A DNA stretch of 37,630 nt, taken from Clostridiales bacterium. Lineage in GTDB: Bacteria > Bacillota > Clostridia > Oscillospirales > CAG-272. The translations under genes and the position numbers were made by a program. Shown in pieces: positions 1 through 37,630 of the stretch; position 1 is the first letter of the stretch; each line of letters starts with the position of its first letter. The stretch is taken from positions 1 to 37,630 of the forward strand of contig JAAVYP010000027.1 of the NCBI GenBank assembly GCA_022791195.1, given 5' to 3'. Below the pieces are notes generated by a model, which saw nothing but the letters and a program-made list of their open reading frames with translations, ran no database searches and was not told the DNA's origin.

Positions 1-576
1 AAACCGGATTTGAACGTTGACACAGATAACGATGGCAAACCGGATGTGAACGTCGATACAGACAAAGACGGGAAACCGGATGTCAATATCGATACAGATG
101 ACGACGGCAAACCGGATATCAACATCGATACAGATGACGATGGCAAACCGGATGTGAACGTCGATACAGACAAAGACGGGAAACCGGATGTCAATATCGA
201 CACAGATAACGATGGCAAACCAGATGTAAACATCGATACAGACAAAGACGGGAAACCGGATGTGAACATCGACACAGATAACGATGGCAAACCGGACGTC
301 AACATCGACACGGATGACGACGGGAAACCGGACGTCAATATCGACACGGATGACGACGGCAAACCGGACGTCAACATCGACACGGATGACGACGGCAAAC
401 CGGACGTCAATATCGACACGGATGACGACGGCAAACCGGACATCAACATCGATACAGACAACGATGGCAAAGCCAATATCAATATTGACACCGATGGCGA
501 TAGAAAAGCCGATATCAACATTGACACCGATGGCGATGGTAAAGCAGACGCGAATATTGATGTTGATGGCGACGGT
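1..576 (+). repeat. 36-bp in-frame tandem repeat, 16 units
   Basis: Sixteen direct units of 36 bp run without a break and continue beyond the left edge. Units 9 to 12 (289-432) are nearly identical at base level, differing mainly at synonymous positions, while the last three units drift to GKAD and GDGDG variants. This fits recent slippage or unequal crossing-over in the middle of the array and an older distal end. Confidence 0.95.
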
Positions 577-747
577 ATTCCCGATATCAATATTATCGGT
601 GCTGAACCAAAAAAAGACCCGCCGGTCAAGGAGCCTCCTGTGACTTCTGATGATTCGCTCACAAAGCTGATGCTGGCTATACTTGGATGTATTCTTTCAG
701 CAACGGCGCTGCTCCTTTTAACAAGGAAAACCGAAGACAAAGCATAA
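1..747 (+). CDS. Asp-rich tandem-repeat surface protein, C-terminal part (5' end outside window)
   Basis: The frame is open from the first base, so the N-terminus lies upstream of the window. The visible 248 residues are sixteen 12-residue units of the form N-[VI]-D-T-D-x-D-G-K-P-D-[VI], then a Pro-rich linker, a hydrophobic segment (about residues 220-238) and a short charged tail ending RKTEDKA. DxDxDG is the core of calcium-binding loops (EF-hand, dockerin, thrombospondin type 3), so a calcium-rigidified stalk is likely. The C-terminus has the layout of a sortase sorting signal; the motif position reads EPPVTSDDS, close to the [SP]PxTG type but with Ser for Gly, so wall attachment is likely but unproven. 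The hydrophobic segment could instead be a plain membrane anchor. Two hairpins follow the stop. Confidence 0.8.
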   Translation, partial: KPDLNVDTDNDGKPDVNVDTDKDGKPDVNIDTDDDGKPDINIDTDDDGKPDVNVDTDKDGKPDVNIDTDNDGKPDVNIDTDKDGKPDVNIDTDNDGKPDVNIDTDDDGKPDVNIDTDDDGKPDVNIDTDDDGKPDVNIDTDDDGKPDINIDTDNDGKANINIDTDGDRKADINIDTDGDGKADANIDVDGDGIPDINIIGAEPKKDPPVKEPPVTSDDSLTKLMLAILGCILSATALLLLTRKTEDKA

Positions 748-773
748 ATGACGATGACCTTTTAAGATGAAAA

Positions 774-800
774 ATGATGCCCTTTGTATGAGGGCATCAT
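774..800 (+). other. Hairpin after the surface-protein gene
   Basis: ATGATGCCCT (774-783) pairs perfectly with AGGGCATCAT (791-800) around a 7-base loop. No T-run follows, so it is not a complete intrinsic terminator; it may protect the 3' end or assist the terminator just downstream. Confidence 0.6.
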
Positions 801-816
801 GAAATAGCTATGTATG

Positions 817-847
817 AAGAAAGCGGCTTTTGGCCGCTTTCTTTTTT
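817..847 (+). terminator. Rho-independent terminator of the surface-protein gene
   Basis: GAAAGCGGC (819-827) pairs with GCCGCTTTC (833-841) around TTTTG and is followed by six T. This is a textbook intrinsic terminator on the plus strand. On the other strand the same stem lies just beyond the stop codon of the Cys-rich peptide gene and may serve it as well, with a weaker T-tract. Confidence 0.9.
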
Positions 848-862
848 GCAAATTCAGTCGAA

Positions 863-1018
863 TTAATTCCATCCGCAACCGCAGCGGTTTTGACTGCAAC
901 CGCAGCGATTTTGGCTGTATCCACAGCGGTTTTGACTGCAACCGCAGCGATTATGGCTGCGTCCACAGCGGTTCTGGCTGCATCTGCAGCGGTTTTGACA
1001 TAAACAGTTAAAAATCAT
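863..1018 (-). CDS. Small Cys-rich 7-residue-repeat peptide (51 aa)
   Basis: Reading the minus strand from ATG at 1018 gives a 51-residue peptide beginning MIFNCLCQNR and ending CGCGWN. It is built of a 7-residue (21-bp) unit, consensus C-G-C-S-Q-N-R, repeated about six times, with CGC alternating with CGR or CGY. It has 12 cysteines and also many Arg, Asn and Gln; there is no signal peptide or membrane segment. Support for real translation is a strong ribosome site (AAGGAAGGTGA, about 7 bases before the ATG), a TATAAT upstream, a stop shortly before a hairpin, and a repeat period that matches codon phase. I do not recognise the family. The spacing of paired cysteines suggests metal binding or disulfide cross-linking; a spore-coat type role is possible. 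The plus strand is also open here but has no ribosome site. Confidence 0.75.
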   Translation of the reverse strand: MIFNCLCQNRCRCSQNRCGRSHNRCGCSQNRCGYSQNRCGCSQNRCGCGWN

Positions 1019-1050
1019 TTCTTTTCACCTTCCTTATCGACTGTATTTTC

Positions 1051-1056
1051 ATTATA
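1051..1056 (-). promoter_or_regulatory. -10 element of the Cys-rich peptide gene
   Basis: On the minus strand the sequence reads CATCATATAATG, giving a perfect TATAAT about 33 bases before the ATG. No TTGACA-like -35 stands at 16-18 bases. The CATATAAT form also resembles -10 elements of sporulation sigma factors E and K, which is suggestive only. Confidence 0.5.
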
Positions 1057-1094
1057 TGATGGCCCGGTGAAAAGGTGATAGGTAGTAGGGACGC

Positions 1095-1127
1095 AAAAAG
1101 AAAAAGACAGCATATGCTGTCTTTTTT
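1095..1127 (-). terminator. Bidirectional terminator, 3' of the GH20-like gene
   Basis: AAAAAGACAGC (1101-1111) pairs with GCTGTCTTTTT (1116-1126) around ATAT. On the minus strand the stem lies just after the stop at 1132 and is followed by TTTTTCTTTTT; on the plus strand it is followed by a T-run as well. Confidence 0.85.
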
Positions 1128-1131
1128 GCTT

Positions 1132-3000
1132 TTAATAGATCATGCTGCCGGTAACGATATCTGAAAATTTGAATACATCCAGATAAGGAATATCGCGCGG
1201 TTTGTCGTAGCAATAGAAGTCGAGCACCGGCTGTTCCACTTCTTCAATTTTGTCGTATTTGCCGGCGCAGTAGTCTTTGAGTCTTTGTGCGGCTGAGCGC
1301 AAACGCTCTTTGGCGCCGCCCATGTAGATTTCCTGCACCTCAAAGCCCAGGGTTTTGTTTTCGTAATACCATTGATCCCGGAAGGCGTCTTCATATAATT
1401 CAAAACGGTTCAGAATTTCGGGAATCCGTTCGTTGGCGATGGCAAGCAGTGTCTCCTTATCACCGGCTTTATATGCTTTGCGTATATCGAGCGAAAGAGT
1501 AGCTTTCTTTTCCAACACCGAGCAAAGCAGGCCGAGAGAACGGAACATGTAGCCGAAGCGTTCATGATCAGCGCGGGCCAATAATTCTTCTGTGTGTTTT
1601 TTGTAAAGGGCAGGGTCCTGTTCGGTAACATGCAGGTCCATAATGCCGCCAAGCGGATCGTTGAACAGCAGGTATTTGCACTGTGATGTCGGATATGGCT
1701 TTTCGGGGTCATAATTGACGCCATGGTTCGGGCAGTCTAAGGTCAAAAAGTCTTCTAAAGAGAGACCGTACAGCTCTTGCAGACGCTGATCCAGCCATTC
1801 GTTTGTCACTTCATCCTGATAGCAGTATTCAGCAAACTGCAAAAGCGCCGGAATCACAGAGAATTGCGAGGCCTCGCCGCCTTTATCGCCCCAACCGGTC
1901 GTAAAGACCGTTTTGACCTTGTGCTTTTTGCACATTCTTAAATGGCCGGCGCTGTTCTTAAGCGAAAGCGTGTTGTTGGGCGCTTGACCGATCCATTTCC
2001 ATGCGCCGCCGGCAAAGGCAAATTCGCCGCCGAACTGCTTGTGGCATTCCATCATGTTGTCAGCGGTGGCCTCATCGCAGTAATAGTCCCAGTAAATCGG
2101 AATGACTTCTTTGGGCTTCGCGTTGACCGACTCTTCGCTGAGACGCTCGGTCGCGGTGTAATAACCGCCGCCCAGCTGCGCGCGGAAGAACATGTCGCTC
2201 CACATCATCGTGGTAAAGCCATAGCGCTTTGCGATTTCCAGCACCTTGTCCAAATGCATGTGCATAAGCTCGGTGACTTCTTTTTTCTCTCCGGTTTGGG
2301 TGAGGTATTTGCCGCGGCCTACATTGTGTGCCTCGTCAAGGCCCAAATTGATGCGGCGGCTGGTGAAGCATTCGGCGCAGGTTTTCAGCATAGCGTCGAT
2401 TAAGTCGTATGTCTTGGGATCGTTAATGTTTAAAATGTAGTCGATATCGCGAATTTCCTCAAAAGCAACCCATCTGAAAATACCATTTAAATGGGCGAGC
2501 ACCTGTATGCAGGGAATCAGTTCCATACCGAGAGAAAGGGCGTAAGCGTCCAGCTCTTTCAGCTCTGCTTTGGTGAACCGGCCGCGCATGTGGCCGAAAT
2601 AGGGATATTCTTCAATTTCATATGTATCTTCGGTATACAGCATCATGGCGTTGTAGCCCATGGCCGATAAATTCCGCATGAGTCTTTTGGCGCCGTCAAT
2701 GCTGAGCACGGCGTTGCGAGAGCAGTCAGGCATATAGCCAAGTGTGTCGAAAGAGGGTTCTTCGGAAAGTGTTTCTTGCTCAGATTTATAGAAAGCAGGC
2801 AGTCGGCCAAGCGCTCTGGTAAAATCAGAAATTTTGTTGTATTCGATTTTTACGCCGTTGTTTTCTTTAACTAAGCGCAGTCCCTTCTCTGTTTTCTCGG
2901 CACGAACCGGGATCGTTCCGCCCAGCTGCACGCCGGTTTCGATAGAGAGCTCATTAATAACATAAGCAAGCTCTTTTTCGCCAGTGAATTGAATTTGCAT
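1132..3000 (-). CDS. GH20-like beta-N-acetylhexosaminidase, cytoplasmic
   Basis: A 622-residue protein that probably releases terminal GlcNAc or GalNAc from glycans. A (beta/alpha)8 GH20-type region starts near residue 85 with DCSRN (92-96), the substrate-binding Asp/Arg strand of the family, and the catalytic Asp-Glu pair is visible at 222-223 in INLGLDEAHNVG, where the neighbouring Asp would orient the N-acetyl group. Residues 1-80 resemble the non-catalytic domain that precedes GH20 barrels. The DE context (GLDE) differs from the usual GGDE, so the exact subgroup and sugar preference are unsure. There is no signal peptide. I start at 3000 because AAAGGATG stands 8 bases upstream; 42 bases of open frame further 5' lack this. 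Monocistronic, with a leader of about 140 bases and its own terminator. Confidence 0.8.
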   Translation of the reverse strand: MQIQFTGEKELAYVINELSIETGVQLGGTIPVRAEKTEKGLRLVKENNGVKIEYNKISDFTRALGRLPAFYKSEQETLSEEPSFDTLGYMPDCSRNAVLSIDGAKRLMRNLSAMGYNAMMLYTEDTYEIEEYPYFGHMRGRFTKAELKELDAYALSLGMELIPCIQVLAHLNGIFRWVAFEEIRDIDYILNINDPKTYDLIDAMLKTCAECFTSRRINLGLDEAHNVGRGKYLTQTGEKKEVTELMHMHLDKVLEIAKRYGFTTMMWSDMFFRAQLGGGYYTATERLSEESVNAKPKEVIPIYWDYYCDEATADNMMECHKQFGGEFAFAGGAWKWIGQAPNNTLSLKNSAGHLRMCKKHKVKTVFTTGWGDKGGEASQFSVIPALLQFAEYCYQDEVTNEWLDQRLQELYGLSLEDFLTLDCPNHGVNYDPEKPYPTSQCKYLLFNDPLGGIMDLHVTEQDPALYKKHTEELLARADHERFGYMFRSLGLLCSVLEKKATLSLDIRKAYKAGDKETLLAIANERIPEILNRFELYEDAFRDQWYYENKTLGFEVQEIYMGGAKERLRSAAQRLKDYCAGKYDKIEEVEQPVLDFYCYDKPRDIPYLDVFKFSDIVTGSMIY

Positions 3001-3149
3001 GTTGTTTTCATCCTTTCGGTTTGGCAAGCTGCCTTGCATCATGTTGCCTTGTTTGCAGGGTCTTAAAAATTGACCGTTGCAAGCTGTTTCGGTTTATGAT
3101 ATCATTAAACAAGATCTTGCCGATTGTATTTTGATTAAGATTTGGTGTC

Positions 3150-3178
3150 ATGTTACCATAATTTGTGCCTATCGTCAA
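3150..3178 (-). promoter_or_regulatory. Likely promoter of the GH20-like gene
   Basis: On the minus strand, TTGACG (3178-3173) and TAACAT (3155-3150) are separated by 17 bases. Transcription from here gives a leader of about 140 bases containing the palindrome ATGATATCAT at 3096-3105, a possible repressor site. The rsmA gene is divergent; I see no equally good promoter for it. Confidence 0.5.
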
Positions 3179-3219
3179 TATGAATTTGGTAAATTGCCGA
3201 AAATAATTAAGGAGAAAAA

Positions 3220-4071
3220 ATGCAGCTAACAAATCCCTCTGAAATTAAACGAATTATGGACAAGCACGGATTGGTGTTTAAGAAAAAATTTGGACAAAAT
3301 TTTTTGATCAATGCGGCTGTTCCAGAGCGCATTGCCCAAGCGGGCGCCGGTGAGTATACATTGGAAATCGGACCGGGCATCGGTACGCTGACAAAGGAAC
3401 TGGCACAGCGCAGCAAAAAGGTGGTGGCGGTTGAAATCGACTCGGGACTCATTCCGGTTCTGTCGGAAACGTTGGGTTCTTGCGCCAATGTCAAAGTAAT
3501 CGAAGATGATATTTTAAAAGTGGATCTGGCAGCACTTGTCCGGCGTGAATTTCCGGAAGGACGGGTGAGCGTATGTGCCAATTTGCCCTATTACATTACA
3601 ACGCCTGTACTCATGCACTTGTTGGAAAGCGGCGTGCCGTTTGCTTCGATCACTGTGTTGGTGCAAAAAGAGGTGGCCGATCGCATTTGTGCGCCGGCCG
3701 GCCATTCGGATTACGGGGCCATTTCAGCGGTGGTTGCTTATTACGGCAAGGCCGAGAAACTCTTTCGGGTTTCTGCCGGTTCTTTTGTACCGGCGCCCAA
3801 AGTGGATTCAACGGTGATGAAGTTGACTTTGTATGATCATCCGCCTGTGGAAGTGGTGTCAGAGCAAAGGCTGTTTCGGATGATTAAGGGCGCCTTTGGC
3901 CAGCGCCGCAAAACGCTGGTGAACGCGCTTGGCGCATCCTTTTCGGATATTGGCAAAGAAAAGATCGGACAGATCATTCAAGCTTGCGGATTCGATAGCC
4001 AAGTGCGCGGAGAGAAGCTAAGTATCGAAGATTTTGCTTGTCTTGAACGGGCATTTGCGAAAATAAATTGA
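3220..4071 (+). CDS. rsmA: 16S rRNA dimethyladenosine transferase RsmA/KsgA
   Basis: Dimethylates the two adjacent adenosines in helix 45 of 16S rRNA using S-adenosylmethionine, a late step and checkpoint of small-subunit assembly. The 283-residue length fits the family. Visible are the N-terminal KKKFGQNFL block (21-29), SAM motif I LEIGPGIGTLT (48-58), the acidic VEIDS strand, and the adenine-binding NLPYYIT motif (121-127). The C-terminal helical region carries FGQRRKTL. AAGGAG stands 6 bases before the ATG. It is followed by a separate promoter for the PEP carboxykinase, so it is probably transcribed alone, divergently from the GH20-like gene. Confidence 0.97.
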   Translation: MQLTNPSEIKRIMDKHGLVFKKKFGQNFLINAAVPERIAQAGAGEYTLEIGPGIGTLTKELAQRSKKVVAVEIDSGLIPVLSETLGSCANVKVIEDDILKVDLAALVRREFPEGRVSVCANLPYYITTPVLMHLLESGVPFASITVLVQKEVADRICAPAGHSDYGAISAVVAYYGKAEKLFRVSAGSFVPAPKVDSTVMKLTLYDHPPVEVVSEQRLFRMIKGAFGQRRKTLVNALGASFSDIGKEKIGQIIQACGFDSQVRGEKLSIEDFACLERAFAKIN

Positions 4072-4099
4072 AAAAATTGTTAAAATAATCACAAGTCTC

Positions 4100-4128
4100 T
4101 TGCAGTTTTGCGGCAAGAAAGGTATAAT
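4100..4128 (+). promoter_or_regulatory. Promoter of pckG
   Basis: TTGCAG (4100-4105), 17-base spacer, TATAAT (4123-4128). The predicted RNA start is about 50 bases before the gene, whose ATG is preceded by TGGAGGAAAG. Confidence 0.8.
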
Positions 4129-4184
4129 GTAATCTGGAACACGATTGAATTTAACAGAAAAAATTATGTTAATGGAGGAAAGAT

Positions 4185-5969
4185 ATGACAAAGTGTGTCA
4201 ACAAGCATGTGAATGCATGGATTGATGAAATGGCCGCTATGACAAAGCCAGATCAAATTGTCTGGATAGACGGCAGCGAGGAGCAGGCGCAGAAACTGCG
4301 GGACGAGGCATGCTCAACCGGCGAAATCATTAAGCTGAATCAAGAGCTTTTACCCAACTGCTATCTGCACAGAACCGCAGTGAACGATGTAGCCCGTGTG
4401 GAGGGCAGAACCTTTATCTGCACCTCGAAAAAAGAGGACGCCGGCAATATCAATAACTGGATGGATCCGAAAGAGTGCTATGACAAGCTGTCCAAGCTGT
4501 TTGAAGGCTCGATGAAGGGCAGAACCATGTATGTAATTCCCTATTCGATGGGCGTGGTTGGTTCTGACTTTGCTAAAATCGGTATTGAGCTGACCGATTC
4601 AATTTACGTTTGTCTCAATATGTTGATTATGACCCGCGTGGGCGACCATGTGTTAGAGGCGCTTGGCGATTCAGCTGACTTTGTAAAAGGTCTGCATGCA
4701 AGAGCCGACGTAGACGAAGAAAATCGCTACATCTGCCATTTCCCAGAGGATAATACCATCTGGAGCGTCAATTCAGGATACGGCGGAAATGTTCTGCTTG
4801 GCAAAAAGTGCTTTGCCCTGCGTATTGCTTCTTATCTGGGCCGTAAAGAGGGCTGGATGGCTGAGCATATGCTGATTCTGGGCTTAGAGGATCCGAACGG
4901 CGATATTAAATATATCGCAGCGGCGTTCCCGTCTGCCTGTGGCAAGACCAACTTGGCCATGCTGATTCCGCCGGAATATTACAGAAACAAAGGATATAAG
5001 GTTTGGTGCGTAGGCGACGATATCGCTTGGCTGCGTGTCGGACCGGACGGCAGACTGTGGGCCGTTAACCCTGAAAACGGATTCTTCGGTGTTGCACCCG
5101 GAACAAACGAAAAGTCCAACCCCAATGCACTGGCTACCACCAGAAGAGACACCATTTTCACCAATGTTGTGCATGATCTGGACAACAACACCGTTTGGTG
5201 GGAGGGCTTGGATGATAACCCGCCTGCAAATGCGATTGACTGGAAAGGCAATCCGTGGGATTATAAAAAATACGACAAGAAAGACAAGAGCACCTGCGGC
5301 GCCCATCCGAACTCTCGCTTTACCGCGCTGGCTAAGAACTGCCCCTGCATTTCAAGCGAGTTTGATTCACAAACAGGCGTGCCGATTTCTGCGATTGTCT
5401 TTGGCGGCCGCCGTGCGAAAACAGCACCGCTGGTTTACCAGTCAAGAGATTGGCAGAACGGTACCTTTGTTGGTTCGATCATGGCTTCTGAGACAACCGC
5501 AGCTGCTTCGGGCGCTGTCGGCGTAGTACGCCGCGACCCGATGGCGATGAGACCGTTTGTCGGCTATGATATGGGCGATTACTTCCAGCACTGGCTGAAT
5601 ATGGGCAAAAAGATTCCGAATCCGCCGAAAATTTTCCATGTAAACTGGTTTAGAACTGATGAAGAAGGCAAGTTTATCTGGCCGGGCTTCGGTGACAACA
5701 TGAGAGTGCTGATGTGGATTTTGGCCCGCTGCGAAGATAAGGTTGAGGCTGTGGATACCGCTATCGGCTTTATTCCGAAAGCAGAGGACATCAATATTGA
5801 AGGCTTGGATATTGGTCTTGATACCATGAAAGAACTGCTCAAGGTCGATACACAGAGCTGGAAAGAGGATGTAGAGAACATCAAAGCTTTCTATAAAGAA
5901 ATTGGCGACAGAGTGCCGGCAGAGTTGTATGACGAGTTGGCTAAACTGGAAGAAAATTTGAGCAAATAA
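4185..5969 (+). CDS. pckG: Phosphoenolpyruvate carboxykinase, GTP type
   Basis: Interconverts oxaloacetate plus GTP and PEP plus CO2 plus GDP; in an anaerobe it may run toward oxaloacetate as an energy-saving step or serve gluconeogenesis. The 594 residues match the GTP-dependent class. Seen are the GTP-binding P-loop FPSACGKTN (248-256), which holds the mobile reactive Cys252, the kinase-2 type GDDIAW (277-282), the oxaloacetate/PEP site around YGGN (199-202), and FGGRR in the C-terminal half. The ATP-type signature is absent. A strong ribosome site (GGAGGAAAG) precedes the ATG; the gene has its own promoter and terminator. Confidence 0.97.
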   Translation: MTKCVNKHVNAWIDEMAAMTKPDQIVWIDGSEEQAQKLRDEACSTGEIIKLNQELLPNCYLHRTAVNDVARVEGRTFICTSKKEDAGNINNWMDPKECYDKLSKLFEGSMKGRTMYVIPYSMGVVGSDFAKIGIELTDSIYVCLNMLIMTRVGDHVLEALGDSADFVKGLHARADVDEENRYICHFPEDNTIWSVNSGYGGNVLLGKKCFALRIASYLGRKEGWMAEHMLILGLEDPNGDIKYIAAAFPSACGKTNLAMLIPPEYYRNKGYKVWCVGDDIAWLRVGPDGRLWAVNPENGFFGVAPGTNEKSNPNALATTRRDTIFTNVVHDLDNNTVWWEGLDDNPPANAIDWKGNPWDYKKYDKKDKSTCGAHPNSRFTALAKNCPCISSEFDSQTGVPISAIVFGGRRAKTAPLVYQSRDWQNGTFVGSIMASETTAAASGAVGVVRRDPMAMRPFVGYDMGDYFQHWLNMGKKIPNPPKIFHVNWFRTDEEGKFIWPGFGDNMRVLMWILARCEDKVEAVDTAIGFIPKAEDINIEGLDIGLDTMKELLKVDTQSWKEDVENIKAFYKEIGDRVPAELYDELAKLEENLSK

Positions 5970-5975
5970 CGAATA

Positions 5976-6008
5976 AAAAAAGAGGCGGCTTGACGGCGCC
6001 TCTTTTTT
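5976..6008 (+). terminator. Terminator of pckG
   Basis: AGAGGCG (5981-5987) pairs with CGCCTCT (5997-6003) around a 9-base loop, extended by flanking A- and T-runs; six T follow. It begins seven bases after the stop. Confidence 0.9.
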
Positions 6009-6060
6009 ACAACAAGAACGGTGCACTTTTAAGAAAAGAGTCGCTGTATGGAGGTTTGAC

Positions 6061-6345
6061 ATGGTTAGACATGTGGTTATGTGGAAATTTAAAGAGGGAA
6101 CAGAGAAAGAGGCTGAGCGTTTTTTGACCGGTCTTGCGGCGCTCGACGGCGTGATCGGCGAGATTCGCTTTTCACAGGTGGGCCGAAATGAAAATCCGGA
6201 GAATGATTATGACGCGGTGCTGATTGCCGATTTTGATGATTTTGATGCGCTGGAAAGATATCAAAAGGATCCGCGGCATCAGGCGGTCGCGGCGATATGC
6301 AAATCCATTCGCCTAAGCCGAACCGCTGTTGATTTTGTTTTATAA
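6061..6345 (+). CDS. Dabb-domain (stress-responsive A/B barrel) small protein
   Basis: A 94-residue alpha/beta-barrel protein of the Dabb family, dimeric ferredoxin-like folds with mostly unknown roles. Recognisable are the opening VRHVVMWKFKEG, the DYDAVLIADFDDFDALERYQKDPRH block typical of the family, and a final Val-rich strand. It covers the whole domain with nothing added. GGAGG lies 7 bases before the ATG. It sits between the pckG terminator and a new promoter. It could be read through from pckG; no promoter of its own is obvious in the 50 bases available. Confidence 0.9.
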   Translation: MVRHVVMWKFKEGTEKEAERFLTGLAALDGVIGEIRFSQVGRNENPENDYDAVLIADFDDFDALERYQKDPRHQAVAAICKSIRLSRTAVDFVL

Positions 6346-6393
6346 AAAAGAAAATTCTTTTTCATAAATATGAAAAATGTTTGCATGGATTGG

Positions 6394-6422
6394 TTGACTT
6401 TGCTTGGGAATGATGATACAAT
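6394..6422 (+). promoter_or_regulatory. Promoter of the secreted-protein gene at 6453
   Basis: TTGACT (6394-6399), 17-base spacer, TACAAT (6417-6422). The start is about 30 bases before the ATG, with GAGGGAGG between. Confidence 0.75.
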
Positions 6423-6452
6423 TAACCTAAATTTTTGAGGGAGGAATCGGAT

Positions 6453-7481
6453 ATGAAGAAGCTTTTTGCATGGTTCTTGGCTGTCGTTCTTTGTGTTGGC
6501 TGCATGTTTGGTGCAGGGATTCTTTCTTCAGCCTTTTTTCATGTGGAAGAAGGCCCGGTAACGCTGCCGTGGAGCGCTGAAACGGATGGAATATTCGTTG
6601 GTTGGTCGGCTATGGTCGGTATGACGCCGATCCTGCTTCCGCCCGGTGCCGAATATAGGGCACAGGGAGAAATGGTTTTTAAACCGGTGAGTCTCTCTAT
6701 GTATATGGAATCTGCCGGATCAATCCGCACTGAAAATCCAGCCGGCCTGCGCTTTACGACCCAGGTCGATGCGAAGGGCTATGCGGCCTTAAAATCGTCA
6801 GGTGCATCATTTTCCTTTGGCGCACTGGTTGCCCCGACCGATTCGATACAGGATGAATTTACCATTGCTGCGTTCGAGGCTGCCGGACTGCCTTATTTAA
6901 AAATTGAAGCTGAGGTATGGCGGACACCGACTGCCTATACCGCCGTGCTGGCTGATCTGCATGAATCTAACTATATGCGTTCTTTCTCGGCCGTGCCGTA
7001 TTTGGAAATTACCTATTCAGATGGTTCTTATGGCATTTTTTATGGTGAGTACGATCCCTTTGCACATTCAGCATCCGTTTACCCGCTGGCCGTAGAGGCA
7101 CTGGCTGATGAGATGGCTTATACCGATGATCAGCGCGCTGTTTTTCAGCAGTATTATGACGGCGTTGGCGTTTCTGTTCAGCTGCCGCCGGCTGTTGTCG
7201 GCGCCGTGCCGGAGGATGCCTATTCAGGTATAGAGGGCGCTGTTTATGATGTGTATACCGAGTGGCTGTGTCAGTTTGTCGAACCTATGCATGATTGGTT
7301 TCAAAGTGACTTCGGCTATCAGGCAACTGTGACCGTGGTGCCTGCCCCTGGTGCTGTGTTTACAGAAAACACAAAGCTGTTTTTGAACGGCGAACCCCTT
7401 TTGACAGGCTATACGCGGCAAGACCACGTTTTGGTCATAACCAGGCGATATGCCTTGGGCAATTATACCTGGGCATATTAA
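6453..7481 (+). CDS. Secreted protein of unknown function
   Basis: A 342-residue protein with an N-terminal signal peptide or anchor: MKKLFAWFL, then hydrophobic to about residue 28. The cysteines near residues 15-18 do not form a proper lipobox. After this comes a Pro-rich stretch and a block beginning GSIRTENPAGLRFTTQVD (about 89-106) followed by SFGALVAPTDS. I recall similar SIR-x-GLRF / FG-LI-P blocks in large surface proteins of Clostridia, but know of no function. The remainder is rich in Tyr, Ala and Asp. I chose ATG at 6453, with GAGGGAGG 8 bases upstream, over a TTG 18 bases earlier. It has its own promoter. The next gene, a GH123-like glycosidase, is 160 bases downstream and may share its transcript. 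Confidence 0.65.
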   Translation: MKKLFAWFLAVVLCVGCMFGAGILSSAFFHVEEGPVTLPWSAETDGIFVGWSAMVGMTPILLPPGAEYRAQGEMVFKPVSLSMYMESAGSIRTENPAGLRFTTQVDAKGYAALKSSGASFSFGALVAPTDSIQDEFTIAAFEAAGLPYLKIEAEVWRTPTAYTAVLADLHESNYMRSFSAVPYLEITYSDGSYGIFYGEYDPFAHSASVYPLAVEALADEMAYTDDQRAVFQQYYDGVGVSVQLPPAVVGAVPEDAYSGIEGAVYDVYTEWLCQFVEPMHDWFQSDFGYQATVTVVPAPGAVFTENTKLFLNGEPLLTGYTRQDHVLVITRRYALGNYTWAY

Positions 7482-7642
7482 GAAAAATTGGCGTGAAAAT
7501 ACGAATTGTCCGCTTATAGGGACTCAGTGCTATGCCTGCGCTTGCCTAAAACGGGTATCAACCCGATTTTATATGCATTTGCATACCCGGTTAATATAAT
7601 TATTATTTGTGCAGCCGCTGAAGCGGCGGAATGGAGAGTAAG

Positions 7643-9313
7643 ATGCGCGATACACTAAATGTAAAGTTTATTTCTTCACTTGAAAAATGTTTTCTCGATG
7701 AAAAATTTGAAGACAAGCCGGCTTTAAAGTCAATCTCTATGCTGAATAACGAGCATCTGTCGGTGCAGTATTTAATGTACGAATCAGATTTATCGGTTCA
7801 GACCAAGCTGGTGTGCAAGGTAAAGGTGGTTTCTGATTTAGCAGACTGCATCAGTGTGCGGGGCGTAGAACAGGTTAACGTCTCTATGCCGGTGGCCAAG
7901 GGCTGGAATGATGACAATTATCTGCGTAAAACGCCGGGTTTATATCCGGACCTTCTCACCCCTTTGCGGTATGAGGGCAGCGCACTGGCGGCTGTTGGTG
8001 AGTTGCGCTGTTTGTGGGTGGATATCCGCCCGAACGGACAGTATGCAGCCGGTACCTATCCGGTGACTATTGAGCTGTACGATGAGCAGGGGGAAACGCT
8101 GTATGCTTCCGCCTCGATCGATGTTGAGATTGTCGGCGCCTCTTTGCCTGAGCAGAAACTGATTTATACACAGTGGTTCTATGCAGACACCTTGGCTGTG
8201 TATTACAATGTAGAAATGTTTTCAGAGCGCCACTGGGAAATTATCGAAAATTATATTAAAGCAGCGGTAGACGGCGGAATCAATGCGATTTTGACGCCCG
8301 TGCTGACGCCGCCGCTTGATACGAAGGTCGGTGGTGAGCGTCCTACCAACCAGCTGGTTGATGTGTACGTCAACAACGGCGTGTATTCATTTGGTTTTGA
8401 CAAATTAGACCGGTGGATTGACCTTTTGCTAAAATACAATGTGAAAGTGATTGAAATAAGCCACCTGTTTACCCAGTGGGGAGCGGAGCATGCGCCTAAA
8501 GTCATTGCCACGGTTGATGGCGTGACCAAAAAGATATTCGGTTGGGAAACCGATGCACTGAGCGATGAATACGGCGATTTCTTGGTGACTTTCTTACGCG
8601 CGCTGCTTGCTTATCTGAAAGAAAAAGGCGTCGATCAGATGTGCTGCTATCATATTTCCGATGAGCCGCATTTGGATCACCTTGAAAACTATATCGCTGC
8701 TAAAAACAAGGTGCAGGAGGTCTTGAAGGACTATCCGATTATTGACGCACTGTCTGATATCGATTTTTACAAAACCGGCGCCGTTGAGCATCCGGTACCC
8801 GGCAACAATGCAGTAGAGGCATTTATCCAAGAAAAAGTGGAGCATCTTTGGACTTATTATTGCTGCTCTCAGGCGGTCGATGTTTCCAACCGCTTTGTGG
8901 CAATGCCTTCTGCCAGAAACCGGATTATCAGCACACAGTTCTATAAATATGATATTGAGGGCTTCTTGCACTGGGGCTTTAACTTCTACTTTAACCGTTT
9001 CTCCGATTCGCTTGTGAATCCGTATCAAGATGCCTCGGGAGACTATTTTGTACCGGCCGGTGATGCGTTCAGTGTCTATCCTAAGGCGGACGGAACCGCA
9101 CTTGATACCATCCATTTTCTTGTCTTTAAACATGCGATTGAAGATTTGCGCGCCATGGAGCTTTGCGAGTCTTTGTATGACAAGGATTTTGTGATGGCGC
9201 TTATCGAGGGTGATCTGGACGAAAAAATCACATTTTCAAAATATCCGAAAGATGCACAGTATTTATTGACTCTGCGGGAAAAAATCAATGCGGCGATCAA
9301 GGCAAAGCTGTAA
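7643..9313 (+). CDS. GH123-like (DUF4091) glycoside hydrolase
   Basis: A 556-residue protein resembling bacterial beta-N-acetylgalactosaminidases of family GH123. Residues 1-170 are a beta-rich N-terminal domain; from about 175 comes a (beta/alpha)8 barrel with the Asp-Glu pair 340-341 in CYHISDEPH, the position of the catalytic pair that uses substrate-assisted chemistry. HWGFNFYFN near residue 430 matches the late aromatic, substrate-lining strand. No signal peptide is present, so it acts in the cytoplasm. Two starts are possible: ATG 7631 with a poor site, or ATG 7643 preceded by GGAGAG; I use the latter. The exact sugar is an inference; GalNAc-containing oligosaccharides are the first guess. 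It ends at a strong terminator. Confidence 0.75.
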   Translation: MRDTLNVKFISSLEKCFLDEKFEDKPALKSISMLNNEHLSVQYLMYESDLSVQTKLVCKVKVVSDLADCISVRGVEQVNVSMPVAKGWNDDNYLRKTPGLYPDLLTPLRYEGSALAAVGELRCLWVDIRPNGQYAAGTYPVTIELYDEQGETLYASASIDVEIVGASLPEQKLIYTQWFYADTLAVYYNVEMFSERHWEIIENYIKAAVDGGINAILTPVLTPPLDTKVGGERPTNQLVDVYVNNGVYSFGFDKLDRWIDLLLKYNVKVIEISHLFTQWGAEHAPKVIATVDGVTKKIFGWETDALSDEYGDFLVTFLRALLAYLKEKGVDQMCCYHISDEPHLDHLENYIAAKNKVQEVLKDYPIIDALSDIDFYKTGAVEHPVPGNNAVEAFIQEKVEHLWTYYCCSQAVDVSNRFVAMPSARNRIISTQFYKYDIEGFLHWGFNFYFNRFSDSLVNPYQDASGDYFVPAGDAFSVYPKADGTALDTIHFLVFKHAIEDLRAMELCESLYDKDFVMALIEGDLDEKITFSKYPKDAQYLLTLREKINAAIKAKL

Positions 9314-9353
9314 GACGAAGTATTGCGATATCAGTTAAGAATAAATGGAATTA

Positions 9354-9384
9354 GCGGGTCACATTTGTGACCCGCCTATTTTGT
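9354..9384 (+). terminator. Terminator of the GH123-like gene
   Basis: GCGGGTCACA (9354-9363) pairs with TGTGACCCGC (9366-9375); the closing pairs probably open to make the loop. CTATTTTGTTT follows. The rest of the 9314-9567 gap holds only the next promoter. Confidence 0.8.
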
Positions 9385-9508
9385 TTGCTGCATCGATCCG
9401 TCGGCTGCGTCCGGCTCATCTTTTTCAGCAGGGCAGATGCATTTTGTTTTTGCCAATTTATTATAGTAAAATTAACATCATTTCATAAATGTGGCAGAGA
9501 GTGTTCTG

Positions 9509-9537
9509 TTGACTTTTGTCGCAAAAAATGATATGAT
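9509..9537 (+). promoter_or_regulatory. Promoter of the G3E GTPase / activase block
   Basis: TTGACT (9509-9514), 17-base spacer, TATGAT (9532-9537). It is the only strong promoter seen before the run of genes from 9568 to 15998. I saw no clear Zur-type palindrome over it. Confidence 0.7.
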
Positions 9538-9567
9538 AATTTATTGAAAACAAGAGGAAAAGAGTGT

Positions 9568-10704
9568 ATGAAAATGACAAAAATCGATATATTTTCGGGC
9601 TTTTTAGGCGCGGGCAAAACAACGCTGATTAAAAAATTAATCGCCCAAGCTTATGCGGGCGAAAAAATTGTGTTAATCGAAAATGAATTTGGCGAAATTG
9701 GCATCGACGGTGGTTTTTTGAGCGAAGCCGGCATAAATATAACTGAGATGAACTCGGGCTGTATCTGCTGTTCTTTGGTGGGCGATTTTACAAAGGCGCT
9801 TAGCAAAGTGATTGAAGAATATGCACCCGAACGCATTATTATCGAACCCTCCGGCGTGGGCAAACTTTCGGATGTTGTGGCGGCTGTGCAGAGCGTGCCG
9901 ATGAAAGACGTGGTGTTAGGCGCACGTGTTTGTGTAGCCGACGCCAAAAAATGCGTGATGTATGCAAAAAATTTTGGCGAATTTTTCAATAATCAAATTG
10001 AAAATGCATTTGCTGTCATTTTAAGTCATACCGGCGGCCTTGCGCAGGACAAGCTGGACAAAGCGGTTGCTGTGGTGAAAAAACTAAATCCGAATGCGGT
10101 TTTGGTCACCACCGATTGGGATCAAATTGACGGCTCGCAAATCAAAGAGGCGATTGAAGGCGGAAATGAGCTTGCCAAGACCATGATGGAAGAGATGAAG
10201 GCAGAGCATGATGTTTGCCCGACTTGCGGTCACCACCATGACGAGCACCACGAACACCACGAACATCATGAATGTGAGCATGATCACGCCCATCACGAGC
10301 ATTGTCATGCGCACGAACATGATCACGAACACGATCATTGTCACGAACATGAACATCATCACGATCATGAACACCATCATCACGAAGGATGCGGTTGCCA
10401 TGGCGAGCATCATCACCATCATGCCGACGAGGTGTTTGAGAGCATTGGCGGTCAAAGCGCCAGACGGTATACAAGGGAAGAAATTCAAAATGCACTGAAC
10501 GCGCTGGAAAACCAAGAAGCCTATGGCATGGTTTTGCGGGCAAAAGGCATTGTTGAGAGCACCGACGGCAGTTGGATTCACTTTGATTATGTGCCTGGTG
10601 AGCCGGATGTACGAACCGGCGGGCCTGATACAACCGGCAAAATTTGCGTGATTGGTTCGGGGCTGAATAAAGAAGCACTGAAAGAACTGTTCCGCTTCGA
10701 TTAA
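9568..10704 (+). CDS. G3E GTPase, CobW/COG0523 metallochaperone with His-rich loop
   Basis: A 378-residue GTP-dependent metal chaperone of the COG0523 group, which load zinc or other transition metals into client proteins. Walker A is GFLGAGKTTL (11-20), the switch-type IENEFGE follows (37-43), and the hallmark metal site GCICC is at 64-68. Between the GTPase and the CobW C-terminal domain (about 290-378) lies a loop of roughly 70 residues (217-287) with CPTC, about 36 histidines and a GCGC, evidently a metal-binding store. I start at 9568 (AGAGGA upstream) rather than at an earlier TTG. The client is unknown; its placement ahead of a second G3E protein and a Fe-S activase suggests it supplies that system. 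Confidence 0.92.
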   Translation: MKMTKIDIFSGFLGAGKTTLIKKLIAQAYAGEKIVLIENEFGEIGIDGGFLSEAGINITEMNSGCICCSLVGDFTKALSKVIEEYAPERIIIEPSGVGKLSDVVAAVQSVPMKDVVLGARVCVADAKKCVMYAKNFGEFFNNQIENAFAVILSHTGGLAQDKLDKAVAVVKKLNPNAVLVTTDWDQIDGSQIKEAIEGGNELAKTMMEEMKAEHDVCPTCGHHHDEHHEHHEHHECEHDHAHHEHCHAHEHDHEHDHCHEHEHHHDHEHHHHEGCGCHGEHHHHHADEVFESIGGQSARRYTREEIQNALNALENQEAYGMVLRAKGIVESTDGSWIHFDYVPGEPDVRTGGPDTTGKICVIGSGLNKEALKELFRFD

Positions 10705-10755
10705 TCAAAGAAGTGTGTATAAAGAGAAATTACAAGGCAAGATCGCACAGAAATC

Positions 10756-10815
10756 GGGCACAAACCGTTTTCAGAGATGATTTGTGTCCGCTGCGCCGGC
10801 GGCATGGACACAAAT
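10756..10815 (+). promoter_or_regulatory. Mutually exclusive hairpins between the two GTPase genes
   Basis: Three segments compete: GGGCACAAA (10756-10764), TTTGTGTCC (10781-10789) and GGACACAAA (10806-10814). The middle one can pair with the first (one G-U pair) or with the third (perfect, extended to 10 bp by the adjoining bases 10780 and 10815). The third segment ends a few bases before the AAAGAAAGG ribosome site of the next gene. This is the usual shape of a translational or processing switch; no T-run follows, so transcription attenuation is unlikely. Function is inferred. Confidence 0.4.
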
Positions 10816-10840
10816 GCAAAGAAAGGCATGGTTATAAAGA

Positions 10841-11782
10841 ATGGAAATACCTGTTTATCTGTTTACCGGTTTTTTAGAAGCGGGTAAGACGAAATTTATA
10901 CAAGAGACGTTAGAGGACCCGCGTTTTACCGACGGTACATCAACCCTTCTTCTCGTTTGTGAAGAGGGGGAGACCGAGTATGATGAAAAGCGCTTTCCGG
11001 CGGACGGTGTGCACATTGCCTTCATTGAAAATGAAGAGGATTTAACAGAAGAGAAAATCAAATCCCTTTGCGTCACCTATCAGGCGGAAAGAGTGCTGGT
11101 CGAGTATAACGGCATGTGGAAAAACAACTCCTTTTTTAGCGCCATGCCCAAGGACTTTGTGATTTATCAGGAGATTTGTTTTGTGGATTCAACTACTTTT
11201 CTCATGTATAATCAAAACATGAGAGCACAGGTTGTGGATAAATTCAGCACGGCCGAACTCATTGTATTTAACCGGTTTATGGATAAATACGGCAAGATGG
11301 AATTTCATAAAATTGTCAGGGGACTCAGCCGGTCAGCGAATATCATCTATGAATATATGAATGGCGAGGCCGTGCAGGATGATATTGAAGACCCGCTGCC
11401 CTTTGATAAAGAGGCGGACGCGTTTGCGGTGCAGGATGCAGACTATGCGTTGTGGTATCGGGATTTTGGCGAAAACCTGATGGATTATCAGGATAAAACC
11501 GTTACTTTTACGTGTATTTTTTTACGGGATGATTCCATGCCGGCGGGTTATCTAGCTGCCGGTCGGCCGATCATGACTTGCTGTGTTGATGATATACAGT
11601 TTTCCGGCTTTGTGTGTCATTTTCCGGGCGGAGAGCTGCCGGCCGAACAAAGCTGGGGGAAATTAAAAGCTAAGATCGACATTCGGTTCAGCGAAGTATA
11701 CGGACAGGAAGGGCCTGTGTTAGAGTGCCTTGAGGTGACTCCTTGTGAGAAGCCGGAACCGGAGGTAGCAACGTTTTATTGA
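10841..11782 (+). CDS. Divergent G3E GTPase-like protein with extra C-terminal domain
   Basis: A 313-residue protein. It opens with a CobW-type Walker A, FTGFLEAGKTKFI (8-20), and keeps the overall G3E strand order, but lacks the GCxCC metal site, has VEYNGMW where the switch Glu-Pro-Ser-Gly stands in relatives, and has no His-rich loop. After about residue 205 the CobW C-terminal domain seems replaced by a beta-rich module with TCCVDDIQFSGFVCHF (246-261), reminiscent of DUF1980/YcgQ-type OB folds. It sits 136 bases after the His-rich GTPase and 18 bases before the activase, so it is very probably in the same operon. It may hydrolyse GTP without handling metal by the usual route; the partner is unknown. 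Confidence 0.7.
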   Translation: MEIPVYLFTGFLEAGKTKFIQETLEDPRFTDGTSTLLLVCEEGETEYDEKRFPADGVHIAFIENEEDLTEEKIKSLCVTYQAERVLVEYNGMWKNNSFFSAMPKDFVIYQEICFVDSTTFLMYNQNMRAQVVDKFSTAELIVFNRFMDKYGKMEFHKIVRGLSRSANIIYEYMNGEAVQDDIEDPLPFDKEADAFAVQDADYALWYRDFGENLMDYQDKTVTFTCIFLRDDSMPAGYLAAGRPIMTCCVDDIQFSGFVCHFPGGELPAEQSWGKLKAKIDIRFSEVYGQEGPVLECLEVTPCEKPEPEVATFY

Positions 11783-11800
11783 TGAGAGGAGATATGCCTT

Positions 11801-14773
11801 ATGACTGAACTTAATACCCGCTATTCTTTGCCGTCATTGGGCATTGACATTGGATCAACCACAGCCAAGGTGGCTTTGATTGAAAACGGAAAGCTGATTT
11901 ATGAGCGTTATGAACGGCATTACTCATTTGTCAGACAAAAAACATTAGAGATGATCCGAGATATGCGCGAGCTGTTAAGGGGCAAGGATTTTACCGTTGC
12001 TATTAGCGGCAGCGCCGGTCTCGGTGTTGCAAAAGCGGCCGATATTCCCTTTGTGCAGGAGGTATTTGCGACAGCCGAGGTGGTACGGCAATTAGAGCCG
12101 GATACATATGCCGTCATTGAACTGGGCGGCGAGGACGCGAAAATTATTTTCTTCCAGGGCGGCACAGATGAGCGTATGAACGGTTCTTGTGCAGGCGGCA
12201 CAGGGGCTTTTATCGATCAGATGGCTACGCTGTTGGATGTATCGGCCGGCGAGTTAGACGAGCTTTCGCTGCGCCATGAAAGAATTTATCCCATCGCTTC
12301 CCGCTGCGGCGTGTTTGCCAAAACCGATATACAGCCGCTGCTGAACCAGGGGGCCAAAAAGGAAGACATAGCCGCCAGTATATATCAGGCCGTGGTTAAC
12401 CAGACGATCGCCGGTTTGGCGCAGGGGCGCAGCCTGGATGGCAAAATCATGTTTTTGGGCGGCCCGCTCTATTTCTGTAAGGGCCTTCGGGAGCGATTTG
12501 TCAAAACATTAAAATTGACTGATGAAAATGCGATATTTCCAGAATATGCCCGTGTTTCGGTGGCGATGGGCGCCGCTATTTTTGGCGGCAAAGAGGCAAA
12601 GGCCTATACCTTTGACCGTTTAGTCAGCGCGCTGGAAAATGCAACAACCCAGGCAACTGTGTCGGGCCGGCTGTCGCCGCTTTTCCAATCCCAAGAAGAA
12701 TACGAGGCCTTTTGCGGCCGTCATGCGCAGGCATCGGTTGATTCATTAGATCCTAATACCTATAGCGGGGATGCTTATTTGGGTATTGACTGCGGTTCCA
12801 CAACCACCAAGCTTGTGCTGATGAGCGAAGACGAAAAGCTGCTCTATACCTATTATGATTCAAACAAGGGCAATCCGGTACAGATTGTCAAAGAACAGCT
12901 CCATCATATTTACACGCTGTGCGCTGACCGCATTCGCATTCGGGGGAGCGCTGTGACCGGTTATGGCGAGGAACTGATAAAAAATGCATTTGGAGTCGAC
13001 AGCGGTCTTGTCGAAACCATGGCTCATTTTTTGGCGGCGCGCCATTTTGATCCGCAGGTAGACTTTATTTTAGATATTGGCGGGCAGGATATTAAATGTT
13101 TTCGCATTAAAAATAATTCGGTAGACAGTATTATGCTCAACGAGGCCTGTTCTTCGGGCTGCGGCTCGTTTATTGAAACTTTTGCAAAGAGTATGGGTTA
13201 TGAGATTGGCGAATTTGCCAAGATCGGCCTGCAGGGCAAAGCGCCTGTTGACTTGGGCAGCCGCTGCACGGTGTTTATGAACTCATCGGTAAAGCAGGCC
13301 CAAAAGGACGGGGCCGATGTTTCTGATATTTCGGCCGGCTTGTCTATCAGCGTGGTGAAAAACGCTGTTTATAAAGTGATTCGCGCGGGCAGCGCAGAAG
13401 AGCTGGGCCAAAACATTGTTGTGCAGGGGGGCACTTTTTATAATGATGCAGTGCTGCGCGCGTTTGAGTTAGAGTTAGGCCGCAGCGTGGTGCGGCCGAC
13501 GATTGCGGGCTTGATGGGCGCGTATGGCGCGGCTTTGCATGCGAAAAACACTCGTAAGGCAGTCTCTTCTCTGATTTCTCCCGAAGGACTGGTACAGTTT
13601 ATCCATCAGTCTAAATCGGCCGTGTGCAAGGGGTGTACCAACCGTTGTCATTTAACCGTCAACACTTTTTCACAGGGAAAAAAATTTATCTCGGGTAACC
13701 AATGCGAACGTGGTTTGGGACTTGGCAAGGCGTCCGAAGAAGAGTTGCCGAATCTGCATGAGTTTAAACGCGGCTTGTTAACCTCTTTGCCGCTTGGCGA
13801 GGGTAAAAGAGGCGTGATTGGCTTGCCGCTGGCTCTTGGTATGTACGAGCTGGCGCCGCTGTGGCATGGCTTTTTTACGGCGCTTGGCTTTCAGGTAAGA
13901 GTTACTGGTTTATCAAATAAAAAGCTGTATGCAAAAGGACAGTATTCGATTCCCTCCGATACGGTGTGCTATCCGGCGAAGCTGATGCATGGACATATTG
14001 TCGAGCTGATTGAGAATCAGGTAGACGCTGTGTTTTATCCGCGGCTTACGTATAATGTGGACGAGGGCAACGGGGACAACCACTATAACTGCCCGGTGGT
14101 TGCCTATTATTCAGATTTGCTGGCAGGCAATATGGATGTGCTGAAAGACACGGTGTTTTTATATCCGTATTTGAATATCAATTCGCCGAGGCAGTTGGCC
14201 AAAGAAATGTATCAGTGCTTAAACGGTACACTCGGCACCTTTACAGCAAGGGAAATGAAGCAGGCCGTGAAAGCGGGCTTTGCGGCTTATCATGCTCATA
14301 TGGCATCGATAAGGGCTTATGGTGAGCAAGCGATTGCATGGGCCAGAGCCCATGGCAAGCGCATGATCATTTTAGCCGGCCGTCCCTATCATGTCGATGC
14401 AGAAATTGACCACGGTATCGACAAACTGGCCGCGTCGCTTGGTTTTGTGGTTCTCAGTGAGGATAGTGTCAGCCATCTTGCCGGCGGCCGGGTGAAAGTT
14501 GGCGTGTTGGACCAGTGGACCTATCATACGAGATTGTACAGAGCCGCCGCCTTTGCGGCCGAAAACGACGATATCGAGCTTGTGCAGCTTGTGTCCTTTG
14601 GCTGCGGCTTGGACGCGGTGACGACCGATGAGGTGCGTGCTGTTTTAGAGGACAAAGGCAAGCTGTATACACAAATCAAAATCGATGAAATTACCAATTT
14701 AGGTGCGGTGAAAATTCGGCTGCGTTCGCTGATCGGCGCGCTGGAGGAGAGGGGGAAACAATTTGCTGACTGA
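11801..14773 (+). CDS. 2-hydroxyacyl-CoA dehydratase activase-type protein (BcrA/BadF ATPase, duplicated)
   Basis: A 990-residue member of the ASKHA-fold CoA-dehydratase activase group. Two ATPase modules are visible: LGIDIGSTTAKVALI (13-27) with NGSCAGGTGAF near 127, and LGIDCGSTTTKLVLM (about 326-340) with NEACSSGCGSF near 446. Such Cys residues hold the bridging [4Fe-4S] cluster in known activators, which inject an electron into the dehydratase after ATP hydrolysis. CKGCTNRCH near 610 is another metal motif, followed by a DUF2229-like region. Clostridial relatives usually continue into a dehydratase-like half in one chain of about 1400 residues; here that half is a separate gene overlapping by 11 bases. 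Substrate is unknown; with no CoA-transferase nearby, a role other than amino-acid fermentation is possible. Confidence 0.85.
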   Translation: MTELNTRYSLPSLGIDIGSTTAKVALIENGKLIYERYERHYSFVRQKTLEMIRDMRELLRGKDFTVAISGSAGLGVAKAADIPFVQEVFATAEVVRQLEPDTYAVIELGGEDAKIIFFQGGTDERMNGSCAGGTGAFIDQMATLLDVSAGELDELSLRHERIYPIASRCGVFAKTDIQPLLNQGAKKEDIAASIYQAVVNQTIAGLAQGRSLDGKIMFLGGPLYFCKGLRERFVKTLKLTDENAIFPEYARVSVAMGAAIFGGKEAKAYTFDRLVSALENATTQATVSGRLSPLFQSQEEYEAFCGRHAQASVDSLDPNTYSGDAYLGIDCGSTTTKLVLMSEDEKLLYTYYDSNKGNPVQIVKEQLHHIYTLCADRIRIRGSAVTGYGEELIKNAFGVDSGLVETMAHFLAARHFDPQVDFILDIGGQDIKCFRIKNNSVDSIMLNEACSSGCGSFIETFAKSMGYEIGEFAKIGLQGKAPVDLGSRCTVFMNSSVKQAQKDGADVSDISAGLSISVVKNAVYKVIRAGSAEELGQNIVVQGGTFYNDAVLRAFELELGRSVVRPTIAGLMGAYGAALHAKNTRKAVSSLISPEGLVQFIHQSKSAVCKGCTNRCHLTVNTFSQGKKFISGNQCERGLGLGKASEEELPNLHEFKRGLLTSLPLGEGKRGVIGLPLALGMYELAPLWHGFFTALGFQVRVTGLSNKKLYAKGQYSIPSDTVCYPAKLMHGHIVELIENQVDAVFYPRLTYNVDEGNGDNHYNCPVVAYYSDLLAGNMDVLKDTVFLYPYLNINSPRQLAKEMYQCLNGTLGTFTAREMKQAVKAGFAAYHAHMASIRAYGEQAIAWARAHGKRMIILAGRPYHVDAEIDHGIDKLAASLGFVVLSEDSVSHLAGGRVKVGVLDQWTYHTRLYRAAAFAAENDDIELVQLVSFGCGLDAVTTDEVRAVLEDKGKLYTQIKIDEITNLGAVKIRLRSLIGALEERGKQFAD

Positions 14774-15998
14774 ATATCCTGTATTCACGCCCGAAATGAA
14801 AAAGACCCATACGATCCTCATGCCGAACATGCTGCCAATGCACGAAAAACTGATGGAAAAGATCTTTGCCTCCTATGGGTATCGGGTAAAGCTGTTAAAA
14901 AATAGCGGCCGCGGCGTGGTGGAGCGGGGACAGAAATTTGTCCACAATGATACCTGCTATCCAGCGCTGTTGGTTATTGGCCAATTTATCGATGCCATTG
15001 AAAATGAGGGGTATGATCCCGATAAAATCGCCGTGCTGATCACCCAAACCGGCGGCGGCTGCCGGGCCTCTAACTATATTCATTTGCTGCGCAAGGCACT
15101 GCATAAGGCAGGCTATGGACAGGTGCCGGTTATTTCCTTCAATATTTCCGGTTTGGAGAAAGATTCCGGATTCAAGCTGACGTTGCCGATGATCCACCGC
15201 CTTTTGTACGCGGTGATGTATGGCGACCTTTTAATGCTGTTACGCAATCAGACCAAACCGTACGAAGTGGTTTCAGGCACGAGTGAAGCACTTTGCGACA
15301 CATGGGTGAAGAGGCTGACCGACGAAATGCAGTCGACAAGGATTCGTTATAAACGGATTTTGCAGAACTATCGGGCGATTATTGATGATTTTGCTCGCAT
15401 TGAGCGCAAAGGAGCGCGCAAGGTGCGCGTGGGCATCGTCGGGGAGATTTTTGTCAAATATTCGCCGCTGGGCAATAACGATTTAGAGGCTTTTTTGATG
15501 CAGGAAGGGGCCGAGGTCGTCGTCCCCGGTTTAGCGGACTTCTGCCTGTATTGTGTTTATAACAATATGATGGACGCTTCCTTGTACGGCAAATGGAAGA
15601 GCCGGGGCACTTTAGCCGGAATCGCGATGCGGTTCCTTCTGAAGAAACAAAGGGATATTATTTCGCTGATTCGGGCGCAAGGGTCGTTTGACCCGCCCAC
15701 CTCGTTCGACCATACGTTGACGTTGGGCGCCTCCTTTGTGGGCATTGGCACCAAAATGGGCGAGGGATGGCTTTTGACCGCTGAAATGGTAGAGCTTTAT
15801 GAGCAGGGCGTAAAGAACATTGTCTGCGCACAGCCGTTTGGCTGCCTGCCGAATCATATTGTGGGCAAAGGCGTCATGAAACCCCTGAAAGAACAGTATC
15901 CGGATATCAATATTGTAGCCATTGATTATGACCCGGGCGCTACCCGCATTAACCAGGAAAATCGATTGAAGCTAATGCTTTCCAATGCACAGGCATAA
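14763..15998 (+). CDS. 2-hydroxyacyl-CoA dehydratase-like protein (split from the activase)
   Basis: A 411-residue protein matching the C-terminal part of the large fused activase/dehydratase proteins. Conserved cysteines that could hold Fe-S clusters are in NDTCYPAL, GGGCRASNY, DFCLYC and CAQPFGCLPNH. The first codon appears to be TTG at 14763, with GAGGGGG seven bases upstream inside the end of the preceding gene. The frame is +1 relative to that gene, and removing one G from the GGGGG at 14751-14755 would join the two into one chain. So this is either a true split with translational coupling, a disabling frameshift, or a sequencing error. It ends the block; the next promoter starts 29 bases later. 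Confidence 0.8.
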   Translation: MLTEYPVFTPEMKKTHTILMPNMLPMHEKLMEKIFASYGYRVKLLKNSGRGVVERGQKFVHNDTCYPALLVIGQFIDAIENEGYDPDKIAVLITQTGGGCRASNYIHLLRKALHKAGYGQVPVISFNISGLEKDSGFKLTLPMIHRLLYAVMYGDLLMLLRNQTKPYEVVSGTSEALCDTWVKRLTDEMQSTRIRYKRILQNYRAIIDDFARIERKGARKVRVGIVGEIFVKYSPLGNNDLEAFLMQEGAEVVVPGLADFCLYCVYNNMMDASLYGKWKSRGTLAGIAMRFLLKKQRDIISLIRAQGSFDPPTSFDHTLTLGASFVGIGTKMGEGWLLTAEMVELYEQGVKNIVCAQPFGCLPNHIVGKGVMKPLKEQYPDINIVAIDYDPGATRINQENRLKLMLSNAQA

Positions 15999-16026
15999 TA
16001 CAGTTTGCGTGTTAAAATCGAGAAAA

Positions 16027-16054
16027 TTGACAAATTTGTATTTTATGGTATAGT
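16027..16054 (+). promoter_or_regulatory. Promoter of the NAGPA-domain gene and cca
   Basis: TTGACA (16027-16032), 16-base spacer, TATAGT (16049-16054). The RNA would carry a leader of about 200 bases. Confidence 0.75.
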
Positions 16055-16059
16055 ATACA

Positions 16060-16265
16060 TAAGAATAAGTCTAACGACTTAATCTTAAAGAATAACCCTT
16101 ATTGGGTTATTCTTAGAAAATTTAACTGGGTCCTGTCAGGGAAAACCGGTACCGCTAAATTTTTTGGTTGGATGAAGTTTCTAAACACCAATAAACGCGG
16201 ACTAACACGATTGTTGATTCGGGTGACTAAAACTTGATGATATCTTGAAGTAAGAGGTAGTGATT
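16060..16265 (+). other. Long structured leader of unknown function
   Basis: About 200 transcribed but untranslated bases. An 11-bp perfect stem, AAGAATAACCC (16088-16098) with GGGTTATTCTT (16104-16114), is followed by no T-run, so it is not a plain terminator; further down TTGGT and ACCAA can pair around GGATGAAGTTTCTAAAC. I could not match it to a riboswitch class I know. It could also be the 3' processing hairpin of the preceding operon. Confidence 0.35.
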
Positions 16266-17396
16266 TTGAAAAAAATTCTTCATACATTAAAGTGGGTGTT
16301 TCTTACCTGCATGTCTTTTGGACTGGCTTGTGCTTTGGGCTTTTTTATCACGGTGGGCTGCGGGGCCTTTCCCGAAATTCAGTCGATTTGGATCGGCACA
16401 GCCATGACAACAGCAAGCCATAAGTTTTATGCAGAGTGGTTTATTCCTGCTGACGTGATTGAAAATACAATTAGCGCCGGCAAGGTGGATGATTCTCATG
16501 TGGAAAGCAAACCGATTGTGCTTCCTACCGAACCAAAGGTGGATGATGAAGCCGAGAAAGATCAAAAATATGCGTCGGAGGGCTATGAAAAACTAAGCAC
16601 GGGCGTTTATTTAAAAAAGATTACCGGCAGTACCAATTCGGGTATTTATACAGGCTATCTCATGCTTTGTTCTGATCCTTCCCGGGTGAAGCTTGTCGAT
16701 ACAGACCGCCAGTTTGTCTGCGGGGCGACCGTGGCTATGATGATTGAAAAGGCGGGGGCGATTGCGGGCATTAACGCCGGCGGATTTATCGACGGCGCGA
16801 ATTATGATTCCAACGGCGGCTCGCCCTATGGTATTATTATTGAGGACAATGAACTTGTGACGCCGCGGGGCGGTTACGACGGAACCTATCGCATTATTGG
16901 CCTTAGCCCTGAAAATGTGATGACATTAAAGATGGGCAGCGCGGCATGGGCCATGGAAAACGGACTGCGCAGCGCGGTTTCGGCCGAGGTCTTTTTGATT
17001 GTTAACGGCGAGGGGATGTTTAAAGCCGGTGACGGCGGCTGGGGCATTGCCCCGCGAACCGCGCTTGGTCAAAGAGAGACAGGCGAGATTGTTTTCTTAG
17101 CCGTCGATGGCCGGCAGGTCGGTTACAGCATCGGGTGTGATTTGATCACACTGCAGGAAATTCTTATGCAGGAAAAGTGCGTCAACGCAGCGATGATGGA
17201 CGGCGGAAGCAGCACAGTGATGGAATATGCAACATATGATGTGCGGGGCAATTGCAGTGTCGAACTGATCAATACGCCTAATCTTGGCCCAACACTGAAG
17301 GACCAGCGGTATATTAACAATGCATGGGTAATCATGCCCGAGCAGCAAGCGACTGTCAAAGACAATAGTTCTCATAACGGACAGTATGTAAAATGA
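16266..17396 (+). CDS. Membrane-anchored phosphodiester glycosidase (NAGPA domain) protein
   Basis: A 376-residue extracellular protein. One hydrophobic segment (about 9-30) anchors it, a polar linker of about 60 residues follows, and a NAGPA-type domain covers roughly 110-365. Typical family strands are visible: INAGGF, IAPRTALGQRETGEIVFLAVDGR, and near the end AAMMDGGSSTVM. Relatives cleave phosphodiester-linked sugars, for example in wall polymers or the mannose-6-phosphate uncovering reaction; here the target is unknown. TTG at 16266 is chosen because AAGAGG stands 8 bases upstream, whereas GTG at 16260 leaves too little room. Its stop overlaps the cca start (ATGA), so the two are co-translated. 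Confidence 0.85.
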   Translation: MKKILHTLKWVFLTCMSFGLACALGFFITVGCGAFPEIQSIWIGTAMTTASHKFYAEWFIPADVIENTISAGKVDDSHVESKPIVLPTEPKVDDEAEKDQKYASEGYEKLSTGVYLKKITGSTNSGIYTGYLMLCSDPSRVKLVDTDRQFVCGATVAMMIEKAGAIAGINAGGFIDGANYDSNGGSPYGIIIEDNELVTPRGGYDGTYRIIGLSPENVMTLKMGSAAWAMENGLRSAVSAEVFLIVNGEGMFKAGDGGWGIAPRTALGQRETGEIVFLAVDGRQVGYSIGCDLITLQEILMQEKCVNAAMMDGGSSTVMEYATYDVRGNCSVELINTPNLGPTLKDQRYINNAWVIMPEQQATVKDNSSHNGQYVK

Positions 17397-18547
17397 CAGA
17401 AAAGCTGCCTTTTGAGATACAGGAAATCATCAATGCGCTGGCAGAAAAAGGACATGCGGCATATTTAGTGGGCGGTTGCGTACGCGACCGCCTTCTTGGT
17501 TTTGTTCCCACTGATTATGATCTCTGTACCTCTGCAACGCCCGATGAAATGAAGCTATGTTTTGCGGGGATGAAGGTTGTTGAAACCGGTATCAAGCATG
17601 GTACGCTGACTGTGGTCAATCGAAGAACGGCGTGTGAGGTCACTACGTTTCGGACTGAAAAGGGCTACACAGACAAGCGCCGGCCTGATCAGGTCTTTTT
17701 TACCACCCGTATAGAGGAAGACCTTTCCCGCCGTGATTTTACTATGAATGCAATGGCTTATGCGCCGGGACGCGCGGACGGCGGACTGATTGATTTGTTT
17801 GGCGGTCAGCAGGATTTGGCGGCCGGTGTGATTCGCACGGTGGGGGACCCGGGTGAGCGGTTTGAAGAAGATCCGCTGCGTATTTTACGGGCGCTTCGTT
17901 TTGCCGCCAAACTTGATTTTATCATTGAGGAAAAGACATATGCAGCCATGCATGCGCATAAAGCCCTTCTTGCGCATATAGCAGCTGAGCGGGTGACAGC
18001 CGAACTGATTGGGTTAGTGATGGGCAAAGCGGCGCAGCGAGTGACCGGGCAAATGGGTTCTATCTTGTCGTGTATATTAGCGAAACCTGCTGTGGTGCAC
18101 GATTCGCTTGCGAAAGACCCTTGTGTGAGGCTGGCCGCGTTTTATCGCCAAAGCAAAGACGACATAGCGGGGCTGCGCTTATCAAAATCAATGCACCGCA
18201 CGATAACGGCGCTTTTCTCTTATGAAGCGCCTTTACCGAAAAACCAGACAGAAGCCTTGTTTTTGCTGCATGAAATGGGCTTGGAACAGGCGGTTCAGCT
18301 TTGTCAGTTTCGAGAGGACGCGGGGGCGCTGGCCGCTGTTGCGGCAGCAAAAGAAAGCGGCGTGCCTTATGCCGTTCGCCATTTAGCGGTCAACGGGCAT
18401 GATTTGCTGCAAGCAGGCGTGCCTGAGCTGGCTGTCGGACAGGTTTTGGAGAAAGTGCTTGCTTTGGTCATAGAGGGTAAACTGGAAAACCAAAAGGAAA
18501 GTTTGCTTGGGTATATTTTGCAAGAGCCGCTGTCCGGATGTTCATAA
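17393..18547 (+). CDS. cca: CCA-adding tRNA nucleotidyltransferase
   Basis: Adds or repairs the 3'-CCA of tRNA without a nucleic-acid template. A class II (poly(A) polymerase-like) head domain is clear: YLVGGCVRD (24-32), the metal-binding DYDL (41-44), the TFRTEKGYTDKRRPD loop, and RRDFTMNAMAY. The RFEEDPLRILRALRFAAKLDF block is the strongest family signature. Length (384) fits. It starts within the stop of the preceding gene (ATGA overlap). No convincing terminator follows, but a new promoter appears at 18647. Confidence 0.95.
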   Translation: MTEKLPFEIQEIINALAEKGHAAYLVGGCVRDRLLGFVPTDYDLCTSATPDEMKLCFAGMKVVETGIKHGTLTVVNRRTACEVTTFRTEKGYTDKRRPDQVFFTTRIEEDLSRRDFTMNAMAYAPGRADGGLIDLFGGQQDLAAGVIRTVGDPGERFEEDPLRILRALRFAAKLDFIIEEKTYAAMHAHKALLAHIAAERVTAELIGLVMGKAAQRVTGQMGSILSCILAKPAVVHDSLAKDPCVRLAAFYRQSKDDIAGLRLSKSMHRTITALFSYEAPLPKNQTEALFLLHEMGLEQAVQLCQFREDAGALAAVAAAKESGVPYAVRHLAVNGHDLLQAGVPELAVGQVLEKVLALVIEGKLENQKESLLGYILQEPLSGCS

Positions 18548-18646
18548 AAAATGAGTAAAAGACGGTCTGTTTTGCGGTAGAACCACTTGCTGTTTTATGA
18601 CCGAAAAATATGTATAGAAGGGGAATTTCAATTTACAGACCGCTTA

Positions 18647-18675
18647 TTTACAGAATTTTCTTTTAGTGGTATAAT
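18647..18675 (+). promoter_or_regulatory. Promoter of the gdpP-to-ftsH string
   Basis: TTTACA (18647-18652), 17-base spacer, TATAAT (18670-18675), about 105 bases before gdpP. Confidence 0.75.
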
Positions 18676-18779
18676 AGAAATAAATATAAGATTGATTTCT
18701 GTATTTCAAAATTAGTTGTTTTTTAATCATTTAAAGAAGTTTTTTCTGTGATCATATATTTTGTTTTTAGGATAGGGAA

Positions 18780-20780
18780 ATGCTGAAAGACAAGAAAAGA
18801 AAGATTCATTATCAAACAATCAAGTCGGTGCTTTATGTGGCTGCGGCTCTGATTTACATGGTTCTCTATATGTTTTTGTGCAATATGGGCTTGGGGCCTG
18901 TGTTCTGCGGCGTTTTGCTTGTAGGGTGCTATGTTTTTACGGTGATTGTGTTAGAGATTTTATATTATTTCATCGTTTATCGAAATATTCAAATATCCAA
19001 AGAAGAGCAAAAAGCGGTTTCGGATATTACAAGAGAGCTGTTGATCAGACTTGATATGCCGGTGGCTATTTGCGATGGACAGGGAAAAATCATCTGGCAT
19101 AACAAGCTTTTTTCGGATATTTTCGGTGATGAAAATTATTTTGGCCGCGGGGTGGATGCGTTATGCGGTATTGATTATCACAGACTGACGGGCGAGCAGG
19201 AAAAAAACAGCTTGGCGTGTGAAATCAGAGATCAGTTTTTTACCCTGTACAGTTATGATGTAAAAATTGAGCAGAAGGATTATAATGTCCTGATGTTTCA
19301 TGATATTACAGCGCTGAAGGCGGCGTATAAGCGCATTGATGAAGAGGCAACCCAGGTGGCCTATATCGTCATTGATAATTTGTCGGAGATTTTGCAGTTT
19401 GTGCATGCGAAATATCGCACTGTTTCGGCCGAGATTGAATCCATTTTGTCGGGCTGGGCTGCCTCGGTCGGCGGCATTTTTAAGGAATATGAGCGGGATA
19501 AATTTATTTTTCTTTTCCATCGCATTCACCTGCGCGAATTTGTAGACGGAAAATTTGATATAATCAATAAAATCAGAGAGATTCGCATTGATGAAGGCGG
19601 CCTGCCGGTGACCATTTCCATTGGCGTTTCGGGGATTGAAGGTTCTCTTTCAGAAAAAGAAAAGGCCGCCAGAGCCGCCCTCGATATGGCTTTGCAGCGG
19701 GGCGGCGACCAGGCGGTGGTGAAATACCCAACCGAAATGCTCTTTTTCGGGGGCAAAACCAAGACGATACAAAAGAAAACCAAGGTGCGGGCACGCGTGT
19801 TTGTCAACGAGCTGACGCATGCCATTCGTATGAGCAGCCGGGTTCTTGTTATGGGGCATATCAGAGCTGATATGGACTCGTTGGGAGCTGCGCTCGGCAT
19901 TGTTAAACTGGCCCGCTTTTGCGGAGTGCAGACCAACATGGTTGCGGACCGGAGCGATCCTAACACCATGCGTTTTTTCAAAAAACTGTCAACAATGGCC
20001 GGCTATGAGAATATAGTAATAGACAGAGCAGAAGCGCTGGAATTAAATAGTTCAAGCTGTCTTTTGGTGGTTGTTGACGTGAATAACAGAGGTAATTTTG
20101 AATCGCCTGACCTTTTTGCCAGTGTGAACAAAACGGTTGTGATTGATCACCATATTACCAATGATGATTATGAAACCACTTTCTCTTATATTGAGCCTTC
20201 TGCCTCCAGCACCTGCGAGATTGTGGCGGAGCTGTTGGAGCAGGCGCTGCCGGAAGGCAATTTAACAAAAGATGAGGCGGATATGATTCTCTCGGGTATC
20301 TTGCTGGATACCAGACAGTTTACCCGTAATACGGGTTCGAGAACCTTTGGCGCTGCCCAGTATCTGCGGGATCAGGGTGCAGTGCCCTCCGATGCACAAA
20401 AGCTGTATCAAAGCTCGTTTGCCGAGTTTGCCAGAGAGGCGCGTTTTCAGAGCAAGCTGAAGATGTACAGAGACAATTTGCTGATTGCGGTGAACGATTG
20501 TGAGGACAATGTGATGTCCGACCGCATTATTGGTGCGAAAATGGCCGATAAGCTGCTGGAGCTTGAGCAGGTCAGCGCGTCGTTTACTGTATGCCGTATC
20601 GACTCGGATGTTTATATTTCCGCGCGAAGCGGAGGCCAGATTAATGTGCAGATTATTATGGGCTATCTTGGCGGCGGCGGCAGTTATAATTCCTCGGCGG
20701 CGCAGATTCCGGGCGCTCGGCTGGAGGACGGTGTGAAGAAATTAAAAGAAGCAATTGATAAATATTATAGTGAAGATTGA
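18780..20780 (+). CDS. gdpP: GdpP-type cyclic-di-AMP phosphodiesterase (PAS, degenerate GGDEF, DHH-DHHA1)
   Basis: A 666-residue membrane protein that hydrolyses c-di-AMP and so helps set turgor, potassium uptake and wall homeostasis. Order seen: two membrane helices (about 17-36 and 40-63), a PAS-like sensor (80-175), a GGDEF-derived domain without the GGDEF loop (about 190-330), then the DHH phosphoesterase with GHIRADMDSLGAALG (357-371) and VVIDHH (about 451-456), and a DHHA1 domain ending GGGGSYNSSAAQI. The metal-binding Asp and His residues are kept. GdpP followed by rplI and dnaB is a common Bacillota order, which supports the call. Start ATG 18780 follows AGGATAGGG. Confidence 0.95.
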   Translation: MLKDKKRKIHYQTIKSVLYVAAALIYMVLYMFLCNMGLGPVFCGVLLVGCYVFTVIVLEILYYFIVYRNIQISKEEQKAVSDITRELLIRLDMPVAICDGQGKIIWHNKLFSDIFGDENYFGRGVDALCGIDYHRLTGEQEKNSLACEIRDQFFTLYSYDVKIEQKDYNVLMFHDITALKAAYKRIDEEATQVAYIVIDNLSEILQFVHAKYRTVSAEIESILSGWAASVGGIFKEYERDKFIFLFHRIHLREFVDGKFDIINKIREIRIDEGGLPVTISIGVSGIEGSLSEKEKAARAALDMALQRGGDQAVVKYPTEMLFFGGKTKTIQKKTKVRARVFVNELTHAIRMSSRVLVMGHIRADMDSLGAALGIVKLARFCGVQTNMVADRSDPNTMRFFKKLSTMAGYENIVIDRAEALELNSSSCLLVVVDVNNRGNFESPDLFASVNKTVVIDHHITNDDYETTFSYIEPSASSTCEIVAELLEQALPEGNLTKDEADMILSGILLDTRQFTRNTGSRTFGAAQYLRDQGAVPSDAQKLYQSSFAEFAREARFQSKLKMYRDNLLIAVNDCEDNVMSDRIIGAKMADKLLELEQVSASFTVCRIDSDVYISARSGGQINVQIIMGYLGGGGSYNSSAAQIPGARLEDGVKKLKEAIDKYYSED

Positions 20781-20800
20781 GGAAAGAGAGCGTTTATAAA

Positions 20801-21247
20801 ATGAAGGTAGTATTTTTAAAAGACGTGAAAGGACAGGGCAAGGCCGGCGATGTGAAAGAGGTCTCGGACGGATACGCAAGAAATTTCCTGATTCCCAAAG
20901 GTGCCGCTGTGTTGGCTGACGCCAAAGCGCTCAATGAAGTGGAGGGCAAAAAGGCATCGCTTGCTCATAAAAAGGAAGTTGAACGGGAACAGGCAGCCGA
21001 GACGGCTAAAAAATTAGAAGGTGTCTCGGTCAAGATTCCAATGACAGGCGGTACCGACGGACGGCTGTATGGCTCGGTGACCAGCAAAGAAATTGCCGAG
21101 CAGTTAAGGGAGCAAACCGGCATTGAAGTTGATAAGCGAAAAATTACACTTTCAGAGCCGATCAAGGCATTTGGCACCTATAAGGCGGCTTGCAAGCTAT
21201 ATAATGAAATAGACGGCACCATTACGGTGATTGTTTGCGAGAAATGA
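20801..21247 (+). CDS. rplI: 50S ribosomal protein L9
   Basis: A 148-residue L9: MKVVFLKDVKGQGKAGD (1-17) and GYARNFLIPKGAA are the N-terminal signature, joined by a long Lys/Glu/Ala helix (about 45-75) to the C-terminal domain with GGTDGRLYGSVT. It reaches from the L1 stalk base toward neighbouring ribosomes. ATG 20801 gives the canonical start; an in-frame GTG- or TTG-type extension upstream only lengthens it unnaturally. Its stop overlaps the dnaB start. Confidence 0.97.
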   Translation: MKVVFLKDVKGQGKAGDVKEVSDGYARNFLIPKGAAVLADAKALNEVEGKKASLAHKKEVEREQAAETAKKLEGVSVKIPMTGGTDGRLYGSVTSKEIAEQLREQTGIEVDKRKITLSEPIKAFGTYKAACKLYNEIDGTITVIVCEK

Positions 21248-22581
21248 CAGCCGATATGTCCGCACGCAAGATGCCGTTTTCCTTAGAGGCTGAGCAATCG
21301 GTGTTAGGTTCTGTTTTGGTGGATGCCGAAAAGCTGACCGAGATTACCGGCTTTTTGAAGAGTGAAGACTTTTATCTTGACGAGCATAAAGAGATTTATT
21401 TGGCCATGCAGGAGCTGTTTTCTGTCAGCCGCAATATTGATATTGTCACCTTGATCGAAACGCTGGTCAAAGGCGGCGTGTATGACCGGGATCAAAGCAT
21501 GGCCTATTTAAAGGTCATTGCCGATACGGTGCCGTCTGCCTCGAATGTGCTCGATTATGCGCACATTGTAAAGGGAAAAAGCACGCTGCGCAAGCTGATC
21601 ACCGCTTGCGATGAAACATGCGACGAGGCTTTTTTGGAGGCTGACGAGGTCAATATGATTCTTGACCGGGCCGAGCAGCGTATCTTTGATATCGCCGATC
21701 GTGAAAACGCGAAAGGATTTTCGCATATTCGCGAGGTGTTGGTGAATACATATGACCATTTGAAACAGATTCAGGCAGATCCGGCCAGCGCTATGGGTAC
21801 GCCGACCGGTTTTGCTATGGTGGATCAGTTTTTGGTCGGTCTTGGCAAAGGTGATTTATGTATTGTCGGCGGCAGACCCGGTATGGGTAAATCTGCTTTT
21901 GCTATCAGTGTCGCGCTGAATGTGGCGAAAGCAACGAAAAAAAAGGTTTGTATTTTCTCGCTCGAGATGTCAAACGAGCAGGTTGTGCAGCGAATGTTGT
22001 CCAGCGAGGCGCTGGTCGATAACTATAAAATGCGTTCGGGGCACTTGGACGCAAAGGATTGGGAAAATTTAGCGCATGCCTCGGCGGCGCTGGCCGAGAC
22101 AGATATTTATATCGACGACAGCACGGCCATGACCTGCGCGGCTATGAAATCAAAGCTAAGGCGCATGCGGGATAATTTGGGTCTTGTCATTATTGACTAT
22201 ATCGGCCTCATGCATAGCGAACGGAAAATTGATAACCGCGCAGTCGAGGTCGGCGAAATATCTAGAAACCTGAAAATCATGGCCAAAGAGATGAATGTGC
22301 CGGTGATTGTTTGCGCACAGCTCAACCGTGGTACCGAGGGACGGTCTGAAAAGCGTCCATCAATCAGTGACCTACGTGATTCGGGCGCGATTGAGCAGGA
22401 CGCGGATGAGGTTCTGATGATTTACCGGGGCGAATATTATGATGACGGCGGTGAGAATGATAATATAGCCGAGATTATTATCGGTAAAAACCGACACGGC
22501 GGTACAGGCACAGCGAAGGTAGGCTGGTATAAAGATTATGCAAAATTCACCTCCATTGACGATAAATTCAGTGAATACTAA
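21244..22581 (+). CDS. dnaB: Replicative DNA helicase DnaB (DnaC in Bacillus)
   Basis: Hexameric 5'-3' helicase at the replication fork. The 445 residues hold the N-terminal primase-interacting domain (PFSLEAEQSVLGSVL near 11-25) and a RecA-like domain with Walker A GGRPGMGKSA (about 209-218), IFSLEMS, and the DYIGLM and QLNRGTEGR segments. The ATGA overlap with the rplI stop (ATG at 21244) points to translational coupling; there is no good ribosome site, and the in-frame ATG at 21256 has none either. No intein is present. Confidence 0.96.
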   Translation: MTADMSARKMPFSLEAEQSVLGSVLVDAEKLTEITGFLKSEDFYLDEHKEIYLAMQELFSVSRNIDIVTLIETLVKGGVYDRDQSMAYLKVIADTVPSASNVLDYAHIVKGKSTLRKLITACDETCDEAFLEADEVNMILDRAEQRIFDIADRENAKGFSHIREVLVNTYDHLKQIQADPASAMGTPTGFAMVDQFLVGLGKGDLCIVGGRPGMGKSAFAISVALNVAKATKKKVCIFSLEMSNEQVVQRMLSSEALVDNYKMRSGHLDAKDWENLAHASAALAETDIYIDDSTAMTCAAMKSKLRRMRDNLGLVIIDYIGLMHSERKIDNRAVEVGEISRNLKIMAKEMNVPVIVCAQLNRGTEGRSEKRPSISDLRDSGAIEQDADEVLMIYRGEYYDDGGENDNIAEIIIGKNRHGGTGTAKVGWYKDYAKFTSIDDKFSEY

Positions 22582-23935
22582 TACGAAGTTGGCATTGGAA
22601 AAAAAGGCGTTAGCCGCGATTGAAAAATATGATATGTTAGCAACCGATTCGGTCGCGGTGGGATTTTCCGGCGGAGCCGATTCGGTTGCTTTGCTTCATT
22701 TTTTGGCGGATTTGGCTGTTAAAAAACATTTTCGTCTGTATGCGGTGCATGTTCACCATGGCATCAGGGGAGAAGAGGCCGACCGAGACGAAGCGTTTTG
22801 CGCGCGCTTTTGCAGGGAGAGGGCGATTGCCTATACCTGCCGCCGCTATAACGTGCCGGCCATTTGTGCCAAGACAAAAGAGAGCCTTGAAACCTGTGCC
22901 AGGCGGGTTCGTTATGAAGCATTTGACGAGTTTTGTCAAGAAAATGCAGTGAAACGATTGGCAACCGCTCATCATGCACAAGATAATGCAGAAACAGTGC
23001 TGTTTCATTTGGCCAGAGGCTGTACCCTGCGGGGTGTATGCGGCATTCCGCCTAAGCGTGGTCATATCGTGCGTCCGCTGCTTTTTTGCAGCAAGGAAGA
23101 GATCGCCGCTTATATCGCCGCCCATGCGCTGCCTTATGTAACCGATTCCAGCAATGCAGATGAAAAATATACGCGCAATCGGATTCGCAGCGTGATCCTG
23201 CCGGCACTGCAATCGGTGAATCAAGGCGCTGTGCAGCATGTGACCCGCTTTTGTGAAGAAGCAAGAGATGATGAAACTTTTTTAAGGGAATTTTCGGAAA
23301 AAGCAAAAACAAATGTAATTTCGGATTTACAAAAGCTACATCCGTCTATACTAAACAGAGTGGTGCGTATGCTTTATGAAGATGCGTACGGGCAAACGCC
23401 CGAGCGAAAGGTGACCGATGAGCTTGCCGCCTTGATTCGTTTTGGCGTTCACGGCAGCCGCCGGGATTTTGCGGCCGGCAAAGCCGCCTATGTTGACCGA
23501 GATATCATTCGGTTTGCCAAGGTCGTGCAAGATGAAAAGCAGGTATATCAGTCGTATGCATATGAGTTGCATCAGGGCGAGAACAAGGTGCCTGAAATCA
23601 ATGGAATGGTATTGCTCACGTCAAAGGAACTTACCGATTTAGAACTGGAAGATTATTTGATTATTTACAAAAAGTCTATACACAGTGTGCTAAATTCTGC
23701 TAAAATCAATAGAGTATTTCTTCGTGAAAGAAGGGGTACAGATGGCTATAAGATTGGCGGTATGACCAAAAAGGTCAGGAAAATGCTGCAGGAAGATAAG
23801 TTAACATTGCGCGAAAAGGAGCAAAGGCCGGTTTTTTGCGATAATGAGGGCGTGTTTTGGCTGCCGGGCCATCCGGTGCGCGACGATCTTAAAGCTGAGA
23901 ACGGACTTCATATTTATTTCTTCATAGGAGCATAA
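22571..23935 (+). CDS. tilS: tRNA(Ile)-lysidine synthetase TilS
   Basis: Converts the wobble C of the AUA-reading tRNA-Ile to lysidine using ATP and lysine, an essential step. The PP-loop SGGADS is at about 33-38, followed by VHVHHGIRGEEADRDE and ATAHHAQDNAETVLFHLARG, which are classic for the N-type PP ATPase; a TilS C-terminal tRNA-binding domain (KVRKMLQEDK to PGHPVRDDL) is complete. The start is uncertain: GTG 22571 overlaps dnaB by 11 bases, ATG 22538 overlaps by 44, and neither has a clear ribosome site. I chose the shorter overlap. hpt begins two bases after its stop. Confidence 0.92.
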   Translation: MNTNTKLALEKKALAAIEKYDMLATDSVAVGFSGGADSVALLHFLADLAVKKHFRLYAVHVHHGIRGEEADRDEAFCARFCRERAIAYTCRRYNVPAICAKTKESLETCARRVRYEAFDEFCQENAVKRLATAHHAQDNAETVLFHLARGCTLRGVCGIPPKRGHIVRPLLFCSKEEIAAYIAAHALPYVTDSSNADEKYTRNRIRSVILPALQSVNQGAVQHVTRFCEEARDDETFLREFSEKAKTNVISDLQKLHPSILNRVVRMLYEDAYGQTPERKVTDELAALIRFGVHGSRRDFAAGKAAYVDRDIIRFAKVVQDEKQVYQSYAYELHQGENKVPEINGMVLLTSKELTDLELEDYLIIYKKSIHSVLNSAKINRVFLRERRGTDGYKIGGMTKKVRKMLQEDKLTLREKEQRPVFCDNEGVFWLPGHPVRDDLKAENGLHIYFFIGA

Positions 23936-23937
23936 GT

Positions 23938-24525
23938 ATGTATCGAGACTTGACAGAAGATATAGCAAAGGTTTTGTTAACCGAGCAGCAGATACGGCAA
24001 AGGGTGCAGGAGATTGCAGAGACAATTGATCGGGATTATCGGGACAAAGACGGCAAGTTGGTTCTTCTTTGCGTGCTGAAAGGCTCTGTTGTGTTCATGG
24101 CCGATTTGATGAAAGCCGTTTCTTTGCCGGTTGATATTGATTTTATGAAGGTCAGTTCTTATGGCAGTGCAACCGTTTCTTCGGGGAATATACGAATTCT
24201 TTTGGATCTGCACCGGGAAGATATCGCAAACTGCCATATTATTATTGTTGAAGATATCATTGATTCAGGCAGAACCTTGTCGCATTTGACAAAATACTTG
24301 GAACTTAAAGGTGCCAAAAGTGTGCGAACTTGTACTCTGCTTGATAAGCCGGAGCGAAGAGAAGTTGATTTTACACCCGACTATGCGGGTTTTGTCATTC
24401 CCGATGAGTTTGTGGTCGGGTATGGTCTTGATTATAATGAAGCTTACAGAGAGCTATCTTTTGTAGGGATACTTAAACCATCTGTATACAGCAGCATGCA
24501 CAGGGAGGAAAAAGATGAAAAGTAA
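23938..24525 (+). CDS. hpt: Hypoxanthine (guanine) phosphoribosyltransferase
   Basis: Salvages hypoxanthine and guanine to IMP and GMP with PRPP. The PRPP-binding motif VEDIIDSGRTL (about 103-113) is perfect, LKGSVVFMADL (near 46-56) carries the pyrophosphate loop, and the YAGFVIPDEFVVGYGLDYNE block is the C-terminal substrate hood. The 195 residues fit; the last 12 or so are a loose tail that overlaps the ftsH start by 11 bases. AGGAGC stands 6 bases before the ATG. The tilS-hpt-ftsH order is conserved in Bacillota. Confidence 0.96.
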   Translation: MYRDLTEDIAKVLLTEQQIRQRVQEIAETIDRDYRDKDGKLVLLCVLKGSVVFMADLMKAVSLPVDIDFMKVSSYGSATVSSGNIRILLDLHREDIANCHIIIVEDIIDSGRTLSHLTKYLELKGAKSVRTCTLLDKPERREVDFTPDYAGFVIPDEFVVGYGLDYNEAYRELSFVGILKPSVYSSMHREEKDEK

Positions 24526-26473
24526 CCTAAAGGTTATTGTACTATATATTGTCATCATTTTGGTGCTTTTGAGCGTAGCCAGCGTTCTTTTTGGCAATAT
24601 GCCTGCGGATCGAAAGACCTACAGCGATATTGTTACCCTCTTTAAAGAGGACCAAGTAGAGCGCTTTGAAATTTCCACCGAAAACAGGCTCACAGTTGTC
24701 ACCAGAGACAATCAAACAATCAAATACACTCTGCGGGATGTTTATTTGTTTGTCAATGATTGTCAGCCATATTATTCTGAACATGATGTCAAATATGATT
24801 TTGAAGAGCCAGTGTCTGCATGGGTTAGTTATATTCCTTATGTGATTTTGATTGTTCTTTTTGTCATCATGTGGGTCTTTGTGATACGGCAGGCCTCGGG
24901 CAAAGGCGGCAAAATCAATTCGTTCGGAAAAGCGAGAACCAAGCTTGGTTCAGATGAAAAGAAAAAGATCTTTTTCAGCGATGTGGCCGGTAACGATGAA
25001 GAAAAAGAAGAATTGCAGGAAGTGGTCGAGTTTTTAAAAGACCCGGCGAAGTTTACCAAGCTGGGCGCCCGTATACCGCATGGTGTCCTTTTAGTGGGCC
25101 CTCCGGGAACCGGTAAAACTTTGTTAGCAAAAGCAGTAGCAGGCGAGGCGGGCGTGCCTTTCTATTCAATTTCAGGCTCTGATTTTGTTGAGATGTACGT
25201 CGGTGTGGGTGCTTCTCGTGTGAGAGATCTGTTTGAAACCGCTAAAAAATCGCCGGCCAGCATCGTGTTTATCGATGAAATCGATGCTGTGGGCCGTCAC
25301 CGTGGCGCGGGTCTTGGCGGCGGTCATGATGAAAGAGAGCAAACGCTGAATCAGCTGTTAGTTGAGATGGATGGCTTCGGCGCCAATGAAGGGGTCATTG
25401 TCATGGCGGCTACCAACCGGCCGGATATCTTAGACCCTGCTTTGCTTCGTCCGGGTCGTTTTGACAGACAGATTACCATCGGTTATCCGGATCTGAAAGG
25501 GCGAGAGGATATCTTAAAAGTGCATGCAAAGGGCAAACCTTTCAGCAGCGAGGTAAATTTCGGGCAAATTGCCAAGACAACCGTCGGCTTTACCGGCGCC
25601 GATCTTGCCAATTTGCTGAACGAGGCAGCGCTTTTAGCGGCCCGAAGCAATAAAAGCTTAATCGGCATGGATGATATTGAGGCGGCCACGCTGAAAATTA
25701 TTGTAGGTACGCGCAAAAAATCCATGGTCATTAAACCCGAAGAAAAGAAAAAGACGGCTTATCATGAAGCCGGCCATGCGATCATGGCGTATGCACTGCC
25801 TTCTGTGGACCCCGTGCGTATGATATCGATTATACCAAGCGGGCGGGCGCTGGGCTTTACGCTGAATCCCCCTGTAGAAGATAAATACAGTGAATATAAG
25901 AGCGGCCTGAAGGAAGAAATTGCCATGCTGCTTGGCGGCCGGGTTGCTGAAAAGATTATTTACGGCGATTATTCGGGCGGTGCTTCCAACGATATTCAGC
26001 GTGCAACGCAAATCGCCAAAAAGATGGTCACCAAGCTGGGCATGAGCGATGTGTTAGGCCCGATTGTCTATGGCTCCGGTCATTCGGATGATGAAGTGTT
26101 CTTAGGGCGTGACTTTAATAATAACCGGGATTATTCCGAACAAACGGCCAAGTTGATTGATGATGAAATTCACTCGATTATTGATGAAGCCTTTAAGCTG
26201 TGTGAAAAGGTTTTGAGCGAAAATATCAACAAGCTTCACTTTATTGCCGAATACTTGGTCAACCATGAAGTCATGGACGAAGATCAGTTCAAGCTGGCCA
26301 TGGAAAGTGATGAGCCTACAACAGAAGCGTTAGAGGCAATTGCGCAGCAAAAGCAGGATCAGGCGCAGTTTGAAAATGCCAAGCGTGCCCAGGAAGAAGC
26401 CGAGAAAGCAGCGGCAGAGGCAGCGAAGCAAGAGGAACAGCAAAAGATAGACCCACAGCCACCGTTAATGTAA
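24515..26473 (+). CDS. ftsH: ATP-dependent zinc metalloprotease FtsH
   Basis: Membrane-bound hexameric AAA+ protease that degrades misfolded membrane proteins and regulators. Two transmembrane helices (about 5-26 and 109-128) flank an extracytoplasmic loop of about 80 residues. Then come Walker A GPPGTGKT (about 195-202), the pore loop [15 protein letters not shown], Walker [11 protein letters not shown], the [21 protein letters not shown], and the zinc site HEAGH (about 416-420). The tail after residue 600 is a Gln/Ala/Glu-rich low-complexity helix, ordinary for the family. AGGGAGG precedes the ATG inside hpt. A strong terminator ends the string. Confidence 0.97.
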
Positions 26474-26497
26474 TCTATGAAAATATAAATCGACATG

Positions 26498-26535
26498 AAA
26501 AAGACCAAACGGCTTTACGTCGTTTGGTCTTTTGG
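26498..26535. terminator. Bidirectional terminator between ftsH and the convergent lipoprotein gene
   Basis: AAGACCAAACG (26501-26511) pairs with CGTTTGGTCTT (26521-26531), flanked by A-run and T-run so that both strands carry a U-tract after the stem. Confidence 0.9.
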
Positions 26536-26551
26536 TATGCCCGACAGATGG

Positions 26552-27049
26552 TTAAATTAATTTCTGAATGATTTTTTCAGCAGTTTCATTGTCTGTTGTC
26601 ACCAATAAAATAGCAAATTTTTCTTTGGAGAATACCTTTGCTGTCATCATGACATCGTAAGCCTCTGGATTGTATGCAGCAGCGTGTTTGGATTGCAGCA
26701 GATCTTTTCTTGTTTGCAGTGCCGAGAGGATTTCCGGCATGTTGGAAGTAGCGCGCGATTTTAAAATATGAATTTCATATGGCGTGCTGCTGCTTCCCAT
26801 GAAAACAGCATATTCGGCACAAAGAGCGTTTAATTCAAAGTCCTGGTAGTAAATTGTAGTGATATACTCTTGTGTCATGAAATTTTCCGTGTCCGGATTG
26901 GCGTCGCTGTAAAAAATCATGCGAGCTTCGGGTACATTCGGCAGTTCGGTGACTAAACGGGCCATCATGTCTGAGGTTTTTGCCGAGTGCCCACAGGAGG
27001 TTAACAGGAGACACATGCTGCACCATATACATAAAATTATTTTTTTCAT
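26552..27049 (-). CDS. Lipoprotein, DUF4358-like
   Basis: A 165-residue lipoprotein. The signal peptide ends in the lipobox LLTSC, so Cys19 should be lipidated and the protein tethered outside the membrane. The middle reads FYSDANPDTENFMTQEY, followed by a CAEYAVFMGSS strand and an EIHILKSRA strand, matching the general pattern of small DUF4358 lipoproteins of Clostridia; their function is not known to me. No ribosome site is obvious before the ATG. Convergent with ftsH and divergent from the DNA glycosylase gene. Confidence 0.7.
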   Translation of the reverse strand: MKKIILCIWCSMCLLLTSCGHSAKTSDMMARLVTELPNVPEARMIFYSDANPDTENFMTQEYITTIYYQDFELNALCAEYAVFMGSSSTPYEIHILKSRATSNMPEILSALQTRKDLLQSKHAAAYNPEAYDVMMTAKVFSKEKFAILLVTTDNETAEKIIQKLI

Positions 27050-27098
27050 AGTAAGAACATATGATAAGCCGGTCTGTTTTATGACTGAACGAACACTA

Positions 27099-27128
27099 TT
27101 GCAAAAACAAATGATGTTGGTGTATAAT
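27099..27128 (+). promoter_or_regulatory. Promoter of the uracil-DNA-glycosylase-superfamily gene
   Basis: TTGCAA (27099-27104), 18-base spacer, TATAAT (27123-27128). Confidence 0.55.
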
Positions 27129-27243
27129 AAAACAGCAAATAGTGTTTCGGCAGATGATGATTGATTTTACATCTTTTTGTCATGGCTATGGGCCGACAAG
27201 TGTTGCTGTTATGTTTGCAATTTGTCAAGGAGAAATGGCTTGC

Positions 27244-27720
27244 ATGGTTTTACATTCGATTCCGCCTATTTACGACCCCTCATCGCACATTCTTCTGTTA
27301 GGGAGCTTTCCCTCGGTGCGCTCAAGGGAGGATCAGTTTTTTTATGCACATCCCCAAAATCGTTTTTGGCGGGTATTGGCTTCGGTGTTTTCAAGGCCTG
27401 TTCCAATGACTAAAAGTGAAAAGATAGACTTGTTAACTGATGGCCATATTGCTTTGTGGGATGTGGTGGCCAAATGCGAAATACAGGGAAGCCAGGATAG
27501 CTCCATTCGCGATGTAGAGGCGAATGACCTCACCGATATTTTTCGTACATGTGCGATTGAAAAGATTTATGTGAATGGACGAACGGCAGAAAAGCTGTAT
27601 CAAAAATATATGTTTCCGGCAACCAAACGTCCTGCGCAATATCTGCCTTCCACCAGTCCGGCGAACGCTTCGGTTTCTTTTGATGCATTAGTAAAGGCTT
27701 GGTCTTGTTTGTTACAGTGA
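27244..27720 (+). CDS. DNA-deoxyinosine/uracil glycosylase (COG3663-type, UDG superfamily)
   Basis: A 158-residue base-excision repair enzyme that probably removes deaminated bases (hypoxanthine or mismatched uracil). Visible are the active-site strand LLLGSFPSVRSREDQFFYAHPQNRFW (given here in full only in part; the core is GSFPSVRS and HPQNRFW), the ALWDVVAKC strand, the IYVNGRTAEKLY helix start and the late loop LPSTSPANA. Start choice: AAGGAG lies 11 bases before ATG 27244 but only 2 before ATG 27235, so the former is used; a longer open frame upstream lacks support. It stands alone with its own promoter. Confidence 0.88.
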   Translation: MVLHSIPPIYDPSSHILLLGSFPSVRSREDQFFYAHPQNRFWRVLASVFSRPVPMTKSEKIDLLTDGHIALWDVVAKCEIQGSQDSSIRDVEANDLTDIFRTCAIEKIYVNGRTAEKLYQKYMFPATKRPAQYLPSTSPANASVSFDALVKAWSCLLQ

Positions 27721-27843
27721 AATAAGGCCCTGTTCGGCTCCTTGTTTTTGCTGAATCGATTGGATCAATGTTTTGCATTACGAATTACATGTCTTGTGGC
27801 ATAGTTATATGCAGATCGGTGTTTAGCGAGGTGTTATTATAAA

Positions 27844-28452
27844 ATGAATAAAGTGATAGCAAGTATGGGCGCTTTGATAGCAACGATTTCAGTATTATTA
27901 TTTGCTGTCTGTATGTTCATTCCTTTTCAATTTGGAAGTTATTTTGTCTGTATGTTATTGCCTATTGGATATATCATGATGATCTCTGGCTTTTGTCAAG
28001 AAAGCGATGAAAAACACAGAGTGGCAGCCAATGCAGGCATGACATTTGCTGCGGTTTATACTGTTTTGATATTTCTTGTGTATTTTGCTCAAACCACCTC
28101 TGTTCGATTGGATTCACTTGATGAGCAGGCGATGAGAATACTTGACTATTCAAGAGGCGGATTGTTTTTTAGCTATGACTTACTTGGATATGGCATGATG
28201 GCGCTTTCGACTTTTTTTATTGGGCTTACGATAAAACCAAAGACAAAAGCAGATAAGTGGTTAAAGCGTCTGATGCTGATTCATGGGGTGTTCTTTTTTT
28301 CTTGTTTTATTATGCCAATGACAGGAATTTTCCGCTCTATGTCAGACGTGGAAAATAATAGGGGCGGAGTGATAGCGCTTACATTTTGGTGTGCTTATTT
28401 TACTCCTATTGGTATTTTGTCGTTGATCCATTTTAGAAAAAGCAATTCATAA
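27844..28452 (+). CDS. Polytopic membrane protein of unknown function
   Basis: A 202-residue protein with about six hydrophobic helices (roughly 8-30, 33-50, 66-88, 113-134, 149-168 and 180-198) and a Lys-rich loop (KPKTKADKWLKR) between the fourth and fifth. This DUF998-like layout is found in small integral proteins of unknown role; I cannot assign it to a family with confidence. GAGGTG lies 10 bases before the ATG. It is followed after 24 bases by a 31-residue membrane peptide with an excellent ribosome site, so the two form a likely operon closed by a strong terminator. Confidence 0.7.
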   Translation: MNKVIASMGALIATISVLLFAVCMFIPFQFGSYFVCMLLPIGYIMMISGFCQESDEKHRVAANAGMTFAAVYTVLIFLVYFAQTTSVRLDSLDEQAMRILDYSRGGLFFSYDLLGYGMMALSTFFIGLTIKPKTKADKWLKRLMLIHGVFFFSCFIMPMTGIFRSMSDVENNRGGVIALTFWCAYFTPIGILSLIHFRKSNS

Positions 28453-28476
28453 ATTCAGATTGGAAGGAGAAAAAAT

Positions 28477-28572
28477 ATGATTGGCGATTTTATGGAAGCG
28501 GCACTGCCGTGGATTTGCTTGGGACTGTTTGCAGCAATTAGTTGTTTATTCATGAGTAAAGCGAAAAAATAA
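28477..28572 (+). CDS. 31-residue membrane micropeptide
   Basis: ATG 28477 follows AAGGAG by 7 bases and opens a 31-codon frame beginning MIGDFMEAALPWICLG and ending MSKAKK. The middle (about residues 9-25) is hydrophobic and the end is Lys-rich, giving one membrane helix with a cytoplasmic positive tail (positive-inside rule). It is too short for routine gene calling. The ribosome site, the tight spacing after the polytopic membrane protein and the terminator downstream argue for a real gene, perhaps a small subunit or regulator of its neighbour. Single-helix toxins of this size exist, but I see no antitoxin RNA. Confidence 0.65.
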   Translation: MIGDFMEAALPWICLGLFAAISCLFMSKAKK

Positions 28573-28573
28573 G

Positions 28574-28611
28574 TTCCGGTTTGCACAAGAGAGCTGCAAA
28601 TGATCCCGGAA
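28574..28611 (+). other. Bulged hairpin 3' of the micropeptide
   Basis: TTCCGG and TTTGCA (28574-28585) pair with TGCAAA and CCGGAA (28595-28611) with a five-base bulge (28601-28605). About 70 further bases without a gene lie between it and the terminator. It may be a 3' stabilising structure or part of a small RNA. Confidence 0.3.
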
Positions 28612-28681
28612 ATATGGATTTATAAATATTTACCAATTCGTTTCAAGAAGTCGGAATCAAAACGCAGATTGGGCATAAAAT

Positions 28682-28725
28682 AAAAGAGAATGGCAGTGCT
28701 ACATGCACTGCCATTCTCTTTTTTA
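28682..28725. terminator. Bidirectional terminator, convergent genes
   Basis: AAAAGAGAATGGCAGTGC (28682-28699) pairs perfectly with its complement at 28705-28722 around TACAT. The T-run on the plus strand and the T-run made by the left-hand A's on the minus strand let it serve both directions. Confidence 0.92.
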
Positions 28726-28760
28726 TAGCACATACATAGAACAACCTGTAAGGCTTGCTC

Positions 28761-30362
28761 TTATTTCATATTTAAAAATTCCGTGCTGTCGCTGGTAAAG
28801 GCCCAGAATTTATAGGGAGAGACCGGAACACCAAACACAGTAATGGAACAATGCAAATTGCCTGAAAGACAGGTTCCGATAACATCGCCTTTACTGACCG
28901 TGCTTCCCACAGCGAGAGAAGAATCGACCGAAGCCAATTTGACATACCAGGAACGAAGCCCCAAGCCATGTTCAATCACGATCACCGTATCGCCTGAAGA
29001 GAGATCACCAATATAGGCAACCGTACCACCCGCGCCGGCATAAATATTGTCACCGGAACCAACATTCGTAAAGTCCACACCGTTGTGTTTATAGCTGTTA
29101 TCGACAAGTCGGCCGAATCCTTTTAAGCCAGCGGTAGAAGAGACAGGATTAGCAAAGCTGCCCGAGAAAAAGATCGAAGAATCAGCAGGTGCGCCAATTT
29201 GCTCGGTGATTTCGGCAAAATCGTTTTGATAATTTGCTTCAGATAAACCTTTGAGCGATTCAAAGCGTTTTTTCTGATAGGGCAAGGTTACAACAGTGGA
29301 CGAGCCGCCTGTCTCTATCGTGAATGTAAATTCACTGACATTACCATATTCTTCATAGATGCTGATGGGTATCAGTGTATAAACCGACCCTGTTTCATCA
29401 TTGGCAAACCAAGTTGGGGTATAATCAATCGCCGGTGAAGAACTGAAAGTAATTTCGTTGATATCTTTGATATTTTTACCGGTGATGGCAAGTACGCTGC
29501 CTTCTTCAATAAAGTCGCCATCGCTGGACACCATAGAGAAGAGCGGCGGCGGCACTAAGTTTGCCTCAAACCGATAGGTAGCCTCGCCTGAATAGACCTG
29601 TGAGACTGATTCATACCATTCCGCGTTAATTTCAACAATAGCTGGTTTTCCAAGATCTAAAGCGGCCGGAATGGCTAATGCATCATAATCGCCTTTATAA
29701 ATTTCCTCGTTGTTTTGCGTAATGGTAATGTAAAAGAAGTCAGGCTGCACCGAAAATTTCATGGCAAAATTAGAAGAGACATCATAGCTGTTCACCGATT
29801 TTGTGGTGGTGTAGGCCGGCGCATAATTGACATATTGGCTTTTTACATTGCGGAAATTCCAGTTCATCGTGGCCGGCGTGACCGGATTTGTGTCCGAGAG
29901 GGTGAGCTGCGGCAGTTCGGCCCCTTCGTATAATGACCTGGCGTAATAACTGCAAATGAACGATGTGGCGTCGCTGGGCGATATTTTATAAACCCCGCCG
30001 TTGTCGTTCACATAATAGGCATTTTCTGATGAGAGAGAAAAATAATATTGATAATCTGTTTTGACGGCGTAATTATAATAGGTAAAAATAAATGGTTTTG
30101 TCTGTGCAATATCTGTGGGCAGCGCATCAACACTTTTTGCATTTTTGTTGAGAGAAATGAAAAATTGCAGATCTTCCTTTTCTGCTGCGCTGTTTTCTTT
30201 ATCAAGGTGAAAAGTAGTGCCGTCTAAATCGGCAATATCTAATTTAGAAACACTTCGATATTCAATGGGGGTGTTTTTTAAATAGGCATAGTTTGCTACG
30301 GCAATGATGCTGGGTATAAACATGGCCATAATCAGCAAAACGGTAATTAATCTTTTTCTCAT
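28761..30362 (-). CDS. Membrane-anchored LytM/M23-fold protein, probably catalytically inactive
   Basis: A 533-residue extracytoplasmic protein: one anchor helix (about 5-26), a long beta-rich region, an Ig/TIG-like stretch (about 275-370, PPPLFSMVSSDGDF onward) and a C-terminal LytM domain (about 405-525). In the LytM domain the first zinc ligands are present (HNGVD, about 426-430) and the last ligand His is present in NLHCS (about 503). The two residues that act as catalytic histidines in active peptidases are changed: YAHL reads YVKL and HLH reads NLH. So it should hold zinc or the fold but not cut peptidoglycan, as in SpoIIQ- or EnvC-like scaffold proteins. AGGGGAT precedes the ATG. Own promoter and terminator. 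Confidence 0.85.
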   Translation of the reverse strand: MRKRLITVLLIMAMFIPSIIAVANYAYLKNTPIEYRSVSKLDIADLDGTTFHLDKENSAAEKEDLQFFISLNKNAKSVDALPTDIAQTKPFIFTYYNYAVKTDYQYYFSLSSENAYYVNDNGGVYKISPSDATSFICSYYARSLYEGAELPQLTLSDTNPVTPATMNWNFRNVKSQYVNYAPAYTTTKSVNSYDVSSNFAMKFSVQPDFFYITITQNNEEIYKGDYDALAIPAALDLGKPAIVEINAEWYESVSQVYSGEATYRFEANLVPPPLFSMVSSDGDFIEEGSVLAITGKNIKDINEITFSSSPAIDYTPTWFANDETGSVYTLIPISIYEEYGNVSEFTFTIETGGSSTVVTLPYQKKRFESLKGLSEANYQNDFAEITEQIGAPADSSIFFSGSFANPVSSTAGLKGFGRLVDNSYKHNGVDFTNVGSGDNIYAGAGGTVAYIGDLSSGDTVIVIEHGLGLRSWYVKLASVDSSLAVGSTVSKGDVIGTCLSGNLHCSITVFGVPVSPYKFWAFTSDSTEFLNMK

Positions 30363-30405
30363 TTGATATCCCCTGTTATTTATAAAAAAACCTTGTTACC
30401 TTATT

Positions 30406-30434
30406 ATTATACATGCCTTTTCGGTACCGGTCAA
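30406..30434 (-). promoter_or_regulatory. Promoter of the LytM-fold gene
   Basis: On the minus strand TTGACC (30434-30429), 17-base spacer, TATAAT (30411-30406), with TG directly before the -10. Confidence 0.85.
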
Positions 30435-30449
30435 GTGAATTTTTATATT

Positions 30450-30488
30450 AACAAACAAGCGCGGTGTGTTTCACCGCGCTTGTTTGTT
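30450..30488 (-). terminator. Hairpin at the end of ldh
   Basis: AACAAACAAGCGCGGTG (30450-30466) pairs perfectly with its 17-base complement at 30472-30488 around a 5-base loop, overlapping the ldh stop codon. The minus-strand tail is only moderately T-rich, so it may be an imperfect terminator that also insulates the next promoter. Confidence 0.75.
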
Positions 30489-31440
30489 AGTTTTCGGTTT
30501 GTATTTCCCTATACGTTTGGGTTAAAAAGTCAGCGCTGGCCTGAAGATTTGCCAGCTCTGAACGGGTTAGGGAGAGACGCACGATGTTTCTGGCGCCTGT
30601 GTTGTCCACAATACAGGGCATGCCGAGATAAACCTCTTGCAGCTCATATTCACCACGCATTTGACAAGAAATAGTTAAAATCGATTTTTCGTTATTTAAA
30701 ATGGCCTTGCATATTCGGACGATGGCCATGCCGATGCCATAATAGGTGGCTTTTTTGGCTTTTATGATTTCATAGGCGGCCGTGCGTACTTGATTGCCTA
30801 TATTTTCAAGATCTGTATGCTTATATTGTTCATGTTGCCGACAAATCGTTTCGATAGGCTTTGTGCCGATCATGGCCTGACTCCATGGGACAAACTCGCT
30901 GTCTCCATGCTCTCCGATGACATACGCGTGGACGCTTTTGGGGTCGATATCAAAATATTCACCCAGTAGATAACGCAGCCTGGCAGAATCAAGCGTCGTG
31001 CCAGTGCCAATGACTCTTTGCGCGGGGAATCCGGAGAGCTCTTTTGTGATTTTCGTCATAATATCCACCGGGTTTGTGGCCACTAAAAAGATGCCTTTGA
31101 AGCCGCTTTCGGTAATGGGATGGATAATGGACTCAAATACAGCGGCGTTTCGTTTAAGCAGGGCGACTCTTGTTTCCCCCTCTTTTTGCGCCACCCCGGC
31201 GCAGATAACAACAATGTCGGCGTCCTTGCAGTCGGTATATTCGCCGGTGGTGATCTCCATATTGGATTGGGCAAAGGCAAGGCCGTGGTTTAAGTCCATC
31301 ACTTCACCGTTGGCCTTTTCTTTGTCAATGTCAATAATCACAAATTCATCGCATACGTTTTGATTGAGCGCGGCATAAGCAAAGCTCATGCCTACAAAAC
31401 CAGACCCCACCAAGACAATTTTTTTGCCGTTTATATTCAT
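30487..31440 (-). CDS. ldh: L-lactate dehydrogenase
   Basis: Reduces pyruvate to L-lactate with NADH, regenerating NAD during fermentation. The 317-residue chain shows the Rossmann VLVGSGFVGMSF (9-20), IDIDKEKANGEVMDLNHG (36-53), the active-site loop with Arg91, the VATNPVD strand (120-126), D151/R154 and catalytic His178 in IGEHGDSEF. Gln85 before the loop Arg, as in AQKEGETR, fits LDH rather than malate dehydrogenase, where Arg stands there. ATG 31440 has AGAGGA five bases upstream; an open frame of 180 bases further 5' is non-coding by composition. Monocistronic. Confidence 0.95.
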   Translation of the reverse strand: MNINGKKIVLVGSGFVGMSFAYAALNQNVCDEFVIIDIDKEKANGEVMDLNHGLAFAQSNMEITTGEYTDCKDADIVVICAGVAQKEGETRVALLKRNAAVFESIIHPITESGFKGIFLVATNPVDIMTKITKELSGFPAQRVIGTGTTLDSARLRYLLGEYFDIDPKSVHAYVIGEHGDSEFVPWSQAMIGTKPIETICRQHEQYKHTDLENIGNQVRTAAYEIIKAKKATYYGIGMAIVRICKAILNNEKSILTISCQMRGEYELQEVYLGMPCIVDNTGARNIVRLSLTRSELANLQASADFLTQTYREIQTEN

Positions 31441-31584
31441 GAATGTCCTCTGCCTTTCTTTCGCGGTTTTGCCATAAAAATAACAGCAGAAAAAGGCAAA
31501 TCCGTTTCTCGTTTTTTCTTTTTTAGTATTAGCCATATTTTTTGAATTATCAGCATAGAAATGGAACAAAGCGAAAACGCATGG

Positions 31585-31613
31585 TTGAAATGGACAAGTA
31601 AAACTGCTATAAT
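31585..31613 (+). promoter_or_regulatory. Promoter of the GHL10 gene
   Basis: TTGAAA (31585-31590), 17-base spacer, TATAAT (31608-31613) with an extended TGC before it. Leader of about 110 bases. The rest of the 31441-31730 gap is the divergent ldh upstream region, in which I found no strong -10. Confidence 0.7.
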
Positions 31614-31730
31614 TTGACAAAAGAGTTGTAAAAATGTTTTCTCAATCAATAAGCAAAAAATGAGTACTGCATGTTTGCGTTCGTGGTTTTTGATGGGTCC
31701 AGACGCAAACGGAGAAAGGGTTAAGAATAG

Positions 31731-33527
31731 ATGGGCGAAAAAGATAAGATTGATCAAATTTTTAATGAGCTGCCTTTGGATGAAACGGTAAACGAGCCGG
31801 AAGCGGATCGACTGGCCGATCAAGCAGAAGCCGAAGTGCCGTTGCCGGCACAGGAAGAGGACAGCATGCCTTTGCCGCATAAGGAACACGCGCTTGTGTC
31901 CGAAAATATGAAAACAGATGGCGTCGTGCCGCTTCAGGAAAATGGGCAGGCAAGTGAAGAAAACACAGTCCCGCCCGTTGTGCAGGAAGCGCCGCCTGTT
32001 TTGCCTGCCAAGAGACGGCAAAAAAACGAGTTCCATTTTTTTGCCTTGGCGCTTGTTCCGCTTGTTTTGTTAATCCTTCTTGGCGGCGTTTTGGTGGTGA
32101 TCAAGCTGACATCGGGCGAAAGCGAAAGCTTGTTTTCGCTTTTTAAGGATTCTTCCGGTGAACCGATGGAGGCGTTTATGCAGAATGCTGATCGAGAGAT
32201 CAGGGGTGTCTATGTAGCCACGGCGTATAATATTAACTATCCATCAAAGCAGAACCGAAATCAAAATCAGTTAAAAAGGGAACTGGATCATATCATTGAT
32301 ACCTGTCTTTCCAATCGGCTGAATACTATTTATTTTCAGGTGAGTCCTAACTCGGATGCGTTATATGTTTCTGATATTTTGCCGTATTCCTATGTGCTGA
32401 CCGGTACCGAAGGGAAAGAGCCGCCAGGTGGGTTTGACCCTTTGGCATATTTGCTTGAACAGGCACATGAAAAAAATATTGAAGTGCATGCGTGGGTGAA
32501 TCCAGTTCGTGTCAGTACTGAGAGCTTGTCCTTTGACCGGTTGAGCGCGGACAACCCTGCCCGTGTGCATCCCGAATGGACGGTTGAATACGGCGGGGTC
32601 GTGTACTACAATCTGAGCCATCCCGAGGCACGGGCTCTGCAAGCGTCTGTGTGTGCTGAACTGGCCGAAAAATATGATATAGACGGTATTTTGTTTGATG
32701 ACTATTTTTATCCCTATCCCAAGGAGAATGAAACTTTTGATGATGAAGAAGAATATAGCACCTATGGCAGCGAATTTGATGATATAGCAGATTATAGGCG
32801 GCACTGCACCACTGAAATGGTAAAGAGCTGTTATGAGGCTATTAAAGAAAAAGCGCCTGATTGTCTATTCGGCATTGCGCCTTTTGGCATTTGGCAGAAT
32901 GATGACGGCCTCAATGGCGGCAGCGCTACCAAGGGATTTGAGAGCTATGAATCCTTATACTGCGATACCCTGGATTTTATTAAACAGGGCTGTGTGGATT
33001 ATGTGGCTCCGCAGCTTTACTGGCAAATGGATTATAACGCGGCTTCATACACGGTATTGTGCCATTGGTGGAATGCAGCGGTTGAGGGAACAGGCGTAAA
33101 CTTACTTATTTCACACGCGGCTTATAAAGCGGCCGATTGGGCAAGCGAAACCGAGTTTGTGGAGCAGGTTTCCTATGCAGAAAAAATCAAAAATTATCGG
33201 GGCAGTATTTTTTATGGCTTAGCGGCTATTGAGGGAAATGATGCCGGCATTACCTCGCAACTTTATGAGGTTTATGAAAGCGAGCGGGTGTATATAGATT
33301 TTTATTCAACAGGCGAAGAAGTGAAGCTAACTTCGGTAAAGTCCGAAGGTGACACTGTTTGGATTGAGGGAACCAGCGATGTTTTTTACTCATTATATTA
33401 TGGAGAAAAACGGTTGTCGCAGCAAAAGGACGGTTCTTTTTCCTGCACGGTGGCAAAGCCGGCCGATGGAAAGATTTGTCTGAAGCAGAATGAGCGTGAA
33501 TATGTTTTTCCCATAGAAGAATCGTGA
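31731..33527 (+). CDS. GHL10 (PF02638, DigH-like) glycoside hydrolase, membrane-anchored
   Basis: A 598-residue type II membrane protein. Residues 1-100 are acidic and Pro/Gln/Glu-rich, cytoplasmic and probably disordered; one helix follows (about 106-127); the rest lies outside. The catalytic barrel (about 150-480) has the family opening REIRGVYVATAYNINYP, NTIYFQVSPNSDALY, VHAWVNPVRVS, the acidic GILFDDYFYPYP and YVAPQLYWQMDY. The last 90 residues form a small beta domain. E. coli DigH (YddW) of this family cuts denuded glycan strands of peptidoglycan, so wall or septum remodelling is the best guess. GGAGAAAGGG lies before the ATG. The long cytoplasmic tail is unusual and could take signals from inside. 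Confidence 0.85.
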   Translation: MGEKDKIDQIFNELPLDETVNEPEADRLADQAEAEVPLPAQEEDSMPLPHKEHALVSENMKTDGVVPLQENGQASEENTVPPVVQEAPPVLPAKRRQKNEFHFFALALVPLVLLILLGGVLVVIKLTSGESESLFSLFKDSSGEPMEAFMQNADREIRGVYVATAYNINYPSKQNRNQNQLKRELDHIIDTCLSNRLNTIYFQVSPNSDALYVSDILPYSYVLTGTEGKEPPGGFDPLAYLLEQAHEKNIEVHAWVNPVRVSTESLSFDRLSADNPARVHPEWTVEYGGVVYYNLSHPEARALQASVCAELAEKYDIDGILFDDYFYPYPKENETFDDEEEYSTYGSEFDDIADYRRHCTTEMVKSCYEAIKEKAPDCLFGIAPFGIWQNDDGLNGGSATKGFESYESLYCDTLDFIKQGCVDYVAPQLYWQMDYNAASYTVLCHWWNAAVEGTGVNLLISHAAYKAADWASETEFVEQVSYAEKIKNYRGSIFYGLAAIEGNDAGITSQLYEVYESERVYIDFYSTGEEVKLTSVKSEGDTVWIEGTSDVFYSLYYGEKRLSQQKDGSFSCTVAKPADGKICLKQNEREYVFPIEES

Positions 33528-33595
33528 GATTTTTCCTCCTTTTATCACTTTAGTGGCATAGGCTGGCTGAAAAAGATAAAAATTGATTGGAAATA

Positions 33596-33624
33596 TTGAC
33601 AAAATACGGAAAATCATGTATAAT
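33596..33624 (+). promoter_or_regulatory. Consensus promoter of perR-rbr
   Basis: TTGACA (33596-33601), 17-base spacer, TATAAT (33619-33624): both boxes are perfect. Confidence 0.93.
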
Positions 33625-33626
33625 AC

Positions 33627-33647
33627 TAATGATATTAAATATCATTA
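33627..33647 (+). promoter_or_regulatory. PerR/Fur-type operator
   Basis: A perfect inverted repeat: TAATGATATT (33627-33636), one A, AATATCATTA (33638-33647). It starts three bases after the -10 and covers the RNA start and the stretch up to the ribosome site, so bound repressor would block transcription. The form matches Per/Fur boxes of Bacillota, implying autoregulation by the gene that follows. Confidence 0.88.
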
Positions 33648-33657
33648 AGTGGAAAAT

Positions 33658-34050
33658 ATGAAAAGAAATACAACACAAAGAGCAATCGTCTATGAAACGG
33701 TCAGCCGTATGCATTCGCATCCATCGGCTGAGACGGTTTATGACGAGATAAAAAAGAAATATCCCGGCATTGGCCGGGCTACGGTATACAGACAGCTTCG
33801 CGATTTGGCCAAAGAGGGGCGTGTGCGCTGTGTGGCGCTTTCGGTCGGGGCGGATCGGTTTGATTTTACCTTGCGGCCGCATTCGCATATTGTTTGCCGG
33901 TGCTGCGGCCGGGTAGAGGACGTCTCTTTTACCGATGCGCCGGCGCTTGCTTTTCCGCCGGATGATCCTGTCTCGGGTTTTTCGGTTGAAGGCTGTGATA
34001 TGATCTATCGGGGCTTGTGCCCGGCTTGCCGGGAACAAGCGGATCAATGA
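33658..34050 (+). CDS. perR: PerR-type peroxide-responsive repressor (Fur family)
   Basis: A 130-residue Fur-family regulator. The winged helix is at about 5-80 (TTQRAIVYETV, HPSAETVYDEIKKKYPGIGRATVYRQL). The structural zinc site is visible as VCRCCG and LCPAC, two CxxC pairs. His and Asp residues suited to the Fe/Mn sensing site (DRFDF, HSHIVC) are present. Pairing with rubrerythrin and the Per-like operator favour PerR over Fur or Zur. I start at ATG 33658; an upstream in-frame GTG (33649) lies against the operator with no room for a ribosome site. Confidence 0.88.
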   Translation: MKRNTTQRAIVYETVSRMHSHPSAETVYDEIKKKYPGIGRATVYRQLRDLAKEGRVRCVALSVGADRFDFTLRPHSHIVCRCCGRVEDVSFTDAPALAFPPDDPVSGFSVEGCDMIYRGLCPACREQADQ

Positions 34051-34069
34051 AAATTTGTTCATTCAAGCT

Positions 34070-34088
34070 GTTTTTGCTTGGCAAAAAC
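34070..34088 (+). other. Hairpin between perR and rbr
   Basis: GTTTTTGC (34070-34077) pairs with GCAAAAAC (34081-34088) around TTG, followed by GCTTTTATAAT. It may lower read-through into rbr or be a processing site; the T-tract is short. Confidence 0.45.
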
Positions 34089-34126
34089 GCTTTTATAATC
34101 AATAAACTATTGGAGGTATCTACAAA

Positions 34127-34666
34127 ATGGCAGAATTAAAAGGAACCAAGACAGAGCAAAACTTAATGGCGGCTTTTGCTGGGGAAAGTCAGGCAAGAAA
34201 CAAGTATACATACTTTGCTTCTAAGGCAAAAAAAGATGGCTATGTACAGATTGCTGCAATTTTTGAGGAAACAGCAAACAACGAAAAAGAGCATGCTAAA
34301 ATGTGGTTTAAGCTGTTAAACGGCGGCATTGACAGCACGCTTGATAATTTAAAGGCAGCGGCTTCGGGCGAAAACTTTGAGTGGAGCGATATGTATCCCA
34401 CTTTTGCGAAAGAGGCACGTGAAGAGGGCTTCGACAAGATTGCTGATTTGTTCGAGGGCGTAGCAGCCATCGAAAAAGAGCATGAGGAAAGATATAAGAA
34501 ACTGGCGGCTAATGTAGAGGGCGGCTTGGTATTCTCAAAAGACGGTGACGCTGTTTGGCAGTGCGCAAACTGCGGCCACATCGTTATTGGCAAAAAAGCG
34601 CCGGATGTATGTCCTGTATGCGCACATCCGCAGGCTTACTTCCAGCAGAAAGCTGAGAATTATTAA
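34127..34666 (+). CDS. rbr: Rubrerythrin
   Basis: Di-iron peroxide reductase with a rubredoxin tail, a main peroxide scavenger in anaerobes. The four-helix domain has [17 protein letters not shown] and [13 protein letters not shown] (ExxH), then [14 protein letters not shown] (second Glu/His set). The rubredoxin domain has CANCG and [11 protein letters not shown] (about 145-175). Length 179 is normal. TTGGAGG lies before the ATG. Co-transcribed with perR (76 bases apart), so it should be induced by peroxide. Confidence 0.97.
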
Positions 34667-34710
34667 TAGCAGGAGCGAAGAAGTATTCGTTTTTACATTG
34701 AATATGAGAA

Positions 34711-34757
34711 ACAAAAAACTGTGCTTGCCGAATAAATCGGTAAACACAGTTTTGTTT
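34711..34757. terminator. Terminator after rbr (related copy 1)
   Basis: AAAACTGTG (34715-34723) pairs with CACAGTTTT (34745-34753), with an inner CCGA/TCGG stem. T-rich ends stand on both strands, so it can stop perR-rbr on plus and MATE on minus. Its first half shares 16 identical bases (34715-34730) with the terminator at 36398. Confidence 0.85.
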
Positions 34758-34869
34758 TATCTATAAAATCTTATTGTTTTCGATGGTTGTGTATGCCGCA
34801 TCACAGAAATTATAAATGCGGGACAAACAGCGGATGTGTCAAAGCGAATCGGCAAAAGAAAAACGAAAT

Positions 34870-36267
34870 TCAGGCGGCTTCGCCCTCCGGCACGACAATC
34901 CGTCTGACCCAGATACCCTTTTTCACAAATATATATCCGAGCACGCATTTGATGAGATTCAGCGCCATGCAGATGGCATACAGCGGTATAATCGGCAGCG
35001 CCGTAAAATGCACAAGGCAGTAGGCAACGGGAATACTGAGCAGCCAAACAAAACAAGAATCAAAAATAAAGGTAATGAAGGTTTTTCCGCCCGAACGGAG
35101 GGTAAAGTACGCGGCGTTGGCGAAAGCGTCAATCGGCATGATAAAGGCGGAAATCAACATAAGACTTGTCGCGAGCGAACGGATTGATTCGGTTGTGTTG
35201 TATATTTTCGGGATATATAATGCGCATACCGCGTAGACTGCACCGACTCCGATGCTGAGCAGCACTGAAAAGGTGATCATCTTTCGCGCGCTGTCCTTCG
35301 CCCCTTCGCTGTCGCCGGCGCCCAGCTGCTGGCCGATCAGAATGCCGATGGCCACGCCGAACGAGAGGAAAACGACAGAAAATACGTTCCAGAAAGTCGA
35401 GGAAATATTGATCGCGGCGACCACGTCCAGCGAGCGCTGGGAATAGCATTGATTGAGCAGGGCCATGCCCGCTGCCCACAGGCTTTCGTTAATCATCAGC
35501 GGCAGTCCCTTGACGGCGATCTGCGCCACAAGGGCGCGTGGTATGCGAAGACTGCGGTAAGCACCAACGATAAAGAGGTTGCGTGCGCTGTGTGCATGCG
35601 TCCACAGGACAACAATGAGCAGCTCGGCAAAGCGGGAAATAACCGTGGCAATGGCAGCGCCTGCCACGCCAAGCGGCGGCGCACCGAAATGTCCGAAGAT
35701 GAGAATGTAATTTAAGCATAGGTTGATCAGCACCGCCGATACCCCTGCAATCATCGGCAGCAGGGTCTGTCCCGTTTCGCGCAGGGTGGAGGAATAGCAC
35801 TGTACAATGGTATATGGCAGCAGACCGATCATCATCCAAAACAGATAATCGCGCCCGTATGCGAGCGCTTCCTGTGCGGCCTGTGCGCTTCCCTGTCCGC
35901 GCAGATAAAGACCGATCAGCCCGTCGCCGAACAGCGTAAATACGCCCATGCTGAGGAGGGTGACGGCCACACAAAAGATCAGTTTAAAGCGAAAGGTATC
36001 GCGCAAACCCTTGTGATCTCCGTTGCCGTAAAACTGTGCGCCGAAAATGCCCGCGCCTGATACCGCGCCGAACACGCATAGATTGAATACAAAGATCAGC
36101 TGGTTGGCGACTGCCACACCGGTCATCTGTTCGGTGCCGACTTGTCCGATCATCACGTTGTCCAGCATGCCGACAAAATTGGTGATTCCGTTTTGAATAA
36201 TAATCGGTATCGTCAGAACGATAATCTTATGATAAAAGGCCTTATCGCCGAAATATTTTTTTAGCAT
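34870..36267 (-). CDS. MATE-family multidrug/Na+ or H+ antiporter
   Basis: A 465-residue exporter with about twelve membrane helices in two six-helix halves, of the NorM/DinF type. Typical segments are LTIPIIIQNGITNFVGMLDNVMIGQVG-type helix 1-2 (core VGMLDNVMIGQVG near 32-44), GAVSGAGIFGAQFYG (about 72-86) and the second-half repeat SFGVAIGILIGQQLGAGD (about 304-321). The substrate cannot be read from sequence. Base composition is richer in GC than its neighbours (43 of 60 G/C at 35281-35340), and it is bounded by two related hairpins, which could mean it was acquired as a cassette. CGTAAGGAGGG lies before the ATG, and a consensus promoter upstream. Confidence 0.93.
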   Translation of the reverse strand: MLKKYFGDKAFYHKIIVLTIPIIIQNGITNFVGMLDNVMIGQVGTEQMTGVAVANQLIFVFNLCVFGAVSGAGIFGAQFYGNGDHKGLRDTFRFKLIFCVAVTLLSMGVFTLFGDGLIGLYLRGQGSAQAAQEALAYGRDYLFWMMIGLLPYTIVQCYSSTLRETGQTLLPMIAGVSAVLINLCLNYILIFGHFGAPPLGVAGAAIATVISRFAELLIVVLWTHAHSARNLFIVGAYRSLRIPRALVAQIAVKGLPLMINESLWAAGMALLNQCYSQRSLDVVAAINISSTFWNVFSVVFLSFGVAIGILIGQQLGAGDSEGAKDSARKMITFSVLLSIGVGAVYAVCALYIPKIYNTTESIRSLATSLMLISAFIMPIDAFANAAYFTLRSGGKTFITFIFDSCFVWLLSIPVAYCLVHFTALPIIPLYAICMALNLIKCVLGYIFVKKGIWVRRIVVPEGEAA

Positions 36268-36296
36268 GTTCTGCCCTCCTTACGAAAGTTCATGCT

Positions 36297-36325
36297 ATTA
36301 TATGGTTTTATTGTGCGTTTGTCAA
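36297..36325 (-). promoter_or_regulatory. Consensus promoter of the MATE gene
   Basis: On the minus strand TTGACA (36325-36320), 17-base spacer, TATAAT (36302-36297). Thirty bases before the ATG. Confidence 0.92.
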
Positions 36326-36342
36326 GTGATTTGTCGAGAAAA

Positions 36343-36357
36343 GTATTCTATGAATAC
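36343..36357. promoter_or_regulatory. Short inverted repeat upstream of the MATE promoter
   Basis: GTATTC-TAT-GAATAC lies 18 bases upstream of the -35. The position fits an activator site, but the element is short and no regulator is adjacent. Confidence 0.3.
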
Positions 36358-36397
36358 GCAAGCGTTCCGTTTGACCATAAAACGTTTACATCAAGAC

Positions 36398-36451
36398 AAA
36401 AAATAAAACTGTGCTTGCCGCTTATGGCGGCTGGCACAATTTTATTTTTTT
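36398..36451. terminator. Terminator after udg (related copy 2)
   Basis: A long stem: AAAAAATAAAACTGTGC (36398-36414) with GCACAATTTTATTTTTT-type complement (36434-36450), one C-A mismatch, and an inner GCCGC/GCGGC hairpin (36417-36431). On the minus strand the T-rich left arm follows udg-mecA; on plus the right arm gives a T-run. Bases 36405-36420 equal 34715-34730. Confidence 0.85.
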
Positions 36452-36495
36452 AAGGCTATAAATTTTCTTGGTTTTGCAAAATTTCGCTGCGATTT

Positions 36496-37050
36496 TTATT
36501 TTTTCAGTTCTTCATATTTTTCTTTTACGCTGATCATGTCTTTTAACATTTCCTCCCGCCGGCGTGGATCGCGCAGCAGCAAAGAGGGATGATAAACCGC
36601 TGTCATTAAAAAATCTCCCTTTTGTTCCCATATGCCATGGTCGCGGGTGATTTTAAAATCTTCACGAATGAGCCGCTGGGCCGAAATGCGCCCTAAACAC
36701 ACAATCATTTTTGGTTTGATCAGTTTAATTTGCTCACGCAGATAGGCAAAGCAGGCATCTTTTTCTTCGGGCAGGGGGTCGCGGTTCTTGGGCGGACGGC
36801 ATTTTAACATATTCGCTATGTACACATCTTCCCGTTTGATATCCACCGCGTTTAGGTACTTATCAAATAATTTGCCGGCCGCCCCGACAAAGGGCACGCC
36901 CTGCTCATCCTCTTGTGCGCCTGGCGCTTCACCGATAAACATCAGTGTTGCATCCGGATTGCCGGCGCCGAATACCGAGTGCAGCTTGGTAGCGCCAAGC
37001 GAGCATTTGTTGCAGTTAATACATTCTTTTTCTAACAAATCCAAAGTCAT
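36496..37050 (-). CDS. udg: Uracil-DNA glycosylase, family 4 (Fe-S type)
   Basis: Removes uracil from DNA. The 184-residue chain carries four cysteines for a [4Fe-4S] cluster (Cys13, Cys16 in INCNKCSLG, then Cys84 in MLKCRPP and Cys100), the active-site strand FIGEAPGAQEDEQGVPFVG (39-57) and the late HPS (154-156). This distinguishes it from the small superfamily member at 27244. Its ATG overlaps the stop of the MecA gene (ATGA), so it depends on that gene for translation. A long hairpin follows. Confidence 0.95.
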   Translation of the reverse strand: MTLDLLEKECINCNKCSLGATKLHSVFGAGNPDATLMFIGEAPGAQEDEQGVPFVGAAGKLFDKYLNAVDIKREDVYIANMLKCRPPKNRDPLPEEKDACFAYLREQIKLIKPKMIVCLGRISAQRLIREDFKITRDHGIWEQKGDFLMTAVYHPSLLLRDPRRREEMLKDMISVKEKYEELKK

Positions 37051-37630
37051 TTGAGTATAGACAACCGTTCTACCGCATTGTCAGCACATATGGTGGCGCC
37101 GTGTTCTTTAATAAAAGCGAGGTTTTGATCCGCCCGCATGCGTTTGCCGTATTCGCTGAGTATGGGATAGTGAGGAACGCCTTTCCCCCTTTCGTTTACC
37201 GAGTATGTATTATTATTTTGTTTAAAGTCTTCGCTGATGGCTAAAAAATATTTTTCTTTGAGAGAATAGAGCGCGCTTCTGTCTTTGAAGCCGTATTGCT
37301 GAAGAAAGCCGCATGCCTGCGCTAAAGAGGAGAAATCGTCAAAACAGTATACCGCGCTGAGTGCGTGCAGTTCTGTTTCCGGTTCGTCAAATCCCAGCTT
37401 GGTTACATACATTTCACAACCGCCGCAGCGTCCGGGGTAAATCTGCACAAAGATTTTTTCATCGCCGGTATCAAAGCCGGTTTCTTTTTTTGCTTCGTTT
37501 AAAATTTCCCGAAAGGCTTCTTTGGTTGCGCTGCAATCATAGTCCAATTTATCGCAATCAAGGTTGTAGCATTTAAGATCGCCCTCGCTCAGCATGACTT
37601 TCAGTTTGCTATCATTAATTTTAATCAGTT
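37047..37630 (-). CDS. mecA: MecA-type adaptor protein, 5' end outside window
   Basis: Adaptor that presents substrates to ClpC-ClpP. The frame stays open through the right edge and reads LIKINDSKLKVMLSEGDL, which aligns with the usual MecA N-terminus (a KI-ND-KLKV-LS pattern), so the internal ATG at 37595 is not the start and a few residues are missing. The N-terminal region, ending with KETGFD near residue 53 of the visible part, is followed by a C-terminal domain with FVQIYPGRCGGCEMYVTKLG (core FVQIYPGRCGGCEMY), then a middle FDDFSSLAQACGFL helix and a tail. The two close cysteines in GRCGGC are not typical of Bacillus MecA and could bind metal. Translationally coupled to udg. Confidence 0.8.
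   Translation of the reverse strand, partial: LIKINDSKLKVMLSEGDLKCYNLDCDKLDYDCSATKEAFREILNEAKKETGFDTGDEKIFVQIYPGRCGGCEMYVTKLGFDEPETELHALSAVYCFDDFSSLAQACGFLQQYGFKDRSALYSLKEKYFLAISEDFKQNNNTYSVNERGKGVPHYPILSEYGKRMRADQNLAFIKEHGATICADNAVERLSILK

What the first reader, a model, noticed from the sequence alone, without database searches (positions are those of the whole stretch)
863..1018. Missed gene for a 51-residue peptide with 12 cysteines in a 7-residue repeat
The minus strand encodes a strictly periodic C-G-C-S-Q-N-R peptide with a near-perfect ribosome site, a TATAAT and a hairpin after the stop. It is far below usual length cut-offs and matches no family I recognise. Paired cysteines at fixed spacing suggest a metal-binding or disulfide-cross-linked structural peptide, possibly of a spore coat. 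It lies beside a repeat-built surface protein.
Basis: partly seen in the sequence, partly recalled or inferred. Interest (0 to 1): 0.78.

Follow-up and report, generated by a model that had tools for sequence, protein, structure and literature searches.

The report
Tiny cysteine-repeat peptide gene, genus-restricted
A real but very rare small gene, found so far in only two related spore-forming bacterial species, encodes a 51-65 residue peptide built from a cysteine- and arginine-rich seven-residue repeat that probably cross-links spore-coat proteins or binds metal; its function is not shown.

Summary
In detail: window 863-1018 (minus) encodes a 51-residue peptide with 12 Cys, built from six 7-residue units (consensus N-R-C-G-C-S-Q), with a strong ribosome site, a CATATAAT box and a hairpin after the stop. 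An orthologue with 17 Cys and eight units lies at the same place, downstream of the same GH20 gene, in a sister species (L004). Between the two, changes are mainly synonymous only in the cysteine frame (pN/pS 0.23; 0.44-2.3 in the other five frames; permutation P about 0.0005), all 12 window Cys are kept, and promoter, ribosome site and hairpin are 87-92% identical while flanking genes have pS 0.61-0.67. It is very probably a real gene. No other relative was found in samples of 395 family, 394 order and 391 class genomes, in viral, phage and plasmid collections, Pfam, NCBIfam or PDB. The genus carries SpoIVA, SigE and SigK. The promoter boxes (AC-16-CATATAAT) equal those reported for a C. difficile sigma-K promoter, but TATAAT also fits sigma-A. 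Best reading: a mother-cell-made, thiol-cross-linked spore-coat microprotein (about 0.4); rival: metallothionein-like metal binder (about 0.3). The adjacent surface protein is not conserved beside it.

The parts
863..1018 (-). ORF of the 51-residue, 12-Cys heptad-repeat peptide (stop codon included)
   Evidence: orthologue L004:3001-3198; frame-specific purifying selection
869..994 (-). six 21-bp / 7-residue units, N-R-C-[GR]-[CRY]-[SG]-[QHW]
1026..1035 (-). ribosome-binding site AAGGAAGGTG, identical in the sister species
1051..1058 (-). -10 box CATATAAT (mother-cell sigma type; also contains TATAAT)
   Evidence: C. difficile sigK P2 has the same boxes (PMC3789822)
1073..1077 (-). TCACC, -35 region candidate with the AC of sigma-K, 16 bases before the -10 box; conserved in the sister species
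817..843 (-). hairpin after the stop, conserved stem with changed loop; probably a two-way terminator shared with the convergent gene
1100..1127 (.). hairpin terminator between the upstream GH20 gene and this gene, so the peptide gene is its own transcription unit

Best explanation
It is a genuine, single-gene transcription unit that encodes a small, basic, cytosolically made peptide (5.8 kDa, 12 Cys, 8 Arg, no Asp/Glu/Lys). Shown here: the frame is under purifying selection, and promoter, ribosome site and terminator hairpin are conserved in a sister species while the number of repeats varies. Inferred: it is made in the mother cell late in sporulation under sigma-K, needs no signal peptide because the mother cell surrounds the forespore, and is laid down in the coat or exosporium, where the regularly spaced Cys pairs (C-x-C every seven residues, each preceded by Asn/Ser-Arg) form intermolecular disulfides, or shared metal thiolates, that tie larger coat proteins together. 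Repeat number can change freely because each unit is an equivalent cross-linking point.
For: Coding: orthologue at the same locus; pN/pS 0.23 only in this frame, permutation P 0.00045; all 12 window Cys kept although 9 of 51 residues differ; 55/60 identical bases 5' of the ATG and 52/60 from the stop on, with neighbours at pS 0.61-0.67. Sporulation: SpoIVA in all four genomes of the genus; SigK and SigE in the sister genome. Promoter AC-N16-CATATAAT occurs twice in the window against 0.11 expected and matches the C. difficile sigma-K boxes, -35 AC and -10 CATATAAT (PMC3789822). Cys-rich proteins are known to build the outer spore layers of Firmicutes: CdeC, CdeM, ExsY, CotY, CotZ (PMC6101409).
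Against: No expression or proteomic data. TATAAT with TTCACC 17 bases upstream in the sister species is also a fair sigma-A promoter. The other promoter match in the window lies before a MATE transporter gene, so the boxes are not specific to sporulation. Two of four species of the genus show no copy although they have SpoIVA. In the window's own genome SigK was not clearly found (82.6% complete). Cys content (24-26%) is far above known coat proteins (about 9%).
Confidence: 0.42

Rival explanations
1. A metallothionein-like peptide: it stays in the reducing cytosol and its C-x-C thiolates bind Zn(II), Cu(I) or Cd(II) in clusters, buffering or storing metal.
For: Size, 24-26% Cys, repeated C-x-C, basic residue next to Cys, no acidic and few hydrophobic residues are the composition of metallothioneins (own knowledge). 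No signal peptide. The promoter can be read as sigma-A.
Against: No match to any metallothionein family in Pfam or NCBIfam nor to PDB chains. No metal-responsive regulator or transporter beside it in either species. Bacterial metallothioneins studied so far use His as well and fold as a zinc finger (PMC10612145); this one has a single His.
Confidence: 0.3
2. A protamine- or nucleic-acid-binding-like peptide: Arg-rich units bind DNA or RNA and Cys lock the complex.
For: Net charge +8 and +11 with invariant Arg in all 14 units.
Against: Arg is spaced one per seven residues, less dense than in protamines; no known bacterial precedent with this layout (own knowledge).
Confidence: 0.08
3. Not a protein gene: a small RNA, or an array of DNA sites (each unit holds the near-palindrome AACCGCTGCGGTT), that merely happens to be open.
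For: Strongly conserved promoter and hairpin; CGC of Arg never changes in 14 units; the window copy folds somewhat better than shuffles (z -2.6).
Against: The sister copy does not fold better than shuffles (z -0.5) and has another structure; no Rfam family reaches its gathering score; the palindrome is broken in most units; changes are confined to the third codon position of the Cys frame (13 of 22); ribosome site, ATG and stop are kept.
Confidence: 0.06
4. A real peptide of another role, for example a secreted, modified or antimicrobial peptide.
For: Small Cys-rich peptides often have such roles (own knowledge).
Against: No leader, no signal peptide, no modification enzyme, transporter or immunity gene beside it in either species.
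Confidence: 0.1

Closest known systems
Cys-rich exosporium and crust proteins (C. difficile CdeC and CdeM; ExsY; B. subtilis CotY and CotZ)
   Same: Cys-rich, short internal repeats (CdeC has NPC and CCRQGKGK repeats), lineage-restricted, thought to act by disulfide cross-linking (PMC6101409)
   Different: Those have 161-405 residues and about 9% Cys; this one has 51-65 residues and 24-26% Cys in a pure heptad array, with no detectable sequence relationship and no evidence of location in spores
Metallothioneins (e.g. cyanobacterial SmtA, PflQ2MT)
   Same: Small, Cys-dense, C-x-C motifs, few hydrophobic residues
   Different: No family match; exact 7-residue period; one His only; Arg-rich; no metal-linked context
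Mother-cell sigma-K promoters of Clostridia
   Same: -35 AC and -10 CATATAAT, as in C. difficile sigK P2 (PMC3789822)
   Different: Untested here; the same sequence can serve sigma-A

Membership tests
Protein-coding gene (as opposed to chance ORF) | Frame-specific purifying selection in a relative | tested here: met
   pN/pS 0.23 in this frame against 0.44-2.3 in the other five; permutation P 0.00045
Protein-coding gene (as opposed to chance ORF) | Conserved ribosome site, start and stop | tested here: met
Protein-coding gene (as opposed to chance ORF) | Transcript and peptide detected | not testable with these tools
   no expression data
Spore coat/exosporium Cys-rich protein | Host makes spores | tested here: met
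   SpoIVA in 4 of 4 genomes of the genus; SigK and SigE in the sister genome
Spore coat/exosporium Cys-rich protein | Promoter of sigma-E or sigma-K type | tested here: inconclusive
   AC-16-CATATAAT present and conserved, but it overlaps a sigma-A -10 box
Spore coat/exosporium Cys-rich protein | Sequence homology to CotY/CotZ/ExsY/CdeC families | tested here: not met
   no Pfam or NCBIfam match
Spore coat/exosporium Cys-rich protein | Present in purified spores | not testable with these tools
   needs proteomics
Metallothionein | Small, more than 20% Cys, C-x-C motifs | tested here: met
   12/51 and 17/65 Cys
Metallothionein | Match to a metallothionein profile or solved chain | tested here: not met
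Metallothionein | Binds metal in clusters; metal-induced | not testable with these tools
   needs biochemistry

The most novel reading that the evidence does not exclude
A previously undescribed family of heptad C-x-C/Arg repeat microproteins that assembles, by disulfide or metal bridging between identical units, into a cross-linked scaffold of the spore surface in one bacterial genus, its length tuned by gain and loss of 21-bp units.
Probability: 0.3. Interest if true: 0.6.

Novelty: new variant of a known kind. Interest (0 to 1): 0.42.

Why it matters
It is an orphan, genus-restricted gene whose coding status can be argued from sequence alone, with about a quarter of its residues cysteine in a fixed seven-residue register. 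If it is a coat protein it would be among the simplest thiol cross-linkers known, and a minimal model of how coats evolve by changing repeat number. If it binds metal it would be an unusual repeat metallothionein in an anaerobe. It also shows that small repeat genes can be told from chance arrays with just one sister genome.

Tried and rejected
Wider relatives: an alignment profile of the two proteins against samples of 395 family, 394 order and 391 class genomes gave only these two; the ten weaker family hits were off-frame stretches of ordinary genes, and the one class hit (L074) is the antisense of a tandem repeat in an FkbH-like gene. A degenerate DNA pattern search failed because my pattern did not match even the window itself, so it is no evidence. 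Conserved 5' DNA in other genomes: short chance matches inside other genes. Other CxC-x4-CxC genes in the genus: none; counts were no higher than the reversed control pattern and the hits were chance frames. Leader peptide or attenuator: rejected, since a hairpin and a convergent gene follow it. Modified-peptide precursor: rejected, no enzymes nearby. Alternative open frame on the same strand (Ala-rich, TAAVAVK): rejected, pN/pS 2.3. Structured RNA: rejected. Structure prediction: uninformative, mean pLDDT 45 with two sequences, so no fold search was made. sigK/dpaA/spoIVA upstream regions gave CATA-type -10 boxes but no clear rule to separate sigma-K from sigma-A.

Full report
What is there. 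The minus strand at 863-1018 encodes a 51-residue peptide with 12 cysteines. It starts with MIFNCLCQ, then six 7-residue units N-R-C-x-x-x-x, then N-stop. The DNA is a 21-bp tandem array (875-999). In the six window units and the eight units of the sister species, Arg (always CGC) and the first Cys never change; the second Cys is present in 10 of 14 and otherwise Arg or Tyr. The peptide is basic (8 Arg, no Lys, Asp or Glu; pI about 9.1) with one each of Phe, Tyr and Trp.

It is a separate transcription unit. Upstream on the same strand lies a GH20 family glycosidase gene (1132-3042; Pfam GH20 and GH20C), ended by a hairpin at 1100-1127. Then come TCACC (1077-1073), CATATAAT (1058-1051), AAGGAAGGTG (1035-1026) and ATG at 1018-1016. 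An 11-bp hairpin at 843-817 follows the stop. The next gene, the repeat-built surface protein, is convergent (ends at 747), so the hairpin probably serves both genes.

Orthologue. A search of one genome per species found one relative, on JAAWDG010000014.1 (MAG, 'Clostridiales bacterium isolate ABMPRH_136_1'; L004); the same 236,424-base contig is G001 in the genome search, a species of the same genus. It encodes 65 residues with 17 Cys and eight units, downstream of the orthologous GH20 and ksgA genes. Beyond it the neighbourhoods differ: L004 has a small zinc-ribbon-like ORF and five tRNA genes, tRNA-Cys among them. The surface protein is therefore not a linked partner.

Coding test. A tandem array is periodic in all frames and unit gain or loss (21 bp) never shifts the frame, so neither counts as evidence. 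The substitution pattern does. In the 51 aligned codons 22 bases differ, 13 of them at third positions; pS 0.394, pN 0.091, ratio 0.23 in the Cys frame, against 2.33, 1.90, 1.49, 0.44 and 1.03 in the other five, all of which have stops in the aligned stretch. When the same changes are placed at random, as few amino-acid changes arise in 0.045% of 20,000 trials. One codon changed from AGA to CGT and kept Arg. Comparison among the 14 units gives the same answer: pS 0.58, pN 0.17 in this frame only. All 12 window Cys are kept. Limits: only two sequences, and exchange between units may homogenise them.

Regulatory conservation. The 60 bases before the ATG are 92% identical and the 60 from the stop on 87%, with the hairpin stem intact and its loop changed. 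The flanking GH20 and ksgA genes have pS 0.61 and 0.67, so unconstrained DNA would have diverged far more. The transcript's ends and translation start are thus under selection.

Distribution. Two of the four genomes of the genus carry it. In G003 (93% complete) other DNA follows the GH20 gene and no copy was found; in G002 (68% complete) the contig ends there. Nothing credible turned up in samples of 395 family, 394 order and 391 class genomes, viral contigs, phages, plasmids, Pfam and NCBIfam or PDB. It is an orphan of one genus as far as searched; no metagenome scan was allowed.

Function. The genus makes, or descends from makers of, spores: SpoIVA in all four genomes, and SigK (over the cut-off of PRK05803) and SigE in the sister genome. 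The window's genome (82.6% complete) gave a clear SigE-type hit and no separate SigK; incompleteness may explain this. In C. difficile the sigma-K -35 is AC and the sigK P2 promoter has -10 CATATAAT (PMC3789822); here AC stands 16 bases before CATATAAT in both species. AC-N16-CATATAAT occurs twice in the window with 0.11 expected, but the other copy precedes a MATE transporter gene, and TATAAT with TTCACC 17 bases upstream in L004 is also a tolerable sigma-A promoter. So a mother-cell promoter is likely, not shown. With no signal peptide and no partner genes, the two credible roles are a thiol cross-linker of the spore surface, as proposed for Cys-rich CdeC, CdeM, CotY and CotZ (PMC6101409), and a metallothionein-like metal binder. 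I put the first slightly ahead because of the promoter, the spore genes, the free variation in repeat number and the narrow distribution. A structure model was uninformative.

Verdict. Real gene: about 0.93. Role in the spore surface: about 0.4; metal binding: about 0.3. No known family can be claimed: the homology tests for both were negative.

Noticed in passing
1-747 (+): Surface-type protein of at least 248 residues built of a 12-residue repeat K-P-D-[VI]-N-[VI]-D-T-D-x-D-G with a C-terminal membrane segment and basic tail; cut by the contig end. Its Asp pattern suggests calcium binding.
   Followed up: partly
9544-10704 (+): CobW-type GTPase with GCICC motif and a very long His-rich stretch, followed by a second CobW-like gene (10841-11782): probable metal-handling pair.
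   Followed up: no
36297-36322 (-): Second AC-N16-CATATAAT match, upstream of a MATE transporter gene; either a sporulation-time promoter or a sign that these boxes are not specific.
   Followed up: no
L004:3780-4369: Five tRNA genes (Cys, Gly, Phe, Asp, Val) lie close downstream of the orthologue, in place of the surface protein gene of the window.
   Followed up: no
L040-L043, upstream of the dpaA-like gene: All four genomes of the genus keep TTGGCAAGAG ... CATATYATGTA before this gene; probably the genus form of a mother-cell promoter.
   Followed up: partly
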